Below, piece after piece: positions 1-64,000 of a DNA stretch of 64,000 nt; the stretch's first letter is position 1, and each line of letters opens with the position of its first letter. The DNA lies in IMG/VR virus record IMGVR_UViG_3300033146_004399, positions 115,367-179,366 of that record; one strand, given 5' to 3'. A model generated the notes under the pieces. The model was given only the letters and a program-made list of their open reading frames with translations. It made no database searches and was not told the DNA's origin. The translations under genes were made by a program, and so were the position numbers. Source of the stretch: a virus.

Positions 1-1
1 T

Positions 2-631
2 TATATGTCAGGGAATGAAAAAAAATATGCACCTAAATTAATAGCAAATGAACTTTTGCTTAAAGAGCTGTGGGATCATTCTTTGAAGGGCGGTTTAGAT
101 TCTATGGAAGGATTTGATTCTTCTTTAGAAACATTTTTTGAACCAATCCCAGTTAAAGCCAATGTCCCGTTCACTTGGCAGGGATGGAAGTTTGATCTTA
201 TTCAACAAATTCATATAATGACAGGAAGTATAATTAAATATACATTCGGCCTCCTCATGTCTAAGAAGGGACATAAAACAATATATTTCACAACTGATAG
301 TCAGCATTGCTCTCCAAGACAGATTGAGACATTCTACAAAAAGGCTGATATTATATTTCAGGATTGTGAATGCGTCGGAGTTGATACATCTACAAAAGAA
401 TATAAATTCGGTTCTGGAGTACATGCAAATTATGCTCAGCTTGCTGGTTACTCATCTGCTAATTCTGTACGTCTAGACGATGATATTAAGGCCAAGATGT
501 GGTTATCTCATTATCAAGATTTTGTATCAGAAGGAAAAGATGGTTTTGGCAATAATTGTGATTGGAGTAATCTTGCGCATAGTGATGGGTTTAATGGATT
601 TGTCGCAGTTGGGCAGGAATTTGAAATTTAA
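2..631 (+). CDS. RNase Z-like metallo-beta-lactamase-fold protein, 5' end cut by window
   Basis: C-terminal part of a metallo-beta-lactamase-fold hydrolase. Counting from the Met at base 5, I see TTDSQ (96-100), the strand IIFQDCE (116-122), an SGVHANYAQLAGYS segment (137-150) and LSHYQD (167-172). Their order and spacing match the second half of RNase Z/AtsA-type enzymes (metal-ligand Asp, then Glu/Asp, then His). The N-terminal HxHxDH motif is absent and the frame is open to the window edge, so the gene starts upstream. It probably acts on a phosphodiester (RNA or cyclic nucleotide), but the substrate cannot be told. It leads an early-type group that also holds an RNA ligase. Confidence 0.6.
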   Translation, partial: YMSGNEKKYAPKLIANELLLKELWDHSLKGGLDSMEGFDSSLETFFEPIPVKANVPFTWQGWKFDLIQQIHIMTGSIIKYTFGLLMSKKGHKTIYFTTDSQHCSPRQIETFYKKADIIFQDCECVGVDTSTKEYKFGSGVHANYAQLAGYSSANSVRLDDDIKAKMWLSHYQDFVSEGKDGFGNNCDWSNLAHSDGFNGFVAVGQEFEI

Positions 632-657
632 TTAAACCTTGGGAGAGGAGAGGAGAT

Positions 658-909
658 ATGATTAAGAAGACTGCACTATGGATTTTATGGACATTTATTA
701 AAGGATTCAAAATAATTGGTATATCTATACTTATGCTGGGATTTATGGCAGGTTTAATTGGTATAATTATTATATTAGTATGGTGGGGGATTAAAAATAA
801 AGAATATTTAATTCTTTCAAGTATTATTGTTAATTGCATATTTATATATGGATTAATATATAGAGTTGTATGGAATTTAAAGTTACCGGAACCATTAAGG
901 AGACTATGA
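658..909 (+). CDS. small two-helix membrane protein
   Basis: 83 aa with two hydrophobic segments (about residues 13-43 and 51-70) and basic ends; unknown function. A GGAGAGGAGAGGAG purine stretch just upstream is a strong ribosome binding site. The stop overlaps the next start (ATGA-type overlap at 906), so it is cotranscribed with the following small genes. Confidence 0.6.
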   Translation: MIKKTALWILWTFIKGFKIIGISILMLGFMAGLIGIIIILVWWGIKNKEYLILSSIIVNCIFIYGLIYRVVWNLKLPEPLRRL

Positions 910-1056
910 ATAAGGAAGAATTAATAAGATTCATCCTTAAAGAAAAAGAAACTTTAGTCAAGATTGAAAAAAAAAAATGGATTAATCGAAGAGAAAAAAG
1001 AAGTTGCTAAAAAGAGATTGTATTTAAAATTGAAGGATGAATATGAGGAAAGATAA
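906..1056 (+). pseudogene. small charged coiled-coil protein split at an 11-A run
   Basis: The reading frame from ATG 906 encodes MNKEELIRFILKEKETLVK and runs into an uninterrupted run of eleven A (967-977), then reads out of frame and stops at 1010. Shifting by one base after the run gives GLIEEKKEVAKKRLYLKLKD and a stop at 1054-1056, a natural continuation of a Lys/Glu-rich helix. So the intact product would be about 49 aa. The shift could be a sequencing error, a real mutation, or transcript slippage on the A run. The next gene overlaps its 3' end. Confidence 0.45.
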
Positions 1057-1387
1057 AAAATTAATATCTCTTCGAAGGGAGAAAAATTATTTAGATATTA
1101 TAGATGATGTTACAAACAATTATGTTAGATTAATACCAGATAAAGTAGATTTAAATATGGGTGTTGAATTTTATAAAACTAAATCTGTAATAGAGAACGG
1201 GCAATTTCTTTTAGAAGTTAAAGATGATTATCTTGAAATAATTAATGGTAAAAGTAATTATTCTATTAGGCTTATTGTTGAAGGGCCTGGAAGAAGTGTA
1301 ACTGTTAAATTTTGTAAACCTGGTAAAAGAGGTGGATTTTCTACAGTATACATTTCACAAAAAAATGCAAAAATAAAGGAGAAATAA
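1037..1387 (+). CDS. hypothetical protein
   Basis: 116 aa, unrecognised. Soluble, mixed beta-rich pattern with a basic Gly-rich loop (KPGKRGGFSTVYIS) near the C-terminus. Two ATGs are possible, at 1037 and 1043; the AAGGA at 1033-1037 is better spaced for the second. It lies between small genes with almost no gaps. Confidence 0.55.
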   Translation: MNMRKDKKLISLRREKNYLDIIDDVTNNYVRLIPDKVDLNMGVEFYKTKSVIENGQFLLEVKDDYLEIINGKSNYSIRLIVEGPGRSVTVKFCKPGKRGGFSTVYISQKNAKIKEK

Positions 1388-1388
1388 A

Positions 1389-1538
1389 ATGGAAACTATA
1401 GAAATTGACCTCTCATTAGAAGATTATTTTACTCTTAATGAGATGGCTCGAGAGAAAGAACAATTGTTAGGTGGTTTTATAAACGATATAATCAAAGATT
1501 ATATTAAGACTTTGGAAAAGGATAAACCTGTAGTATAA
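1389..1538 (+). CDS. small ribbon-helix-helix-like protein
   Basis: 49 aa. The pattern is a short beta strand (METIEIDLS), then helix EDYFTLNEMAREKEQ, then helix FINDIIKDYIKTLEK. It resembles Arc/CopG-type DNA-binding domains, so it may be a transcriptional repressor that works as a dimer. Two bases separate it from the gene before. The promoter at 1512-1539 lies inside its 3' end. Confidence 0.55.
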   Translation: METIEIDLSLEDYFTLNEMAREKEQLLGGFINDIIKDYIKTLEKDKPVV

Positions 1539-1539
1539 T
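1512..1539 (+). promoter_or_regulatory. sigma70-like promoter TTGGAA-N16-TATAAT
   Basis: TTGGAA at 1512-1517 and TATAAT at 1534-1539 with a 16-base spacer, 31 bases before the RNA ligase start. It has the same layout as the promoters at 2498, 37448, 48521 and 52167, so it is probably an early promoter read by host RNA polymerase. Confidence 0.7.
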
Positions 1540-1569
1540 TATTATAGTAATTGGGAGTTGTAATTACTT

Positions 1570-2199
1570 ATGAACAGATATAAATATCCACGAACATTTC
1601 ATCTCACATTTTCTCCAGGTAAAACATCAGATGATAAAACCATCTCTGATATGTCTGCCTTTGAAGGTGAAAGGGTGGTAATAACAGAGAAAATGGATGG
1701 CGAATCATGTACTATTTATTCTGATGGTTTTACACATGCTCGTTCCATAGATAGTAAATTTCATCCTTCAAGATCATGGGTTAAAAGTTTAGCATCTTCT
1801 TTGGATTTTACTGGTATAGGCGAAGACATTAGACTTTGTGGCGAAAATATGTATGCTAAACATTCCATCCATTATAAAAATTTAAAGTCTTATTTCTACC
1901 TCTTTGGTGTCTGGACTGATAATGTATGTCAGCCATGGGAAATTACTAAACAAATAGCTGATGTATTAAGTGTTGAGTTGGTGCCAGTTCTGTATGAAGG
2001 AATATATGACCCGTTATTTCTTGCAGCTCTTCCGTCATCTCTAAGAGATGACCAGGAAGGTTTTGTAATAAGAAGAACCGGAATAATAACTCTTAAAGAT
2101 TGGCCTACTCATGTAGCTAAATGGGTTAGACCAAACCACGTACAAACAGATAAACATTGGATGTATCAGGAAATGATAAAAAACATACTAAGAAGTTAA
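1570..2199 (+). CDS. RNA ligase (Rnl2-like nucleotidyltransferase)
   Basis: 209 aa ATP-dependent RNA ligase. Ligase motifs are in order: motif I TEKMDGES with adenylated Lys41, motif III-like GENMYAKHSI (91-100), motif IV EGFVIRR (163-169) and motif V AKWV (183-186). Such enzymes adenylate a lysine, pass AMP to an RNA 5' phosphate and seal a nick; in phages they repair tRNAs cut by host defence. Length fits a minimal catalytic domain. It follows its own TTGGAA/TATAAT promoter, so early expression is likely. A second, different ligase domain is fused to a nucleotidyltransferase at 21603-23348. Confidence 0.85.
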   Translation: MNRYKYPRTFHLTFSPGKTSDDKTISDMSAFEGERVVITEKMDGESCTIYSDGFTHARSIDSKFHPSRSWVKSLASSLDFTGIGEDIRLCGENMYAKHSIHYKNLKSYFYLFGVWTDNVCQPWEITKQIADVLSVELVPVLYEGIYDPLFLAALPSSLRDDQEGFVIRRTGIITLKDWPTHVAKWVRPNHVQTDKHWMYQEMIKNILRS

Positions 2200-2201
2200 T
2201 T

Positions 2202-2495
2202 ATGGAAGTTGAAACTCACTGGATTGAAAATGAATTTGGATATTGTTGTTATGTATTTGATCATGATAATACTAAAGAAAACAAATTATATGCTGAAGTA
2301 TTTCATTTGCGTGTTTATCCAGAATTTAGAAAACAAGGTAAATCAAGAAAAATTCTGCAAGAAGCGATTGATTCTATAAGAAAAACAGGTTATAGTGATG
2401 AAATAAGAATTGAAGCTTTACCAGAGGAAAATAGTATTAGTTTGGAAGAACTTACTTTATTTTATAAACGTATGGGGTTTAAAATTTATAAATAA
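2202..2495 (+). CDS. GNAT-family N-acetyltransferase
   Basis: 97 aa if started at ATG 2202, three bases after the RNA ligase stop; a TTG at 2157 would overlap the ligase and is less likely. The segment HLRVYPEFRKQGKSRKIL is the GNAT acetyl-CoA-binding strand-loop-helix (R/Q-x-x-G-x-[GS] form), and the end FYKRMGFKIYK is the usual final helix-strand. It probably acetylates a small molecule or a protein N-terminus or lysine. It is a short version of the fold. Confidence 0.7.
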   Translation: MEVETHWIENEFGYCCYVFDHDNTKENKLYAEVFHLRVYPEFRKQGKSRKILQEAIDSIRKTGYSDEIRIEALPEENSISLEELTLFYKRMGFKIYK

Positions 2496-2497
2496 TT

Positions 2498-2525
2498 TTG
2501 GAGATTTATTAATATATGTTATAAT
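2498..2525 (+). promoter_or_regulatory. sigma70-like promoter TTGGAG-N16-TATAAT
   Basis: TTGGAG 2498-2503 and TATAAT 2520-2525, 16-base spacer, between the acetyltransferase-like gene and the next gene, whose GTG start has an AGAGGTG ribosome binding site. Confidence 0.7.
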
Positions 2526-2554
2526 GTAAATATAAAGAAACAAAGAGGTGAACG

Positions 2555-2800
2555 GTGAAAATTAAATTTATTAAAGAGTATGAAGGTTGGCCAGGTCAAT
2601 CAGTAGATTACATGGCAACTTATGATAATGGTTCTTCTCAAAGGCATACTTGCTCGAAAAATGAATGGATTGTTATAGAAACTCGTGAACTGTTGTTAAA
2701 AGCTGGTGCAGATAAAGACTTACTCGAGAGATTTGCGAGGGCAATTAAAGACGTTGCGCAAGAGGATGAGTGGATGTCTAATGTTGGAGAAGAATTATGA
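2555..2800 (+). CDS. hypothetical protein, GTG start
   Basis: 81 aa, unrecognised. The GTG at 2555 is chosen because AGAGGTG lies five bases upstream and a promoter precedes it. It contains a short beta region followed by a helix rich in acidic residues. It overlaps the next gene by ATGA. Confidence 0.55.
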   Translation: MKIKFIKEYEGWPGQSVDYMATYDNGSSQRHTCSKNEWIVIETRELLLKAGADKDLLERFARAIKDVAQEDEWMSNVGEEL

Positions 2801-2973
2801 CAACTAAAAAAATATTAGAAGAATATCAAGAAAAAGCTGAAATTATCTTAAAGGCTAAGAATTTAGAAATAAATCCTATAGGTCAGAGATTGAGAGTTCT
2901 TGCCCTCGCTGCTGTTTTAAAAGAAAATGACAAATTAATATGGAAAAGTCAAAAGGCTATAAATAATGGATGA
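2797..2973 (+). CDS. hypothetical small protein
   Basis: 58 aa, all-helical and Lys-rich (starts MTTKKILEEYQEKAEIILK), soluble. It is translationally coupled on both sides: start in ATGA with the previous stop, and 8 bases of overlap with the following gene. Function unknown. Confidence 0.5.
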   Translation: MTTKKILEEYQEKAEIILKAKNLEINPIGQRLRVLALAAVLKENDKLIWKSQKAINNG

Positions 2974-3073
2974 AAATAAATCTAAGAAATTACAGAGTAA
3001 AATAAATAAATATGTAAAGTACTCTCCACTTAAGTTAAATTTAGATTTAGGTACTTGGAATGAGTTTATTTAG
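2966..3073 (+). CDS. hypothetical very small protein
   Basis: 35 aa, basic (MDENKSKKLQSKINKYVKYS), ending with TAG inside the start region of the next gene. Coupled overlaps on both sides are the main support. Function unknown. Confidence 0.35.
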   Translation: MDENKSKKLQSKINKYVKYSPLKLNLDLGTWNEFI

Positions 3074-3263
3074 TTTATTTAGTTTGTATTTTATACCACC
3101 ACTGATAACAGTAATTATTATTGCTACTTTCTTTCATCATATGAAGATGGAGTTTACTCGTGGATATTTAATAATGTATTATATAATGCTTATGTTTGGA
3201 CCAGTTGGTTTTATATTTGGTCTACTTTTTATAAAAGACAATTTTACAAAGGATGAATGGTAA
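3060..3263 (+). CDS. small membrane protein
   Basis: 67 aa with two predicted membrane helices (about 5-24 and 34-58) joined by a short charged loop and a charged tail (KDNFTKDEW). It is the last gene of this plus-strand group, stopping inside the terminator hairpin region. Confidence 0.5.
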   Translation: MSLFSLFSLYFIPPLITVIIIATFFHHMKMEFTRGYLIMYYIMLMFGPVGFIFGLLFIKDNFTKDEW

Positions 3264-3297
3264 TCAGAAAGGAAAGTTAATGCTTTCCTTTCTGATT
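3262..3297. terminator. bidirectional terminator hairpin
   Basis: Perfect 15-base inverted repeat (AATCAGAAAGGAAAG at 3262-3276 and its complement at 3283-3297) with a 6-base loop. It sits between the converging plus-strand early group and minus-strand fibre group, so it can stop transcription from both sides. Confidence 0.8.
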
Positions 3298-3314
3298 GTT
3301 ATAAATCTTTTAAT

Positions 3315-4184
3315 TTATGAATTTAACTTAATAGCTGTAATAACCTCTTGCATTAGTCCAACGGTATCCCATGGGTTATCCATAATATCGTCGGTGACAT
3401 AAACCCAACCATAATATTCTAAAACTTCTGCAAATATAGTGGCATCGGCCCCAGCTAAAGCACCTACAGTTGAGGTATGTTTAAGAAGACCTCTTTTCCA
3501 TAGCTTAGAGCCACCAGGCCAAGGACCGTCGGTCATAGGTGAAGAAGGCCAAACTGAATTTTCCCATTCAATTACGATATCAAATATATCTTGGAATGCC
3601 ATTTCATCCAAATTATAGCCAGGATTTGAAACTGTAATTCCTAAACCAACTTCTCTAGCATAATCAGCTACTTCTAAATAGTATGCTAGTTCTTCTGATA
3701 AATTTGTAGTACCATCAGATTGTTCATCAAAGAAAATACCTGAGATTTCAGGGTAAAGACTTTTCCAATTATCTATAGCAGCTTTAACTGTAGTAACTGA
3801 AGCTGCTCTGTATTGTGTAGGAACATACCCTATTACTTTAATACCAGCAGCCTGCATTCTATTATGAACTTCTGTATATTGCGCGTCTACTGAAGCACCA
3901 GCTCCTTCATCTGGATTTGTAATAGCAATCATTGGAATTGTTCTATTTTTCCTTTTAAAATCAATTAATGAAAGATAATCTGCATTTGTATATGAATTTG
4001 TTGGATAAATATACATAGGAATTATTATTCCTGTTTGTTGTGATGAGGAGATTCCAGGACTCTCCATAAATCTTTTAAGTTTCGCGAGTGTTTCTACGCC
4101 GTCTGCAGCAGTCTGCCCAACAAGTATTTTGTCGGCAGTCGTTAACGTGCCGGCAGCAGCAATTGTACTAAAATCTTTAGCCAT
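3315..4184 (-). CDS. tail fibre protein with spherulin-4-type glycosidase domain
   Basis: 289 aa. Residues 1-40 form a head segment like that of the fibre at 6422-7414 (FSTI...DK.LVGQT). Residues 52-289 match the spherulin 4 / GH114-GH135-like TIM barrel: IIIPMYIYPT, IPMIAITNPDEGAGA, AAGIKVIGYVPTQY, and the strand ISGIFFDEQSDG with acidic D153/E154 as likely catalytic pair. Family members cleave galactosaminogalactan-type polysaccharides, so this is probably a receptor-binding fibre that degrades surface polysaccharide. AAGGAGAT precedes the ATG. A small partner gene lies directly upstream. Confidence 0.75.
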   Translation of the reverse strand: MAKDFSTIAAAGTLTTADKILVGQTAADGVETLAKLKRFMESPGISSSQQTGIIIPMYIYPTNSYTNADYLSLIDFKRKNRTIPMIAITNPDEGAGASVDAQYTEVHNRMQAAGIKVIGYVPTQYRAASVTTVKAAIDNWKSLYPEISGIFFDEQSDGTTNLSEELAYYLEVADYAREVGLGITVSNPGYNLDEMAFQDIFDIVIEWENSVWPSSPMTDGPWPGGSKLWKRGLLKHTSTVGALAGADATIFAEVLEYYGWVYVTDDIMDNPWDTVGLMQEVITAIKLNS

Positions 4185-4199
4185 TTTCTATCTCCTTAT

Positions 4200-4553
4200 T
4201 TATGCAATTCTAATTTCTAAATTATTACCATCTGATAACATAAACGCTTCTCCATCAATTGTAAAAGCATTTTCTCCAAATGCTACATTAGGTTGTACAT
4301 CATCAGTAAGATCGTCATCTTCTATAATGATTGCATTCTTAGTAAATGATGCAATTTTACCAGTAACATTCCATTCCATTGCTACACCAAAAACCTCTGT
4401 TGGTAAAAGTTCTGGTTCCGTAATTATTGTATCAGCATTTATAGCAGCGTCGTATAAAGACCTTGCACTTTCTACCAATTCGGTATCAGTAAAACTGCCT
4501 TTGTCTCTACGTCTAATTTGATATTTTATTTTTTTTAATCTATCTTCAATCAT
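4200..4553 (-). CDS. fibre-cassette small protein, copy 3
   Basis: 117 aa. One of three paralogues (others at 7429-7791 and 9516-9875), each directly upstream of a fibre gene. Shared features: N-terminal RLKKIKYQI basic helix, S.YDAAINAD in the middle, PTE..G..L.W and a DDLTD strand. It could be a fibre chaperone or connector. Strong AAAGGAG site. No known domain recognised. Confidence 0.6.
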   Translation of the reverse strand: MIEDRLKKIKYQIRRRDKGSFTDTELVESARSLYDAAINADTIITEPELLPTEVFGVAMEWNVTGKIASFTKNAIIIEDDDLTDDVQPNVAFGENAFTIDGEAFMLSDGNNLEIRIA

Positions 4554-4554
4554 T

Positions 4555-5214
4555 TTACAACTCCTTTAAATATCCTTTATTAAAAAGATGATTTTTCACA
4601 CTTGGGAAAAATCCTCTTTTACCTAATTTAATTAATAAACCAACATGTTTAAATCCCCATCCGCCGAAAGGTACAAGAGGAACAATATCATGCCCATATA
4701 CATATCTTGTAGTCGCAGGTACCCTCTTATCATATGAAGCAGCTAAAGCCCCGTTACCAACCCTAGGGCTTCCGGTAGTCATACATTCAATTTCTAAGGA
4801 AGGAAAATTATATTGGAAGTCTAATGCCATTATAGTAGCAATAGCAGCTCCAAAACTTTGACCCATTATTATAATTTTCTTTCTATCTTTGATTATCTTA
4901 TGCATATCTTCTCTAATAAGTAAATAACTTTTATAAAAACCCCTATGCATTTTAATTTTTTTATTAGACCCTTTATACGGTGTTTTCATTAACGGGAAAC
5001 TAAGATTATACATCCAATCCATAAATTCATTTGAACCTAGAATAAATATAATTTCATCTCCGTTATATCTTCCGATAGCTATTTGAACATGTTTCTTTTG
5101 GAGAGTTGCAACTATGGTATTTATTTTTATCTCCCCTTTGAATACTTTTTTTCTATCTGCCGATCTTACATCCCAATATTTTTGAGCTATATAATGAATT
5201 AATTCTTTAGTCAT
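4555..5214 (-). CDS. class 3 lipase
   Basis: 219 aa. Start set at 5214 because AAGGAGAT lies just upstream; the longer frame to 5241 overlaps that site. It shows the lipase-3 alpha/beta hydrolase signature: HRGFYKSY (90-97), nucleophile elbow GQSFG with Ser120, TTGSPRVGN (147-154), GHDIVPLVPF with Asp176, and a late His (190 or 209) for the triad. It hydrolyses acyl esters of lipids. I see no signal peptide, so secretion is unlikely except on the virion. It stands between fibre cassettes, suggesting a virion-associated role in entry, or a late role in membrane breakdown. Confidence 0.8.
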   Translation of the reverse strand: MTKELIHYIAQKYWDVRSADRKKVFKGEIKINTIVATLQKKHVQIAIGRYNGDEIIFILGSNEFMDWMYNLSFPLMKTPYKGSNKKIKMHRGFYKSYLLIREDMHKIIKDRKKIIIMGQSFGAAIATIMALDFQYNFPSLEIECMTTGSPRVGNGALAASYDKRVPATTRYVYGHDIVPLVPFGGWGFKHVGLLIKLGKRGFFPSVKNHLFNKGYLKEL

Positions 5215-5262
5215 TTGTAATCTCCTTACATTATCTTGCAACTATTGTGCATACTTATTATT

Positions 5263-5685
5263 ATGGGTACAAACTATTACATAAGATATAATATTTGCTC
5301 TTGTTGTAACAGAAGTGATGAAGTGCATATAGGGAAGTCGTCTATGGGTTGGCAATTCACCTTCCATTCTGTAGATGATTATGATATCAAGATGTCCTCT
5401 TTCGATGCTAAAAATATGTTGGCAGAAGATGATTCTCATCTCATTATTAAGAGTTTCCAGGATTGGCGAAAATTCATTGAGAAATATGTTATAGAACAAG
5501 GAACTGCTAAAATATATAACGAGTATGGGGAAGAAGAGTCTGCACAAGAGTTTTTTAATTTGGTAGAAAGTAAGAGAGATGGTAAGAATCATGCTGAATA
5601 TATAAATAATGATTATACATCCATAGACCATGGAGATTATGTAGATGAGGAAGGATATTCCTTCTCACCAGGAGAGTTTAGCTAA
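5263..5685 (+). CDS. conserved phage hypothetical protein (MGTNYY type)
   Basis: 140 aa, starting MGTNYYIRYN with a CSCC cluster, then HIGKSSMGWQFTFHS, a layout I recognise from many phage hypothetical proteins of unknown function. The ATG at 5263 fits this family; the longer frame from 5236 does not. The CxxC-type cysteines may bind zinc. It is one of two plus-strand genes embedded against the direction of the fibre cluster. Confidence 0.7.
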   Translation: MGTNYYIRYNICSCCNRSDEVHIGKSSMGWQFTFHSVDDYDIKMSSFDAKNMLAEDDSHLIIKSFQDWRKFIEKYVIEQGTAKIYNEYGEEESAQEFFNLVESKRDGKNHAEYINNDYTSIDHGDYVDEEGYSFSPGEFS

Positions 5686-5894
5686 TGGATTATTTTATTA
5701 TGCATGCAAGTATTAAAGGGAAGAAAAGCACAGTAAGTTTTTATTTGGAGTCAGAATTGATGAATGCATTAGAAGATATGTCTTCTATGGCTGCATTTAT
5801 GTTTGAAGGAGAGGGAATTCCTTTCGAAGATGGAAGTGTAGGATATTTCACTCCAGACGATGATTTCATCTATCTGGAGGAAAAGATTGTTTAA
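5685..5894 (+). CDS. hypothetical small acidic protein
   Basis: 69 aa, Met- and acid-rich (ESELMNALEDMSSMAAF; ends DDDFIYLEEKIV). It follows the MGTNYY gene with overlap and converges on the minus-strand tip gene, sharing its last bases. Unknown function. Confidence 0.5.
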   Translation: MDYFIMHASIKGKKSTVSFYLESELMNALEDMSSMAAFMFEGEGIPFEDGSVGYFTPDDDFIYLEEKIV

Positions 5895-6403
5895 ATATAG
5901 TATCCTATAACATTTGCACTAAAACTACCAAATGTTCCTGTAGCTGTCCATAAACAATTTATTTGATAATTTTCATCCAATGGTATTGTGATAACAGCAT
6001 GCTGATAAACTCCTGAATTGGGCATTGCACTACCAATAGCAATAGTTCCGCCATCTGCCGGAAGTGCTTCGTTTCCTTTACCAAACCCAGCCCAATACCA
6101 ATCATTTGCGCCTGTTTCTGATTTATAGACCCACCATCTTAACACAACAGCTTTTGCTCCAACTGGAAGTCTTGACGCTAAAGAAGGTGATAGATATAAT
6201 GTACCAGTTATTGGACTGGCTTGTGACCAAATAGACGTAGCGTTTCTGTTAGAATAGTCAACCATATGTAAAGTACCAAGGTTATCGTCACCTAAAGATG
6301 ATTGAGCTTTTTCTAATTCAATTTTTAGCCAAGCTCCTGCACTTGTATTATATCTATAATTTTCAAATATTTGTCCATTAGATGGACTTGTTGGGAATGC
6401 CAT
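5891..6403 (-). CDS. tail fibre tip protein (FPTSP-DGQ family)
   Basis: 170 aa. The N-terminus MAFPTSPSNGQIFENYRYN...W is the short attachment motif shared by the genes at 9891, 10400, 10864 and the broken one at 7803-8209. The remaining ~140 residues are beta-rich and unlike the other copies, as expected for an exposed receptor-binding domain. It follows the fibre gene 6422-7414. AAGGAG precedes the ATG. Confidence 0.65.
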   Translation of the reverse strand: MAFPTSPSNGQIFENYRYNTSAGAWLKIELEKAQSSLGDDNLGTLHMVDYSNRNATSIWSQASPITGTLYLSPSLASRLPVGAKAVVLRWWVYKSETGANDWYWAGFGKGNEALPADGGTIAIGSAMPNSGVYQHAVITIPLDENYQINCLWTATGTFGSFSANVIGYYI

Positions 6404-6421
6404 TTTTATTACTCCTTATTT

Positions 6422-7414
6422 TTATAATTGTATCCATTCTGAGCCCGTATATTTAAAAAAGGCATTCAAATCTGTTCTGAAACAATCGTCTCCTGCAACA
6501 GGACTTCCTGGGAAGGATGTTCCAGATGTGAAAGTAACATAATTTCTAACAACAGTATCAAACCTCTTCTCAACATCATTCCATACTGCAATACCACCAT
6601 CTATAGGTGAAGTTTCACGAGTTGCTACTGCTTGTTCTGAACCTTGTTCACCTATTACAAATGTATCAGTTAATTCCTCAAATACAAATCTATAATTTAA
6701 TTCATCACCTCTCTCAACTTCCATACCACCAACTAATGAAGTCGCTGGAGTCCCTGTTTGACTTTTATTAACTGTAATCATATTGTCTTCAACAAGGAGG
6801 GTTGCCGTGTCAATAGTAGTCGTTGTGCCTGAAACTATTAAATCACCTGCTACAGTTAAGTTATTATTAGCTATCGTATCTCCAGCAAATTGAATATTAC
6901 CACCAGCGGAAGAGTTGGAGAAAACAATATTCTTACTAGCAACACCAGTTACTGTAAATTCCATACCACCAGGAGCTATTGTATTTACTTCATTGCCTGC
7001 TTGAAGAGTAAGGTTACCGTTACCTGTACCAGGAGTTGATGAGGAGGTTTTAATCTCAATAGCTTGATCTGTATCTGTTTGAAAGGTCATAACGCTCGCT
7101 GCATCTTCAATTACCTTCTTACCATTTACATATAAAGAGGAAGCACCAACAAAAATTTCGTCAGCATATACAGAATTAAACTTCTGTGTTGCGGAACCAA
7201 GATTTCTTACAGAAACTTCACCAGTTGCACCAGTCATTTCTGGGAGGATATCTTCAGTTGTTATATCATTCGTGAGAGTGAGACCTTTAGCTTCTATGTA
7301 TGTTACTAAAGATGATAGAGTTGTTGCTCTATCTAAATCAGTTTGTCCTACAACTAATTTATCTACATCGTTTAATGAACTCGTAAGTTCTATCGTACTA
7401 AAATTCTCTGCCAT
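6422..7414 (-). CDS. tail fibre shaft protein, copy 2
   Basis: 330 aa. Residues 1-45 (FSTIELTSSLNDVDKLVVGQT) resemble the head of the spherulin-4 fibre. From about residue 60 it follows the larger fibre at 8209-9516 almost throughout: ATGEVSVRN.GSATQKFN, VGASSLYVNGKKVIED, TLLVEDN, FEELTD.F, ending in an FPG-P...DLN.FFKY.G..W tail. Repetitive beta structure and Thr/Asn/Gly richness fit a trimeric fibre. It looks like a recombinant of two fibre types. Confidence 0.75.
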   Translation of the reverse strand: MAENFSTIELTSSLNDVDKLVVGQTDLDRATTLSSLVTYIEAKGLTLTNDITTEDILPEMTGATGEVSVRNLGSATQKFNSVYADEIFVGASSLYVNGKKVIEDAASVMTFQTDTDQAIEIKTSSSTPGTGNGNLTLQAGNEVNTIAPGGMEFTVTGVASKNIVFSNSSAGGNIQFAGDTIANNNLTVAGDLIVSGTTTTIDTATLLVEDNMITVNKSQTGTPATSLVGGMEVERGDELNYRFVFEELTDTFVIGEQGSEQAVATRETSPIDGGIAVWNDVEKRFDTVVRNYVTFTSGTSFPGSPVAGDDCFRTDLNAFFKYTGSEWIQL

Positions 7415-7428
7415 AATTTATACTCCTA

Positions 7429-7791
7429 TTACGCTGTTTGTAATTCAAAAATTTCGTTATTTATATAGAAAAACTCATTATTAGTTTGAAAAGCTCCTGT
7501 GATGAGTTGATCATTTATCGTTGGTGTTACTTCATCTGTTAAATCATCATTATTGATTTCATATTCTCCACCATCAATTGAAAGTGAGAGATTATCCGCA
7601 CTCCATAATAAAGTGAGTCCTAAAGCTTCAGTAGGGAAAGTGTCTCCTGAGAGATCAGGAGAATCTGCATTTATAGCAGAATCATATATAGATTGAACCA
7701 TAGGTATTCTATCTGCAACAGACCAATCACCATCTTGTTCTTTAAGAATTTGATATTTTAATTTCTTTAGCCTCTCTTTAACTTCTTGCAT
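7429..7791 (-). CDS. fibre-cassette small protein, copy 2
   Basis: 120 aa paralogue of 4200-4553 and 9516-9875 (ERLKKLKYQI, SIYDSAINAD, FPTEALGLTLLW, NNDDLTDEV). It precedes the fibre gene 6422-7414 by 14 bases, the same layout as the other two cassettes. AAAGGAGT ribosome binding site. Confidence 0.6.
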   Translation of the reverse strand: MQEVKERLKKLKYQILKEQDGDWSVADRIPMVQSIYDSAINADSPDLSGDTFPTEALGLTLLWSADNLSLSIDGGEYEINNDDLTDEVTPTINDQLITGAFQTNNEFFYINNEIFELQTA

Positions 7792-7802
7792 TTCTTACTC
7801 CT

Positions 7803-8209
7803 TTATGCTATTCTTCCTATAGCTGTTGCTGTATAATATGAAGTCCCGGTGCTTGTTGCATAACCAGAAAATGAAATTGATGTACCGGTCGTAAAATTAC
7901 TTGCCGCACTATTATGATAACCAAGTTCACTTGTTCCTTCCATAAAATACCATGAAACACCGACAGATCCCGCAACAAAAGCTTTCGGAAAAGTCCAAGT
8001 ACCAACTCGAGTTGAATTTGCAGCTGTACCGTTCATAGCTGTTCTTGCTTTATAATATATTAATGTCCCATCTGAAAATTCTGTCTATCCTCCATTTAAA
8101 TTGGAACCGGATGATATAATTCCCCAGCTTTTTTCCAAGCGCCCCGTGTTGAGTTATAATAGTATTCGTTATAAATGTCATCATCTGAAGGAGATGTTGG
8201 AAATACCAT
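7803..8209 (-). pseudogene. broken tail fibre tip gene (FPTSP family)
   Basis: Starts with ATG 8209 overlapping the fibre stop and encodes MVFPTSPSDDDIYNEYYYN...GAWKKAGELY, then stops near 8095. The continuing sequence lies in another frame: SSGSNLNGG, an in-frame TAG, then TEFSDGTLIYYKARTAMNGT and the open end to 7803 (77 aa from 8036, Gly/Ser/Thr-rich). So one frameshift and one nonsense codon separate recognisable halves. The C-terminal half alone could still be translated from ATG 8036. Confidence 0.65.
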
Positions 8210-9516
8210 TACATCTGCATCCAAGTTGCACCATTATATTTATACCACTCATCTAAATCTGTTCGATAACATTCATCCGCAAAACCCGGTGTTCCAGGAA
8301 AGGCAATACCTGCAGAAGCGGTAACAACTCTACGAGCTTGAATCAAAAGGTCAGTTCCGTTATAAGTCATATTTGAATGAGTATCAAATCTTTTAGTACT
8401 ATCATTCCAAAAAGCAACACCAGCAGCAGCTGGAGCATCTTCACGAGTTGCAACTGCTTGGAGAGTACCAGACTCACCAACTTTAAAAGAATCAGTTAAT
8501 TCTTCAAATATAAATCTATAATTAGGTGAATCACCGCGATTAACTTCAATACCTGAAACAAGACTTTCAGCTGGTACGCCAACTTGTCCCTTATTAACTT
8601 CAATTATATTATCTTCAACAAGGAGAGTCTGTGTATCAAGAGTAACTGTTGCACCTTCGACTGTTAAATCTCCAGATATAATAAGATTTGTTGCTTGAAC
8701 AGTACCATTAAGATCGATAGTAGTTGCTGTTATGTCAACTTCCTCAGTGGAGGATATTAAAACTTGACCATTAGTTGCAGCGTTAGATATTGTTAAATTT
8801 TTATTTGTAATTCCAACTGGCACTGTTATTTCAACACCACCTTTACCTAGAATATTAACTTCATTATCTGACTGGAAGGCAAGATTACCATTACCAGAAC
8901 CAGGAGTTGAAGCAAGAGTTTTAATTGCAAGACCTTGATCTTCATCTGTTTTAAAAGTCATAGTGTCTGCAACATCTTCAATTACCTTCTTACCATTTAC
9001 ATATAAAGAAGAAGCCCCAACAAAAACTTCATCAGCATAGACTGCGTTAAATTTTTGAGTGGCTGAACCTATATTTCTTACAGAAACTTCACCAGTTGCA
9101 CCAACCATATTAGGTAATATATCTCTTACAACTATGTTTCCTTCTATTGGTCCACCAGCAAGCACATCTAATTTTGTATTTAATTGTGCTTGGAGGTCTG
9201 TAATATCTGTCGCATTTAAAGTATCACCAACTCCTACAAAATTAATTGTTAACATACCTGTTTGATATATTGGGTTTAAAATGTATAGTTGTTTGTATAC
9301 ATTTTTACCAAATAAATTGGTTAAGTTTGAATCTAAAGTTACTAATGAATAATCTTCAGATAATAAAGTTTCTCCATCAATATGTTCAATAGTTAAACCA
9401 TCTTCATAAAATAATCGTACAGGTAAATTTACCTGTTCAACCCCTACATCACTAATTTGATAATCTACAAAATTGTGCCCTGATTCTATAATATCGTACA
9501 TTTGTTTTAACGCCAT
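8209..9516 (-). CDS. tail fibre shaft protein, copy 1
   Basis: 435 aa. A distinct N-terminal ~125 residues (MALKQMYDIIESGHNF...) is followed by the body shared with the 330-aa fibre (GPIEGNIVVRDILPNM onward), and the same C-terminal FPGTPGFADECYRTDLDEWY tail. Long repetitive beta-rich segments without membrane helices fit a fibre shaft. Good GGAGGAG site. Its start overlaps the stop of the small gene 9516-9875; its stop overlaps the start of the broken tip gene. Confidence 0.75.
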   Translation of the reverse strand: MALKQMYDIIESGHNFVDYQISDVGVEQVNLPVRLFYEDGLTIEHIDGETLLSEDYSLVTLDSNLTNLFGKNVYKQLYILNPIYQTGMLTINFVGVGDTLNATDITDLQAQLNTKLDVLAGGPIEGNIVVRDILPNMVGATGEVSVRNIGSATQKFNAVYADEVFVGASSLYVNGKKVIEDVADTMTFKTDEDQGLAIKTLASTPGSGNGNLAFQSDNEVNILGKGGVEITVPVGITNKNLTISNAATNGQVLISSTEEVDITATTIDLNGTVQATNLIISGDLTVEGATVTLDTQTLLVEDNIIEVNKGQVGVPAESLVSGIEVNRGDSPNYRFIFEELTDSFKVGESGTLQAVATREDAPAAAGVAFWNDSTKRFDTHSNMTYNGTDLLIQARRVVTASAGIAFPGTPGFADECYRTDLDEWYKYNGATWMQM

Positions 9517-9875
9517 TATAATGCTCCTCCATAATATGATTTACCGAAATACCCCATCCCAATATTTGGGGAATTTACATAATTTCTTTTTTCTATATTT
9601 TCTGCTGTTAAGTCTTGAATAACGTAAACGCCAGTTTTTTTAATTTTAACTATTGTATCATTGTCCTCTCCAGCACTCCAATCTAAATTACAATCCAGAA
9701 AAGTGGTTGGCATTTCGGAATCTTGTACTGTTGTAAGGTCATTTAGTACAAGACCATTAAGAGTAGATTCTGCAGCAGCTACATAATCTGCGTCTTCCCA
9801 GTTTACTAATATACCAGGTTTTTGTGGTTTTAAATGTTGAAACTGTATTTTTTTTAAACGATCTAATCGTGTCAT
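9516..9875 (-). CDS. fibre-cassette small protein, copy 1
   Basis: 119 aa, most diverged of the three cassette paralogues: it keeps the RLKKIQFQ N-terminus, PTTFLDCNLDW in the middle and a DLT element, then a Gly/Tyr-rich end (GMGYFGKSYYGGAL). Directly upstream of the 435-aa fibre. Possible chaperone or hinge; no known domain. Confidence 0.55.
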   Translation of the reverse strand: MTRLDRLKKIQFQHLKPQKPGILVNWEDADYVAAAESTLNGLVLNDLTTVQDSEMPTTFLDCNLDWSAGEDNDTIVKIKKTGVYVIQDLTAENIEKRNYVNSPNIGMGYFGKSYYGGAL

Positions 9876-9890
9876 TTATTACTCCTTTTA

Positions 9891-10388
9891 TTAATTTATC
9901 AAATACATGGACCAGGAGTAGTTGCCATAATAATAGTCACTACTTAAAAGAACTTTTACTTGGTCATCTTTATTAAGTTGAACAATTCCGTTAATTGTGG
10001 CAGCACCATGAATATAAGCATTTGCAGCTATTCCAGTTGTATTAAGACCGGCTTTTACAATTAATTCTGCATTTCCGTTTATTACGAGATACGAAGCACG
10101 GTCTCTTAATATATTTGGTTCGTATGCATTAGTAGCTAATATTACATTAACTTGATATTGCCCTGATAAAGGACATGTCCAAATACTATTTACCATAGTA
10201 TTATGAGAATCAATACTAGCCACAAATGGTACATAAAATGGGTCAGTAATAGATAAAGGCGGTGATTGAGAACAACTACTTACCATAATAACTTTATTTT
10301 TATTAATATCATCCCATAATGATTGTAATTCATTATAATAATAATTTTTATATCGTTGTCCATCTACTGGACTTGTTGGAAATGCCAT
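9891..10388 (-). CDS. tail fibre tip protein with C1q-like domain
   Basis: 165 aa. The N-terminal tag MAFPTSPVDGQRYKNYYYN is followed by a beta-sandwich resembling C1q/TNF-like jelly rolls: NSIWTCPLSGQYQVNVILA in the middle, ending YSWSMYLIN. Such domains trimerise and bind ligands, so a receptor-binding tip is likely. AAGGAGT precedes the ATG. Confidence 0.65.
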   Translation of the reverse strand: MAFPTSPVDGQRYKNYYYNELQSLWDDINKNKVIMVSSCSQSPPLSITDPFYVPFVASIDSHNTMVNSIWTCPLSGQYQVNVILATNAYEPNILRDRASYLVINGNAELIVKAGLNTTGIAANAYIHGAATINGIVQLNKDDQVKVLLSSDYYYGNYSWSMYLIN

Positions 10389-10399
10389 TTAATTACTCC

Positions 10400-10852
10400 T
10401 TAAACTGTTCTTTTCCGTATTCTTACTGTTTGGTTAACTGGCCTAGCTTCTATATCACCAGATGAATTAGTACTATTTCCATAGCTTGATCTATTTAATG
10501 CTACTTCAGTAAAACCATATTCAGTTTTGTTATTTACAATGCCTTGCAAAAATGACATATTTGATAGACTATAGCTGTAACTTTTATTATCGCCACTTTG
10601 TTGGCCATTTTCAAATGTTGATGCATCACCACCTTCTATTCTAATGAAATCTCCGGCATAGGTAGAAGAAACGTTAGTCCACCATCCATACCATTCAGCA
10701 CCAGTTAGGCTTGATTTTCCTGGCAGTTGAGTATAAATAAAGTCTATATTAAAATATTTATCTGGATCTAATTTAATCCAAGCTGTTTTAGCCGTTTCAT
10801 ATATATATTGTTTAAATAATTGTCCGTCTGCTGGACTTGTTGAAAAAGTCAT
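10400..10852 (-). CDS. tail fibre tip protein (FPTSP-DGQ family)
   Basis: 150 aa from ATG 10852 (MTFSTSPADGQLFKQYIYE...W); the frame extends five codons further but that overlaps the GAAGGA ribosome binding site. C-terminal domain differs from its neighbours (many Ser/Asn, ends VRIRKRTV). One of four intact tips plus one broken tip. Confidence 0.6.
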   Translation of the reverse strand: MTFSTSPADGQLFKQYIYETAKTAWIKLDPDKYFNIDFIYTQLPGKSSLTGAEWYGWWTNVSSTYAGDFIRIEGGDASTFENGQQSGDNKSYSYSLSNMSFLQGIVNNKTEYGFTEVALNRSSYGNSTNSSGDIEARPVNQTVRIRKRTV

Positions 10853-10863
10853 TTCTACTTCCT

Positions 10864-11352
10864 TCAATTTACTAAAAATCCCGAAAATGCACCATATCCA
10901 GTTCCATATGTTGGCCCAGGTCCTTCATTAAAGACACCGATAGTATCTGCTGCATTTAAATAAAATGTCATAGACATAGTTGAATAATCATAATCCCAAC
11001 CGTCAAATGCAGTACTATCGCCACCAGCTAATGTATCCCCGGTTATTGCATCTTTGCTTCCATTAATAATCCACCACAATCTATGATAAGTTTCTTCATT
11101 TGATAGACGCATTAATGCGTTAAAAGAAAATGTGTACAATCCACTTACTGGCGCTGTAAACAAACCGGTTGCTTCGCTAAAACAATTGTGTGAATCATGA
11201 ACAACGGAACCCCATATAATAGTATTTTGTGTTGAGGTGATAGCTGGGTGTTTTACTTGAAATCCTAAACTTTTTAATTTGCGCCAAAGACCATTATTAT
11301 ATTCATAATCTTTATAAATTTGTCCATCTACTGGATTTGTTGGAAAAGCCAT
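10864..11352 (-). CDS. tail fibre tip protein with C1q-like domain
   Basis: 162 aa. N-terminal tag MAFPTNPVDGQIYKDYEYN, then a clear C1q-like jelly roll: SVVHDSHNCFSEATGLFTAP, VSGLYTFSFNALM, and the closing GYGAFSGFLVN. Likely trimeric receptor-binding tip. AGGGGG site. Its start lies inside the 3' end of the RHH gene 11312-11533. Confidence 0.7.
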   Translation of the reverse strand: MAFPTNPVDGQIYKDYEYNNGLWRKLKSLGFQVKHPAITSTQNTIIWGSVVHDSHNCFSEATGLFTAPVSGLYTFSFNALMRLSNEETYHRLWWIINGSKDAITGDTLAGGDSTAFDGWDYDYSTMSMTFYLNAADTIGVFNEGPGPTYGTGYGAFSGFLVN

Positions 11353-11533
11353 TTCTACCCCCTAAACTATATTTATCTTTTATTTTATAACCGCTTGTGT
11401 TCATTTTACCTTCAACAAGTCTTTTAACAACTTCTTTCATTGTTATTTCTCTATCTAGAGCCATTTGTTTTAACTCTTTCCAAACAGCTGTGTCTATTCT
11501 TAGACTTTTATAATCATATTCATATTTTTTCAT
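11312..11533 (-). CDS. ribbon-helix-helix protein overlapping a fibre tip gene
   Basis: 73 aa. Residues 8-45 (SLRIDTAVWKELKQMALDRE, ITMKEVVKRLVEG) have the strand-helix-helix pattern of Arc/MetJ-type regulators. The last ~13 residues are encoded in the +1 frame over the start of the fibre tip gene, so the C-terminus may be incidental. No good ribosome binding site. As first gene of the minus-strand fibre group it could regulate that group or the divergent chaperone operon. Confidence 0.5.
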   Translation of the reverse strand: MKKYEYDYKSLRIDTAVWKELKQMALDREITMKEVVKRLVEGKMNTSGYKIKDKYSLGGRNGFSNKSSRWTNL

Positions 11534-11793
11534 ACAATATCTTTTGTGTAAAAATATAAAAAAGCAATTTTTTTTTAATATTTTTTAATATTTTTTAAAT
11601 TTATGATTTGTGTCATTAAGACACATAAATAGTATTAAAATAATAAAAAAATAATCGTATGTATCGTTTTGACTATGTAAATTATAGTGCGTAGTATCCT
11701 TATGACACAGTGAGCGGTTCCACTATGACACAAAAATTTTTAAAAAGTTAGCATATTTAATGGCAAAGATAAAAATAAACAAAGGAGAACACT
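11534..11793. promoter_or_regulatory. divergent control region before Hsp20-DnaK, with GTGTC/GACAC repeats
   Basis: 260 bases without a gene. It holds T-rich runs, an inverted repeat TGTGTC-ATTAA-GACACA (11609-11625), two direct copies of TATGACACA (from 11701 and 11724, 23 bases apart), an AGCATATTTAAT element (11750-11761) and AAAGGAGAAC before the Hsp20 ATG. The repeats could be operators. They do not match the CIRCE heat-shock element. Confidence 0.55.
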
Positions 11794-12186
11794 ATGGATA
11801 TTTTTGAAACACTAGGCGAAGCAATTGATTACGCAACAGAATTAGAAAAAGGGATTCATAACACTGGAGTATTTAACACTGGAGTATTTAACACTGGTTT
11901 ACACGTAGATGTAGACACAAACGAAGATACTTATACAGTACAAGTTGAATTGCCAGGTCTCGATGAGGAAAACATAGATATTAACTACGAAAAGGATACT
12001 TTAACTGTTAAAGCTTCTTACGGAGAAGGAGGCTTGAGACGTGGAAATTATGAACGTACTTTTCCGCTCAGAGATGTAGACGCAACTAAGATTAATGCTA
12101 CACTTAATAAGGGTGTGTTGAAAATTGTACTTCATAAACTTGAAGAAAAGAAAGCAAGAAAAATAAATATTAATATAGGAGAATAA
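11794..12186 (+). CDS. Hsp20/alpha-crystallin small heat-shock protein
   Basis: 130 aa. The alpha-crystallin domain runs from about residue 37 to 125: [42 protein letters not shown], and [11 protein letters not shown] (G-V-L motif). It holds unfolded proteins for refolding, probably handing them to the DnaK encoded two bases downstream. Residues 23-35 are a perfect short repeat ([13 protein letters not shown]) encoded by a 15-base tandem repeat, which replaces the usual hydrophobic N-terminal arm. Confidence 0.9.
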
Positions 12187-12188
12187 AA

Positions 12189-15149
12189 ATGAAAAACGTT
12201 TGCATTGGAATTGACCTTGGTACTACAAATTCATGTGTTGCTGTAATGGATGGTAAAGAACCCATCGTGATACAGAATGCTGAAGGCCAAAGAACAACAC
12301 CATCAATAGTTGCATTTACAGCTAAGGGCGAAAAATTAACTGGACAACCAGCGAAGAATCAGATTATTACAAATCCAGAAAATACAATTTATTCTGCTAA
12401 AAGATTTATAGGCAGAAAATTTTCTGAAGTTAAAGAAGAAATTGATATGATTCCTTACAAAGTTGTAAGCGGAAGTGGCTCAAGTGCGCGTATGCTTGTA
12501 CATGATAAAGAAGTATCTCCTCAAGAAATATCAGCAGCAGTCTTACAGAAAATGAAAAAAACAGCAGAAGACTATTTAGGAGAAAAAGTAACTGAAGCCG
12601 TTATTACTGTTCCAGCTTATTTTAATGACGAGCAAAGACAAGCTACAAAAGATGCTGGTAAAATTGCCGGCTTAGAAGTTAAAAGAATAGTTAATGAGCC
12701 TACGGCAGCAGCTTTGTCATATGGCTTTGACAGTATGAACAAAGAAGAGAAGGTTGCAGTTTTCGATCTCGGTGGTAAATAATACTGCTTCCGTAAATGC
12801 CGTGAACTGCTGGAAAGTCCTTAGAGCTTAAATAACTACAACGTAATCAGTAATGATAAGCGTGAATGTTAAAAATATTTAAGATTGGGCAATCAGCATC
12901 CAAGCTGCCTAGAAATAGGTAGAAGGTTCAACGACTAGGTTATGGAGTCCTAACGTAAAGACGAGGACGGTAAAAACCCACGAGTGCGGCAAATTTTAAT
13001 TTTGTTTATAATATACGATCTTTGACATAATGACTAAAGATAAATATATGAAATATTATATTTATAAAACAGTTAATTTATTAAATAATAGATATTATTT
13101 TGGCTGTCATGCTACGGATAATTTGAATGACAATTATTTAGGTTCTGGTAAAATTTTAAAGCGTGCCATTAAAAAATATGGTAAAAATTGTTTTAAAAAA
13201 GAAATAATTGAATTTTGTGATTCTATGACAGATATGTTTCTAAAAGAAGAAAAATTGATAACTATTGATGTTGTTAATGATCCTATAACATATAATTGTT
13301 GTTTAGGTGGTAGAGGTGGATATAGAAATATAAGTGATATTGGCAAAAAATCAATTTCTAATGCTAGAAAAAATAAAGTTGTAATAAAAGAAAATGATGA
13401 TACGTATAAAGTAATAGATAAAGAATTATTTGATAAGAAAAAAATGCATGGCGCCACATATGGTAAAACAACAGCTAGAACAATATCTGGTAAATATATC
13501 GTTGTTACAAATGATGAATTTACTAATAATAGTGAATTAGTTGGTACTACTAAAGGTAAAACAGTAGTTAAAGATATTACTGGTAAAATAAGTGTAGTTG
13601 ATGTAAATGATTATAGAATTAAAACTGGTGAATTGGTTGGAATAACAAAATATTCAAAACAAACACCTGAATCTAATTTAAAAAGAAGTTTAACATTAAC
13701 TGGATATGTAAGAGGCAAACAAAAAATTGTTCGATGCCCACATTGTAATAAAACCGGTGGAATATCTAATATGAAAAGATGGCATTTTGATAACTGTAAA
13801 TATAAACAAAATTAAAATTAAGATATAGTCTGAACTGTATTGAAAGATACAGAGGTTAAGATAAAGAACTTAACGATAACATATTGGGTACATTCGATAT
13901 ATCTATTCTAGAACTTGGAGACGGGGTATTTGAAGTTAAAGCTACAAATGGTGATACCCATCTTGGTGGTGATAATTTTGATCAAAGAATAATTGATTGG
14001 TTGATTGACGGTTTCAAAAAAGATTATGCTATTGACTTATCACAGGATAAGATGGCTTTGCAACGGTTAAAAGAAGGAGCTGAAAAAGCTAAGGTTGAAT
14101 TGTCAACAGCACAAGCTACAAATATCAATCTTCCATTTATAACAGCTGATTCATCAGGGCCTAAGCATCTTCAGGTAGATTTAACACGTGCTAAGTTTGA
14201 ACAGTTGGTTGATGACCTTGTACAAAGGACTAAACAACCATGTCTTAATGCGATTAAAGACTCTGGTTTTAAAGTAGAAGATATCGATGAAGTTATTTTA
14301 GTTGGAGGTTCGACTCGTATTCCAGCGGTTCAGGAAATAGTAAAAGAAATTTTTAAGAAAGAACCTAACAAAAGTGTTAACCCGGATGAAGTAGTTGCTC
14401 TCGGAGCTGCTATTCAGGGAGGTGTATTATCGGGTGGTGTTAATGACATCCTCTTACTTGATGTTACTCCCCTTTCTTTGGGTATTGAAACTTTGGGTGG
14501 TGTAATGACTAAGTTAATTGATAGAAATACCACTATTCCAACTAAAAAAAGTCAAACATTTTCGACAGCAGTTGATAACCAACCTGCTGTGTCAATCCAT
14601 GTCCTTCAAGGTGAAAGAAAGGTTGTTAGTCAGAATAGAACATTAGGTAATTTTGATTTAACAGATATACCTCCAGCTCCTAGAGGAGTACCACAAATTG
14701 AAGTTAGTTTTGATATTGATGCTAATGGTATAGTACACGTGTCTGCAAAAGATCTTGGAACAGGAAAGGAGCAAAAAATAAAAATTGAATCTTCATCCGG
14801 TCTTTCAGATGCTGAAATAAATAAAATGGTTAATGACGCTGAAGCTAATGCTGAAGCAGATGAATTAATAGTAGAAAAGATTCAAGTTAAGAATGACGCT
14901 GATAATCTTATTTATTCAACAGAGAAAACTTTGAAGGATTTCGGGGATAAAATTGCGGAAGAAGATAGAATAAATGTTGAAACTGCAATATCGGATCTAA
15001 GAGCTTCCTTAGACGGAGAGTTGGATGAACTTAAAATAAAATTTGAAGCGTTACAGCAAGTCGCACATAAAATTGCAGAAGCTGTATACACTGAAACTAA
15101 TGATGCTACTGAGTCCGAGGATTCAGATTATGAAGTAGTTGACGAATAA
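12189..15149 (+). CDS. dnaK: DnaK (Hsp70) chaperone, split by a group I intron
   Basis: Two exons, 12189-12776 and 13887-15149, join in frame to give 616 aa, close to normal Hsp70 length. Exon 1 holds the ATPase phosphate 1 motif [28 protein letters not shown] and NEPTAAAL; the join restores phosphate 2, [14 protein letters not shown]. Exon 2 has adenosine motif [28 protein letters not shown], the substrate-binding domain and lid, and an acidic tail ending DYEVVDE. It is an ATP-driven foldase, probably used with Hsp20 upstream for folding virion proteins. No DnaJ or GrpE is seen nearby, so host cochaperones would be needed. Confidence 0.93.
12777..13886 (+). mobile_element. group I intron in dnaK
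   Basis: 1110 bases between exon ...GGT and GGTACA.... The exon ends in T and the intron ends in G, as group I splicing needs. Exon CGGTGGT can pair with the early intron GCTTCCG to make P1 with a U.G at the splice site. Core elements: Q-like CAATCAGCATCCAAGC (about 12891), R GTTCAACGACTAGG (about 12927) and S AAGATATAGTC (about 13819). The endonuclease gene lies between R and S, so in the P8 loop. It sits in the conserved phosphate 2 coding stretch. Confidence 0.88.
13030..13815 (+). CDS. GIY-YIG homing endonuclease in the dnaK intron
   Basis: 261 aa. N-terminal GIY-YIG nuclease: [19 protein letters not shown] (the YIY...YFG form), [19 protein letters not shown], and the later Glu of IIEF. 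The middle has short DNA-binding repeats around [12 protein letters not shown]. The C-terminus carries a zinc finger with C-x2-C (CPHC) followed by H and C (HFDNC). It would cut an intronless dnaK allele and copy the intron in. It is placed so that the intron core stays intact. Confidence 0.85.
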   Translation: MTKDKYMKYYIYKTVNLLNNRYYFGCHATDNLNDNYLGSGKILKRAIKKYGKNCFKKEIIEFCDSMTDMFLKEEKLITIDVVNDPITYNCCLGGRGGYRNISDIGKKSISNARKNKVVIKENDDTYKVIDKELFDKKKMHGATYGKTTARTISGKYIVVTNDEFTNNSELVGTTKGKTVVKDITGKISVVDVNDYRIKTGELVGITKYSKQTPESNLKRSLTLTGYVRGKQKIVRCPHCNKTGGISNMKRWHFDNCKYKQN

Positions 15150-15153
15150 ATGG

Positions 15154-15186
15154 AAAGAGGGAGTTTATACTCCCTCTTTTTTTGTA
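15154..15186 (+). terminator. rho-independent terminator after dnaK
   Basis: AAAGAGGGAG (15154-15163), 6-base loop, CTCCCTCTTT (15170-15179), then a T run. A strong intrinsic terminator just after the dnaK stop. Confidence 0.88.
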
Positions 15187-15210
15187 ATTTTATACATTTT
15201 ATACATTTTA

Positions 15211-15224
15211 TATAAGATAATAAT
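15211..15224 (+). promoter_or_regulatory. TATAAGATAATAAT element before CheW-like gene
   Basis: The element ends one base before ATG 15225, with no ribosome binding site between. Near-identical elements occur at about 23757, 24066, 41694 (plus strand) and before the minus-strand gene ending at 52129. Two copies of TTTTATACA precede it. Confidence 0.4.
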
Positions 15225-15530
15225 ATGGCGCAATATCTTACCTTTCTCATAAATAAAGAAAAAGTTGGAATTAAGTTTTCAAACCAGTATATACTAGAAG
15301 AAACCCTCATCAATAAAGTTGTATCTATTGATGGAGAGGAATATATATCTTATAAAGGAAAAAAGATTAAAGTATATGATACAGGAGTTATATTGTATAA
15401 TATACCACTCAAAAAATTTGATGGAATTGTTTTTGTTAAAATGGATGATAAAACTATAGGGTTTAAAACCGAAGGTTTCTTTAAAAAAATGAATAATGTT
15501 AAAACAGAAATTAAGCCTTTGATATTTTAA
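15225..15530 (+). CDS. CheW-like domain protein
   Basis: 101 aa. The order of features follows CheW: opening QYLTFLINKEKVGIKFS (typically QYL-F-l---e-gi-i), then ISYKGKKIKVYDTGVIL (the G-x-R/K-G-x-x-I-x-V-x-D/x-L strand), then GIVFVKMDDKTIGFKTEGFF (iVV-e-dgk-iGl-vD-v). CheW couples receptors to CheA kinase in chemotaxis arrays. It is shorter than the usual ~150 aa, so I call the fold tentatively. It stands alone between the dnaK terminator and a converging gene. Confidence 0.4.
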   Translation: MAQYLTFLINKEKVGIKFSNQYILEETLINKVVSIDGEEYISYKGKKIKVYDTGVILYNIPLKKFDGIVFVKMDDKTIGFKTEGFFKKMNNVKTEIKPLIF

Positions 15531-17037
15531 TTCTAATGTTTTGATTGTTAGGCTCTTTAAAACTCCCACCAGGTACAAAATCTATTTTTATATCTTCATT
15601 GAAATGTTCAAATAAAAATTTTAATTCATTCTCTGTATCATATGTTCTAACCTGGATTATATTAGAATTTGCATTAATTAATTTTACTAATTCATTTTTT
15701 ACATCACCAAAATCATTATTTAGAGCATTAATAACTTTAACTCTTATGGGATACGATATTAATCCCCATGCATCTGAACTATGTAAATATATACTATTAT
15801 TTATATAATTTTTAAAATCAACTGGTCTGACATTTAACTTAGCATTTGTATAAAATTTAATTAATTTTTCTTCTAAAATGTCTTTATTATAATATTCAAC
15901 GATTTTTTTATTGATTGGCACATGAGGATTTTTTTGAGTATACAAGCTATCAACTTCCATAAATTTTAATAAGTTAGACATAATATCAGGCATATTATTG
16001 ATAGCAAAATATATAGGAACATATCCTGCAGTAAATTTTGGCCGTTTATTTAAAGTTTTAAACAAATTTACTAATACGTGATTTTCGCCTAAAGTATCTA
16101 TAGCTTGTTGATAATATACACGGGCCATTTTTTTTATACTTGGTGGTGCTCCTGATTTATATTTAGTAGAATACGGAACATCATCTATGTAAAAATCAAC
16201 AAGTTGTTCGCTTGCTGAAGACGGAAACATTATTTCGTTATCTTTATTTTTTGTTATAACTAAGGGCTGTATAATTTCTCCAAAATTTTTATATATTATG
16301 GATTGATCTGCTAGACCTAAATTTAACTGTTTATGTAATTTTGTTCTTTTGATAATTATATTATCTTCAATGTTTGTATAATTATTAGAATCATTTATTA
16401 TATTCATAATTTCAATAATAAATGCTCGTACGTCAGAATCTAATTTTTTAGTTTTCAATTTATGCATTATGTCTTTATATAACGAATCATATGTAAATGA
16501 TTTACCATTTATATCAAAATATTCTGGAGTTAATTGTTTATTAGTTAATTTTTTATCACCACTTTTATTTTCTTTAGTGTGAGTTATAAAAAATAAAAAT
16601 TCACCGGATTTAACTGTGGCATACGGTTTCGATATCATAAACGTTGGGAATGATCCAGATAATTTAATATCGGTAAAATTTATACCTGAAGGTATTATTG
16701 TTACCACTAAATCATCGTATTTTTTATCTTTAGCTAATAATTGTATTAAATATGATAAAACTTCTTCTTTAGATAGTGACTTGACTTCTCCATCCACTTC
16801 ATAATTAAATGAAAACCTTATGTCAGAACCTCCAGCACTTTCAGGTATATCATCTAAACTAGCTGTAAATTTACGCGTTAACTCTGTAGCGATAAAATCA
16901 TATAATTCTAAAATACGTATTCTATCACTATTGCTTAATTGCTTCCAACGTTTTTTGCCTGGAGTTTTTTGTTTTTTTAGTCGTGTACTAATTTCTTCAT
17001 TAATCATTTCATTAATCATTTTATTAATTATGTTCAC
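15511..17037 (-). CDS. large protein of unknown function with capsid-targeting-like N-terminus
   Basis: 508 aa, not recognised. Lys/Asn/Ile-rich, soluble, no membrane helices. The first residues (MNIINKMINEMINEEIS) form an amphipathic helix with an I-N-E type site reminiscent of T4 capsid-targeting leaders cut by the gp21 protease. Last gene of the minus-strand block running from 23.3 kb; its 3' end converges with the CheW-like gene, overlapping by 20 bases. It could be an injected internal virion protein. Confidence 0.6.
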   Translation of the reverse strand: MNIINKMINEMINEEISTRLKKQKTPGKKRWKQLSNSDRIRILELYDFIATELTRKFTASLDDIPESAGGSDIRFSFNYEVDGEVKSLSKEEVLSYLIQLLAKDKKYDDLVVTIIPSGINFTDIKLSGSFPTFMISKPYATVKSGEFLFFITHTKENKSGDKKLTNKQLTPEYFDINGKSFTYDSLYKDIMHKLKTKKLDSDVRAFIIEIMNIINDSNNYTNIEDNIIIKRTKLHKQLNLGLADQSIIYKNFGEIIQPLVITKNKDNEIMFPSSASEQLVDFYIDDVPYSTKYKSGAPPSIKKMARVYYQQAIDTLGENHVLVNLFKTLNKRPKFTAGYVPIYFAINNMPDIMSNLLKFMEVDSLYTQKNPHVPINKKIVEYYNKDILEEKLIKFYTNAKLNVRPVDFKNYINNSIYLHSSDAWGLISYPIRVKVINALNNDFGDVKNELVKLINANSNIIQVRTYDTENELKFLFEHFNEDIKIDFVPGGSFKEPNNQNIRIKISKA

Positions 17038-17753
17038 TATTGTACCTTTTTAAATAATCTACTAATAAATTTATATTTAGTCTCTGGATTAAAGTTTAAT
17101 ATTTCCTTACTAGGGATTGCAATGTCATAATCATTGTAGTGTGCACTATTATCAAAAAAGAAAAGATACATATTTTCATCCTTTATTATATTGCTAAAAA
17201 CAGCTGGTATTATAACTTTACTCAACTTTATAGAATATAAACCTCGAAGTCTTGCACTATTCCCATAATTAAAGTCTGGTACTTCATAACTAAATACTAC
17301 AATTTTTGTAGTAGAGCTGCGCATATACGTGTACATTCCCTTTTTTAAAATAGGGTAATATAGATCAAATTTTATATTACCTGACGCAATACCCATTGCT
17401 CTTTCATGTACAAAGCGTATAACATGTTTATTTACATCACATTGATATGGTATAACAGTAAATCTGCCATCATTATTTTTTTCTTTATCCTTAAGATTAA
17501 GTGTTAGTATAACAAATTTATTATCATTTGTATTCCACATAAAAGCAGAAGGCTTGTTATGTTTTTTTATATAATCCCATCTACCTTTCTCTATATCATT
17601 TATAATAAGTATGCATTCTCCGTAATAATCACCTATAACTTTATCATTTAATTTCTGTTTATATAAGATATTAAGAGTATATTTATTAGTATTACTTTTA
17701 GAACTCCGAATTTGATATCCAGGATATTTTTTCTTTATTTCTTTATTAGTCAT
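17037..17753 (-). CDS. hypothetical protein
   Basis: 238 aa, not recognised; beta-rich, basic. Ends with a tandem TAG-TGA stop and overlaps the next start by one base; its own start overlaps the end of the nucleotidyltransferase gene. The tight coupling suggests the three products are made together. Confidence 0.6.
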   Translation of the reverse strand: MTNKEIKKKYPGYQIRSSKSNTNKYTLNILYKQKLNDKVIGDYYGECILIINDIEKGRWDYIKKHNKPSAFMWNTNDNKFVILTLNLKDKEKNNDGRFTVIPYQCDVNKHVIRFVHERAMGIASGNIKFDLYYPILKKGMYTYMRSSTTKIVVFSYEVPDFNYGNSARLRGLYSIKLSKVIIPAVFSNIIKDENMYLFFFDNSAHYNDYDIAIPSKEILNFNPETKYKFISRLFKKVQ

Positions 17754-18664
17754 AATTCCTCAGATAATTTCTTCATCAATGAAAAAGACAAAGTTAGATT
17801 TTCATTAAAAAGTTCAGCAACTACATCAGGGAGGTCATAACCTGGCCTTGGAGCTAAAGCATCTCTGACATATGCTGCAATACGAAGAAGAGTCTGTTTA
17901 TCAAAAGATTTAACAACTTTTTCCCATATGAATTCGAAGGGTTGTTTCATATCAGAAACAGACCATTTTTGGCCTGTCGCCATAGTTAGAAAATCTGCAA
18001 CACCTTGGGGTGTTGTTACTACGGGCTTGTCACTCTTAATTTGTCTTTCTCTCTCTTGACCTTTAAACTTACCACGTTGAGAGATATATTTACTTCTCTT
18101 CTTAGTCCATAAACCAGTACCCCAATTGATAACATGCGTTTGGATGGAACCATCATCGAGAGCTTTTTCTTCTGCATATCGTATAGTTGCTGCGAGAAGG
18201 ACTTTAGCATGGTGAGCAGAAAATTCAGTCTCTTCTGCACCAGGAGAATAGTAGGCGAAGTCTAACCAATCGGGATCACCAAACATTAAATCTATTTGAG
18301 CCTTTTTAACTCTTCCGTTTTCATCTTTAACTTTTTCACCATTTTTATCATATTGCGGAAAGCCTGTCCATATTTGATCAAAACCTTTACCAACTTTATA
18401 CATCACACCTAGGTCTTCTAATTTTTCTGCAACTTCATCTATAGTCAAATCGGTATCAAAACCTAGATCAATATCACCTGATGTTGGTTTTTTCCCAGCT
18501 GAACCAAGAATTTGATATCCTCTGTGGGGGATATGTGTAAGTACTTGCTCAACATATTTTTTAAGAGTAGAATGGATATGTTCTTTGTTAATTCTATCTG
18601 ATTGCATGGCAACGCCACCCATTTCGTTTAGAGTATTATTCAAAAATTGTTCAAAATTTGTCAT
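17750..18664 (-). CDS. Pol beta-type nucleotidyltransferase
   Basis: 304 aa. Contains the nucleotidyltransferase signature: GSAGKKPTSGDIDLGFD (54-70, G-S then D64-x-D66) and a third acidic strand QIDLMFGD. These bind two metal ions to transfer NMP to a hydroxyl, as in poly(A), CCA-adding or toxin-type enzymes. Target unknown. The N-terminal MTNFEQFLNNTLNEM resembles a T4 capsid-targeting sequence (consensus like TYQEFI-E), so it may be packaged and injected. AAAGGAG site upstream. Confidence 0.7.
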   Translation of the reverse strand: MTNFEQFLNNTLNEMGGVAMQSDRINKEHIHSTLKKYVEQVLTHIPHRGYQILGSAGKKPTSGDIDLGFDTDLTIDEVAEKLEDLGVMYKVGKGFDQIWTGFPQYDKNGEKVKDENGRVKKAQIDLMFGDPDWLDFAYYSPGAEETEFSAHHAKVLLAATIRYAEEKALDDGSIQTHVINWGTGLWTKKRSKYISQRGKFKGQERERQIKSDKPVVTTPQGVADFLTMATGQKWSVSDMKQPFEFIWEKVVKSFDKQTLLRIAAYVRDALAPRPGYDLPDVVAELFNENLTLSFSLMKKLSEEL

Positions 18665-18685
18665 TATTTTACTCCTTTAAAAGTA

Positions 18686-18943
18686 CTACGAATATTTTGC
18701 CATACCATATATTTCATTATAGATATTAAAATCACTCATATCTATTTCAGGTTTATCCTCTGGATAGAATACAAAAAATTCTTCCTTCCCATCGAAACCG
18801 TTATACTGAGGTTTTTTTAGATCAAGCGTTCCTAACAATTGAACTTTATAAAACCCCATAGCATCTTCATCACCTTGTTACATTCCCCGAGCAATAAATA
18901 TATATAGGATATCATCAAGTGATTCATAGGTTACATATTTCAT
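18686..18943 (-). pseudogene. small protein gene with in-frame TAA at codon 22
   Basis: ATG 18943 opens MKYVTYESLDDILYIFIARG-M, then TAA at 18878-18880, after which the same frame continues QGDEDAMGFYKVQLLGTLDL to a TAG at 18686-18688 (85 codons in all). The downstream part is well formed (EEFFVFYPEDKPEIDMSDF). The start overlaps the stop of the upstream gene. Either a nonsense mutation, a sequencing error or read-through. Confidence 0.5.
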
Positions 18944-18944
18944 A

Positions 18945-19298
18945 TTAACCTATACTAATAGAAGGGATAAATGTTAATTTACCGCCTCTGTTATATGGAT
19001 CAACATCTGCAAGAGTCGCGATTGAGTATTCGCCAATAGTGCCTTGCATACCAGTTTTATCTACACCTGTATACGGATTTTGTTTTATTGCTCGACCATC
19101 TACTAATGCAGGTTCATACCCATCGTTTGTGAGTTTGTAGCCTTCGAGATTTTCTTCTGTATCCCATCCATGTGAAACACATTTAAGCCATACCTGAGAT
19201 GCCCCTAAAGATGAACCTACTGTAACTTCCATTATTGCGTATTTTGTATGTATATAATTGCTATCTGATTTTAATTTTACATATTCGGCAGTTCTCAT
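18945..19298 (-). CDS. hypothetical protein
   Basis: 117 aa, soluble, not recognised. Central YAIMEVTVGSSLGASQVWLK and Gly/Tyr-rich C-terminal half. Overlaps the end of the previous minus-strand gene by four bases. Confidence 0.55.
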   Translation of the reverse strand: MRTAEYVKLKSDSNYIHTKYAIMEVTVGSSLGASQVWLKCVSHGWDTEENLEGYKLTNDGYEPALVDGRAIKQNPYTGVDKTGMQGTIGEYSIATLADVDPYNRGGKLTFIPSISIG

Positions 19299-19615
19299 TT
19301 AATTCTCCTTGCAAGTTCACCATGGCCTAACGTTTTTAACCCGTAAGCAAGCTTAGGGTCTAAACCTTCTTCAGATACAAACGCTTTCCATTGGTTTACT
19401 ACTTTATTTCTTGTTATTTTATCAAATCTATCAATGCTTTTTAAATCATTTAACTTCTCTACGTAGGTAGGATGTTGAAGCAAAAATTCTCTCGCTGCTG
19501 CAAGATTGTCACTTTGTTTCATCGCCCCAAAAGAGAAAAGTAGTAAGCTAGCAGCTAACAATAAACCGCCAGATTGTTGTCCTATTCCTTCTTCTAATGA
19601 TTGTTCAAATTTCAT
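19295..19615 (-). CDS. hypothetical protein with one membrane-like segment and targeting-like N-terminus
   Basis: 106 aa. MKFEQSLEEGIGQQSGG (a possible capsid-targeting leader with L-E-E site) is followed by a hydrophobic Ala/Leu segment (16-31) and a basic helical domain. Phage internal or injected proteins often combine such features. Function unknown. Confidence 0.55.
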   Translation of the reverse strand: MKFEQSLEEGIGQQSGGLLLAASLLLFSFGAMKQSDNLAAAREFLLQHPTYVEKLNDLKSIDRFDKITRNKVVNQWKAFVSEEGLDPKLAYGLKTLGHGELARRIK

Positions 19616-19617
19616 AA

Positions 19618-19926
19618 TTACTTCCTATTATATATTTTTTTAGTTGCAGTATCAAAATAATATTTTTTACCATTATCATCTTGCATATTAATTTTTCCAG
19701 TTGCAGTCGCACCAAAAACGTCTACTGGATCTTTATTAGCTGAGAAAAGTTTACTCAGTCCTTGCTTTTTAATGGCAATAAGTATTTCATTAAATACTTT
19801 TTCCCATGCTCCACCTTTTAACTTATCACCTATAATATTATCGTTATCATCAAACACTAAATGGTCTGGAAATTTATTTCCTTGTATCTCAGCCTTAATT
19901 TCTGTTAATAATTTTTTAAATTTCAT
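19618..19926 (-). CDS. hypothetical protein with targeting-like N-terminus
   Basis: 102 aa. Starts MKFKKLLTEIKAEIQGN, similar to other leaders in this block. The C-terminus GKKYYFDTATKKIYNRK is a basic beta hairpin. No known domain. Start overlaps the 200-aa gene upstream. Confidence 0.55.
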   Translation of the reverse strand: MKFKKLLTEIKAEIQGNKFPDHLVFDDNDNIIGDKLKGGAWEKVFNEILIAIKKQGLSKLFSANKDPVDVFGATATGKINMQDDNGKKYYFDTATKKIYNRK

Positions 19927-20525
19927 TTAAATATCTCCTCAATAGCATCATGTGACACTTCTAACAATCTATTATATATCTTATCAATAGCACCTTTAAA
20001 TATACCATATATTTCTTGTAAATCGTTTTCTGCGTCTGGTAAGAAAGTTCCTTTAACTTCCCACATATCAAATGTTATGTCGTCAACAGCAAACATTTTA
20101 TATACTTCTGGAAACTTATCCTGAGCATTCCAGCCAGCTTGTTGCATAAAATTATTTTGTAACATATCTCTTGGTATATCATTTTCTTCTAAATTTGGAT
20201 TTTCTTCTTGATCTCTATACTCTTCTAATGTGTCTTCTATAACTTGATTATATTGATCATCAAAAAATTGATTAAAATCATCAATCATTTCTAATATTTC
20301 ATCTGCTTTATTTTTTAATTTCTTTTGTACGCCATTTTTATTCGTTACAATTTCATAAGTAAATTTAGTATTATTAAAATTTTTATCGTCTTTAACGTCA
20401 TCGCTTATTGCTGAAAAAAGAGTTGCGTCTAGAGGTTTATCTCTTCTATGTCTAATAGCTTCGGGATAGAAAAATTGTTCGTATGCTTCACTAACTACGT
20501 CGTAAAAGAAATTATAAGATATCAT
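19923..20525 (-). CDS. hypothetical acidic helical protein
   Basis: 200 aa, strongly acidic and helical (EILEMIDDFNQFFDDQYNQV), not recognised. Member of the packed minus-strand operon; starts one base after the neighbouring stop. Confidence 0.55.
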   Translation of the reverse strand: MISYNFFYDVVSEAYEQFFYPEAIRHRRDKPLDATLFSAISDDVKDDKNFNNTKFTYEIVTNKNGVQKKLKNKADEILEMIDDFNQFFDDQYNQVIEDTLEEYRDQEENPNLEENDIPRDMLQNNFMQQAGWNAQDKFPEVYKMFAVDDITFDMWEVKGTFLPDAENDLQEIYGIFKGAIDKIYNRLLEVSHDAIEEIFK

Positions 20526-20801
20526 TTACCATCCTTTAAGTATATTTGATAATAATTCTCTGTAAGCTTCTTCCTCAGTATCAAAGGTTATATCATCCAT
20601 GTACGGTTCTGAATATTCATAGCCTTCCTCATATTCAGGGCCTAAATATCCCTTCTCCTTCCATGAAAATATTTTATTTCCCAATTCAGTAAAATCTTTC
20701 ATATCGCCCCAATCATCCATTTTAAAACTATCATATTCAAATATAGCATAGTAATGTTTATTAGTACCACTCTTTACAGCTATAATTATATATCCATCCA
20801 C
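20526..20801 (-). CDS. hypothetical acidic protein
   Basis: 91 aa, acidic, aromatic-rich (GPEYEEGYEYSEPYMDDI), not recognised. Start overlaps the TAG stop of the upstream paralogue-group gene. Confidence 0.5.
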   Translation of the reverse strand: MDGYIIIAVKSGTNKHYYAIFEYDSFKMDDWGDMKDFTELGNKIFSWKEKGYLGPEYEEGYEYSEPYMDDITFDTEEEAYRELLSNILKGW

Positions 20802-21082
20802 TATTTAGGTCCTTCAAATATTCTATTAAATACTACTAGCTTTGCAGCATTTACATTTAATATTATATCTTCTGTTTTAGCCAATATATCTTTTTGATGA
20901 AACCTCTTATACCATTTAAAATTATAGTTTGGGATGTTCCATCCGCTTATTGCTAAATCCCATGGTTCTCCAGATATCACTATGTTTTTCCTACAAATTA
21001 ATGTAATAGTTTTTAAGCCACCAACCATAACATGGAACGTTCTGTAACCAATTCCTGGAGCAAAACCTTTTACCCATTCCAT
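20801..21082 (-). CDS. hypothetical protein, tandem paralogue A
   Basis: 93 aa. The C-terminal AAKLVVFNRIFEGPK matches the end of the upstream gene (RAKIAVFDRIFE), and both have a W..W-centred beta region before a helix, so the two are probably tandem duplicates. Function unknown. Confidence 0.5.
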   Translation of the reverse strand: MEWVKGFAPGIGYRTFHVMVGGLKTITLICRKNIVISGEPWDLAISGWNIPNYNFKWYKRFHQKDILAKTEDIILNVNAAKLVVFNRIFEGPK

Positions 21083-21342
21083 TATTCAAAAATCCTGTCA
21101 AATACTGCTATTTTTGCCCTATTGTACTCGTTAATCATATCTAGTACTTCAGCAGCAAATTTATCTTTATCCCACAGCCCATAATACATAAAACCAAATT
21201 GTTTTTTACTAAGAGAAGACGAAATTATTAATTGCCATCCGTCTTCTTCTTTATAACAATTAGTACTTATTAATACGTCTTCACCATCCATAATTTTAAT
21301 TTGTCTTTGACCACTCTCTCCGTAAGTTTTCACTACTCTCAT
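21082..21342 (-). CDS. hypothetical protein, tandem paralogue B
   Basis: 86 aa, paralogue of 20801-21082 (shared C-terminal AVFDRIFE). Beta-rich first half (RQIKIMDGEDVLISTNC), helix at the end. Function unknown. Confidence 0.5.
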   Translation of the reverse strand: MRVVKTYGESGQRQIKIMDGEDVLISTNCYKEEDGWQLIISSSLSKKQFGFMYYGLWDKDKFAAEVLDMINEYNRAKIAVFDRIFE

Positions 21343-21369
21343 TTAAACATACTCTTAATTATAAGTTTT

Positions 21370-21603
21370 TTATTCTCCATTGCATAACCCCCACACCTGT
21401 TCTAAAACCTTTTTTTTACTATATCGACCATTATATTTAATATTACCAGCAGAATACCCATTAAAAAATATATCAACATCCCATGAAGTATTCCAAGTGC
21501 CTAAACTAGCAGGTTTCCAAGCTTCTACCGTTATAACAGTTTTATCACTAATAATATAATGATATCTTTTGTAGAAGGTTTCCTGATTTATCGCCTCCCA
21601 CAT
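21370..21603 (-). CDS. hypothetical protein, possible third paralogue
   Basis: 77 aa. Beta pattern with WNTSWDVDIFFNGYS and a basic helix RYSKKKVLEQVWGL parallels the two neighbours, but the VFDRIFE end is missing. Overlaps the start region of the large fusion gene's stop. Function unknown. Confidence 0.45.
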   Translation of the reverse strand: MWEAINQETFYKRYHYIISDKTVITVEAWKPASLGTWNTSWDVDIFFNGYSAGNIKYNGRYSKKKVLEQVWGLCNGE

Positions 21604-23348
21604 TACAATCTGTCCTTAAGTGTTATCTTCATCATCCTTAAACTATTTTTAGCCCTCACTTTCATATCACTTGCAATATTAGGATAGAGGGAGTCAAAAT
21701 TATCAATCATTTTATCAATTTCTTTTATAGCCTCTTTAGGAGGTAAAGTCTTAGCAATTTTTTTAACTGCATGTCTTGGTTCCCAATCTCTATCATGGAT
21801 GGCTGTAAAAACTTCTTTATCAATAATTTTAATCATTTCGCCGCTTTTACTCTTTAACACCACACCTTCATGACTATAACCTTCAGCTGGAGAATATTCT
21901 CCCTCTTTCACCTGTCTAACAAATTGAGAGAGTAACTTTTCTTTAATATTAAGTTTAAGCGATTTAGCGTCCTCTCTAACCTTCTTGATTAATTCTTTAT
22001 TTTTTCCGATAGCACGCATACTAATAATATCTATATTTCTTATACCATTATTTTCTTTATTAAGAAAGTCTTCAAGTTCTTTCAACTCTCCATTTATATC
22101 TATATTATATTTTGCTGGATCCACTCTTTGCGTTTTGCCAAACTTCCACTTCTGTTTAACTGCTTTAGGTGTTATTCCGTCTGTGTCAAGAACATAGTTT
22201 ACTGTATTTATTTCACCATTTATACCATTTAATTCTTCAGCTAATTCTGGATTATTTAGGATGACAATATAATTCATACCTGAGAAATCATATTTAATAC
22301 AGTTGGGTTTATCACCAAAGAGAATTTCTGCAAGAGAGACATCACCCGGTTTCATATGCTTCTTGATTACATCCAAATGTTTTGTAAAGAAGGTATGAGC
22401 GCTTACAGCAGGATTTATATATATATTTTTCCTCTCAAGCCATTCCTCTTCATTATATTTCTTTGCTTCAGGTTTGAGAGTTTTAAAATTTCTACCAAAA
22501 CCAGTATAAAATTCACCGTCGTCATTAAATCCAAAAGCTAAAGCCGCAGTGCCATCTAATTTAATAGAAGCTTCCGTTTCATATATTGATTTAACAAATT
22601 TTATAAAATCGCCAACTTTTAAATCTTCAATATGCGTCATTTCATTAAGCATTTTCTTAAAGAAAGTTTTACTCTCCTGAATTAATACTTTTCTAAGATT
22701 ATAAAACTCGTCATGTATGCCAGGAGGAGTAAGATTTCTGAATGATTCAATATCATCATTTCTTAAAGCGTCTCTAACACGTGTTGCAGATACATTATCT
22801 ATAGCTGACATATTTCTACTTATAAGTTCAACTGTAACACTTTCAACTTCAGGCACAAAAAATCCCTTTTTGAATGCATCATCTATTTGTGGCTGATATG
22901 TTTTCTCTCTATCTGAACCGCATAAAATTACAAAGTCTGTATTTCCAGATATATTTTGAATTTTATTTATAATTTGTTGAACATTAGCGTGGGTATGAGA
23001 TATTATATGTGTTCGATTTAATTTACCTTTGAAGGCTTTATATACTAATTTCTTTCTTGCCATACCAGAGAAGGGATTTCTTTCTTTTTCACCTTGCAAT
23101 TTTTTAGATGAATATGATTTTGGTATCCGTCCGTCTTTTCTTTTTAATTTCCAGTTTTCTACATCTTGTTCGATAGTTGTGATAGAACCAGAAGCTCTTA
23201 AACGTCTACCAACATTTCCTACAATTGATGGCTTAGAGTTGATAACAACTACATAAGTTTCATCATAATAGTCAATAGCATTTTGTATAATATTCGTATG
23301 AGCTTTAGTAATAGGTTGAAATCGTCCGATTATAATAGCAGTTTTCAT
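21603..23348 (-). CDS. NMN adenylyltransferase-like domain fused to an RNA/DNA ligase domain
   Basis: 581 aa with two enzyme domains. Residues 1-225 form an HxGH-class nucleotidyltransferase: GRFQPITKAH (8-17), FVILCGSDREKTY, and VSATRVRDAL (187-196, the ISxTxxR motif), as in NadM/NadR. Residues ~240-560 are a covalent nucleotidyltransferase ligase: motif I ASIKLDGTAAL with Lys263, AEILFG, EGVVLKS and MIKIID. Between them lies TFFKKMLNEM, like the capsid-targeting leaders of this block. One domain could make NAD or an NMP-activated product, the other seal nucleic acid ends; their joint role is unknown. Confidence 0.8.
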   Translation of the reverse strand: MKTAIIIGRFQPITKAHTNIIQNAIDYYDETYVVVINSKPSIVGNVGRRLRASGSITTIEQDVENWKLKRKDGRIPKSYSSKKLQGEKERNPFSGMARKKLVYKAFKGKLNRTHIISHTHANVQQIINKIQNISGNTDFVILCGSDREKTYQPQIDDAFKKGFFVPEVESVTVELISRNMSAIDNVSATRVRDALRNDDIESFRNLTPPGIHDEFYNLRKVLIQESKTFFKKMLNEMTHIEDLKVGDFIKFVKSIYETEASIKLDGTAALAFGFNDDGEFYTGFGRNFKTLKPEAKKYNEEEWLERKNIYINPAVSAHTFFTKHLDVIKKHMKPGDVSLAEILFGDKPNCIKYDFSGMNYIVILNNPELAEELNGINGEINTVNYVLDTDGITPKAVKQKWKFGKTQRVDPAKYNIDINGELKELEDFLNKENNGIRNIDIISMRAIGKNKELIKKVREDAKSLKLNIKEKLLSQFVRQVKEGEYSPAEGYSHEGVVLKSKSGEMIKIIDKEVFTAIHDRDWEPRHAVKKIAKTLPPKEAIKEIDKMIDNFDSLYPNIASDMKVRAKNSLRMMKITLKDRL

Positions 23349-23387
23349 AATATTATCTTTATTTATAAATATAAAACATGCTATAAA

Positions 23388-23400
23388 AGCATATTTTTAT
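23388..23400 (+). promoter_or_regulatory. AGCATATTT-type element
   Basis: AGCATATTTTTAT ends three bases before ATG 23404, next to the divergent start of the minus-strand block. One of eight similar elements in the window (see 11750, 28842, 35185, 42151, 46376, 49719, 54309). Confidence 0.5.
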
Positions 23401-23403
23401 TAT

Positions 23404-23715
23404 ATGAATAAAGAACGTAAAAATATTAAAAAAATTAAAACTATGATAAAGAAGAATAAAGCTGGTTTAGATAGAATAATTGTTTCTGAAGAATTTATGT
23501 ATCAATTACAAGAAAATGCCGACCTGGTAGATTTAGAGGAAAAAAGTTTTACTAAAAATGGTGAATACGTCAGAAATGACGTTACGAATAAAACTGAAGA
23601 TAATATTGATATAACTTTCCTATTTGGTGTTCCTTGTTATTTAAGTAATACTATTCTTCACGGAGCTATATTTGAAATGGCTTCTGGAGAATTTTTCGTA
23701 CTCAAAAATATCTAA
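23404..23715 (+). CDS. hypothetical protein
   Basis: 103 aa, basic N-terminus (NKERKNIKKIKTMIKKNKAG) then an acidic, mixed domain ending FEMASGEFFVLKNI. Not recognised. First plus-strand gene after the minus-strand block, divergent from it. Confidence 0.5.
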   Translation: MNKERKNIKKIKTMIKKNKAGLDRIIVSEEFMYQLQENADLVDLEEKSFTKNGEYVRNDVTNKTEDNIDITFLFGVPCYLSNTILHGAIFEMASGEFFVLKNI

Positions 23716-23838
23716 AAATACATCCTTACTAAAACACAAATATTTATTCTCCTTTATAAGATAATTATATGCCCAGTGAAATTGAACTAAAATAGTTCAA
23801 TTTAAACAATTTGAACCCAAAAGGTTCAGGGGGGATTA
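23716..23838 (+). promoter_or_regulatory. structured leader: TATAAGATAATTAT element and two TTGAAC hairpins
   Basis: TATAAGATAATTAT lies at about 23756-23769, followed by hairpin TTGAACTA-AAA-TAGTTCAA (23782-23800) and a second, TTGAACC...GGTTCAG (23811-23829), running straight into GGGGGG and the ATG at 23839. The second hairpin could hide the ribosome binding site, so translational control is possible. Confidence 0.5.
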
Positions 23839-24021
23839 ATGTCACCAAAAAAGAAAAAGAAACATTATGAGAAGGAGAAACATTCAAATTACATGCCTCA
23901 TCAAATTCATCAAAATGACAGAAGGGGGAAAAGAAAATTTATGATAAAAAATGTAGATGTTACTAATTACGATGCGGTGATTGACTGGGAAGCCGAAAAC
24001 TGGCAAGAAATATATATATAA
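23839..24021 (+). CDS. hypothetical small basic protein
   Basis: 60 aa. Very basic N-terminal half (SPKKKKKHYEKEKHSN), acidic C-terminal half (DWEAENWQEIYI). Preceded by an unusually G-rich ribosome binding site behind two hairpins and followed by a terminator, so it is a single-gene unit. Function unknown. Confidence 0.55.
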   Translation: MSPKKKKKHYEKEKHSNYMPHQIHQNDRRGKRKFMIKNVDVTNYDAVIDWEAENWQEIYI

Positions 24022-24024
24022 AAT

Positions 24025-24057
24025 AAAAAGACTGGAATTAATTCTAGTCTTTTTTTA
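24025..24057 (+). terminator. rho-independent terminator
   Basis: AAAAGACTGGAATT / AATTCTAGTCTTTTTTT forms a stem with one G.T pair and a T run directly after the stop at 24021. Confidence 0.82.
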
Positions 24058-24103
24058 TCTTTAACCGTAAGATAATCTTATTATATAAGTCGGGAATATT
24101 AAT

Positions 24104-24325
24104 ATGAATGATATTGAATTTGAAAATTATTGTGATCATTATGAGTTTACTAAACTTGAATTGAGAGAATACTTAGATCTCCAAGTTAAACTAATGAATA
24201 TATCTCTTATACATTGTAGAAATAAGGGTGACAAAAGAGATAAAAATATTATTTTCACAGAATGGATTAATATCCATTCACAACAATTCAGATATATGTG
24301 GGTTGCGCTTAGGCAATCCATATGA
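24104..24325 (+). CDS. hypothetical small protein
   Basis: 73 aa, helical, His- and aromatic-containing (FENYCDHYEFTKLELREYLD). Not recognised. A GTAAGATAATCTTA element lies about 30 bases upstream. Stop overlaps the next start (ATGA). Confidence 0.5.
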   Translation: MNDIEFENYCDHYEFTKLELREYLDLQVKLMNISLIHCRNKGDKRDKNIIFTEWINIHSQQFRYMWVALRQSI

Positions 24326-24546
24326 TTAAATATATAGGATTTGTAATTAAGCCAGATGTAATAGAGGATGTATTTATAATATCTTTTGATACGGATGATA
24401 CTAGAAAAAGAAGGAAAGCATACACACTTAGATCTATTGATATTCTCAATTCATAGATGTATTATTCATATAATTCTAATACACAGAGATATATTGACAA
24501 TGATTTCATCATGGAAGTTTATGATCATGAAATATTCGATAATTAA
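24322..24546 (+). pseudogene. small protein gene with in-frame TAG
   Basis: ATG 24322 encodes MIKYIGFVIKPDVIEDVFII...SIDILNS, then TAG (24454-24456), and the same frame continues MYYSYNSNTQRYIDNDFIME to TAA 24544-24546, immediately before the AAGGAG of the next gene. The downstream part fits so well that a recent nonsense change, a sequencing error or read-through is likely. Full product would be 74 codons. Confidence 0.5.
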
Positions 24547-24557
24547 GGAGTTAATAA

Positions 24558-25136
24558 ATGGCATATCGTTATAAACGTATAAAGATTAAATGGAATCAGA
24601 AAGACAAAAAATTCCATAAAATTAAAAGAAATAGAGTTAAGTCAAGAAAGGCACATATAAATTTTATTAGAAATAGAGGTAAGATGAGGTTAGCTTTACG
24701 AAAAGCTCGTATTAAGGGTAAGGTAACTATGCGTAAAAATAAAGGTAAAGGTATATTTAGAAAGTTAAAGATTGCTAGAAGAAGGTGGAAAAATATACTA
24801 AAATCAGATATAAATCTTGATTCCTTTTTAGACGGAATGATGTTAACAGAAGAACAAATATATGAAAAAGCAGATGCTCCAGTATTAGAGATAGGTGTTG
24901 CTGATATTGAATCTATGTATCTTGCACTAAAGAATATAAGAGATGATGTTGAATTCAAAGGGAAAGATGATAAAAAAGCATTTCAAGAATGGATTGATAG
25001 CTCTTTAGAAATATTACATATATTGAAAGGAGAAGACGATGAAATATCAGAAATAGATGAAGATTTTATAGAAGAAGTTTTATCTTTTATAGAACAATAC
25101 GCCGAAAAGGCTGGATTGATGGATGAAGAAGAATAA
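24558..25136 (+). CDS. charge-segregated protein, basic N-half, acidic C-half
   Basis: 192 aa. Residues 1-83 are extremely Lys/Arg-rich (KIKWNQKDKKFHKIKRNRVK), like nucleic-acid-binding tails; residues 84-192 are acidic and helical (IDEDFIEEVLSFIEQYAEKA). No known domain. It could be a DNA- or RNA-binding protein with a neutralising or partner-binding domain. Good AAGGAG site; overlaps the PAS gene start. Confidence 0.55.
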   Translation: MAYRYKRIKIKWNQKDKKFHKIKRNRVKSRKAHINFIRNRGKMRLALRKARIKGKVTMRKNKGKGIFRKLKIARRRWKNILKSDINLDSFLDGMMLTEEQIYEKADAPVLEIGVADIESMYLALKNIRDDVEFKGKDDKKAFQEWIDSSLEILHILKGEDDEISEIDEDFIEEVLSFIEQYAEKAGLMDEEE

Positions 25137-26931
25137 TTTATTAGGTTATGTTTTACTATTTTTAGGTGTTCTTGTATTTGTTTTTATTGCAATGCTATTT
25201 TATTCACATTCATACAACGCAACATTATTTCGTAAAGATATATTTTTTAGAATAAAAACATTACCTGGCATAACATCTTTTATTGTACAAACTATAGTAT
25301 TAACATCATTATTGCATACTATATATTATATATTTCAACGACAGAAAAAACAAAATTACACAATATTAAATAATATAGCTCAACCAATTATTATTTGTAA
25401 TTTATCTGGGAGTATTAAATATGCAAATAAATTTGCTCAATCCTTTTTTGGCTATATTAAAGATGAAATATATAGTCAAAATATATTTAATTTTATAGCT
25501 GAATACGATAAGCAGCGTGCTTACTTAAATGTTAAAGAAGTGAAAGACAACAAAATTGCAACAGTAAATAGTTATAATGTATTAACTGCAGATGGGGATT
25601 GGGTGGAGTGTACAGTTCATACCTCATTTCATTACGGGAAATTATTATCAACGTTTATAAACCAATCTGATACGAAAACTATAGAAAAAAAACAAAAAGA
25701 ACAAACAGAATTTTTATGGTCTTTATTAAATGATATACCAGTTCCCTTATCGTATTTAGATAATAATAATATTTTTAAATTTGTTAATAAATCATATTGT
25801 AAATTAATGGAGCAGAACGAACAAAATTTTTTGGGGAATAATTTATTTGATGTGTTCAAAGATATTGCGATAAACGAAGCAAATCTTGAATATATTAAAG
25901 AAAGCCAAGAAAGCTCGGAATACGAAGAAATTAGATTAATTGGTAATCGTAAAAAAATATTAAAACTTGTTGTTACACCTAAGATTGAAAATAATATAAC
26001 AGTTGGTACTTTTACAGCAATAATAGATAAAACCAAAGAACGAAAGTTAGAAATATTAAATAAAAAAGAAATAAGATTGAATATCATCTTTGCTAAAATA
26101 TTAACAATTTTAGTTTCATCACCAATAAACATACGTGATACTTCTATAGATAAATCATTAGATTTAGTTCGAAAGGCACTTAACATCGATAAATGTTACG
26201 TTATACAATTAGATGATTCTGCTGTTGTAGCATATGAAGCTTCAGGCGTAGGGCTTAAAGAATGTAAAGGTTATATGGTACATTTAAGTAATCAACAACA
26301 AAATTTTACAGAGGTAAAACAATTAATTATACCAAATCTTTCAGTTTCTCAGTTTAAAAATTTAAAATATTATAAAACTAATGAAGCTCGATCTGTAGCT
26401 GAAATATTAATACCTAAAGATAATATGTTTGGAAGTGATATCATTATAGGTGCAATGACTTCGTTTAAACATAAAAATTGGCAAAAAAATGAAATTAATT
26501 TTATTCAATCTGTTGGTAAAATAATTTCAACTAGTATCGAAAGAAAACAATATATACAAGAATTAAAATATAGCGAAGATACCCTAAATATTTTAGTTGA
26601 TAATTCAAACATAGGGTTTTTTATACATACACTTGAAGACGAAATAGTATTTATAAATAATAAAACGAAAGAACTTTTTGGTTATAAATTAGAAGAAATA
26701 GAAAGTATTCTTTTTATACAAGATAATATAGTTTTGCCCGAGTATCATGAAACAATTAAAAATATGATGAAATTAGCAGAATTAAAAGGTCAAGCTTCTG
26801 GATTTATAAAAATAAAAAATAAAAATGGTAAAATATTTTCCGTAGAAATACATATAAAATCTATAGATTATGAGACTTCTAAAGCATATTTATATACAAT
26901 GATAGATGTGAGTAAATATATAGGAGATTGA
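25123..26931 (+). CDS. membrane-anchored PAS-PAS-GAF-PAS sensor protein without kinase domain
   Basis: 602 aa. Two membrane helices (about 8-27 and 50-68) enclose a short outside loop. Then PAS 1 (~78-180: ILNNIAQPIIICNLSG, YANKFAQSFFGY), PAS 2 (~195-305: SLLNDIPVPLSYLDNNN, FVNKSYCKLM), a GAF-type domain (~325-475: IDKSLDLVRKALNIDKCYVI, NEINFIQSVGKIISTSIERK) and PAS 3 (~485-600: FINNKTKELFGYKLEEIESI). No HisKA/HATPase, GGDEF or EAL follows; the gene ends after PAS 3. It probably senses a small molecule or redox state and signals by protein contact. Very unusual in a phage. Confidence 0.8.
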   Translation: MKKNNLLGYVLLFLGVLVFVFIAMLFYSHSYNATLFRKDIFFRIKTLPGITSFIVQTIVLTSLLHTIYYIFQRQKKQNYTILNNIAQPIIICNLSGSIKYANKFAQSFFGYIKDEIYSQNIFNFIAEYDKQRAYLNVKEVKDNKIATVNSYNVLTADGDWVECTVHTSFHYGKLLSTFINQSDTKTIEKKQKEQTEFLWSLLNDIPVPLSYLDNNNIFKFVNKSYCKLMEQNEQNFLGNNLFDVFKDIAINEANLEYIKESQESSEYEEIRLIGNRKKILKLVVTPKIENNITVGTFTAIIDKTKERKLEILNKKEIRLNIIFAKILTILVSSPINIRDTSIDKSLDLVRKALNIDKCYVIQLDDSAVVAYEASGVGLKECKGYMVHLSNQQQNFTEVKQLIIPNLSVSQFKNLKYYKTNEARSVAEILIPKDNMFGSDIIIGAMTSFKHKNWQKNEINFIQSVGKIISTSIERKQYIQELKYSEDTLNILVDNSNIGFFIHTLEDEIVFINNKTKELFGYKLEEIESILFIQDNIVLPEYHETIKNMMKLAELKGQASGFIKIKNKNGKIFSVEIHIKSIDYETSKAYLYTMIDVSKYIGD

Positions 26932-26935
26932 TATA

Positions 26936-27253
26936 ATGCCATTTTATGATTATTATTGCAAAAATTGTGGTGCAGAAAAAGAAGAATTTCATACTATGTC
27001 TGAAGAACCTTTAATGATTTGTAATAAGTGTGGAAAACAAATGTCTAAAAAAATATCTATGGGTCATGGCGGATTTAAAATGATATCAGATGGAACTAGA
27101 CGAAGAGATTATGGTACCAGATACGGTGGTAAAAAGAAAAAATCAGATCATGTCCCCAATGTTCAAGAATCAGCCGATTTAAAAGCCAAACAACAGATGA
27201 AAGAGAGAAAAGCTAAAGTAAAAGATCCAGATAACCCATACGCTGGATTTTAA
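26936..27253 (+). CDS. FmdB-type zinc ribbon protein
   Basis: 105 aa. N-terminal MPFYDYYCKNCGAEKEEFHT...MICNKCGKQMSKKIS: two CxxC knuckles of the FmdB/zinc-ribbon 8 family, followed by a basic flexible tail ending DNPYAGF. Probably a zinc-binding regulator or adaptor. It starts five bases after the PAS sensor gene, so the two are cotranscribed. Confidence 0.7.
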   Translation: MPFYDYYCKNCGAEKEEFHTMSEEPLMICNKCGKQMSKKISMGHGGFKMISDGTRRRDYGTRYGGKKKKSDHVPNVQESADLKAKQQMKERKAKVKDPDNPYAGF

Positions 27254-27255
27254 TA

Positions 27256-28839
27256 TTGACTCGTTCAGATTTAATAAAGTACGCAAATAAAAATTTATTT
27301 GTAAATGGGAAGTTTAAAGGTATACGTAAAAATAGTATTCATTTTAATTTATTAAATGATTGTTTACCTAATAAAGAATATGATATATTAGAAAGATTTT
27401 ATTTATTTTATAATAATATAGAAACACCACCTCGTTGTATATGCGGCAAAAAATTAAAAATATTTCGTTGGTCAAATGGATATAATAAGTTTTGTAGTCC
27501 AAATTGTGGAGGCGTTGAATCAATTAAAACAATAAAAGTTAAATATAATGTGGATAATGTGTTTAAATTAGAATCTGTTAAAAGTAAATCTAAAAAAACT
27601 AAAAGTGAAAAATACGGTGATGAAAATTATAATAATAACAGTAAAGCTATAGAAACAAATATAATTAGGTACGGAGTTTCTAATACTTTTCAACTTACAA
27701 ATCGTATCACTGGAACAAATATAAAAAAATACGGTGTTAAACATAATTCATATAATAAAGATACTATTGAAAAAAGAAAATTAACTAGACTTAAAACTTT
27801 CTTTAATAATATCATAAAAAGAAATGATGATATTATTCCTTTATTTAACATAGATAGTTATCACGGGATTGATAGAAAAAATAAATATTCTTGGAAATGT
27901 ACAAAATGTGGCAATATATTTAGCGATCATTTAGATGATGGACATATACCAAGATGTTTAGTATGCAACCCAAAACTTGTTGGTATATCTAGTTATGAAC
28001 AAGAATTAAAAAATTTTTTAAATTTATATAATATAAAATTTGAAAGTAATTCTAGAGAATTAATTAAACCTTTAGAACTTGATATTTATATTCCTTCTCA
28101 CAATTTAGCTATTGAATTTGATGGCCTTTATTGGCATTCAGATGAATTTGTGGATAAATATTATCATTTAGATAAAACGCTAGAATGTGAAATGAAAAGT
28201 ATACAATTAATACATATATTTGAAGATGAATGGGTTAACAAAAGAAAAATAGTAGAAGCACGCCTAAAAAATCTATTAGGTTTAAATTCTAGAAGGATAG
28301 GAGCTAGACAAACCACTATAAAAGAAATAGATGCTAAAACTAAAAATACCTTCCTTAATACTTTTCATATACAAGGTGAAGATAAAAGTAGTATTAAATT
28401 AGGTGCTTATTACAATGATGAATTAATTGGTGTTATGACTTTCGGTAAATTAAGAAGATTTATGAACAAAATACATGTTGATGGAAGTTGGGAATTAATA
28501 AGATTTGTTACAATATCTGATACATGGACGCCAGGATTAGCTTCTAAGATGCTTATTTACTTTGAAAAAGAATGGAAACCAAAATTAATAGAATCATTTG
28601 CAGATAGAAGATGGAGTCAAGGTAATTTATATTATAAATTGGGGTTTAAATTTGATAAGCAAACAATACCTAATTATTATTATTCTAAAAATTTAAAACG
28701 TTATCATAGATACAAATTTAGGAAGAGTGAATTAAAGAATTTCGATAATTATTCAATAGATAAAACGGAGTTTCAAATAATGGATGAAGCAGGATGGCTA
28801 AGAATATATGATTGTGGTAACTACAAATTTGTTAAATAA
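27256..28839 (+). CDS. Hef-like free-standing homing endonuclease
   Basis: 527 aa from TTG 27256. The N-terminal half has repeat-like zinc segments (CICGKKLKIF...FCSPNCGG; CTKCGNIFSDH...CLVCNP) and KYGV/KYNV repeats. The nuclease core is PD-(D/E)XK/Vsr-like: FESNSRELI, LELDIYIPSHNLAIEFDG with catalytic D and E, LYWHSD, and IHIFEDEW. A C-terminal GNAT-like region (GVMTFGKLRRF, GLASKMLIYFEKEW) is usual in this phage family. It likely cuts a rival allele nearby to spread itself. Confidence 0.75.
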   Translation: MTRSDLIKYANKNLFVNGKFKGIRKNSIHFNLLNDCLPNKEYDILERFYLFYNNIETPPRCICGKKLKIFRWSNGYNKFCSPNCGGVESIKTIKVKYNVDNVFKLESVKSKSKKTKSEKYGDENYNNNSKAIETNIIRYGVSNTFQLTNRITGTNIKKYGVKHNSYNKDTIEKRKLTRLKTFFNNIIKRNDDIIPLFNIDSYHGIDRKNKYSWKCTKCGNIFSDHLDDGHIPRCLVCNPKLVGISSYEQELKNFLNLYNIKFESNSRELIKPLELDIYIPSHNLAIEFDGLYWHSDEFVDKYYHLDKTLECEMKSIQLIHIFEDEWVNKRKIVEARLKNLLGLNSRRIGARQTTIKEIDAKTKNTFLNTFHIQGEDKSSIKLGAYYNDELIGVMTFGKLRRFMNKIHVDGSWELIRFVTISDTWTPGLASKMLIYFEKEWKPKLIESFADRRWSQGNLYYKLGFKFDKQTIPNYYYSKNLKRYHRYKFRKSELKNFDNYSIDKTEFQIMDEAGWLRIYDCGNYKFVK

Positions 28840-28841
28840 AA

Positions 28842-28853
28842 AGCATATTTAAT
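28842..28853 (+). promoter_or_regulatory. AGCATATTTAAT element
   Basis: Exact AGCATATTTAAT, 20 bases before the TTG start at 28874 and just after the homing endonuclease stop. Identical to the copies at 11750, 49719 (minus) and 54309. Confidence 0.55.
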
Positions 28854-28873
28854 ATTAAAAATAGGAGAATATA

Positions 28874-29056
28874 TTGATTAACACTCTAAAACAAATATAT
28901 CCAGATAAAAAGTTTGCATTAAATAGTTTTCTTACTATACAAGAAAATACAAAAACTACTACTATTAAGTGGAATGATAGTATATATGATTTGGAAAAAT
29001 ATCATAATATAAATGTTGAAAATAAACTTTTAGAACTAATAAAAGAAAATTTATAA
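28874..29056 (+). CDS. hypothetical small protein, TTG start
   Basis: 60 aa (MINTLKQIYPDKKFALNSFL...), preceded by ATAGGAG and an AGCATATTTAAT element. Not recognised. Directly before the tubulin gene. Confidence 0.5.
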   Translation: MINTLKQIYPDKKFALNSFLTIQENTKTTTIKWNDSIYDLEKYHNINVENKLLELIKENL

Positions 29057-29086
29057 TACAAACACATTTAAAAAAAGGAGAAACAA

Positions 29087-30127
29087 ATGTCATTCAGTAA
29101 AAAGGTTGTAATCGGTGCAGGTCAATGTGGCACCCGACTTGCAAGCAAATACGCTCTTGATGGAGATAAACTCATCGCCTTCAATACAGACAGTAGAGAT
29201 TCAGGCGGAGAGAATATAGCCAATGACCATATTCTTGTAGAAGGTGGAGCTGGCCAGAATTATTCAAAAGGTTTAAAAATATGGTCTCAACAAAGAGAAC
29301 ATGTAGAAGAAGCTTTAAAAGATATAAATGAAGAATATGTAGTATATTTTATTTCTGCTGGAGGCGGTTCTGGTTCATCCTCTGTTATAACAATTCTAAA
29401 TATTCTCCTAGAGCAGGAGAACAAAATTTTATTAGTAGTTGCTCTTCCCTTTCTTAAGGAATCAATTCCAGCAACGTCAAATGCAACTCGGCTCTTAAGT
29501 AAAGTTGCAGAATTTTCAAACAATATGTCTGTCCTTCTTATGGCTAATGATGAAATTGGTAAGCAGGTTGGGAGTCTATCATTTGATAAAATCAATGATG
29601 AGATTGTACGTAAGACTCGTATCATTACAGATATAATAAATCTTCATAATGATAAATATTTTACACCATTCGCGATAGACGAAGGAGATCATTCCTCTGT
29701 AGCTTTCTCTGGTGGTTTTATAAACCTCTCATTTGACTCTTTATACCAGGAAGTCGAAGGTGAGATGAAAATTAAAAGTCCTAAATTTTCTTATGGTTCA
29801 ATAAAAGAAGCAAGTAATATTCTTATTGTTAAAAATATTCCCACAAATAGAAATCATACTGAAGCTATGAAAGAAGGCGACTCCCTTGTTCAAGCTGCCA
29901 TGAAAGTTTCTTCTTCTGGAAAAGGTGCTAGAACATTATATGGTGCTATAAGGACAGATAAGAATGTAGCAGAATATACAACAATCGCTTCCGGTATTGG
30001 TATAGATAAAATCTTTAATAAAATGAAGAATAAAGCTACCAACTCTGCAGTTCAATATATTGGTAAAGTTAAAACTAAAACTAAGAAGAAGCTGGAGAGA
30101 AAAGAAGACAGAGTATTGGACATATAA
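29087..30127 (+). CDS. phage tubulin/FtsZ-like GTPase
   Basis: 346 aa. Tubulin-superfamily GTP-binding loops are in order: T1 GAGQCGTRLA (10-19), T2 AFNTDSRD (31-38), T3 GGAGQNYSKG (53-62), T4 glycine loop AGGGSGSSS (91-99, for GGGTGTG), T5 ALPFLKE (119-125), and MANDEIGKQ with N154-x-D-type residues. A basic C-terminal tail (KVKTKTKKKLERKEDR) follows. Related phage proteins (PhuZ, TubZ) form filaments that position or carry phage DNA or capsids. I cannot tell which of these it is closest to. Strong AAAGGAG site. Confidence 0.82.
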   Translation: MSFSKKVVIGAGQCGTRLASKYALDGDKLIAFNTDSRDSGGENIANDHILVEGGAGQNYSKGLKIWSQQREHVEEALKDINEEYVVYFISAGGGSGSSSVITILNILLEQENKILLVVALPFLKESIPATSNATRLLSKVAEFSNNMSVLLMANDEIGKQVGSLSFDKINDEIVRKTRIITDIINLHNDKYFTPFAIDEGDHSSVAFSGGFINLSFDSLYQEVEGEMKIKSPKFSYGSIKEASNILIVKNIPTNRNHTEAMKEGDSLVQAAMKVSSSGKGARTLYGAIRTDKNVAEYTTIASGIGIDKIFNKMKNKATNSAVQYIGKVKTKTKKKLERKEDRVLDI

Positions 30128-30307
30128 ATGGAAGATTTTATTGTTTTTCAACTTTTGCTAGATTCAACTGTCCCGGATAAAATTAAGAATAAATTGCGTA
30201 AAGCATTTAATGTTTATGATGTTGAAACGGTAGAAAAAATTATAGATAATATTTTATTAATTAAAACAACTAATGTTTTATTAAAGATGAAACATGATGA
30301 GGTATGA
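30128..30307 (+). CDS. hypothetical small protein
   Basis: 59 aa, helical, starts directly at the tubulin stop and overlaps the next gene by ATGA. Coupling to the tubulin suggests a possible partner, but there is no recognisable motif. Confidence 0.5.
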   Translation: MEDFIVFQLLLDSTVPDKIKNKLRKAFNVYDVETVEKIIDNILLIKTTNVLLKMKHDEV

Positions 30308-30516
30308 ATATGGCGTTATTGCAAGGTGGAACAATAAATAGTAGTAAAGCAAGATTAAAATCAAATAATTTAAAAATTTTGATAGATGAAGATTCCGGTG
30401 ATATAGCTATACATAATTTTCGATATGGCAATGAGAAAACATTAATAATTCCATTAGATGAAATGCCCGAAAGATATCAATCTTTTTTCGCTGGATTCGT
30501 TTTAACAAACCGCTGA
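30304..30516 (+). CDS. hypothetical small protein
   Basis: 70 aa, soluble (KILIDEDSGDIAIHNFRYGN), not recognised. Coupled to the gene before it; followed 33 bases later by the primase. Confidence 0.5.
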   Translation: MNMALLQGGTINSSKARLKSNNLKILIDEDSGDIAIHNFRYGNEKTLIIPLDEMPERYQSFFAGFVLTNR

Positions 30517-30548
30517 TAGTAGCAATTAAAAATACATAGGAAAAAACA

Positions 30549-31694
30549 ATGCTGTTAAATAATCACAACACAGTGAAAATATATCCTCGTGAAGTAATAA
30601 TTGCATATGTGCAACAATATATTACTGATGATTATGAGGAGAAAACTAATGACAAAGGTCATTGGATTAATATACCATCCCCTTTTTATATAGATGGACG
30701 AAAACGTCTAGGCTTCAATTATGACACAGGTATAGTATTTGATTTTAAACTTCAGAGAGCTTGGGATTTAGAAAAGTTTGTTATGGAGGAAAGAGATGTT
30801 CCACGTGCTAAAGCTGAAAAAATATTATTTGAAATTAGGTATGCTCTTAAAAAACAAGGTATAGTAATACGCCCCCCAACTCGTCAAATAATAAAAGAAG
30901 AGAATGCTAAAAATTTAGATCTTCTTCAAGAACCCGCCGGTCTTAAATCATTCAATCAAGAAAGAATTATGCGAAATAGAATGGGTAGGAAGGGTTTAAT
31001 ATATCTTCAAGGCAGAGAATTCACCCCCGAGATAATTGATAGATTTGGTTTGAAATATATAGACCATGAAGTTTGTCCTCAGTGTAATGGAGATAGGTTT
31101 ATCAACGGCGATAAATGTTCTTATTGCAACGGATGGGGGAAAAATAAATTTCATGGTAGGATATATGTCCCAACTTATGAAAATGGTAAGTTAGTGTATT
31201 TTCAAGCTCGTGATTATCTGGGGAGAGATAAGAAATGGAAGTATATGAATCCATCGGTTTCTCGTTCCCAAGTTGTTTATTTTTACGACCTACTAAAAGC
31301 GAATGATAGAATCTTTATTGCAGAAGGTCCCTTCGACGCGATGTATCTTTCTAAAGGTAATAGTGTAACTGCTCTTATGGGCAATAAAATGTCTAAAGCC
31401 TTCGCACAGAAACTTCTATGGAAGACACCCAAACAAGTAATATTTATACCCGATTTTGATAAAGATTTAAAAACAAGAAAAGGTATATTTAAGAATTTAA
31501 TATATAATATAAATAAAATTACAAGTGAAGCTAATTATTCTATTGAGGTAGGTGTGTACAATTGGTTTGTTCTTACTGATGCTAAGGATATTAATGCTGG
31601 AGGTATAAATTACGTTGACGAATCGCTCTTGATATTTCCTAAAAAGGAACCAACTAAGTTTAGGAGTATGATGCATGAAGTGCTCTACAGATAA
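30549..31694 (+). CDS. DNA primase (DnaG/gp61-like)
   Basis: 381 aa. A four-cysteine zinc module CPQC (176-179)/CSYC (190-193) lies inside the protein just before the TOPRIM domain rather than at the N-terminus. TOPRIM motifs: IFIAEGPFDAMYL (255-267, catalytic Glu) and IFIPDFDKD (298-306, DxD). It lays RNA primers for lagging-strand synthesis at the helicase encoded 310 bases downstream. The N-terminal ~130 residues probably bind template or helicase. Confidence 0.82.
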   Translation: MLLNNHNTVKIYPREVIIAYVQQYITDDYEEKTNDKGHWINIPSPFYIDGRKRLGFNYDTGIVFDFKLQRAWDLEKFVMEERDVPRAKAEKILFEIRYALKKQGIVIRPPTRQIIKEENAKNLDLLQEPAGLKSFNQERIMRNRMGRKGLIYLQGREFTPEIIDRFGLKYIDHEVCPQCNGDRFINGDKCSYCNGWGKNKFHGRIYVPTYENGKLVYFQARDYLGRDKKWKYMNPSVSRSQVVYFYDLLKANDRIFIAEGPFDAMYLSKGNSVTALMGNKMSKAFAQKLLWKTPKQVIFIPDFDKDLKTRKGIFKNLIYNINKITSEANYSIEVGVYNWFVLTDAKDINAGGINYVDESLLIFPKKEPTKFRSMMHEVLYR

Positions 31695-32004
31695 TATTGT
31701 TAAAGAATATGCAAAACATCTCTTAATACATATGGATCCGGATAAATCGATCGCATATTTAATAATGTATTTAATAAATGAAAAATATCCCAGTGGAGTA
31801 CAAACCTCCAAACGTTTAGAAGTAGTATCTTGGATACAAAAAATATTTGATATCCTAAACCCATTTGGTGATGGTAGGTTTAGTTCATTTGATATTGAAT
31901 TAGAAAATCTTCCGGAAGAGATGGAAATGGTGTTCTATAACGATTATCATGGTGAAGGGTGGATTAGAAACAAAATTAAAACAAAAAGTAAGAAAGGATT
32001 ATAA
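31675..32004 (+). CDS. hypothetical protein between primase and helicase
   Basis: 109 aa, helical, aromatic-rich; overlaps the primase end by 20 bases and ends at the base before the helicase ATG. This tight position suggests a replisome accessory such as a helicase loader or adaptor, but I see no motif that proves it. Confidence 0.5.
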   Translation: MKCSTDNIVKEYAKHLLIHMDPDKSIAYLIMYLINEKYPSGVQTSKRLEVVSWIQKIFDILNPFGDGRFSSFDIELENLPEEMEMVFYNDYHGEGWIRNKIKTKSKKGL

Positions 32005-33330
32005 ATGAATCAAAATATAGATTTAGGCGATTTAATTGTAGATATGTACAGGATGTGTAATCAAGATCAAACATTTTTGGTTCGTATGATGGCACACTTA
32101 GATAAAAGTTTTTTCCTCTCATCTAAAATATTTTCAAAAGTATTTATACTCTATAAACTCTATTTTGAAAAATATCAAAAAGCTCCAACAGAAAAAGTTT
32201 TAAGACATGAACTTACTAAAGCTGGTGAAAACGAAGATGTTGTTAATGGTGTAGTAGATGAGATTTTTAGTCAGAAAATATTCAACCATGGTGAAAAAGA
32301 CTATATAACAGATTTAGTAGTAATGCATGCTAGAAAAGTTAATGTTGAGAAAGCAATAATGCTTGCCAGTGATAAAATCAATGATGGCGACGATTTCACA
32401 GATGAGAAGTTTAGAGAAATTTTAGCAGATGTAACAGAGAGTATAAAATTTAGTATTGATACAGATTTAGGTATAGATTTGTTTGATATAGATGAAAGAT
32501 ATAATAGAATTGCTAATTCTATGGGTAATAAAATATCTACAGGTTTTTCAAATCTTGATCATATAACGGGGGGTGGTTTCGCGCGTAAAGAGCTTCACGC
32601 AATACAGGGACCCCCTGGATTGGGTAAAACAATTTTTTTAGTCAACTTAGGCTTTAAATTTCTTGTGGGTGGGTACAATGTAGCTCACTATTCTTTAGAA
32701 ATGGGCGAAGAGCGACTTGGTCTTAGATACGATGGTGTAGCATCTGGTCAAACTATTAATTCACTCATGAGATTGGAAGGGATCGATGACGTGAAAAAAG
32801 CATATAAAATGCTTAAAATGATGACTAAAACTCATCTCAAAATGAAAGAATTTCCGACTGGAGCAGCATCTACTTATGATATTGAAGCACATTTAGATGA
32901 ATTAGCTCTTTATGAAGATTTTACGCCAGATGTAATCGTTGTGGATTATGGTGATATCATGAAGTCAACTAGAAATACAAAAAATACATATGAAGAACAA
33001 GGTTGGATATTTAGAGAATTAAGAGCTCTAGCAATTAAAAGAGATTGCGTTGTTTTAACAGCTACTCAGTCACGCAGGGATGCACTTAAAGAAGATGGCG
33101 GTACCAAAGATATTATTGGTATGGATCAAGTTGCAGATTCAATGGAAAAAAATAGGATTCTCGACCTCCTCCTATCAGTACAACAATCTAGAGAAGAACG
33201 TGACGAAGGTCGAGTAGGGTTATGGGTTGCTAAAAATAGAAATGGAGCAGCTAACCTTAAGATTGATTTCCTTATTAATTACAGAAATATGAAACTTTCA
33301 GAACCTCAGGTAAGTACTGGTGGTGTTTGA
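32005..33330 (+). CDS. replicative DNA helicase (DnaB/gp41-like)
   Basis: 441 aa. RecA-type helicase core: ISTGFSNLDHITGGGFARKE, Walker A GPPGLGKT (202-209), SLEMGEERLGLR, Walker B VIVVDYGD (about 305-312), TATQSRRDA and late VADSMEKNRI. The N-terminal ~155 residues are a helical domain like the primase-binding collar of DnaB. It unwinds DNA as a hexamer ahead of the phage polymerase. No intein or intron is seen. It follows primase in the same unit. Confidence 0.9.
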   Translation: MNQNIDLGDLIVDMYRMCNQDQTFLVRMMAHLDKSFFLSSKIFSKVFILYKLYFEKYQKAPTEKVLRHELTKAGENEDVVNGVVDEIFSQKIFNHGEKDYITDLVVMHARKVNVEKAIMLASDKINDGDDFTDEKFREILADVTESIKFSIDTDLGIDLFDIDERYNRIANSMGNKISTGFSNLDHITGGGFARKELHAIQGPPGLGKTIFLVNLGFKFLVGGYNVAHYSLEMGEERLGLRYDGVASGQTINSLMRLEGIDDVKKAYKMLKMMTKTHLKMKEFPTGAASTYDIEAHLDELALYEDFTPDVIVVDYGDIMKSTRNTKNTYEEQGWIFRELRALAIKRDCVVLTATQSRRDALKEDGGTKDIIGMDQVADSMEKNRILDLLLSVQQSREERDEGRVGLWVAKNRNGAANLKIDFLINYRNMKLSEPQVSTGGV

Positions 33331-33345
33331 TAATAGATACACTAA

Positions 33346-33636
33346 AATATTCTTCTTGGTAATAACTGCCACAATTGCCAGTACATAGTAGATGACAAAA
33401 TAAAACGTATGAAGAGTAAAAAAGTATATAGCATGAATTATATTTGCTCTAAGTGGAAACAGGCTAGAAATGAAAATATTTTAGATCGTAATTATTATAG
33501 AAATAAATACGTTGAAGATAGAGAGTTTATAAATTTAGTGGTTGAAGTTAACAGGTTATTAAAAAAAAAGAACAAAGGTAAAGTGAAAAAAATACCAAAA
33601 AAAAACATTAAAATAAGTTATTGTACGGAAAGATAA
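33346..33636 (+). CDS. Cys4 small-protein family member with long basic tail; start disrupted
   Basis: The frame reads NILLGNNCHNCQY...YICSKWKQ, the family pattern (AKNILxGxxCxxC...CxxW), then a 60-residue Lys-rich tail. No ATG/GTG/TTG precedes the CxxC part in this frame (a TAA is at 33343). One base upstream in the other frame, TTG ATA ATA GAT ACA CTA AAA would supply the missing start, so a one-base shift near 33348 or a rare ATT start is implied. A shorter product from ATG 33409 would lack the CxxC. Confidence 0.5.
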   Translation, partial: NILLGNNCHNCQYIVDDKIKRMKSKKVYSMNYICSKWKQARNENILDRNYYRNKYVEDREFINLVVEVNRLLKKKNKGKVKKIPKKNIKISYCTER

Positions 33637-33638
33637 TC

Positions 33639-33920
33639 ATGTATAAAGGGTTGAAAAAAAAATATAGTCAGGCTGAATATACAAAAATAACTTTGATCAA
33701 AGACGAAAAAAAATGCTATTTTTGTTTGAATAATTGGAAAAATTATAATATAGATTACACCAATCAAATGGACATACATGCTATAGAATACTTCAAAAGT
33801 TTGTGTTCCAGATGTATACATCATAACTCAAAGTGGGGGAATCCACACTGGTACGGAGATTACTTTAAAACCTTATATGCATGGGACGATAGAGAAGAAG
33901 GAGATGATAACAATATTTAA
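33639..33920 (+). CDS. small protein with two Cys pairs
   Basis: 93 aa from ATG 33639. CYFC and CSRC pairs about 35 residues apart suggest a zinc-binding treble-clef or ribbon; the end is acidic (DDREEGDDNN). Its 3' end overlaps the following endonuclease gene. Function unknown. Confidence 0.5.
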   Translation: MYKGLKKKYSQAEYTKITLIKDEKKCYFCLNNWKNYNIDYTNQMDIHAIEYFKSLCSRCIHHNSKWGNPHWYGDYFKTLYAWDDREEGDDNNI

Positions 33921-35013
33921 TATGAATATTTATAAAGATAAATTTATTAAACAATCAAATAAAATACATAATAATAAATATGATTATTCTTTAGTTAAAT
34001 ATGTAAACATAAGAACAAAAGTTAAAATAATATGCCCAGAGCATGGGGTATTTGAACAAAGAATTTATCATCATAGATCTGGAACTGGTTGTCCAAAATG
34101 TTCTGCAGACCATTCTGAAAACTTTAAAAGTATTGTAAAAACTATTCAAGAATTCAATAAAGAAGCTAATAAAATACATGATAATAAATATGATTATTCT
34201 TTGGTTGATTATAAAAATAGTCAAGATAAAATTAAAATAATATGTCCAGAGCATGGGGTATTTATACAACAAATGAACGCTCATTTAAAAGGTCAAGGTT
34301 GTTCTAAGTGCAGTCATAAGCATAAATATACAACCAAAGAATTTATAAAAAAAGCTAAAAAAATACATGGAAATAAATATGATTACAAACTTGTTTGTTA
34401 TAAAAATTCTGACACTAAAATTAAAATAATATGTCCAGAACATGGTACATTTATACAAAAAGCAAATAATCATATAAATGGGCAGGGTTGTCCTAAATGT
34501 GCTAATAATATTTTGTATTCTAAAAAAGAATTTATTGATAAAAGTAATAAAATACATGGTAATAAATATGATTATTCTTTAGTTGATTATAAAAATAATA
34601 AAACTAAGGTTAAAATAATATGTCCAGAGCATGGGGTATTTATACAAAAGCCATATGCTCATTTACAAAATCGTGGATGTCTAATATGTAATGAGTCTAA
34701 GGGTGAAAAAGCTACTGCTAAATATTTAAAAGATAAAAATATACAATATATAAGAGAATATAAATTTAATGATTGTAAAGATAAAAATTTATTACCATTT
34801 GATTTCTATATACCAAGTAGTAATATATTAATAGAATATGATGGAGAACAACATTACAAACCGATTGAACATTTTGGAGGCATTAAAGCGTTTAATAAAT
34901 TAAAGTATCGGGATAATATTAAAACTAAATATTGCGAAAACAATAATATAAAATTAATAAGAATAAAATATAATCAAAATGTTAAAGATATTTTGTTAAG
35001 TGAAGGAGTCTAA
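33904..35013 (+). CDS. homing endonuclease with four zinc repeats and Vsr-like nuclease
   Basis: About 369 aa. Four repeats of ~55 residues: NKIHNNKYDYSLVKY, then KVKIICPEHGVF, then H...GCPKC, each with a likely zinc site for DNA reading. The nuclease follows: FDFYIPSSNILIEYDGEQHY (D...E-x-D) and IKLIRIKYN, a PD-(D/E)XK/Vsr-like core. ATG 33904 sits on the GAAGGAG site; ATG 33922 is the alternative. Close relative of 36164-37045. Selfish element without intron. Confidence 0.8.
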   Translation: MITIFNMNIYKDKFIKQSNKIHNNKYDYSLVKYVNIRTKVKIICPEHGVFEQRIYHHRSGTGCPKCSADHSENFKSIVKTIQEFNKEANKIHDNKYDYSLVDYKNSQDKIKIICPEHGVFIQQMNAHLKGQGCSKCSHKHKYTTKEFIKKAKKIHGNKYDYKLVCYKNSDTKIKIICPEHGTFIQKANNHINGQGCPKCANNILYSKKEFIDKSNKIHGNKYDYSLVDYKNNKTKVKIICPEHGVFIQKPYAHLQNRGCLICNESKGEKATAKYLKDKNIQYIREYKFNDCKDKNLLPFDFYIPSSNILIEYDGEQHYKPIEHFGGIKAFNKLKYRDNIKTKYCENNNIKLIRIKYNQNVKDILLSEGV

Positions 35014-35014
35014 A

Positions 35015-35191
35015 ATGCCTAATATGAAGGATTATACAAAAATTTCAATATCAAAAAGTTTACACGAAATGATAAAAGAAATTTGTGATAAAGAGGGAAG
35101 AAAAATGTACCACTTCGAAGATGCGGCGATTCGAGAATATGTTCAACAAAACTACCCTGAATATGTGAAAACAAACGTACAAAAAGCATAA
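35015..35191 (+). CDS. small ribbon-helix-helix-like regulator
   Basis: 58 aa from ATG 35015, six bases after GAAGGAG. KDYTKISISKSLHEMIKEICDK is strand plus helix A, and MYHFEDAAIREYVQQN helix B, as in Arc/MetJ repressors. Probably DNA-binding dimer. It precedes the AGCATAATTAAT element and the winged-helix gene. Confidence 0.6.
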   Translation: MPNMKDYTKISISKSLHEMIKEICDKEGRKMYHFEDAAIREYVQQNYPEYVKTNVQKA

Positions 35192-35196
35192 TTAAT
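35185..35196 (+). promoter_or_regulatory. AGCATAATTAAT element
   Basis: Overlaps the RHH gene's last codons and lies 39 bases before ATG 35235. A/T variant of the repeated AGCATATTTAAT element. Confidence 0.45.
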
Positions 35197-35234
35197 TATA
35201 ACACATAAAACACATTTGTGGGTTAAATATTTCT

Positions 35235-35381
35235 ATGGAAGAAACAGCGGATATTATCTTAGATGTTAAATCCGGAAATTACCACCTTTATTACATGACT
35301 AAAATTAAACAACTCAAACATCCTTACAAATTATGTAGTCTAAGGGGTAGTCAATGGCTAAAAATTCAAGTCATATCGTAA
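35235..35381 (+). CDS. hypothetical small protein
   Basis: 48 aa (MEETADIILDVKSGNYHLYY...), soluble, overlaps the following gene by 28 bases. Not recognised; position after a putative promoter is its main support. Confidence 0.4.
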   Translation: MEETADIILDVKSGNYHLYYMTKIKQLKHPYKLCSLRGSQWLKIQVIS

Positions 35382-36151
35382 GAAATTCTGATGGGGATTT
35401 CGCGCAAGTTCAAAATTATGCCATCCAATTGGCAGGTGAAAAGAAAATATCACAACAAGCTTTAATCATGTATTTATTTTATAGAAGTCTCGCAGGTTTC
35501 ACAGACATTCGGTGTTCATTTGAATATATTCATATAAACACTAGTGTATCGGTAGGTGCTTGTTCCAAGGGGTTGAAACAGTTAGAAGAACAAGGTTTAG
35601 TAGAAGTTAAAAGATTTGGAGCAAATAAAGTATTTGAAATACTACTAGTACCTGGAAGTAATCTTCCAAGACGTATACTTAAATCAGTTAAAAGAACTGG
35701 TGGAGATGATAATGTAACATACGAACCAGAAGGAAATTTTATTGCAGCGTCGCTTAGGAAGGAAGAGATTGCAAATTCTCCCCTTCCCGAAGAATTAACT
35801 AAAGGTGGAACTAAGGCTAAATATGAAAAAGCTAGACATTTTGATTCAACAGATTTATCTATTGAGGCAGCTAACTTCTGGGATGCTTTTACTACTTACT
35901 GGTGCAAAATGAGCAAAACAGCTTTCTATAGAAAGAAAGACATGCATAAGTTAAATGATATAAAAGATTATGCACTAGCAACTAAAATGATTCCAGTTAT
36001 GTGGCTTTTAGCAGATGTTGATAAGTGGACTAAAGATTCTGATAAATCTTTGAGTGTCTTCACAACACTTTATAATTTAGGTAAATTAGAAGCACATTAT
36101 CCAAAAACATCTTTATATTATAACAGTAACAGCAAAAACAATAGTAAGTAA
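35354..36151 (+). CDS. winged-helix DNA-binding protein
   Basis: 265 aa. Residues ~25-95 look like a winged helix: KISQQALIMYLFYRSL, HINTSVSVGACSKGLKQLEE, QGLVEVKRFGANKVFEILL (recognition helix then wing). The C-terminal half has a second helical region (FWDAFTTYWCKMSKTAFYRK). Similar arrangements occur in phage replication initiators and helicase loaders, which fits its place after the helicase. Exact role unknown. Confidence 0.6.
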   Translation: MAKNSSHIVRNSDGDFAQVQNYAIQLAGEKKISQQALIMYLFYRSLAGFTDIRCSFEYIHINTSVSVGACSKGLKQLEEQGLVEVKRFGANKVFEILLVPGSNLPRRILKSVKRTGGDDNVTYEPEGNFIAASLRKEEIANSPLPEELTKGGTKAKYEKARHFDSTDLSIEAANFWDAFTTYWCKMSKTAFYRKKDMHKLNDIKDYALATKMIPVMWLLADVDKWTKDSDKSLSVFTTLYNLGKLEAHYPKTSLYYNSNSKNNSK

Positions 36152-36163
36152 AATAACTACTAT

Positions 36164-37045
36164 ATGGGAAAAAAATTAACAACAGAAGAATTTATACAAA
36201 AAGCCAAGCAAACACATGGTGATAAATATGATTATTCTTTAGTTAATTATAAGGGTAACAAAAATAAAGTTAAAATAATATGCCCGGAACATGGTGATTT
36301 TTCACAAAGAGCAGATCACCATGTTAACGGTGCAAATTGTAAAATGTGTTCATATACTAAATTAATAGCTAATAATTTTATAGAAAAAGCTAAAGCTATT
36401 CATGGTGATAAGTATGATTATTCTTTGGTTGACTATATAAACAATATAACAAAAATTAAAATAATATGTCAAAAACATGGAGTATTTGAGCAATACCCAT
36501 GCAATCATTTACAAGGAAAAGGTTGTATTAGTTGTTCTGGAACAAGTAAACTTACAAAGGAGATATTTGTACGAAGAGCCAAACAAACACATGGTGATAA
36601 ATATGATTATTCTTTGGTTAAATATAAAAATAATTATACTAAAGTTAAAATAATATGTCAAAAACATGGAGTATTTGAACAACAACCAATACATCATTTA
36701 AACGGTAATAATTGTCCTATATGTAACGAAAGCAAGGGTGAGTTAAGGATAGCTAGAATATTAGATGAAAATAATATTAAATATAAAAGACAATACCGGC
36801 TTGACGATTGTAAAAACATAAAACCGTTACCTTTTGATTTTTATATTTTAGACAAAAATGTGTTAATAGAATTTGATGGGGAACAGCATTATAAACCTGT
36901 AAATTTTTTCGGCGGTGTTGAAGGGTTTAAACAAAGACAAAAAAATGATGACATAAAAACAAAATACTGTAAAGATAATAATATAAAGTTAATAAGAATA
37001 AAACATAGTGACAATATAGAAAATAGATTAAAGGAGTTAATATAG
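36164..37045 (+). CDS. homing endonuclease with three zinc repeats and Vsr-like nuclease
   Basis: 293 aa. Three repeats of HGDKYDYSLV...KVKIICPEHG...C..C, then the nuclease FDFYILDKNVLIEFDGEQHY and KLIRIKHSDN. Same family as 33904-35013, with one repeat fewer and diverged linkers, so one probably arose from the other or both invaded separately. Ends in TAG; two in-frame TAG codons separate it from the next gene. Confidence 0.8.
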   Translation: MGKKLTTEEFIQKAKQTHGDKYDYSLVNYKGNKNKVKIICPEHGDFSQRADHHVNGANCKMCSYTKLIANNFIEKAKAIHGDKYDYSLVDYINNITKIKIICQKHGVFEQYPCNHLQGKGCISCSGTSKLTKEIFVRRAKQTHGDKYDYSLVKYKNNYTKVKIICQKHGVFEQQPIHHLNGNNCPICNESKGELRIARILDENNIKYKRQYRLDDCKNIKPLPFDFYILDKNVLIEFDGEQHYKPVNFFGGVEGFKQRQKNDDIKTKYCKDNNIKLIRIKHSDNIENRLKELI

Positions 37046-37075
37046 CACTAGGAGATTTTACGTCTAGGAGCTATC

Positions 37076-37459
37076 ATGGAACAAATAATAACAAATATAA
37101 TAAACCAATATGGAGCAGAATTATGGCTTACATTTGTAACAATGGTTATAACTGGTTTTATTTTAATTCTAATTAAAGGTTTCATTCAAGATTTAGTAAA
37201 GTATTATAAAGCGAGAATGAGCGATATTGGGTACGGCCAACGAATATTTTGGAATAATCAAATATATATAGTGGATCGGATTTCATTTAGACATGTAATA
37301 GCCAAAGATGATAAACGTATAATTCACATTCCAATAGGTTCTTATATGGCGGGTGTTAGAGAATATCCGTTAAATAGGCATGATGATTTTGACGAAGAAA
37401 AATATTTCGAAAAGCCATGGGATGGTAGTAAAGAACGCCGTTCAACTTTGGACAATTAA
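37076..37459 (+). CDS. membrane protein with MscS-like beta domain
   Basis: 127 aa. One membrane helix (about 16-36, WLTFVTMVITGFILILIKGF), then DIGYGQRIFWNNQIYIVDRI...IAKDDKRIIHIPIGSYM. This matches the last pore helix plus beta domain of MscS channels (f-xGDxv--g--G-V-xI---t-l---d---v-IPN-). It is much shorter than a full channel, so it may be a modulator or a minimal membrane-anchored version. Confidence 0.5.
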   Translation: MEQIITNIINQYGAELWLTFVTMVITGFILILIKGFIQDLVKYYKARMSDIGYGQRIFWNNQIYIVDRISFRHVIAKDDKRIIHIPIGSYMAGVREYPLNRHDDFDEEKYFEKPWDGSKERRSTLDN

Positions 37460-37475
37460 AAAAATAGTGTATAAT
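37448..37475 (+). promoter_or_regulatory. sigma70-like promoter TTGGAC-N16-TATAAT
   Basis: TTGGAC 37448-37453, TATAAT 37470-37475, spacer 16. It overlaps the 3' end of the MscS-like gene and drives the 50-aa gene at 37502, which has an AAAGGGGGAA ribosome binding site. Confidence 0.72.
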
Positions 37476-37501
37476 ATGTATATACACAAAGGGGGAAACA
37501 C

Positions 37502-37654
37502 ATGCAAATGTTAACTGAAGAGCAGAAAATGATTAAAGTATCAGAAATTGCGGAAGCAATGGGAGTACCTTTAACATCTCTACTTGAAGGTAAAACACCA
37601 GAACAAGTTATTGAACAATATGAAGCTGGCAACCTTGGTATATTAAACGATTAG
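37502..37654 (+). CDS. hypothetical small protein
   Basis: 50 aa, helical (EEQKMIKVSEIAEAMGVPLT), somewhat like a short helix-turn-helix. Strong promoter and ribosome binding site suggest high early expression. Followed by the sigma factor. Function unknown. Confidence 0.6.
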   Translation: MQMLTEEQKMIKVSEIAEAMGVPLTSLLEGKTPEQVIEQYEAGNLGILND

Positions 37655-37692
37655 AAAATAAACACAAAACACATAACACATAGGAGAAACAA

Positions 37693-38280
37693 ATGGAAAT
37701 AAATAAACAAGAAATGAAAGATGCGTTCTATTCTCGAAACGAAGAACGATCACAAGCTAAGTTAATAGCGATGTATTATGAAATGGCTAATTATTTTGTT
37801 AATAAAGCAAAAATATCTTCTTGGCATAAAGAAGATTATGTTCAATACGCTGTAGCAAGAGCTTGTCGAAAAGAACATCTTTATGATCCAAATCACATTA
37901 ATAAAGAAGGAAAAGTAAGCGCAGTATTTTCATATTTTTATAAACTCATTTATATGGAAATTAGATACAGAATGCGTGAAACAAGACAGAAAAAAGAGAG
38001 ACGACCAGGTACTTGTTCTTATGATAAGATTTCTGCGATTGTTGAAGACCAACATTCTGCGGATAATATTACAGAGATCAACGGCGAAAATGAAGATACT
38101 TTTGTAATGATTGATGGTAGAGTTTATGAAAGAAATGAAGTAATTGAAGCTATGAAAACTGCTAGGAAACTTTTAAAGAAAGTTAAAAAAGATTCTACAT
38201 TTATACCTGAAGTTGATGATAAAGTTGTACTCAACTTCTACAATAAGTTGAAAGGAATATACGACAGTACACAAGTATGA
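37693..38280 (+). CDS. late sigma factor (T4 gp55-like)
   Basis: 195 aa. Residues ~25-110 resemble sigma70 region 2: AKLIAMYYEMANYFVNKAKI, WHKEDYVQYAVARACRKEHL, YDPN, FSYFYKLIYMEIRYRMRETR. This is the small, region-2-only type of sigma used by T4-like phages with a clamp and coactivator for late promoters. It has no region 4. The acidic C-terminal half may carry clamp-binding residues. It could recognise one of the repeated AT elements described here. Overlaps the next gene by four bases. Confidence 0.68.
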   Translation: MEINKQEMKDAFYSRNEERSQAKLIAMYYEMANYFVNKAKISSWHKEDYVQYAVARACRKEHLYDPNHINKEGKVSAVFSYFYKLIYMEIRYRMRETRQKKERRPGTCSYDKISAIVEDQHSADNITEINGENEDTFVMIDGRVYERNEVIEAMKTARKLLKKVKKDSTFIPEVDDKVVLNFYNKLKGIYDSTQV

Positions 38281-39350
38281 AAACAATTCACATAATTGGA
38301 GGGGGCATCACTGGATGTTCCCTTTCATATTTTTTAAAAGATAAATATAACGTCAAGCTATATGAGAAAAATTCTCAATTAGGTGGCTTCTCACAGACCC
38401 TCTATAATATTGAAAACATACCCTACCAAAAAGGTGCTCATATTCTCCATACTAATAATACACAAATTATCAATATAATAAAAAAAGCTGGCGTAGAGAT
38501 ACAAAGAGTTTTTTATGATGTTGCTATAAATCCTCTCATAGATTTTAAATATTATAAATTCCCGTTTAACGAAGAATCAATAAATCTTATGCCGTGGCAT
38601 TGGCGTGAAGCTGCGTTGACAGATATCAATAAAATTAATGGCTCCTCAGGCAAAAATCTTAAAGAATTAATAATCAATTTTTATGGTTCTACTATATATA
38701 ATATATTCTATAAAAATTATATAAAGAAGTTGACTGGGTTGGAAGCTGATAATATAGACCAAACGCAATGGTTTAAAAAGAATCTTCATGCTATAGACAA
38801 GGTTGTAAATTTCTATACTGAAGATTGTTATTTCCCTTTTGATGAAGGATGGAATAAGCTCTTTTACTCTCTTACAGAAGGTGTGAATGTAGAGTACGGG
38901 ATGGATATGAACTATAATAATTTTAACGAAAGAGATTTAATTATTCTTACCGTAAGGCCTGACACATTCTTTAATAAGAAAACAATCCCTTACGTAGGTT
39001 TAGAATTCGATATAGATTCTGTTAATTATGATGCAAATAAACCAGATACTATAATATATCCCAACCATGTACCGTTTACAAGTATGACTCAGTATGGTAA
39101 ACTCTTCTCTCCCAAGAAACAAATTGAGGAAAAGAATATGATAGTTAAAGAGTATATGGGTGTTAATATTGGTGAAGATGCTTACCCTGTGCCCACATCC
39201 ACAAATATTGCCTCCTATAATAAAATAGTAGATGAGTATAAGCATATATATTATTGTGGACCATTAGCAAGATATAAACACATGTCAATGGCAGAAGCCA
39301 TAGAAAATGCCCAACAAGTGGCTGCAGAAATTAAACATAGGGAACGGTAA
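38277..39350 (+). CDS. UDP-galactopyranose mutase-like flavoprotein
   Basis: 357 aa. N-terminal FAD-binding Rossmann fold: IHIIGGGITGCSLSYFL with Glu in VKLYEKNSQLGGFS. Further features fit Glf: PYQKGAHILHTNN, YKFPFNEES, NYIKKLTGLEAD, and the C-terminal FAD loop HIYYCGPLARYKHMSMAEAI. Glf interconverts UDP-galactopyranose and UDP-galactofuranose for surface sugars. In a phage it may remodel host glycans or act on a related nucleotide sugar. I rate the family assignment good, the substrate uncertain. Confidence 0.72.
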   Translation: MKTIHIIGGGITGCSLSYFLKDKYNVKLYEKNSQLGGFSQTLYNIENIPYQKGAHILHTNNTQIINIIKKAGVEIQRVFYDVAINPLIDFKYYKFPFNEESINLMPWHWREAALTDINKINGSSGKNLKELIINFYGSTIYNIFYKNYIKKLTGLEADNIDQTQWFKKNLHAIDKVVNFYTEDCYFPFDEGWNKLFYSLTEGVNVEYGMDMNYNNFNERDLIILTVRPDTFFNKKTIPYVGLEFDIDSVNYDANKPDTIIYPNHVPFTSMTQYGKLFSPKKQIEEKNMIVKEYMGVNIGEDAYPVPTSTNIASYNKIVDEYKHIYYCGPLARYKHMSMAEAIENAQQVAAEIKHRER

Positions 39351-39598
39351 TGAATGAACCTGTATGTAACGTAAAAAAATGTCCATATTATCAAAGCTTT
39401 TTCAAACCAAATGAATTGATACAAAGTTATGTAGATATATTTATGGATAAGGGTAAAACAGCACATGCTTATCAAGTTGTTAGTAGTGTTAAGGGTATGT
39501 GTCTTGCATGTATTCACTTTCAGAAAAAAGATATACCTAATCTATTGACAGTAGCAGAAGCTTTATATCATTTAAAAGAAGATAATAATGAGGAGTAA
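39350..39598 (+). CDS. hypothetical protein with Cys pairs
   Basis: 82 aa. CNVKKC near the N-terminus and CLAC in the middle could bind zinc. Different spacing from the Cys4 family further on. Starts on the last base of the mutase stop (TAATG). Confidence 0.5.
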   Translation: MNEPVCNVKKCPYYQSFFKPNELIQSYVDIFMDKGKTAHAYQVVSSVKGMCLACIHFQKKDIPNLLTVAEALYHLKEDNNEE

Positions 39599-39601
39599 TA
39601 T

Positions 39602-39820
39602 ATGACCCCAGAAGAAATTGAAGCGAGATTTCTTGCTCTTGAGAGAGATAACAAGAAGTTGAATAAGGATAATAAAGCTTTTATAAAATTAATAAATGAT
39701 CATGCTGGCTATATAAATAAAAATGCTACTACTATGAAAGGCATAGATAAATATATAAGAACGGAATTACAGCGTGTAGCCGCATCAATTAGAAAACTTG
39801 CAAATAGGAAAGTTAGATGA
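39602..39820 (+). CDS. small coiled-coil protein
   Basis: 72 aa, heptad-like Lys/Glu/Leu pattern (IEARFLALERDNKKLNKDNK), fully helical. Probably oligomerises. Overlaps the next gene by ATGA. Confidence 0.5.
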   Translation: MTPEEIEARFLALERDNKKLNKDNKAFIKLINDHAGYINKNATTMKGIDKYIRTELQRVAASIRKLANRKVR

Positions 39821-40098
39821 GTGAAGCTAAAGATAAAAGAATAATTGATGCATATATGAAAAAGCACCCTGATGCTTCCATACAGAAAATTGAATCTTAT
39901 GCTCAAAAAAAGGGTATCCATATTACAGTTATGCCTCAAACTGAACATCAAAGATTAAAAACAAAAATGATGAAAGATGCTGGTCTTGATGCTAATTTAG
40001 ATTTAGGAAAAGAGAGTGATCAAATTAAACTATTGGAAGCTGTTAATTCTCTTCCTAAAGAAAAACAATCTGAGTTTTTAGCGATGATGAAAAAATGA
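39817..40098 (+). CDS. hypothetical helical protein
   Basis: 93 aa, Lys-rich, helical, with a central hinge (GIHITVMPQTEHQ). Not recognised. Four-base overlaps with both neighbours. Confidence 0.5.
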   Translation: MSEAKDKRIIDAYMKKHPDASIQKIESYAQKKGIHITVMPQTEHQRLKTKMMKDAGLDANLDLGKESDQIKLLEAVNSLPKEKQSEFLAMMKK

Positions 40099-40322
40099 GT
40101 ATTCAAGGTTTAGCTATGGCACTCTTATCAAATCATGTTTGTGATAATTGCGATAATCAAACTTACCTTATATATAATGATTCTGATATTGGATGTTGGG
40201 AAAGTATGTCAAATAATCCTGTAGCTAGATGCTCTTTAAAATTGAAGCAAGGAACAAATAAACATAAAACTTGTCCAAGAGTAAATACTTGTAAAAAATG
40301 GAGCCCAATAATTGAAAGATAA
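40095..40322 (+). CDS. Cys4 small-protein family member
   Basis: 75 aa. GLAMALLSNHVCDNC, then C.., C.. and CPRVNTCKKWSP: the CxxC...CxxW pattern of the family, with extra cysteines (seven in all). Likely a zinc-binding knuckle. Overlaps the next gene. Confidence 0.6.
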   Translation: MSIQGLAMALLSNHVCDNCDNQTYLIYNDSDIGCWESMSNNPVARCSLKLKQGTNKHKTCPRVNTCKKWSPIIER

Positions 40323-40587
40323 AATTTATGTTCTCGGACCTAAATCTTCAGGTAAAACTACATTCATTCACAAATTAATGGGAAGAGATTATGTAGTTTT
40401 CAAAGATAAAGTAATTGAATCAGGGGAAAAGATAAAGCCTGATGATGCGATTCAAATTTATCTCATTTTCCCTAATCCAGATGAATTAAAAAATCGTGGT
40501 GGGGATATAACAGATGAAGAAATTGAAGAATGGATGACTTTTTACTATTCCAATGTAAAGGATATAACAATTGTTGAAGATTTTTAA
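40312..40587 (+). CDS. small P-loop protein, TTG start
   Basis: 91 aa. MKDKIYVLGPKSSGKTTFIH is a perfect Walker A near the N-terminus; a possible Walker B lies at IQIYLIFPNPDE. Far shorter than usual kinases or ATPases, so perhaps a minimal nucleotide-binding or guanylate-kinase-like fragment. Substrate unknown. Confidence 0.6.
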   Translation: MKDKIYVLGPKSSGKTTFIHKLMGRDYVVFKDKVIESGEKIKPDDAIQIYLIFPNPDELKNRGGDITDEEIEEWMTFYYSNVKDITIVEDF

Positions 40588-40786
40588 TAAAAAGAAAATT
40601 GCTGAAAATATAGAAAAAACTGGTAGTGAATATTTATGTGATAGTTGTCGCTATTATTCTATAGCATGTGATCCTTATTGTACTATATTAAGAATACCTC
40701 TTTATAATAAAAAATATAAATGTCAATATTATATTAATAGTTATAGAGAGAAATGTCCAGATAAGGTGGAAAATCCAAATGAGTGA
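40571..40786 (+). CDS. small Cys-rich protein
   Basis: 71 aa. Opening LKIFNKKKIAEN, then YLCDSCRYYSIACDPYC and two later Cys. Probably a variant of the Cys4 family lacking the final Trp. The FNKKKI opening recurs at 42947-43201. Overlaps both neighbours. Confidence 0.5.
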   Translation: MLKIFNKKKIAENIEKTGSEYLCDSCRYYSIACDPYCTILRIPLYNKKYKCQYYINSYREKCPDKVENPNE

Positions 40787-41669
40787 AAATTACAAAATAT
40801 CAATATACCTCAACAACTATCTTCCTAAATATAATCGTACTCAATTATCTAAAAATGAAATAATGCATCTTCCTCTTAAAGATGCAAAAAAAGCTACCCT
40901 TTCAGATAAATATACTTATATTTTAAGAGGTGAATCTACTATATATCCATACCTCTATGAACTTCTTGATCATCTTCAAGGTAAGAATTTTATTCTTATG
41001 ACTGAAGGTACAGACCCGGGAGTTTTAATACGTTATAAAAAGAAAATCCCGTATCTTTCAATTAATTGGGATGGTTTTCTAAATGATAGAATGAGATTTA
41101 ATTCCTCTCTAACTAGCAATATTATGAAACTTCTCGAACATTTTAAAAATAAAGATATGACTGTTCGTATCTCTTATACTTTTACTAAGACTAATCTTCC
41201 ATGGATTAATGTAGATGCAGATATATTACAGAAATTTTATGAACTTTATCAAAATGTTAAAAAGCCTTATTTTATCATTTATCAACAAACTGAAATTTAT
41301 AATCAGGAAGTATTTACTTGGGTTGGGATAGGTTTGAAAACAATTAGTATGCTAAGTCATAAAGGCCTCCTTTCACCAAAAAATTTAGCCTTCCTTAACG
41401 CGTGGATACATAAAGAGAGTTATGATTGTTATTCACCTCGAGGTGAAATGGTGTTAAGCTGGGACGGGAATTTTAAACTTTGCCAATCAATGAGATTTGG
41501 CGAAGTTATAGCCAATATATCTGATGGCTCAATAGAAGAAATTATTGAAGGTACAGAAGATGAAAGGGCTGATTGTGTGAAATGTGCTTTCAGAGAAAAT
41601 TGCTGGTTATCCTTTCATTATAAAGACAATATAAATTTTCTCAAAAATCCAACATTATTACCAAAGTAA
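40779..41669 (+). CDS. radical-SAM-like protein with SPASM domain but no radical SAM cysteines
   Basis: 296 aa. The C-terminus is SPASM-like: YDCYSPRGEMVLSWDGNFKL, then C, ANISDGSIEEI and ADCVKCAFRENC, giving the spaced cysteines for an auxiliary Fe-S cluster. The front half follows the radical SAM barrel (YILRGESTIYPYLYELLDHL stands where GGEPxLhp is found), yet residues 1-215 contain no cysteine, so no CxxxCxxC. It probably cannot cleave SAM and may bind peptides or a partner instead. Confidence 0.6.
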   Translation: MSENYKISIYLNNYLPKYNRTQLSKNEIMHLPLKDAKKATLSDKYTYILRGESTIYPYLYELLDHLQGKNFILMTEGTDPGVLIRYKKKIPYLSINWDGFLNDRMRFNSSLTSNIMKLLEHFKNKDMTVRISYTFTKTNLPWINVDADILQKFYELYQNVKKPYFIIYQQTEIYNQEVFTWVGIGLKTISMLSHKGLLSPKNLAFLNAWIHKESYDCYSPRGEMVLSWDGNFKLCQSMRFGEVIANISDGSIEEIIEGTEDERADCVKCAFRENCWLSFHYKDNINFLKNPTLLPK

Positions 41670-41693
41670 GTATGGTATAAAAGTGTAAATTCA

Positions 41694-41707
41694 TATAAGA
41701 TAATTAT
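41694..41707 (+). promoter_or_regulatory. TATAAGATAATTAT element at a start codon
   Basis: Directly abuts ATG 41708, with no ribosome binding site between. Identical core to 15211 and 23757. Confidence 0.4.
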
Positions 41708-41983
41708 ATGAGTGAAAAAAATACTTTAAACCCTGGCAAAGCGAAACATGTTAAAATGGGTCAACTTTTGGTTGCTAAAGATACTAAGTTGGATCAAGCT
41801 ACACATAAGTTTCCTTTTGATTTTATTTTTTATAATTACTATAGAATCGAAGACGGATTCATAGTATATCAAGAAATGTATTCTGAGAATCATGAAAAGA
41901 AATTAAATAAAATGATGATTCCTGATACTATGATAGATGATTTTATGACATTTATTGCCGAAGAACAACTTTTAAATGACTGA
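41708..41983 (+). CDS. hypothetical protein
   Basis: 91 aa, soluble; MSEKNTLNPGKAKHVKMGQL then a mixed domain with YYRIEDGFIVYQEMYSEN. No ribosome binding site before the first ATG, so the start is uncertain (next ATG 17 codons on). Not recognised. Confidence 0.5.
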   Translation: MSEKNTLNPGKAKHVKMGQLLVAKDTKLDQATHKFPFDFIFYNYYRIEDGFIVYQEMYSENHEKKLNKMMIPDTMIDDFMTFIAEEQLLND

Positions 41984-42152
41984 TAGCGCTGCAGCAATCT
42001 CCCACCTCCTAAACAAAAGTTGTGCCAATTGTATACATTGTATACAAGAATCGTCTGTATTCTGTACTTTTAGAATGACATCACCCTCAGCTTTCACATG
42101 TGATAAATGGAAAAAATTTACAACTTTCACGTGGAATTTAACACCTAAATAG
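41976..42152 (+). CDS. Cys4 small-protein family member
   Basis: 58 aa. ISHLLNKSCANCIHCIQ...FCTFRM...FTCDKWKKF: family pattern CxxC...C...CxxW, followed by a short basic tail. Overlaps the previous gene by eight bases. Ends in TAG inside an AGCATATTTT element. Confidence 0.6.
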   Translation: MTDSAAAISHLLNKSCANCIHCIQESSVFCTFRMTSPSAFTCDKWKKFTTFTWNLTPK

Positions 42153-42165
42153 CATATTTTATTAT
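42151..42165 (+). promoter_or_regulatory. AGCATATTTTATTAT element
   Basis: Variant of the repeated element, 20 bases before the TTG start at 42186, overlapping the preceding stop. Confidence 0.45.
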
Positions 42166-42185
42166 AAAAAGTTGGAGTTTTTCTT

Positions 42186-42692
42186 TTGAACACAAATGAA
42201 ATAGCAAAATCTCTCTTAACATCTGAACAAAATATAAATAATGTTATAACTTTTAAAATGAATGATTATAAAAGTATGGATAAAAAAACAATTTTAAATC
42301 CAGATACATTTATAAATATAGAACATTATGTCATGGCTTTTCAAGTATCTTCCGTTGGAGATGTTGATAAAATTGAATACGCAAATATTCCAGGTTTTAT
42401 TTTTTGTGATTGGCATCTTAATAATCAAAACGTAAAAAGAAAAACACAGCCTCACTATATTTGGGATAGCACAATCTTATTTAAAAATGAATTAGTAAAA
42501 GCCTATCTTAACGAAATTCAAGTTAAAACAGAAAAAGTAATAGTAAACCCCTTTGAAAATATATTTAAAGAAAATGTGGTTCAAGTAAACGGTATCATAA
42601 CTGTTGAAACTACAAAAGACGTAATAGATATATTTATAAATTCAAAACATCTATATTTTGTCAATAAGGATAGTTTGTATGGAACACAATGA
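42186..42692 (+). CDS. hypothetical protein, TTG start
   Basis: 168 aa. TTG 42186 is preceded by TTGGAG. Not recognised; soluble, with PGFIFCDWHLNNQ in the middle. Begins a series of small overlapping genes. Confidence 0.5.
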   Translation: MNTNEIAKSLLTSEQNINNVITFKMNDYKSMDKKTILNPDTFINIEHYVMAFQVSSVGDVDKIEYANIPGFIFCDWHLNNQNVKRKTQPHYIWDSTILFKNELVKAYLNEIQVKTEKVIVNPFENIFKENVVQVNGIITVETTKDVIDIFINSKHLYFVNKDSLYGTQ

Positions 42693-42954
42693 AGCTATAG
42701 CTGCCTTAACTGAGAGTATATATATTCAGCCTAAAGATATTGTTGGGGTGGGATTTATATCTGATGTTAATACTCGTGATGTTGAAACAATGGAAGTTAC
42801 TTATAGAGGGCAATCATTTACCAAACCAACCAGACACCTAGACCAAGAAATAACTGTAAAATTAGATTATATGACTAGAGAATTGACAGCTATGATTATG
42901 TCAGGTGATGTAAAAGTTGTGATCATAAAACACAGAGGAGATTTACATGTTTAA
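42679..42954 (+). CDS. hypothetical protein
   Basis: 91 aa from ATG 42679, eight bases after AAGGA; overlaps the previous gene by 14 bases. Beta-rich (VTYRGQSF, DQEITVKLDY). Not recognised. Confidence 0.5.
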   Translation: MEHNEAIAALTESIYIQPKDIVGVGFISDVNTRDVETMEVTYRGQSFTKPTRHLDQEITVKLDYMTRELTAMIMSGDVKVVIIKHRGDLHV

Positions 42955-43201
42955 TAAAAAGAAAATAAAGAATGCTAAAGAAGAATTTCAGAGAGACTTC
43001 AAAGAATTTATTAGAGACCTCCTATTTGAAGATACTGGTTCTGCTCTTGGAAAAGCACATAGATTTATTAAACCTTTTTTAGACAGTGGATTAGTTGACA
43101 GTTTTGGGTTTGACGTAAATAAAAGCGGGACTACAAATACTCTTATAAAATATACAGATGGTGATTCTATAGCTTATACACTCTTCGATGAACAGTCCTA
43201 A
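42947..43201 (+). CDS. hypothetical protein
   Basis: 84 aa, opening MFNKKKIKNAKEEFQRDFKE, helical first half then a beta half. The opening resembles 40571-40786. GGAGA site upstream, overlap with the next gene. Not recognised. Confidence 0.5.
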   Translation: MFNKKKIKNAKEEFQRDFKEFIRDLLFEDTGSALGKAHRFIKPFLDSGLVDSFGFDVNKSGTTNTLIKYTDGDSIAYTLFDEQS

Positions 43202-43451
43202 AGCTGCTAAGAATATATTAGCAGGGAAAAGCTGCTATGATTGTAGATTTTTTAAGAATGATAAATGCCGTTACGGAAATTTATCGGAAGAATTATGGTG
43301 TGATCAGTGGGATAGTCCAAATGGTGCTCATAAGTTACGTGTCAATTGGACCAAGGAATCTGAAAAAGATATTAAAGCTTACCGTGGACTAAATGTTGAA
43401 GAAGAATTAATTAAAGCTGTCCAAACAGAAATAGATAAGGAGTTGAAATGA
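43188..43451 (+). CDS. Cys4 small protein with a major-capsid-like tail
   Basis: 87 aa. Residues 6-43 are the family core: AAKNILAGKSCYDC, C, WCDQW. From residue ~48 the tail KLRVNWTKESEKDIKAYRGL...EEELIKAV..EIDKEL aligns without gaps to residues 299-338 of this phage's major capsid protein (KLKAMWSQESEQDLKAYHGL...DAELTALV..EMIAEI), about 17 of 39 identical. The gene therefore pairs a likely zinc knuckle with a copy of a capsid segment. Overlaps neighbours on both sides. Confidence 0.7.
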   Translation: MNSPKAAKNILAGKSCYDCRFFKNDKCRYGNLSEELWCDQWDSPNGAHKLRVNWTKESEKDIKAYRGLNVEEELIKAVQTEIDKELK

Positions 43452-43930
43452 TATATGATAAAAGAATGGATGCTTTATTAACACAATATCGTAATAAACT
43501 AACAGATTCACTTGAGTCAGTAACGACGCCAACTACAGAAAGGAAGGTGAGAGTTAATACTCCTTACGGATATGAATATAAAAGTAAGATGGTAAAATTT
43601 AAAAGATTGGATTGGAAAGGCACTCCAATTAAATGGGGTTTCAATGATGCAGAAGCAGAATTTAATACTAATAATTTTGAAGAACATTTTGTAGTAGCAG
43701 ACAGAAAACGTATGGATAAAATCATGGCTCACACTTTTAAAACTTTTGATAGCTATATAGATAAAGAGGTGGCTAAAATCCTTTTAGAAGGACACTCTGC
43801 ATTCTTCAATTATCGTGATGCAATAGATGTTACTGTTGAAGTTACAGAGAGTTGTGTCTCTCCTAAAGGAAATTGTATTACCCATATTATTCTTAAACCT
43901 TCAATAACTATAGCGGTTGAAGATGGTTGA
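43448..43930 (+). CDS. hypothetical protein
   Basis: 160 aa, not recognised. N-terminal helix, basic middle (GYEYKSKMVKFKRLDWKG), then a helical and beta region. Coupled by overlap to the two Cys4 genes that carry capsid-like and portal-like tails. Confidence 0.5.
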   Translation: MIYDKRMDALLTQYRNKLTDSLESVTTPTTERKVRVNTPYGYEYKSKMVKFKRLDWKGTPIKWGFNDAEAEFNTNNFEEHFVVADRKRMDKIMAHTFKTFDSYIDKEVAKILLEGHSAFFNYRDAIDVTVEVTESCVSPKGNCITHIILKPSITIAVEDG

Positions 43931-44162
43931 GGAAGCCAAAAACATCCTTATAGGGAAAAGTTGTTATGATTGTGCATATCTACAAAAAAATAATATATGT
44001 AGTATTGATTCTAAAATAATACCTGAAGAAAAAAGTTGTCCCAGTTGGTCTCCACCAAGTGAGAATTTAATAGAAAAACTAAGAGATCAAATAGTGGCAG
44101 TAGTAGGTGTACCAAAGGAGTATTTATATGGAAAGAAAAATAATGGAAGCATGGCACGATGA
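43923..44162 (+). CDS. Cys4 small protein with a portal-like tail
   Basis: 79 aa from ATG 43923. Core EEAKNILIGKSCYDC...C...SCPSW (residues 4-42). The tail RDQIVAVVGVPKEYLYG followed by K-N-N-G-S resembles the portal segment KDQILRTMGIPTGYLGG followed by N-S-S-D-A-G, which lies shortly after the intein in gp20. About nine of 23 positions match, weaker than the capsid case but in a conserved portal stretch. Overlaps the previous gene by eight bases. Confidence 0.6.
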   Translation: MVEEAKNILIGKSCYDCAYLQKNNICSIDSKIIPEEKSCPSWSPPSENLIEKLRDQIVAVVGVPKEYLYGKKNNGSMAR

Positions 44163-44274
44163 AAATTTAATAATAACTAAACATGGTCTTACACAAATGA
44201 GAGCATTAATTATAATAGGAACAATTTTAGGATTTGCACTTGGTATGCAAACAATGTATTTAATTTTACTGTAA
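44128..44274 (+). CDS. small single-helix membrane protein
   Basis: 48 aa; a hydrophilic start (MERKIMEAWHDENLIITKHG) and one membrane helix (about 25-48). AAGGAG seven bases upstream. Just before the PRPP synthetase. Function unknown. Confidence 0.5.
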   Translation: MERKIMEAWHDENLIITKHGLTQMRALIIIGTILGFALGMQTMYLILL

Positions 44275-44286
44275 AAGGGGTTAATT

Positions 44287-45243
44287 ATGGCATCACGTCT
44301 TCCAAGATTAAAGTTTTTTTCCGGTCGTTCAAACTTACCATTAGCTAAAAAAGTTATAGATGCTAATGGTATTAAAGGTTCTAAAATTAATTTCTTTGAT
44401 TTTAAGAATAAAGAGATTAAAGTAAAAATTGAGGATAGTGTAAGAGGTGAAGACGTGTTTATTCTCCAGACTACAGCTCCTGACCATCCGCATAAATGGA
44501 TGATGGAATTATTCATTATGGCTCACACAGCTAAAAGAGCATCTGCTCGTCGAATAACAGCTGTTATGCCTTATATTTATGGTTCACGTCAAGATAGGAA
44601 GACTGAGCCTAGAAGTCCTATAACGATTCAACTTATGGGCCACCTTTTAGCAGCAGCAGGAGTTAATAGGCTTATAACTGTTGAGTTACACAATTTTGCA
44701 TCGGTTGCTGCATTCGGTGATATCGTTGTAGATGTTATTACTTCCTCAAAACTATTTTATCCACATATCCAACATCTATTTACAAATGATACGGTTGTTA
44801 TGTCTCCTGATGCTGGTGGCGTTCCAAGAGCTAAACATTACGCAAATCGTTTTAATACAGAATTAGGCTTCTGTTATAAAGCGAGAGAAGGAGAAGGACA
44901 GGCTAAAGTTCTATCTTTTAATGCAGATGTTAGTGGAAAAAACGTTGTAATCATAGATGATATTATAGATTCAGCTGGTACTCTTTGTACTGTAGTTGAA
45001 GCAGCTAAAGATGAGGGCGCGAAGAATATATACGTTGTCGCAACTCATGCTATTCTTTCTGGAGACGCATTAAAGAATATAGCTAATTCTAGTATTGATA
45101 AAGTTTACATCTCAGATTCAATCTCTCATTACTCTCTACCTGATATATTTGAAGTTATAAGTTTAGGACCTCTGTTAGCTAAAACAATAAAAGCAGTATC
45201 AGCAGATGAAAGTGTCGGGGATCTCTTTGAAAAGGATAAATAG
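44287..45243 (+). CDS. prs: ribose-phosphate pyrophosphokinase (PRPP synthetase)
   Basis: 318 aa, normal family length. Features: FSGRSNLPLAKKV at the N-terminus, MPYIYGSRQDRKTEPRSPIT (ATP-binding), MSPDAGGVPRAKHYANRF, and the PRPP-binding loop VVIIDDIIDSAGTLC. It makes PRPP from ribose 5-phosphate and ATP, the precursor for nucleotides and NAD. Along with the NMN adenylyltransferase-like domain at 21603 it could support nucleotide or NAD supply during infection. Ends in TAG. Confidence 0.92.
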   Translation: MASRLPRLKFFSGRSNLPLAKKVIDANGIKGSKINFFDFKNKEIKVKIEDSVRGEDVFILQTTAPDHPHKWMMELFIMAHTAKRASARRITAVMPYIYGSRQDRKTEPRSPITIQLMGHLLAAAGVNRLITVELHNFASVAAFGDIVVDVITSSKLFYPHIQHLFTNDTVVMSPDAGGVPRAKHYANRFNTELGFCYKAREGEGQAKVLSFNADVSGKNVVIIDDIIDSAGTLCTVVEAAKDEGAKNIYVVATHAILSGDALKNIANSSIDKVYISDSISHYSLPDIFEVISLGPLLAKTIKAVSADESVGDLFEKDK

Positions 45244-45245
45244 AA

Positions 45246-45659
45246 ATGTTTAATACTACAGTTCAAGAAATAAATTCCCTGGATAATTTAGATGATTTCT
45301 ATAAAGTAACTAAAGCAATTGGTCTCTCAATTGGGAAGAAGGTTGATTATGTTCAAGCTCCATCCTTCTATACAATGGTTAAGGGGGCTGAATTTGAACT
45401 TGTTTCAGAGTATAGACAAGTAAGACCTTATCAATATAACTATCTTGGTATAATATATCTTTTTTACGCTCATATGGATAGGGATGTAATATACATTCTT
45501 GCTACTCGATATAGTCGTAAAGATATAGTATATGATATTAAAATAGATATTGAGAAGGTTAAAGAAGAAAAAATAGATGATGATTATATGAAGGCGCTTA
45601 TAGAAGTTGATGAGTTCCTAAATGGTGAATATATAGATAGGGAGTTAAATATTGGATGA
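45246..45659 (+). CDS. hypothetical protein
   Basis: 137 aa, soluble, not recognised; Tyr- and Asp-rich (YLGIIYLFYAHMDRDVIYIL). Two bases after the PRPP synthetase stop and overlapping the next gene, so part of the same unit. Confidence 0.55.
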   Translation: MFNTTVQEINSLDNLDDFYKVTKAIGLSIGKKVDYVQAPSFYTMVKGAEFELVSEYRQVRPYQYNYLGIIYLFYAHMDRDVIYILATRYSRKDIVYDIKIDIEKVKEEKIDDDYMKALIEVDEFLNGEYIDRELNIG

Positions 45660-45873
45660 AGAAATAATAGCAAAATATTTATTAGTTGGTGATACGATAA
45701 TTGATCTTATTAAAAAAGATGCAGATATGTATTATTCATGGCAAGCAAATATAGCAGTAGCATTTCAAGATGAGTATCACCGTAATAATAAGAAATATAA
45801 AAATAGAAAAGATATTCATAAAATTGCTAATGAAGCCGCAAAGCATTTTTTAGACTTATTAATAAGGAAATAA
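45652..45873 (+). CDS. hypothetical small helical protein, TTG start
   Basis: 73 aa, helical (EEIIAKYLLVGDTIIDLIKK), TTG at 45652 inside the previous gene's end, preceded by TAGGGAG. Not recognised. Confidence 0.45.
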   Translation: MDEEIIAKYLLVGDTIIDLIKKDADMYYSWQANIAVAFQDEYHRNNKKYKNRKDIHKIANEAAKHFLDLLIRK

Positions 45874-45874
45874 A

Positions 45875-46009
45875 ATGGATAAAGATTACAACGGTATCAT
45901 GATTAAGAAGTATCATATTGAAGAAGAGAATGTACGAGAACAAGTATTTGAGAATGTATCACTTTCCTCCCTAAAAGTATCTCAACTAATTTGGATGTTA
46001 GTAATTTGA
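45875..46009 (+). CDS. hypothetical very small protein
   Basis: 44 aa (MDKDYNGIMIKKYHIEEENV...), one base after the previous stop and overlapping the next gene. Weak evidence beyond packing. Confidence 0.4.
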   Translation: MDKDYNGIMIKKYHIEEENVREQVFENVSLSSLKVSQLIWMLVI

Positions 46010-46359
46010 AGTATAAAATATCACTCATTAAAAATCAAATAGAGAATATATATCAAACAAGTATTAAGCCCCTCGAAGATGAGATCAAGCAATTTAAAGT
46101 GGATATTAAAAATATAAAAAAAGACAGGAAACAAAACGTTGATACTAAAAGAATTTTAAAAATTATTGATCAAGCTGTGAGTCAAAATCCTGATAATATA
46201 GTATTAAATACTAAAAGATTGCTATTGGATGGAAGCGCAGACTTTATGATTAATCTTAATAAAATTGATGAATTAACAGAAAATGAGAAGGAAGAATTAT
46301 ATGAACAGTATGTATATGAATTCAAAGTTATGGCTGGAATAATACAACCGAAAATGTAA
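45991..46359 (+). CDS. hypothetical coiled-coil protein, TTG start
   Basis: 122 aa, helical with Lys/Ile heptads (YKISLIKNQIENIYQTSIKP, DIKNIKKDRKQ). TTG start uncertain. Not recognised. Confidence 0.5.
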   Translation: MDVSNLKYKISLIKNQIENIYQTSIKPLEDEIKQFKVDIKNIKKDRKQNVDTKRILKIIDQAVSQNPDNIVLNTKRLLLDGSADFMINLNKIDELTENEKEELYEQYVYEFKVMAGIIQPKM

Positions 46360-46375
46360 TATTTTATATTGCGAA

Positions 46376-46390
46376 AGCATAATTATAAAT
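46376..46390 (+). promoter_or_regulatory. AGCATAATTATAAAT element
   Basis: Variant of the repeated element, 21 bases before the dUTPase ATG, overlapping a TATAAATA-like string (ATTATAAATATAT) close to the T4 late promoter. Confidence 0.5.
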
Positions 46391-46411
46391 ATATAAAAAG
46401 TAGGAGAAAAA

Positions 46412-46921
46412 ATGTTATTAAAATTTGTAAAGACAAGAGAAGTAGAAAGTCCAAATAGAGGACACGCAACAGATGCAGGAATTGATTTTAGAATGCCTGA
46501 GTTTAGTGATGAATTTAGAGAAAGTATTCATAATAATGACGCGAATACTGGCTCATATTTTGATGGGGATAAATTAATTATACCTGCCAACTGCAACACC
46601 GTTATTCCATCAGGTATAAAAGTTGAAATACCATTTGGTTATATGGGGATGTTTGCAGATAAAAGTGGAGTGGCATCTAAAACTGATTTAATAGTAGGCG
46701 CAAAAATTATAGATACCTTCTATTCAGGTGAGGTACATATCGATCTTCACAATATTGGTAAAAGTGAAGTTCGTCTTGAAGCCGGACAAAAACTGGCTCA
46801 GATGATTTTGATTCCCATCTTAAATTGTGATTTAACTGAAGTTGGTGAAGATCAGCTATATGATTGGATGAAGCCAGATTCTATAAGAGGCGAGGGCGGA
46901 TTTGGCTCTACTGGTAAATGA
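46412..46921 (+). CDS. dut: dUTP diphosphatase
   Basis: 169 aa trimeric-type dUTPase. Motif 1 ATDAGIDFR, motif 2 DKSGVASKT, motif 3 GAKIIDTFYSGEVHIDL (catalytic Asp and uracil-binding Tyr), motif 4-like GQKLAQMILIP, and motif 5 RGEGGFGSTG. It turns dUTP into dUMP and PPi, keeping uracil out of DNA and feeding dTMP synthesis. AGGAG site; an AGCATAATTA element upstream. Confidence 0.92.
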   Translation: MLLKFVKTREVESPNRGHATDAGIDFRMPEFSDEFRESIHNNDANTGSYFDGDKLIIPANCNTVIPSGIKVEIPFGYMGMFADKSGVASKTDLIVGAKIIDTFYSGEVHIDLHNIGKSEVRLEAGQKLAQMILIPILNCDLTEVGEDQLYDWMKPDSIRGEGGFGSTGK

Positions 46922-47157
46922 CGGAATTGTATAATATTGTTGCCAGCAATATAATAGCTGGCAAACAATGTATAAATTGTGTATGGTCTAAAAAAGCCAC
47001 TCCTGGATTTATACATTGTTTAAATGATAAAGACTATAAAGATTCTATAGGTACTAATGATATAAGTATAAAAGATTACGCTAAAACTATTTTATGGAAG
47101 GAGACGTATTCTTGTGAATGTTGGCACGGTGGTGAGAAATCTCCTCCTAGAACATAA
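46918..47157 (+). CDS. Cys4 small-protein family member
   Basis: 79 aa. VASNIIAGKQCINCVWS...HCLND...YSCECWHGG: CxxC...C...CxCW. Overlaps the dUTPase stop by ATGA. First of a run of eight related genes up to 48.5 kb. Confidence 0.6.
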   Translation: MTELYNIVASNIIAGKQCINCVWSKKATPGFIHCLNDKDYKDSIGTNDISIKDYAKTILWKETYSCECWHGGEKSPPRT

Positions 47158-47283
47158 TTGTAAATGTTCTGAACGGTTTGCATCCTTATGTAATTGTGGC
47201 GCAAGAGCTATTATAGATTAAAACAATAGTTACTAACGGAATATCAAAAGATGAGAGAAATTTGTGAAGAATGGGATTCATAG
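47129..47283 (+). pseudogene. decayed Cys4 family member
   Basis: GTG 47129 reads VVRNLLLEHNCKCSE...LCNCGARAIID and stops at 47221. The missing family end, REICEEWDS, is found in another frame up to the TAG at 47281-47283, with a further in-frame TAG at about 47226. So the gene is split by a frameshift. The first 30 codons may still be translated. Confidence 0.45.
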
Positions 47284-47289
47284 TATAAT
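47262..47289 (+). promoter_or_regulatory. sigma70-like promoter TTGTGA-N16-TATAAT
   Basis: TTGTGA 47262-47267 and TATAAT 47284-47289, 16-base spacer, 26 bases before the GTG of the next gene. The -35 box fits the TTGGAN set less well. Confidence 0.5.
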
Positions 47290-47315
47290 TAAAAAAGTAA
47301 AGCCGGAGAATACAT

Positions 47316-47522
47316 GTGGAAAGTGGCAAAGTAACAGATAGGAAGAAGTGTAAAAACTGTATCTATATAAGACGTAAAAGAAACAAATTTTATTGTTCTA
47401 ATAATATTCAAGTTACTAATATAATAGGTGTAGATATTGTTACAGCGTCTAATTTATTAGCTTCAGGCGGGAAGGTACAAATTGATGAGGACGGAACATG
47501 TGAATACTGGTCAGATTGCTAA
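47316..47522 (+). CDS. Cys4 small-protein family member, GTG start
   Basis: 68 aa. DRKKCKNCIYIRRKRNKFYC...GTCEYWSDC: CxxC...C...CxxW, but the conserved helix ASNLLASGG sits between the third and fourth Cys rather than before the first. CGGAGAA ribosome binding site. Confidence 0.55.
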   Translation: MESGKVTDRKKCKNCIYIRRKRNKFYCSNNIQVTNIIGVDIVTASNLLASGGKVQIDEDGTCEYWSDC

Positions 47523-47757
47523 AAATGTTCTCCTAGAGAGAATTTGTGATAATTGTACTCATTACGTCGATAACGATTTTGACGTTGGTGGAATATGTAG
47601 AAAAAATAGTCTCGACCTACCTGGGAAATCTATACCTAAGGAAAATACCTGTCTTGAGTGGAAAGAAGGTTTCCGCCTTGAAATTAAAATGACATCCATC
47701 CCCATAACAGTTAAAGCAAGGAAATTGAAGATTAAATGGACTAAAGATGCTGAGTAA
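47485..47757 (+). CDS. Cys4 small protein with a major-capsid-like tail
   Basis: 90 aa from ATG 47485. Core IAKNVLLERICDNC...ICRKN...NTCLEWKEG. The tail, EIKMTSIPITVKARKLKIKW then TKDAE, aligns to major capsid residues 285-309 (RITIGNIPVAVKTRKLKAMW then SQESE), 11 of 26 identical and most others conservative. This segment directly precedes and partly overlaps the one copied in 43188-43451. Overlaps the previous gene by 38 bases. Confidence 0.68.
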   Translation: MRTEHVNTGQIAKNVLLERICDNCTHYVDNDFDVGGICRKNSLDLPGKSIPKENTCLEWKEGFRLEIKMTSIPITVKARKLKIKWTKDAE

Positions 47758-47902
47758 AAATGAAAAAGCTAAAAATATTCTTATAGGGAAAGTGTGTAAG
47801 AATTGTATATATAAACATCCGTATAAAGATTATTATTGTTTCTTCTATGATATTAGAATATTTAAAAATATATGTAAGGACTTTAAATATAATGACAGAT
47901 GA
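47747..47902 (+). CDS. Cys4 small-protein family member
   Basis: 51 aa. EKAKNILIGKVCKNCIYK...YCFFY...ICKDFKYND: CxxC...C...C, with Phe in place of the usual Trp. Overlaps both neighbours. Confidence 0.55.
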   Translation: MLSKNEKAKNILIGKVCKNCIYKHPYKDYYCFFYDIRIFKNICKDFKYNDR

Positions 47903-48104
47903 CATCCTTGCTAAGAAACTTTTAACTCGCCAGGAATTAAAATCAACCATGTTATACAGTGTGGATAGAAATAGTGTAACAGTTTATGATTGTCCGGCTT
48001 GTAGAGAAGACCATATAGACGCTTAAGTCTTATGTGATATGAAGGGACATTTTTATATAAGGTGCCCTAATACAGGTTTAAAAATTGTTGGTGTCTATGC
48101 ATAA
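47892..48104 (+). pseudogene. zinc ribbon protein gene with in-frame TAA
   Basis: ATG 47892 gives 44 codons ending YDCPACREDHIDA, then TAA (48024-48026); the same frame goes on VLCDMKGHFYIRCPNTGLKI to TAA 48102. CPAC plus the later C..RCPNTG would together make a four-Cys ribbon, so the stop splits one domain. Confidence 0.5.
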
Positions 48105-48112
48105 TTTATTTT

Positions 48113-48295
48113 ATGGAAAATCATACTAAAGCTAAACATCTTCTTTTAAATCATAATTGTTATAATTGTGATTTCTATTTTAAAAAGTTTAATAATTGTA
48201 TGATGTTAATGATTAAGGAACATGTAACTAAAGAGAAGGCAATTTTGCCGAGAGAGTTAATTTGTGACAATTGGAATAATGAGCAACAACAATAA
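48113..48295 (+). CDS. Cys4 small-protein family member
   Basis: 60 aa. TKAKHLLLNHNCYNCDFYF...NCMML...LICDNWNNE: full CxxC...C...CxxW pattern. Overlaps the next gene by 17 bases. Confidence 0.6.
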   Translation: MENHTKAKHLLLNHNCYNCDFYFKKFNNCMMLMIKEHVTKEKAILPRELICDNWNNEQQQ

Positions 48296-48494
48296 GATCG
48301 TAGCGGAAGCTAAAGCGTTATTAGCTGATAAAAATTGTAAAAATTGTAAATTTAATTTAATCCATGCTAGTTGGAATGCAATGAACCTGGAAGAGTGCGG
48401 CTGGTGGTATCATAATGACAGAGGGAGCAAAAAGTCACTTAATCCTCCGCCAGTAAAAGAATACGGAGCTTGTAAGTTATGGAAACATGTTTAA
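48279..48494 (+). CDS. Cys4 small-protein family member
   Basis: 71 aa from ATG 48279. VAEAKALLADKNCKNCKFN...ECGWW...GACKLWKHV: CxxC...C...CxxW. Last member of the run; a new promoter follows. Confidence 0.6.
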   Translation: MSNNNKIVAEAKALLADKNCKNCKFNLIHASWNAMNLEECGWWYHNDRGSKKSLNPPPVKEYGACKLWKHV

Positions 48495-48520
48495 ACTCTC
48501 TTAAAATTCGTTAAATAGTT

Positions 48521-48548
48521 TTGGATAATACAAAGAATATGGTATAAT
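48521..48548 (+). promoter_or_regulatory. sigma70-like promoter TTGGAT-N16-TATAAT
   Basis: TTGGAT 48521-48526 and TATAAT 48543-48548, spacer 16, 36 bases before the lipoprotein ATG, which has an AAAGAGGTG ribosome binding site. Confidence 0.75.
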
Positions 48549-48583
48549 ATAAATATATAACAAAGGGATAAAGAGGTGAAAAG

Positions 48584-49396
48584 ATGAAAAGATTATTTAG
48601 TATTTTAATTCTCATAGTATTAGTATTTGCTGGCTGTGAAATGAATACACTCATTGTAGATGAAGGCTTTAGTCTTTTAGGCTTTAGTCTTATAGCGGAA
48701 GGAGTAAGCGCTGATTCTTCTGCGAGAGGGACTTCATCTAATGGTTTAAAATTAGCTTTTAGATCTTCAGATATTGAATTTTGGGCAGCTGGTGATAATT
48801 ATACAAACTTAATTTCTACAAAATTTGTAAGTGGTGGGGTTACAGATAAAAATGAATCAATTGAAATTAGTTTATCTGATACAGCTGAGAATGTAGTATT
48901 TATGCCTAATAAAGTTCATATTGAAAGAGGTTATGAGATGCCAAATTTCGATATGAATAAAGTATATAATATCGTACGTATGGATATCGGAAGTGGTCAG
49001 CTTACCTTAACTATGAACGGAAATCCAGTTAATGCATCAAATTCAACACTCAGTAGTACAAGTCTTAACGCAAACAGTATAGTGTTAGTTGACAGAAATA
49101 TTATGCATGAAGCTCATTATATCTCAAGACTCGAAATGCGTAATATTAACGATTATAATTATAACGTTGATGATGATTTTATAAAAGAATTTAATTCAAA
49201 TATAGGTAGTATAGACGTGGACGGTGCTTTATTTCTTCCTTTTGATTCAATTGATTTTGCTGGTAAAAATAAGGCTAAGAACGTTCATATAAGACTTAAA
49301 TGGAATATGGATGATATATTTGACATGGATAATGTGCTTAAAGGTACTGCTGATGGCACTCCATATGATTTTAGTGTTGAGGTAGAGATTAACTGA
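48584..49396 (+). CDS. phage-encoded lipoprotein
   Basis: 270 aa. Signal peptide MKRLFSILILIVLVFAGC with lipobox VFAGC, so Cys18 should be lipidated and the protein anchored facing outward or to the outer membrane. The rest is beta-rich, Ser/Asn-rich, without membrane helices or known domain. It is a single-gene unit with its own strong early-type promoter and terminator. A role in superinfection exclusion or receptor blocking is plausible by analogy with other phage lipoproteins, but not shown. Confidence 0.75.
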   Translation: MKRLFSILILIVLVFAGCEMNTLIVDEGFSLLGFSLIAEGVSADSSARGTSSNGLKLAFRSSDIEFWAAGDNYTNLISTKFVSGGVTDKNESIEISLSDTAENVVFMPNKVHIERGYEMPNFDMNKVYNIVRMDIGSGQLTLTMNGNPVNASNSTLSSTSLNANSIVLVDRNIMHEAHYISRLEMRNINDYNYNVDDDFIKEFNSNIGSIDVDGALFLPFDSIDFAGKNKAKNVHIRLKWNMDDIFDMDNVLKGTADGTPYDFSVEVEIN

Positions 49397-49415
49397 TATC
49401 ACATTATAAAAACAC

Positions 49416-49444
49416 AAGACACTCATTAAGAGTGTCTTTTTTTA
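49416..49444. terminator. terminator hairpin (CACTC type)
   Basis: AAGACACTC (49416-49424), ATTAA loop, GAGTGTCTT (49430-49438), then TTTTTTA. Serves the lipoprotein gene; the converging minus-strand gene ends at 49442, so it may act on both strands. Confidence 0.85.
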
Positions 49445-49705
49445 TTCCCTATCCAATTGTATTTGTCTCAAAACGTTGGAAACGTTAATTGTATGCATCA
49501 CCGTTTTGAGACATTCATTTTTCTCACGCTCAGATATTTCCACTTTGCGAGCAGCAACAAGCGCTTTATTCATTGCTTTCTCATTTATAACATCATAAGC
49601 TTTTATAACTTTAAAATCTAAGGTGAGATATATTAATTTTATGGGATATGAATTCATTACAACTATGTAACTGTCATTTGTTTTTAATACTTCTGTTGTT
49701 ATCAT
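49442..49705 (-). CDS. hypothetical protein
   Basis: 87 aa. Beta start (MITTEVLKTNDSYIVVMNSY) and a basic helical end. AAAAGGAAA just before the ATG. An exact AGCATATTTAAT lies upstream at 49719-49730 on this strand. Not recognised. Confidence 0.55.
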   Translation of the reverse strand: MITTEVLKTNDSYIVVMNSYPIKLIYLTLDFKVIKAYDVINEKAMNKALVAARKVEISEREKNECLKTVMHTINVSNVLRQIQLDRE

Positions 49706-49718
49706 TTTTTCCTTTTAT

Positions 49719-49730
49719 ATTAAATATGCT
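49719..49730 (-). promoter_or_regulatory. AGCATATTTAAT element (minus strand)
   Basis: Exact copy in minus orientation, 14 bases upstream of the minus-strand start at 49705, in the gap between that gene and the homing endonuclease. Its orientation follows the gene, supporting a promoter role. Confidence 0.55.
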
Positions 49731-49818
49731 TTAATATTTCAATTCCTTAGTCAGGTCCTATTTTAAATGTACCTGAAAAAATCCATTCAATCAATTTTAA
49801 TTATGTGTATCCAAATTT

Positions 49819-51552
49819 TCATTTCACTTCTCTCATCATAGATTCAATAAGACCAGTACCACGTTCTTTGCTTCTTTTTACTGATTGATGATAATTACCT
49901 CTCCAATGTCGTACAATTCTTTCTTTATAATCTAGATTATCAGGATCTTTAGTTTCTTTTTCTTTTTTTGGATTATTAGTTTTTGTATCAATCTCAGTAA
50001 AGAATGATTTAATAATGAGTGGTATATCTTTTATCTTCTCTTTATACCCAATTTCTAAGTGATGAGTTATTTTCCCATTCATACCAATCTTTGATATAAC
50101 TCGTCTTAGATGATCTTTATACTTCTGTTCTTGGAATTTAGCATTTGTTTTATGCCAATATTTTACTTTCTTATAGTGTTGCTGCCCATGGTATTCTATA
50201 AATACGTTAAATTTCGGCATGAGCACTATAAAATCCATCCTTTTATTTCGACCAGTATCTGGTAATTTTTTATCAGCAGAGAGACTATTAATATCAAATG
50301 GTTCTTCTTTTTTTACGTATTCAGTATATTTATCTTTAAACTTGTTTAGAAGTGCATTTGTTATAGCGTGTTCACCTAATGATTCTTTTTTAGTTACTAT
50401 ATCTTTTGCTGATAGATCATTTTTACCATCTGCGTCCTTTTGAAATTTAAATGTATATCCGCTAACAGAATAACGCTCAGTACTTAATACAGATAATATT
50501 TTTTTATAATCTATATTTAATTTTTCTCCTGCTTCTTGGACATTATCATATTCATTTTTGTATTTACCGTTTATAGATTCATATGCACATACGGGTTCAA
50601 CTAAAGTAAGTTTTGCACAATTTGGACAACCATGACCTTCTACAGCATGACCTTGAATCGTTTGAGTAATTTCACCAAATCTCTCATGACCATGTTCGTG
50701 ACATATATATCTTAATTTAGAATTTTCTTTATTAACAGTACTTGAAGTGGCTCGTGCGTATTTTGGTATAAAAGTATATTCATAGTTCTTATCACCATGT
50801 TTTTCTTGACATAATTCTTCTACTTTTTTTCTTCCCATGGCTTTTTTATCAGCAAGGTGATTTTTAGATTGTTGATAAGACATAGAATTACCTGATACCA
50901 TAACTGGATATTCTTCGCCTGTATCATCATTAATAAATACAACATATTTTTTTTTATTAGTTTTCTCGCCTTTTTTCTGTAATTCATCTCTTTTTTTATT
51001 ATATCTACCTGTAAGAGGTTCCCATGGTGTTGTACCATTACTTCTCCAATAACCAGCATACATTTCATTATTATGTAACTTAACACGGTTCCAATCTTTA
51101 AAAAACTTTTTATCTATTTTAAGTTTAAATTCTTCCCACGGTATTGTTCCGTATTTTTTTTCTTTTTGTCTTGTACGTGTTACGCCTATTAAATTACGTT
51201 CGCTTCTTCTTTTCGCGGCATCTCTTTTGCTAAGAGATCCTTTACTTAAATGAGTTGAGAACGTTTCTGGCGTTTGTTTTTCACCATCAACATAATATAA
51301 AACTTTTCTGGTTCTTTCAACACCTGGTGTTTTCGGGGCTATCCATTTCTTAAATTCTTCGTCTTTTACACTCCATAATCCGTCATTAGTATTTGGATTA
51401 ATTTTATATTCTATCCTTTCCCATTCCCAACCTTTTTCCAAACATCTCTTTTTAAATTCAGGTTCAACTTGAGTTGCCCAACACTGTTTTATACCCGGTA
51501 CTGATCCAGTTTTTTCATTTAATTGTTGATTCATATTTTCAAGTATTTTCAT
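49819..51552 (-). CDS. large free-standing homing endonuclease
   Basis: 577 aa. The middle holds a zinc repeat (RYICHEHGHERFGEI...GCPNC) and a NUMOD1-like segment (YDNVQEAGEKLNIDYKKILS) for DNA contact. The C-terminal nuclease has RMDFIVLMPKFNVFIEYHGQ with the D...E-x-H core and the same layout as the endonucleases at 33904 and 36164. N-terminal ~250 residues are basic with repeated TPWE motifs. Probably a selfish gene. Starts four bases inside the gene before it. Confidence 0.75.
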   Translation of the reverse strand: MKILENMNQQLNEKTGSVPGIKQCWATQVEPEFKKRCLEKGWEWERIEYKINPNTNDGLWSVKDEEFKKWIAPKTPGVERTRKVLYYVDGEKQTPETFSTHLSKGSLSKRDAAKRRSERNLIGVTRTRQKEKKYGTIPWEEFKLKIDKKFFKDWNRVKLHNNEMYAGYWRSNGTTPWEPLTGRYNKKRDELQKKGEKTNKKKYVVFINDDTGEEYPVMVSGNSMSYQQSKNHLADKKAMGRKKVEELCQEKHGDKNYEYTFIPKYARATSSTVNKENSKLRYICHEHGHERFGEITQTIQGHAVEGHGCPNCAKLTLVEPVCAYESINGKYKNEYDNVQEAGEKLNIDYKKILSVLSTERYSVSGYTFKFQKDADGKNDLSAKDIVTKKESLGEHAITNALLNKFKDKYTEYVKKEEPFDINSLSADKKLPDTGRNKRMDFIVLMPKFNVFIEYHGQQHYKKVKYWHKTNAKFQEQKYKDHLRRVISKIGMNGKITHHLEIGYKEKIKDIPLIIKSFFTEIDTKTNNPKKEKETKDPDNLDYKERIVRHWRGNYHQSVKRSKERGTGLIESMMREVK

Positions 51553-51798
51553 ATCTTCTCCTGATCCTTAAAAATGAAATGCAGTATCAATTTATAACAA
51601 TCCTCTACTGTTTTCTGTCTCCCTACCTCAACCTTCCTCCTGGGGAGGAGTGTTGTTCTAGCCTTCCTATCTATCAACTCAGCTTCAAATGGCATATTAC
51701 TCATACGAGGTTTGCCATTATTTAATATAGCTGCACTAGTCCACTTAATAAACTTCACCAGGGATATATTTTTCACTGTGTTTTTTAAAATCAAACAT
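51549..51798 (-). pseudogene. frameshifted paralogue of 51800-52129
   Basis: ATG 51798 opens MFDFKKHSEKYIPGEVY then stops at TAA; removing one T near 51747 continues into KWTSAAILNNGKPRMSNMPF...RRKVEVGRQKTVEDCYKLIL to 51549. The last part parallels the neighbour (KIGRRTTIEECYKLILYFIF). As it stands a product could start only from weaker codons within the second frame (a TTG at 51794). Confidence 0.5.
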
Positions 51799-51799
51799 A

Positions 51800-52129
51800 T
51801 TATATCTTCTCTTCTTCTTTTCGTTTATCATCACTAAAAATAAAATACAGTATGAGTTTATAACATTCTTCTATTGTTGTTCTCCTACCTATTTTAACCT
51901 CTTCATACGCAACCTGGTATTTTTTTTCTTTCTCAACCGATCCTTTAGGAAATGAAATAATCATATCTCCTGAGTCAATTGATATGCTTTGAATTGGATG
52001 AGTTTCTTTTTCAGAATATCCAAAAAGTGGATAAATCATAAAAGACATTTTATCCACTCCTAGTCTTGTCAAACCATAATACTTATAAAAGTATCGGAGA
52101 ATATATTTGTATTCAGCTTTGTATTCCAT
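51800..52129 (-). CDS. hypothetical protein
   Basis: 109 aa, soluble; C-terminal EVKIGRRTTIEECYKLILYF shared with the next gene. A GTAAGATAATCAT element directly abuts the ATG. Unknown function. Confidence 0.55.
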   Translation of the reverse strand: MEYKAEYKYILRYFYKYYGLTRLGVDKMSFMIYPLFGYSEKETHPIQSISIDSGDMIISFPKGSVEKEKKYQVAYEEVKIGRRTTIEECYKLILYFIFSDDKRKEEEKI

Positions 52130-52166
52130 ATGATTATCTTACACCTATATAATAAAAAGGTGAGCT

Positions 52167-52194
52167 TTGGACAATGGTACAAGTGATGTATAAT
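52167..52194 (+). promoter_or_regulatory. sigma70-like promoter TTGGAC-N16-TATAAT
   Basis: TTGGAC 52167-52172, TATAAT 52189-52194, spacer 16. Followed by a palindrome and the gene at 52293. Confidence 0.75.
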
Positions 52195-52211
52195 ACATAT
52201 ATAAATAAGTA

Positions 52212-52235
52212 ATTATTCAAAAGCTTTTGAATAAT
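52212..52235. promoter_or_regulatory. 24-base perfect palindrome in a leader
   Basis: ATTATTCAA-AAGCTT-TTGAATAAT is symmetrical around AAGCTT and lies about 18 bases after the -10 box. It could be an operator for a dimeric repressor, or an mRNA hairpin in the ~90-base leader of the next gene. Confidence 0.6.
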
Positions 52236-52292
52236 ACTATATATTTTAGCATAGTTTATATAAAAACATGAGCTAAGATAAGGAGAATTAAA

Positions 52293-52694
52293 ATGGGAAA
52301 AACCGCAAAAAAAGAATATTTCAATATGAAAGGCTTGACACGTACTGCTATTAAAAATTATATCAAAAGTAATTACACGTCAATTACATTAGACGATAAC
52401 ACTCTTGAGAACATAAGGAAAGCATTTAATATCACTACTGATTTAGCCTATGTACCTAACAAACATGGGAAAACAGATTTATATCATATTATATATGGTA
52501 TTTGTTATGCCAGTTATACCAGAGATGATTCAGTTACAAACGCAAAGTTTATTGTTACTAACAACAAACCCAACTATGAGGGAGTAGAACAACCTGAAGT
52601 ATTTGATAATTTTGGTGCAGTAGAAGATTATGCCAAAGGACTTAAAAAATCAAAAAGAGTACCTAAAGAGATTAGAGTTTTAGCAATATATTAA
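52293..52694 (+). CDS. hypothetical protein
   Basis: 133 aa, basic, Tyr- and Asn-rich; KGLTRTAIKNYIKSNYTSIT looks helical, later part mixed. AAGGAG site after a strong promoter. Not recognised; its expression signals suggest an abundant early product. Confidence 0.6.
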   Translation: MGKTAKKEYFNMKGLTRTAIKNYIKSNYTSITLDDNTLENIRKAFNITTDLAYVPNKHGKTDLYHIIYGICYASYTRDDSVTNAKFIVTNNKPNYEGVEQPEVFDNFGAVEDYAKGLKKSKRVPKEIRVLAIY

Positions 52695-52705
52695 AAAGAG
52701 AAATT

Positions 52706-53020
52706 ATGAACTATAAAGATGTTAATGTATTGTTATCTTGCGATATAAGCTACGATAAATATTTAACTCATAAAAAAGATTATGAATTTCTTAAAGAGGG
52801 ATATATCTCAATTTCTTTTAAAGAATATTTTGAAAGTTCTTTATTTGATATTAGAGAAGATCTCATTGAGATTTTAAGTTATGTAGGTTTTAATATTGTA
52901 GAAGGCGATTTTGATTTCGATGATGGTTATGCTGGATACGTAAATAGCTATTACATTAATGCAGATGTTATACTTGAAGCAATAAAAAAGCCACTCTTAA
53001 TTGAGTGGCTTATAGTTTAA
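52706..53020 (+). CDS. hypothetical acidic protein
   Basis: 104 aa, Asp/Tyr-rich (EGDFDFDDGYAGYVNSYYIN), not recognised. Its last ten codons (KKPLLIEWLIV region) are also the stem of the terminator at 52988-53011. Confidence 0.55.
   Translation: MNYKDVNVLLSCDISYDKYLTHKKDYEFLKEGYISISFKEYFESSLFDIREDLIEILSYVGFNIVEGDFDFDDGYAGYVNSYYINADVILEAIKKPLLIEWLIV
52988..53011. terminator. terminator hairpin inside a gene end (CACTC type)
   Basis: AAGCCACTC, TTAATT loop, GAGTGGCTT; a weak T stretch follows. Same layout as the hairpins at 49416, 53348, 53658 and 55323. Confidence 0.65.
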
Positions 53021-53037
53021 GTTTGTTTTATATTCAT

Positions 53038-53319
53038 TCAATCAGTATCTTTTATAAATTTTTCTAAATCTTCTTCTGAATCTAAACTTGTAAGATTATT
53101 TATATCAACAGACTTACTAGCGTTAATAAGTCTTATTGCTCCTTCATCACTTAATTCTTCACAATCAGGTCCCATAAAAGGTCCTTCATAATTCTATGGT
53201 ACCCAATTTTTACGAGTATTATCCGAATGTGAACAAACATACCATTTCTCTTCGTCCATGATGGATATATCAACGTGTTTAGAACAAGTATCGCATGTTT
53301 TCTCTTCTACCTTTTTCAT
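53038..53319 (-). pseudogene. Cys-containing small protein gene with in-frame TAG
   Basis: ATG 53319 reads MKKVEEKTCDTCSKHVDISI, then KWYVCSHSDNTRKNWVP, TAG (codon 42, 53194-53196), NYEGPFMGPDCEELSDEGAI to TGA 53038. CDTC plus C..H suggests a zinc knuckle. The continuity on both sides of the TAG suggests a single original 93-codon gene. Confidence 0.5.
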
Positions 53320-53347
53320 ATCATGAAATATACTTTTTAGAGAAATA

Positions 53348-53378
53348 AAAAAGACACTCAAAAATTAAGTGTCTTTTT
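53348..53378. terminator. terminator hairpin (CACTC type)
   Basis: AAAAAGACACT...AGTGTCTTTTT with A and T runs on both sides, so it can terminate from both directions; it overlaps the end of the minus-strand gene 53365-53550. Confidence 0.8.
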
Positions 53379-53550
53379 CTATCAACATAAGTCCAGTCTC
53401 TTTACAGATGGGACAACCTTCAATAACGGTATAACAATGCTTTTTTGATTCTTTATAATATGCTTTCCATACACAAAAACATCTTTCTAAATTTTGATGA
53501 TTTAGGAAGTCTTCTTTCTTCCAACTATATGACATATTAATCCTGTTCAT
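53365..53550 (-). CDS. small zinc-knuckle-like protein
   Basis: 61 aa. CFCVW, a later C and CPIC near the C-terminus give a four- to five-Cys arrangement. The ATG at 53550 overlaps the upstream 30-aa gene; ATG 53535 is an alternative start. Function unknown. Confidence 0.5.
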   Translation of the reverse strand: MNRINMSYSWKKEDFLNHQNLERCFCVWKAYYKESKKHCYTVIEGCPICKETGLMLIEKDT

Positions 53551-53629
53551 TTTCTTCCTCTTTCTTTATCCAAACTTCACTATAAGGATGTTGATACCAC
53601 CTCACTCCATTTACTATAACTTCTTTCAT
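53537..53629 (-). CDS. hypothetical very small protein
   Basis: 30 aa (MKEVIVNGVRWYQHPYSEVW...). A strong AAAGGAGGAATAA ribosome binding site precedes the ATG and the stop overlaps the following gene, which supports it despite its size. Function unknown. Confidence 0.5.
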   Translation of the reverse strand: MKEVIVNGVRWYQHPYSEVWIKKEEENEQD

Positions 53630-53657
53630 TTATTCCTCCTTTATTTTTATACAAAAA

Positions 53658-53685
53658 AAAAGACACTCAATAAAGAGTGTCTTTT
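53658..53685. terminator. terminator hairpin (CACTC type)
   Basis: AAAAGACACTC, AATAAA loop, GAGTGTCTTTT; symmetrical A/T runs let it work on both strands. It lies just before the ribosome binding site of the 30-aa gene and after the minus-strand gene at 53760. Confidence 0.8.
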
Positions 53686-53759
53686 AATTTAATAGTTAAA
53701 TTTATGTCATCAATAATATCTATTTTATTATATGTGAATCTATTTTTTCTTGTCATACT

Positions 53760-54104
53760 TTATCTTACACATCTCAAATCATTCGTTACAAATGAGAGGC
53801 AATATAATTTAATTAAACTTTTAGTAAATTTATTTTCTTTTTTAATTTTCCAATTTTGGACTGTGTTCTGAGATTGCATCGAATAATTCTTGTGGTAATT
53901 TTTTTCATGTTGATGGTTTGTTATGTAAAAATATCTTATACCTTGCGTTATTTCTATAGTATGAATATTAAGACCTTTCCATCTATTCTTATAAGTGTCT
54001 CTTAACGAATTTAAACTTATTCTTTCTGGGTTGTATATTGTACCAATTTCACATTTTGATTCTTGTTTCATATATTAAAAATATTTAAAGTCTTTTACTG
54101 TCAT
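53760..54104 (-). pseudogene. small protein gene with in-frame TAA near its start
   Basis: GGAGTAATACA-ATG at 54104 opens MTVKDFKYF, then TAA at 54075-54077, then in the same frame YMKQESKCEIGTIYNPERIS on to the stop at 53760 (103 aa from ATG 54071). The only good ribosome binding site is before the 54104 start, so the full gene probably lost continuity by one codon. Product not recognised; Lys/Asn/His-rich middle. Confidence 0.4.
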
Positions 54105-54341
54105 TGTATTACTCCATATACATAAATATGGTTATTTAAAGTTATCTTTATAATATATATTTCATCGTTTCACTTTATAAATTTCTTTCCCAAATAGTTT
54201 TAGTATTATACCCTTTCCTTACTGCATATACTTTCTTAACTTCATCTTTATGCCACTATCCTAATATATTTAATTAGGCTGTCAGAAACCAAAAATTAAC
54301 CAAATATAAGCATATTTAATAGTGAACTTAGTATAAAGGAG
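54105..54341. promoter_or_regulatory. AT-rich gap with an AGCATATTTAAT element
   Basis: About 240 bases with no convincing gene on either strand. It ends with an exact AGCATATTTAAT at 54309-54320, then AAAGGAG before the endonuclease ATG at 54348-region start 54342. Nothing else stands out. Confidence 0.5.
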
Positions 54342-55337
54342 TTGACTATGGAATATACAAAAGAATTGTTTGAAGATTTATATATAAATAAAGGTATGAG
54401 TATGAGACAAATTGCCACCCATTTAGATTTGGGTAAAGGTATGGTTGATTCATATATTAGAAAATTTGAAATACCTAAGCGTTCGAGAGCTGAATCTATA
54501 ACCAAACGATTTGAGAATACACCAAGAAAAAAAACAAAACAAAAGCCTCGTAAGAAAACGGCGCGACCCTGGCAAACGTATGAGCTAACTGAAGACAATT
54601 GGGAAATACAAGAAATAAACTTACGTGCAGATAGAAAAGGTGTAAAATGTTTATTTATAGATGGAGAGAGAGTAAGAGGAGATGATAGGGTATCATTTAT
54701 ATGTAAGCAAACTGGTGAAGAGGCTGAAAGACGTGTTTTCCACTTCATACAAAATCCGACCTTCTTATCAAAGAGTGCAGTAACTAGTAATACCTCCAGA
54801 GGTAGAAAACAAACTGAGGAAGCAAAAAGAATTATTGGTGAAAAGAATTCCGGAGAGAGGATTGATACATATTTTGATTTTACGTGTCCAGTATGTGGGG
54901 AAACATTTAAGTATAGAGATATTCAACGAAATAGAATAAAAAAATATTGTAGTAAAGAATGTCAAAAAACTGCATTTGTTAGTGCACCAGAATTTAAAGG
55001 TAAAATGAATAAACTTGAAGAATACTTTTGTACCATCCTTGACAGTATGGGATATAAATATAAAACACAGCATTTAGTAAAGTATTACATGGTTGATTTT
55101 TTCTTTGAAGACAAAAATCTTATTATTCAAGTAGATGGAGATTATTGGCACACAAACCCAGTGAAATATCCAGAAGGGCCAACAAGTGAAAGACAAATAC
55201 AAAATTTTAAAATGGATAAGAAATTTAAAAACTATATAGATGAATATACAAATTACAATGTAATGCGAATATGGGAAAGTGAAATAAATGGTGATGTAGA
55301 AAAAGTTAAAAGGAAAATAAAAAAGGCACTCAATTAA
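54342..55337 (+). CDS. homing endonuclease with N-terminal HTH, zinc ribbon and Vsr-like nuclease
   Basis: 331 aa. Residues ~15-50 are a helix-turn-helix (MSMRQIATHLDLGKGMVDSY). A four-Cys ribbon CPVCGETF...YCSKEC lies near 180-205. The nuclease is Vsr/PD-(D/E)XK-like: YMVDFFFEDKNLIIQVDGDY, WHTNP, and VMRIWESEI. It lies right beside the major capsid gene, converging with it, so that gene could be its home or target region. The last codons form a terminator stem. Confidence 0.75.
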   Translation: MTMEYTKELFEDLYINKGMSMRQIATHLDLGKGMVDSYIRKFEIPKRSRAESITKRFENTPRKKTKQKPRKKTARPWQTYELTEDNWEIQEINLRADRKGVKCLFIDGERVRGDDRVSFICKQTGEEAERRVFHFIQNPTFLSKSAVTSNTSRGRKQTEEAKRIIGEKNSGERIDTYFDFTCPVCGETFKYRDIQRNRIKKYCSKECQKTAFVSAPEFKGKMNKLEEYFCTILDSMGYKYKTQHLVKYYMVDFFFEDKNLIIQVDGDYWHTNPVKYPEGPTSERQIQNFKMDKKFKNYIDEYTNYNVMRIWESEINGDVEKVKRKIKKALN

Positions 55338-55346
55338 GAGTGCCTT
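55323..55346. terminator. terminator hairpin (CACTC type)
   Basis: AAGGCACTC, AATTAA loop, GAGTGCCTT, overlapping the endonuclease stop. Between two converging genes, so possibly used by both. Confidence 0.7.
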
Positions 55347-55384
55347 GTTAAGTCAATTTGTTATACTCAATTAAATATCAAAAA

Positions 55385-56936
55385 TCAGGGTAAATCCTTA
55401 ATATCAATCTGAGTATATAAAAGTTGTCCATGAGGAACTTGAGTCAATCCATATCGTGCTAAGAAACCACGTCTTGGGTTAAAATCATTTTCACCCACGA
55501 ACAGGTGTGAGGTTAGTTACATATGGACTATAGACCAAACCAGCGCCAAAAGGAGACTGAGGAGATTTGTGACCCATAAGAATTTTGTCATCTGGAAACA
55601 TAGGATCTTTATAGATATCATATCGACCAGCATAAGTACCGGCTTTAACAATATTCATACCCATGGAAGCAGTAACAGGATTAGGAATGAAGCCTTTAAG
55701 AACTTCAATATAAGAAGCAACTTTAGTACCAACAATCATCCAGTTAGCAGGACCAATTTTTGATTTTCTGAATACTTCATTACTAGCTCTAGTAACTTTT
55801 TGCATAAGAGCTAAGTGAGCATCAAGGTAATTACCTGATGTGTTGTTCTGAGCAAAAGAATTCCAGTCATAAGTAAAGCGTGAAGATGCAGGAACAAGAG
55901 TCATAACTTTTTGAATTATCTCTCTGTCTATTTCAGCAATCATTTCGTTAGAAACAAGAGCTGTAAGTTCAGCATCAGCACTTAAACCATGATAAGCCTT
56001 TAAATCTTGTTCAGATTCTTGTGACCACATAGCTTTGAGCTTACGAGTTTTAACAGCAACAGGAATGTTACCGATTGTGATTCTCATCTCAGGAATTTGT
56101 TCTGTAAATTCAAGATCAGTTTTGTACCAAGCTTTAATAGCAGTTTCAGCACCAGCTTGAGCACCATTGTAAACAACTTTAAGATTTCCAGCAGCATAAG
56201 TGATAGTAAAATCACCGTTTAAAGAACCAACTCTATCAGCGCTTCTTACTTGAAAGTTAGTAGCATCAAGTGAAGAGAAGGAAAATGTTTCTGAGAAATC
56301 ATCAGCACCAGTTAATTCAATAGTACCAAGAATCATAGCTGAATTTTCAACATTAACAGCACCGGCAGTTGCCTGCATTGGCCAAATGTTTTGAATAGCT
56401 GTTTTAGGAGCAGCAGAAATAACACCATTAAAAGTTCTAGGTGGAAGTACATCAGGGTTGATATCAATGTCTGCGTCAGCACTACCAACAGCAGAACCAG
56501 AGAAAGGTCCAATTTCGTCGGTGGAGTAGTAAGGATTATATCCTTCCTGAGCACCAGCTTGTTCTTCAAACATAGAGTATTCAGGATAATCAGTACCTGT
56601 ATAACCACTAGCTGGGTTACCTGGTCTTTCTGTTCCCATCTGATACTTTAAGTAAAAGATGATACCTGCAGGAGCCGCAATTGGCTGTACAGATACAATG
56701 TTATTTGCAATTAAGTTAGGGAATACACGTCTAACTATAGGAAGCATGATTTTTTGAAGACCTTGTACATCACCTTGAGTGGTTGCACCAGGAGCTTCTG
56801 TTAAATATTTTGCTTCATTTTCTAGAAGAATAGCAGTATTTTCTACTGTATATTCATCTGAGATACCTTCGAGAAATGGTGACCATTTCTTAAGAAGTCT
56901 ATCTTTTTCTTCTTTCATTAATCTTTGAGCGTCCAT
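55385..56936 (-). CDS. major capsid protein (gp23-like), C-terminus in the +1 frame
   Basis: The frame from ATG 56936 encodes 481 aa and stops at TGA 55491-55493. It shows gp23-family features: IMLPIVRRVFPNLIANNIVSV (63-83), QPIAAPAGIIFYLKY, and the conserved IPVAVKTRKLKAMW...QDLKAYHGLSADAEL (291-324). Skipping one base at CGT-GGG-TGA continues GENDFNPRRGFLARYGLTQV and on to TGA 55385, 35 more residues containing the G-F-x-x-RYG motif that gp23 homologues have near their C-terminus. The sum, about 516 aa, equals T4 gp23 size. So a +1 frameshift (programmed, or a sequence error) is needed for the full protein. ACGGAGG site. Confidence 0.85.
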
Positions 56937-57012
56937 TTAAGAAACCTCCGTAAATTTTTTATTCCTTATATTTACCCAACCTAAGGTTATACAGTAAATA
57001 AAGTTTTAATAC

Positions 57013-57035
57013 GTGGACACGTAAAACGTGTCCAC
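57013..57035. terminator. strong hairpin between scaffold and capsid genes
   Basis: GTGGACACG, TAAAA loop, CGTGTCCAC: nine perfect base pairs, GC-rich for this genome. There is no clear T run on the minus strand, so it may be a partial terminator or an mRNA processing/stability element that sets capsid protein output. Confidence 0.6.
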
Positions 57036-57086
57036 TTTATTATCTTGTACTTTTTTGTTCAAAAGTTTAATTTATTACAATTTAAA

Positions 57087-57890
57087 TTATCTAGATTTTT
57101 TTAACCCAGCTAAAATAAGTTGTTCATTAAGCATATTTTCAAAAGCTGAGTCTTTAGCTTCGAATTTGTCCTCTACATAATCATCTTCAACAGAACGTCT
57201 GATTTTAATATCTTCAACATCGTCTTCGATATCATCGTCATCGTCATCATCATAATCTGCAGTATAATCATCAGTATAATCGTCATCGTAATCTACATCT
57301 TCATTCATAGCAGGAGCAGCTGATTTAGTTGTGTTTTCTTCTTTCAAAGCCTGCTTGATTGTAGCAAATTTTTCTACGATTTCTTCTTCACTACCTTCGC
57401 CTAAAAGTTTAGTAACAACTTTTCGTACGTCAGGGGATAAAGATTCAACAAGTTTTGATTTCTTAACTTCGCCCTTAAGCTGGTCAAGATCTTCAATACT
57501 TTCTTGATACATTTCGGCAAGTTTATTAAACTCGTCTCTATGTCGTTTAGCCGTTGATTCATTAATGAGAGGATATATAATCGCTTTCATTTCTTCAAGA
57601 GCTTTTACTTCAGGTGATTCTAGGTGTTCAACCATAACCTGTGCTTTAATTTCAGAGTACATTTCTTTAAGAGCTTTTGTAAATCTCTTTGTGTAAACTC
57701 TTTTCATGTTCTCTTTGATATTAGAAACCAAATCTTCGTACTCATCTTTGAGGTTGGCTTCCATTATTTCGTATTTTTCAGTGAGTTCAGTTTCAAGTTT
57801 TTTCTTCTCAGTTAATTTCCAAGAATCAAGTTTGCCTTTAAGCGCTGATTGCTGAGACTCAGTAAGTTTGATATCTGCTAAAATACTCAT
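57087..57890 (-). CDS. prohead core scaffold protein (gp22-like)
   Basis: 267 aa, helical coiled coil (WKLTEKKKLETELTEKYEIM) with a very acidic Asp/Tyr stretch (about 200-235) and a basic/hydrophobic end (LNEQLILAGLKKSR). Such charge and its place between the gp21-like protease and the capsid gene fit the T4 core protein gp22, which shapes the prohead and is then degraded. AAAAGGAGG site; start abuts the protease stop. Confidence 0.8.
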   Translation of the reverse strand: MSILADIKLTESQQSALKGKLDSWKLTEKKKLETELTEKYEIMEANLKDEYEDLVSNIKENMKRVYTKRFTKALKEMYSEIKAQVMVEHLESPEVKALEEMKAIIYPLINESTAKRHRDEFNKLAEMYQESIEDLDQLKGEVKKSKLVESLSPDVRKVVTKLLGEGSEEEIVEKFATIKQALKEENTTKSAAPAMNEDVDYDDDYTDDYTADYDDDDDDDIEDDVEDIKIRRSVEDDYVEDKFEAKDSAFENMLNEQLILAGLKKSR

Positions 57891-58795
57891 TAGTTGTCCT
57901 CCTTTTTAAGGTTTAAGGTATTTTTATCGTATCCTAAATGATCGATTTTTGTTTTTAGTTTTTCGGAAATTGTTTTGCCGTAGATACGACTAATAAATTC
58001 CATGTTTTCTTCATTAACAGAGATTCTTTCATGTTCAGCACCCTTTTTAAGAAGAATGTGATAATCATGAGACATATGGAAATTTAAATAACCATAAGAA
58101 TCTTTTTCGCCTTCAACAATATAAAATTTATTGTTTTCAGCTTCATCGCCTCCAACATAATATCTGCGTTCCTGTTCAGGAGTTTCTACATCTTCATCGA
58201 GAATTTCTTCAACGAGGAAGTTTAGGTTTGTTACATAATCCTCATCTTCAGTTACTACTTCAGCAACTTCAGTCTGTTTACTTTCATAAACAGCGTTAGG
58301 ATATGCACCCGGTGTAGATGGGTCAGACACAATATCAAAAGTAACAAGTTTGAAGTCGTCTTGCACTTCATTAAGTCCATTCACTTCTTTGGTAGAACCA
58401 AAGCCACGAGATGATATACCAAGCTTCACACCACTTTTAATAAGACTTTCGAGAATTTTACCAGCTGGTGTTTGTAACACTTCAGCTTCACCTATAACAG
58501 AACCAGAAGGATCCATAGTAAGTGCAGTAATTTTATGAGACACCTTATCAAGGTGGATTTTAGCATCATCTGGATGATCTAATTCCCCAAGCATTCTGCC
58601 CTCAACAACCATATCGGTCGTGGAAGAAAGCGCACTTTCTAGTACAGCTCGAGGATAAGTTCGTCTGTTACCATTAGGGGTATCAGATTTCTGAAAGATG
58701 CCTTTTAGACGGAACTTTTTGGGCATACCATCTTCGTTGAGTTCTTGTATTTCGTAAGAGAATTCGTTAAACTCTTGTAAGATGTTATTAGCCAT
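57890..58795 (-). CDS. prohead maturation protease (gp21-like)
   Basis: 301 aa. S80-type prohead protease: RRTYPRAVLESAL, GRMLGELDHPDDAKI (catalytic His in LDHP), GVKLGISSRGFGS (catalytic Ser in ISSRG), and FKLVTFDIVSDPSTPGA. It cuts scaffold, capsid N-terminus and internal proteins at (I/L)-x-E type sites during maturation. The acidic C-terminal ~100 residues are extra. GAAGAGGAGG site; overlaps the scaffold start. Confidence 0.9.
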   Translation of the reverse strand: MANNILQEFNEFSYEIQELNEDGMPKKFRLKGIFQKSDTPNGNRRTYPRAVLESALSSTTDMVVEGRMLGELDHPDDAKIHLDKVSHKITALTMDPSGSVIGEAEVLQTPAGKILESLIKSGVKLGISSRGFGSTKEVNGLNEVQDDFKLVTFDIVSDPSTPGAYPNAVYESKQTEVAEVVTEDEDYVTNLNFLVEEILDEDVETPEQERRYYVGGDEAENNKFYIVEGEKDSYGYLNFHMSHDYHILLKKGAEHERISVNEENMEFISRIYGKTISEKLKTKIDHLGYDKNTLNLKKEDN

Positions 58796-60135
58796 TATAC
58801 GTCTACCTCCTCTTCGCTATCATCATCGTCGTCGTCGTCATCATCATCACTTGATTCTTCATCTTTTTTAGGTGCTTTTGCACTTGATAGGAACTCAATA
58901 ATTTCCTTCATTTTAGAATCGTCAATACCTTTAACTTTAGCGGAATCTAAAGAACTAATAAGTCCTTGTACATATTCTGATTCAGGCGAATCAGCTTCTA
59001 ATTGTTTAAGGATTTTTTTGAAAATGTCAATAATTTTATTAACTTCTTCAGTGTCAAGATCATTGCCAACGCCTTCTTTAGGCGTTTCATCAGGAGTAGC
59101 AGGTGCTTCAGGAGCAGCAGGTACTTCACCTTCTTCAGCTAATCGATTAATTTGAGCAACTTTTTCTTCAGTAAGGTTATTTTCCTTAAAGAATCTTCTC
59201 TTCATCATACGACCTGGTTTTGAGTTAACAATACTTTCAAATATACTTACTACTGTATCTGAATCGCCTTCACCAATCATAAGAGTAGTTTTTGTGATTA
59301 ATTCTTCAAATAATACTTTCTCTAAAAGAAAAAGTTCTTTATTCTCATCCATGAAGTTTAAAACTGCTGTTTTAGCAAGCTCAACACTTTCAGTCGCAAG
59401 AATATTTTTAACCATTTTTTCAAATTTACCACGGAAAGAATCAGATTTCCATTTATCAGACAAGTGACCAGCTAAATTTTGCATAGCATCCATAGCATTT
59501 ACATTGTCTTTAATTTTAATAACATTAACTGGTTTACCCTGATCAATATTTACTTTGATAGGATATGGTGTCTTAAAAGCTACTCGTGAGAGTGTTGAAG
59601 GGACACCAGTTTTTTTATCACCGTCTACTTTTAATTGAAGTTTGCCCATAAAGTCTTCTTCCATGAGAGACTGAATGTCTTCGAGAAAAAAATCACGAAC
59701 ATCTCGAGCTTTTTTAATAGCACGAATTCTAGGTGACTCCATAATTTTTCTAGCTTTTCTGTCTTTAGCTTCGTTAAAAATGTATCGACTTTCATTTTTG
59801 AATTTAAGATTTACGCCAGTCATCATTTCACCGATTGTGATAGGTTCTTCATCATCAAGGTCAAAATACTTTTCAGTAACTTGATCAAGATAAGAATCAT
59901 CATTTTCGGAAAGACCAACCATCTCGAAATTACTCATGTTAAGAATTGAGTTTTCAAATTTGTAATCACAAAGATAAAAATCCTCTTTTTCTTCATCAAG
60001 TATAATCAATTTGTCGTCATACATTGAAACCAAAGCAGCGTTGTCGGAAGCTGCGAGTGCTTCAGCAATTTTGCCGAATACTTTCTCAGAGCTTTTATCT
60101 ACAACTTGTTTGAACTTATTATACGTAAGCTGCAT
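58795..60135 (-). CDS. head morphogenesis protein of unknown role
   Basis: 446 aa between portal and protease, where T4 has gp67/gp68. The last ~20 residues are an Asp/Glu run (SSDDDDDDDDDDSEEE), and the section before is Pro/Ala/Glu-rich (EVPAAPEAPATPDETP). The N-terminal half (MQLTYNKFKQVVDKSSEKVF) is helical and basic in places. Probably a prohead core component. No clear homologue recognised. Good TAGGAGG site. Confidence 0.6.
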   Translation of the reverse strand: MQLTYNKFKQVVDKSSEKVFGKIAEALAASDNAALVSMYDDKLIILDEEKEDFYLCDYKFENSILNMSNFEMVGLSENDDSYLDQVTEKYFDLDDEEPITIGEMMTGVNLKFKNESRYIFNEAKDRKARKIMESPRIRAIKKARDVRDFFLEDIQSLMEEDFMGKLQLKVDGDKKTGVPSTLSRVAFKTPYPIKVNIDQGKPVNVIKIKDNVNAMDAMQNLAGHLSDKWKSDSFRGKFEKMVKNILATESVELAKTAVLNFMDENKELFLLEKVLFEELITKTTLMIGEGDSDTVVSIFESIVNSKPGRMMKRRFFKENNLTEEKVAQINRLAEEGEVPAAPEAPATPDETPKEGVGNDLDTEEVNKIIDIFKKILKQLEADSPESEYVQGLISSLDSAKVKGIDDSKMKEIIEFLSSAKAPKKDEESSDDDDDDDDDDSEEEVDV

Positions 60136-60192
60136 TAATTTCCTCCTATTGAGATTGAATTTAGTTAATGTGTTTATTGTGTTGTGCGAACA

Positions 60193-63100
60193 TTATTTAC
60201 TCATCTTCACCTTTTCGTTTAATGTGCGCTGTATTTTATTTGAGCTTCTATAGGCTTTTAATAAACCCCTAAATTCTCCCTCAATGATCATTCGGGTTGC
60301 ACTATTCTTTTGCTCATATTTTATCTTGTCACTATTATTATCTTTATGTACTTTTTCGTAAAGATTAACATATTTTAATAATTTTTCAACATCTTTATTG
60401 CTTTCAAAGAGCCATTTACCACCATCAAACTCTATAAAATTGGCTCCAGCAACTTCTAATCCTGCTTCTCCGCCACCAGCAGGAGGTGCTTCACCGCCAG
60501 CAGGTGCTTCTTGCCCTCCCATTCCACCTTCAGGAGGTCCACCAGCTGCTCCGCCAGAAGCTCCACCACCCATTATATTGCCACCAAGATTTCCACCGCC
60601 AGCCATATCCATTCCTCCACCAGCAGATGCACCAAGATTTTGCATTTGAAGTTGCATCTGCATTTGCATTTGAATTTGCAATCTAATCTTCTGTATTTCT
60701 TGTTCAGACATACCAAGTATTTCTTTGTAAATCCATTCATCAGGTAAAAAGTTCTCTAACGTTCTAACTTGTTGTATAAGGGCAAATTGTTGATTTCTTA
60801 TCTCTATTTCCATTAACTGGTCTACATTAGATGGAGGTGTTAATTTAATTTTAAAGTCTCTTATTTCTTTAGAATCTATTTTTGAAAATACCAATTCAAT
60901 AAGAGCAATTTTTTCTAAACCTTTAATAATTAACTTCTGTATTCTTTCTATAGTTCTTGAAAATTGAACTTCTTGATTGGAGAGATACGATTTAGGGTCA
61001 TATGTTCCTGCACCAGCATCAGATGAATTACCACCAAGGTAACCAGTAGGAATACCCATAGTTCTTAATATTTGATCTTTGAAATATTTAACATCATCTA
61101 TCTCACCTAAATTTTGCCCACCAGGAAGTGTCTCAATTCTTGTCCCTTGACTATTCTGCCTTACGGGAATATAAAAGTCTTCGTCAACCGAATTATGAAC
61201 AAATACACCAGCTTCAGTTGCAAAGTTGTGATACTTCTCGATAGTTATATCACCAGTATCTTCTTTATAATCAAGCCATTCTATTTTAGTGACTTTATGA
61301 TTTTGATAATTTGACTGTTTAGATAAAAGTCTCAATTCTTTCCACGATTTCAAGCTCAATTTGTTTAAAATATTATAGTATTGCTTTCTACTAATTTCTT
61401 CTTGTAGTATAAAGTCTTGCATTTTATTATACTCAGAAGCTTTATCTAAGCAAATTGTTTCTATATTATCTAATCTTTGTGTTATAGAACTTAATACATT
61501 ATAATTATTTCTGATTAATACATTTTTTATGTATGTATATAAAAATCCGTTTTCTTTACAAAAGTTTGTAATTTCGTGTGAATATATTATAGCATTTTTT
61601 GTAAAATGTTGATCAATAACAAGTAATGTTTCTTCTTCCTTTTTTTTCATTTTTTCTTGAAATTTTTGAGTAGCAAGTTTTGTGTTTGGTGTTCTAAGAC
61701 TTTTAGTTTTTACTCCGCAAACTTCTTTTAACCACTGTTCGGAAGATTCATATCCTATTTCTCTCATAGCTTTTACAATAAAATGTGCATTAGGACCATT
61801 TACTTGTTTATTTGGTTTACAAAAGGTTTTCCATTCTTGCATCAATTTATTGTTGTTACACGCATTTTCCATAACATTAACGATAGATATATAGCCTTGA
61901 CTATTTGGCTGTGTTTCTTGTGCTATATTTTTCAAAAGAGACCAAAATTTATTTGTGACTTTATTTCTTATGGTCATCCCATTGATATATTTTTGTCTTA
62001 ATTTTGGATCAGAGAATTGCTTTTTCATATTTTTCGATCTTATATCGTTATAAATGTAAGACATATTTTGATGTAATTTTCTATGATTACTAAATGACAT
62101 TACTTTTAAATTATTAGGAGTATTGTTTAATTTATTAAAATCTTTGTGATGAATCGTTTTATTATTGTTAAAAGATGTAAATTTTCTATTTTTCCAATCA
62201 TCATACATATTTCCTACTAATCTGTGAGTATATTCATATTTACTAGTTTTTGGATTATATATTTTTTCATAACCATCAATTTTATCCCTATCTTCTTTAG
62301 AAGACAGTTTAGTATAGAATGGCATTAAAGCTTGTCCGTTTTTAAGATCTTGCGCTTCGCAATAAGAACCATCCCGCAACATAAATCTATGGTCTGGTGT
62401 TGTTCTCAATTCCTCGCCATTATCTAAAGTTACTTTAATTAATTTTGCATTCTTTCTAGTTACATCCGCCCATATAATTTTACCAGGTACTATTTGATTA
62501 TCATTTTCAACATCTATAGAATATGTCCAATTTTCATTACCAGATTTATATTCTTCAATCAATTCTGTTAGTGAAAGACTTCGACCATCTAAAAGTGGAA
62601 TTTTAGTATCTAAAGTTATACATAAAGGATTTGCCTTTTCATCTACTTCACCTGTTGTAGGATTAATAAATTTCTTTTTGCGGAATTGTCTTTTCAACGT
62701 TTCCATAAATTTATTAGCTTCTTTAGTTGGCATGGTACCGACATCTACATAAAATACTCTTCTCTCTGGAGCTCTTGATATTCTATATATAAGCATAGCG
62801 TCTTCCATAAGAGAAAGTTTTTTAAATGTCTTTCTGCCTGATTCTAATATAGAACGACCATATGGTTCAAATTCTTCATCCTCAATCCTGAAGTGAACAA
62901 TCTGCCATGGTTGAAAAACTCTATTTTCCTTCTCTTCATCTTCATATTCATATCTGAATTCAATAAGATTACCTTCCCTCTCAACTCTCTTCATATTCTC
63001 AGGTTTCTTAATTCTCTCCAAGGAGATTATATGTTTTGGATTATCTACGTTATCTACTATAACTTCAAGGAATTCATCACCTAATTTACAGGTATTTCTT

Positions 63101-63531
63101 ACTATGGACCAAAGATTAGAATTCATATCTAAATTTTCAAACATTAATTTATCAACAATTTCAATAATTTTATTGTTATCTGAACCAATTTCCATAACAT
63201 TTTTTTGAACATTAAATTGAGTTCCATTATCTGCATAAATGTTAATTGATTGATTAAGTTCAGGAATACGTATCATTTCTCTATATTCTTTATATCGAGT
63301 TGTACGATTGTTTGATGTTACAGTAGCTTCTTCAAGCCATGCGAAGGACTGCCAGCCAGGAGCATATGAGCCTTGATCTTTTGCAACTTCGGAAGGAACA
63401 TTTAAATCACGAGAACGGATTTTATATTTATTAATAAAATCTTGAATTTTTTTAGCGTTTTTATCAACTTTATTTTCACTAGTACTGTCGCCCTTACCAC
63501 CAAAAAAACCCCATCCGGTCTGTCCTGCCAT
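60193..63531 (-). CDS. portal vertex protein (gp20-like) containing an intein
   Basis: 1112 aa precursor: N-extein 303 aa, intein 477 aa, C-extein 332 aa; spliced portal 635 aa. Portal features: GWQSFAWLEEATVTSNNRTT, EYREMIRIPELNQSI, PWQIVHFRIED, EPYGRSILESGRKTFKKL, and after the intein DEDFYIPVRQNSQGTRIETL, PGGQNLGEIDDVKYFKDQIL. A Met/Gln repeat and a Gly/Ala/Pro-rich linker (~residues 960-1040) precede a basic helical end. It forms the dodecameric DNA gate of the head, nucleates assembly and binds the packaging motor. TAGGAG site. Confidence 0.92.
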   Translation of the reverse strand: MAGQTGWGFFGGKGDSTSENKVDKNAKKIQDFINKYKIRSRDLNVPSEVAKDQGSYAPGWQSFAWLEEATVTSNNRTTRYKEYREMIRIPELNQSINIYADNGTQFNVQKNVMEIGSDNNKIIEIVDKLMFENLDMNSNLWSIVRNTCKLGDEFLEVIVDNVDNPKHIISLERIKKPENMKRVEREGNLIEFRYEYEDEEKENRVFQPWQIVHFRIEDEEFEPYGRSILESGRKTFKKLSLMEDAMLIYRISRAPERRVFYVDVGTMPTKEANKFMETLKRQFRKKKFINPTTGEVDEKANPLCITLDTKIPLLDGRSLSLTELIEEYKSGNENWTYSIDVENDNQIVPGKIIWADVTRKNAKLIKVTLDNGEELRTTPDHRFMLRDGSYCEAQDLKNGQALMPFYTKLSSKEDRDKIDGYEKIYNPKTSKYEYTHRLVGNMYDDWKNRKFTSFNNNKTIHHKDFNKLNNTPNNLKVMSFSNHRKLHQNMSYIYNDIRSKNMKKQFSDPKLRQKYINGMTIRNKVTNKFWSLLKNIAQETQPNSQGYISIVNVMENACNNNKLMQEWKTFCKPNKQVNGPNAHFIVKAMREIGYESSEQWLKEVCGVKTKSLRTPNTKLATQKFQEKMKKKEEETLLVIDQHFTKNAIIYSHEITNFCKENGFLYTYIKNVLIRNNYNVLSSITQRLDNIETICLDKASEYNKMQDFILQEEISRKQYYNILNKLSLKSWKELRLLSKQSNYQNHKVTKIEWLDYKEDTGDITIEKYHNFATEAGVFVHNSVDEDFYIPVRQNSQGTRIETLPGGQNLGEIDDVKYFKDQILRTMGIPTGYLGGNSSDAGAGTYDPKSYLSNQEVQFSRTIERIQKLIIKGLEKIALIELVFSKIDSKEIRDFKIKLTPPSNVDQLMEIEIRNQQFALIQQVRTLENFLPDEWIYKEILGMSEQEIQKIRLQIQMQMQMQLQMQNLGASAGGGMDMAGGGNLGGNIMGGGASGGAAGGPPEGGMGGQEAPAGGEAPPAGGGEAGLEVAGANFIEFDGGKWLFESNKDVEKLLKYVNLYEKVHKDNNSDKIKYEQKNSATRMIIEGEFRGLLKAYRSSNKIQRTLNEKVKMSK
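61192..62622 (-). mobile_element. intein with HNH endonuclease in the portal protein
   Basis: 477 aa, from Cys1 (CITLDTKIPLLDG) to the end GVFVHN, followed by Ser as +1 residue. Block B lies at RTTPDHRFMLRDG (T-x-x-H), block F/G at YHNFATEAGVFVHN. The middle carries an HNH-like nuclease (YTHRLVGNMYDDW, NKTIHHKDFNKLNNTPNNL, SNHRKLH), so the intein can probably home. The insertion falls at ANPL|S-VDEDFYIP, a conserved portal stretch, as expected for selection against loss. Confidence 0.92.
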
Positions 63532-63564
63532 TATTTACTCCTATATGATGTATAAAACGAATTT

Positions 63565-63584
63565 GTGTCTTCAGGAGAAGACAC
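63565..63584. terminator. hairpin before the portal gene
   Basis: GTGTCTTC, AGGA loop, GAAGACAC (8 pairs), followed on the minus strand by AAATTCGTTTT. A weak terminator or processing site between the small gene upstream and the portal. Confidence 0.55.
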
Positions 63585-63599
63585 GATATTTAGGAAAGA

Positions 63600-63935
63600 T
63601 TAATAACCCATTAAATCTCGTACGATAGAGAAGAGTTGATGAGCTTTTTCTCTGGTTAAAACAACACCATCAATTTCATCATTAATTCTATCTGCCATAT
63701 CTCTAAAATTTACTTCAAAATCTAAATTTTTAATTATACCTGTAATTTTAGATTCAGTTTCTAAGCGAATACGAGCTTTGTTCTCTTTAGAAGCTTCTTC
63801 TTGCTCTTCTTCTTGCTCATTATCAAATTCATCAATTTCAGCCCATTCATCATCTGTATCAATATCTTTTTCTTCTTCTTTTAAAATAAAAAGTTCATCA
63901 TCTAATTTCTTTCTTAAATCTATTATACTACCCAT
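63600..63935 (-). CDS. acidic structural or assembly protein upstream of portal
   Basis: 111 aa from ATG 63935, whose GAGGAG site lies eight bases upstream; the longer frame to 63950 includes that site. A central Glu/Asp-rich stretch (EWAEIDEFDNEQEEEQEEAS) is followed by a helical domain. Position before the portal suggests a head or neck assembly role. Not recognised. Confidence 0.55.
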   Translation of the reverse strand: MGSIIDLRKKLDDELFILKEEEKDIDTDDEWAEIDEFDNEQEEEQEEASKENKARIRLETESKITGIIKNLDFEVNFRDMADRINDEIDGVVLTREKAHQLFSIVRDLMGY

Positions 63936-63946
63936 TATAAAACTCC

Positions 63947-64000
63947 TCAACTAACTTCTTTAGTTAGATTCTTATTAATTTTCATAGTTAGATTAATATG
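63947..64000 (-). CDS. possible end of an upstream minus-strand gene (partial)
   Basis: The minus strand is open from the window edge to TGA at 63947-63949 (ending ...MKINKNLTKEVS), and the stop overlaps the ribosome binding site of the next gene. Too short to identify; the T4 order would place a tail or terminase gene here. Confidence 0.25.
   Translation of the reverse strand, partial: HINLTMKINKNLTKEVS

Follow-up and report, generated by a model that had tools for sequence, protein, structure and literature searches.

The window analysed here, a stretch of 64,000 nucleotides, belongs to a 179 kb virus record (phage A) and carries a small open reading frame, T1, in which four cysteines (C16, C19, C27, and C38) precede a tail that resembles part of a gp23-type major capsid protein (MCP) (Table 1). 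The N-terminal part of T1 conforms to the family core AKN(I/L)(L)xGxxCxxC ... C ... CxxW, and the consensus AKNILxGKxCxxC...C...CxxW recurs in about 15 copies in the 179 kb record, most of them inside the window. This Cys4 family is undescribed and hugely expanded, and the spacing of its four cysteines suggests a putative role in metal binding. The genes lie on the plus strand near those for a helicase, PRPP synthetase, and dUTPase, away from the minus-strand block that runs from the portal gene to the MCP gene.

Two protein families of unknown function, PHROG 30102 and PHROG 31018, matched the Cys4 core weakly (E = 0.0018 and 4.4e-4), but they have the core elsewhere in the profile, and no MCP-like tail is known for them. 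The high-potential iron-sulfur protein family (PF01355) matched T2, a second Cys4 protein, and no other member, at E = 0.083 and 13.6 bits, below its cutoff of 22.

Table 1. Positions in the window of the Cys4 genes, the capsid-like segments, and the MCP and portal genes
Feature	Position	Strand	Score
T3, small ORF lacking the Cys4 core, weak MCP-like segment	28874..29056	+	segment HMM E=0.009; 0.006 with wider profile
Cys-core paralog without a third Cys; tail RNYYRNKY	33355..33636	+	
Cys-core paralog, weak	40095..40319	+	E=0.0031
Cys4 paralog, short tail	41976..42152	+	
T1, Cys4 protein with MCP-like tail, 87 aa	43188..43451	+	
T1 Cys4 core, residues 6-41, AKNILxGKxCxxC ... C ... CxxW	43203..43310	+	
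T1 MCP-like tail, residues 49-86, gap-free against MCP 299-336	43332..43445	+	
Cys4 paralog with portal-like tail	43917..44162	+	
Cys4 paralog	46918..47157	+	
Cys4 paralog	47316..47522	+	
T2, Cys4 protein, 91 aa, MCP-like tail stopping after the strand-helix junction	47482..47757	+	
T2 MCP-like tail, LEIKMTSIPITVKARKLKIKWTKDAE	47677..47754	+	segment HMM E=1.3e-6
Cys4 paralog overlapping the 3' end of T2	47747..47902	+	
Cys4 paralog	48113..48295	+	
Cys4 paralog	48264..48494	+	
MCP, gp23 type	55491..56936	-	PF07068 E=7.5e-65; matches T4 gp23 structures
MCP segment 284-340 resembled by tails, strand and kinked helix	55917..56087	-	
Portal protein, gp20 type, intein-like HNH insert; residues 802-838 are the motif resembled by the tail of 43917..44162	60193..63531	-	

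Several other features of the window were noted. The T4 late-promoter motif TATAAATA occurs 37 times on the two strands, against 21 occurrences expected, and some of the sites (for example, 46384, 48548, 7465, and 23367) lie 11–43 bases upstream of genes. Three small minus-strand proteins (4203-4553, 7432-7791, and 9519-9875) have a segment in common with a 676-residue protein of a second phage, phage B (G019:30320-32347). Two assignments were discarded: the ORF at 32005-33330 (441 aa), considered as an MCP, proved to be a DnaB-like helicase, and a resemblance by eye of 42947-43201 to a tail sheath protein found no support in Pfam or PHROGs.

The capsid-like tail of T1

The sequence-only reading of this locus had proposed that T1 joins a Cys4 core to a capsid-derived tail, with 17 of 39 residues identical to MCP residues 299-338. 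Our ungapped alignment of K49-L86 with residues 299-336 of the window MCP contains 17 identities over 38 positions, in agreement with that count, and identity to the MCPs of another clade is 18/38, again without gaps; residues 298-340 form the part of the MCP with which the tail aligns. Pfam and PHROG profiles and a profile of the segment itself also bore out the proposed pairing. PF07068 (Gp23) matched whole T1 at E = 8.2e-5 and 22.6 bits and the tail alone, which covers profile positions 145-186, at E = 3.2e-5 and 24.0 bits, just below the curated cutoff (24.4 bits). T1 also matched PHROG 138, the major head protein, at E = 4.8e-4, and a tblastn search with T1 reached the MCP of Xanthomonas phage XaC1 (4e-3). 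When all ORFs of the virus record were searched with an HMM of the segment, constructed from 27 MCPs of phage A and related phages, T1 scored E = 4.5e-9. In phages A and B, a wider MCP-segment profile picked up the MCPs, three Cys4 proteins, two more ORFs with weak scores, and nothing else; reversed ORFs gave zero matches to it at E ≤ 3. The concern that the tail might lie nearer to an unrelated family was not borne out, as gp23, and no other family, came out nearest to the tail in the profile searches.

Judged by these profiles, the tail of T1 is homologous to a segment of gp23-type MCPs (PF07068/PHROG 138), namely that leading from a strand into the presumed spine helix. The homology of T1 to PF07068 is confined to this segment and falls short of the curated cutoff. 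Unlike an MCP, T1 has a capsid-like part of only about 40 residues, which is joined to a Cys4 core; the complete HK97-type fold extends over several hundred residues, and T1, with 87, covers only MCP residues 299-336.

AlphaFold2 predicted a kinked helix for the T1 tail (residues 56-67 and 70-86), with a block mean pLDDT that climbs to 85-92 at the end, and a Foldseek search with the T1 model returned no match. A poor model of the MCP (mean pLDDT 42) places helices at 306-316 and 320-347, in register with those of T1. By alignment, the T1 segment corresponds approximately to residues 265-302 of T4 gp23. From general knowledge of the HK97 fold, we take the copied element to be the strand returning from the E-loop together with the start of the spine helix.

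The reading frame of the window MCP stops early (55388-55500, minus strand). Its last ~35 residues (intact in phage B) are encoded in a different frame, by an overlapping 37-residue ORF, and the break is either a true frameshift or an artifact of sequencing or assembly.

To judge from codon-level divergence, the tails did not arise as a recent DNA copy of the MCP gene, and we rejected that source. The T1 segment is identical to the MCP gene at 58 of 99 nucleotides and uses the same codon at 9 of the 16 shared residues. Because this identity is low and the T2 tail has no DNA similarity to the MCP gene, neither tail is a recent copy. T1 matches 14/26 of the sites that are invariant among MCPs and 3/12 of the variable ones, and for T2 the corresponding values are 9/11 and 2/13. 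This pattern looks like that expected of an old descendant under similar constraint, and because the matches fall mostly at invariant sites and nucleotide identity is low, the tails look old and retained. A search for close orthologs of T1 and T2 for dN/dS analysis found none. The suggestion that the tail is a fragment spread by recombination and kept requires an old event to be compatible with the missing identity at the DNA level.

Further capsid-like tails and a second phage

The T2 tail matches the MCP strand just upstream of the T1 segment and the strand-helix junction. T1 and T2 thus resemble parts of the MCP element that overlap and complement each other, the helix in T1 and the strand in T2. 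The T2 tail shares 11/24 residues with the MCP of its own phage and 14/24 with MCPs of another clade. The description of a tail copied from the phage's own capsid protein is therefore partly off, as the T2 tail lies closer to the MCPs of that other clade.

Two records from one sample, IMGVR_UViG_3300037086_000398 (G019, 114 kb) and IMGVR_UViG_3300037086_000360 (G026, 250 kb), gave 38 and 20 matches to the Cys4 profile. Because they share a sample, correlate at 0.994 in tetranucleotide composition, carry complementary sets of homologs of phage A genes, and join up colinearly (a tubulin-like gene ends one and its next neighbor begins the other), we treated them as one phage, phage B; they appear to be pieces of a single genome of ~364 kb. 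The homolog of the tubulin-like gene in the window (29087-30127, plus strand) encodes an FtsZ/tubulin-like protein, as judged by its GGGSGSS motif. Phage B carries its own gp23-type MCP (on G019), its own portal protein, and ~58 Cys4 copies, and it differs from phage A in base composition. The remaining related records have few Cys4 copies each. That one phage should carry ~58 copies of an uncharacterized family is unusual, whatever their function.

Scanning DNA for the pattern of the Cys4 core, rather than that of the tail, located a protein of phage B (L133:1528-1863) in which a Cys4 core is followed by ISIHLTSTPITIQARKLNVTWTTESVLDMASTL... Among 45 tails, the L133 tail matched the MCP-segment HMM at E = 3e-9, and alone it matched PF07068 at E = 5e-5. 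It aligns with the tail of T2 at ~1e-7 and with that of T1 at ~1e-3, and it comprises the strand and a diverged helix. Conservation of the tail in relatives had been named as a test of the original reading; phage B does have this MCP element attached to a Cys4 core, so that two phages conserve the pairing. Phage B also encodes a 255-residue protein with hydrophobic N-terminal stretches (L208, G026:122636-123400) that contains SKQLKVNWKKDS...GINPEDEWIKLLQ, a segment that resembled the T1 tail at E = 3.7e-5 in one test and 0.27 in another.

The combination of a Cys4 core with an MCP-like tail was absent from every other phage or genome searched. Queries of viral contigs (IMG/VR) with T1, T2, L133, and the Cys4 consensus yielded no additional phage, and the tail DNA pattern was found among viral contigs in phage B only and among genome contigs only in chance matches, such as secretion proteins. 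Plasmids gave no Cys4 match. In isolated phages, the T1 segment matched MCPs only, with second-place matches that we presume to be gp24, and the L133 protein matched MCPs and, weakly, chance sequences. The segment was confined to the MCP in 25 related MCP-bearing records, most of which are fragments. A brief search of the open-licence literature found no description of an MCP-derived tail on a Cys4 scaffold.

Possible roles of the tails

Our leading guess, which we hold tentatively, is that the tails act as capsid-mimicking decoys of host defenses. The tail would be a peptide mimic of the MCP strand-helix element and would bind a factor, most likely a CapRel-like host capsid sensor, that recognizes this element on newly synthesized MCP. 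The sensor would then be occupied without assembly of a shell, and late infection would not be aborted; the Cys4 core would serve as a small metal-stabilized scaffold common to members with varied tails. CapRel is a host sensor of the HK97-type MCPs of siphophages, its pseudo-zinc-finger domain has been modeled by AlphaFold, with support from HDX, in contact with the β-sheet of the MCP P-domain and the spine helix, and the escape mutants L114 and I115 lie in the contacted region (PMC9712102). As we judge it, the region sensed by CapRel corresponds to the copied element; the CapRel paper itself describes no decoy of this kind (PMC9712102). This correspondence makes a decoy indirectly more plausible, and we rank it first because the element is in our judgment equivalent to the CapRel contact and because the family has many members with varied tails. 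The size of the family (~15 and ~58 copies) and the diversification of its tails resemble those of arms-race gene families. Against a decoy, the CapRel case concerns MCPs of siphophages and a modeled contact, and a fragment bearing the sensed element might trigger the sensor instead of blocking it. The pairing is also found in two phages only, and the parts kept differ (the helix in T1, the strand in T2, and the strand with a diverged helix in L133).

If the tails are mimics, phages would be deploying parts of their own capsid protein outside the virion, mounted on a small scaffold, and the proteins would form a class of counter-defense or assembly-control proteins whose tails would indicate which parts of virion proteins are recognized by host systems. 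A short gp23 peptide with a function outside the capsid is Gol, of the Lit/Gol system of T4, but Gol lies in the first quarter of gp23 and the T1 tail corresponds to residues ~265-302 (PMC3014915). Because the Gol peptide lies elsewhere in gp23, an explanation of the Lit type does not fit, and we discarded a Gol-type peptide that binds EF-Tu.

Nearly as likely as a decoy, and likewise more doubtful than probable, is a regulator of assembly or a capsid accessory protein, in which the tail would bind the MCP, the scaffold, the prohead protease, or a chaperone through the usual strand-helix contacts and so slow, steer, or decorate head assembly. Such a role would suit a segment that belongs to the structure of the phage's own MCP family, and it also agrees with the kinked helix predicted for T1, which is the same as in the low-confidence MCP model. 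A small phage-encoded protein that disturbs virion assembly is known in Tab, which is encoded by a prophage, but Tab blocks tail assembly and has no shown relation to the MCP (PMC10884400). The position of the Cys4 genes outside the head operon argues against an assembly role, as does the lack of any such protein near MCPs or in the 25 related MCP-bearing records, many of them fragments; moreover, the parts kept vary among members, and the tail contains only part of the MCP fold.

It is rather unlikely, in our estimate, that the tail is a captured fragment that mimics nothing, that is, that a Cys4 gene gained a piece of MCP by recombination and the tail is now of use to the Cys4 protein itself, as a helical extension. 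Duplication is frequent in the tandem array, and Cys4 tails are highly variable, most of them having no detectable relatives, as this explanation would predict. It accounts less well for the concentration of the match at MCP-invariant sites and for the retention of the tail by two phages that differ in base composition.

Variety among the other Cys4 tails

When 30 Cys4 tails were compared with PHROGs and Pfam, gp23 was the sole convincing family, matched by two members. A comparison of the tails with 190 protein families from phages A and B likewise gave a clear match only to the MCP, and shuffled tails reached E = 2e-4. Two tails resemble each other at E = 3e-5, that of 43917-44162 (LIEKLRDQIVAVVGVPKEYLYG) and that of G026:68102-68290 (ITMLREELLKNLGIPKDYLFPSK), and they were the best two of 45 tails for a profile of a portal segment (1.2e-4 and 0.0024). 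The portal match did not rise above shuffled tails over the 190 families, and among 194 small ORFs the tail of 43917 was second-best at E = 0.055, the best reversed sequence scoring 0.086. The portal likeness of this type of tail is thus a lead that is only suggestive. A broader version of the decoy, in which one Cys4 scaffold displays varied segments of virion proteins (the MCP spine element, the portal motif, and possibly others) as decoys or competitors directed at the host's sensors of virion proteins, seems to us improbable at present, about on a par with the captured fragment.

A third recurrent tail type, RNYY[RK]NKY, is present in 33355-33636 and in G029 (L181) and has no known relative. 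The only conserved part common to the MCP-like tails is the junction K/Q-L-x3-W-T/S-x-E/D. A shorter, similar motif, h-x-W-[TSND], is present in 11 of 60 tails (~9 without duplicates), against 1.5 expected from shuffles, and it would fit a short binding motif for a common partner (a chaperone, a translation factor, or a phage protein) that may bind both the MCP and the Cys4 tails. We consider this the least likely of the explanations, as the motif was picked after the sequences had been seen and the match between T1 and the MCP, at ~38 residues, is far longer than the motif.

The portal ORF has 1112 residues in the window and 668 in phage B, and portal ORFs of relatives at the same place range from 793 to 1478 residues. 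Residues ~307-781 look intein-like, with a cysteine after ANPL at the start, VFVHN before a serine at the end, and matches to HNH endonucleases at 415-517.
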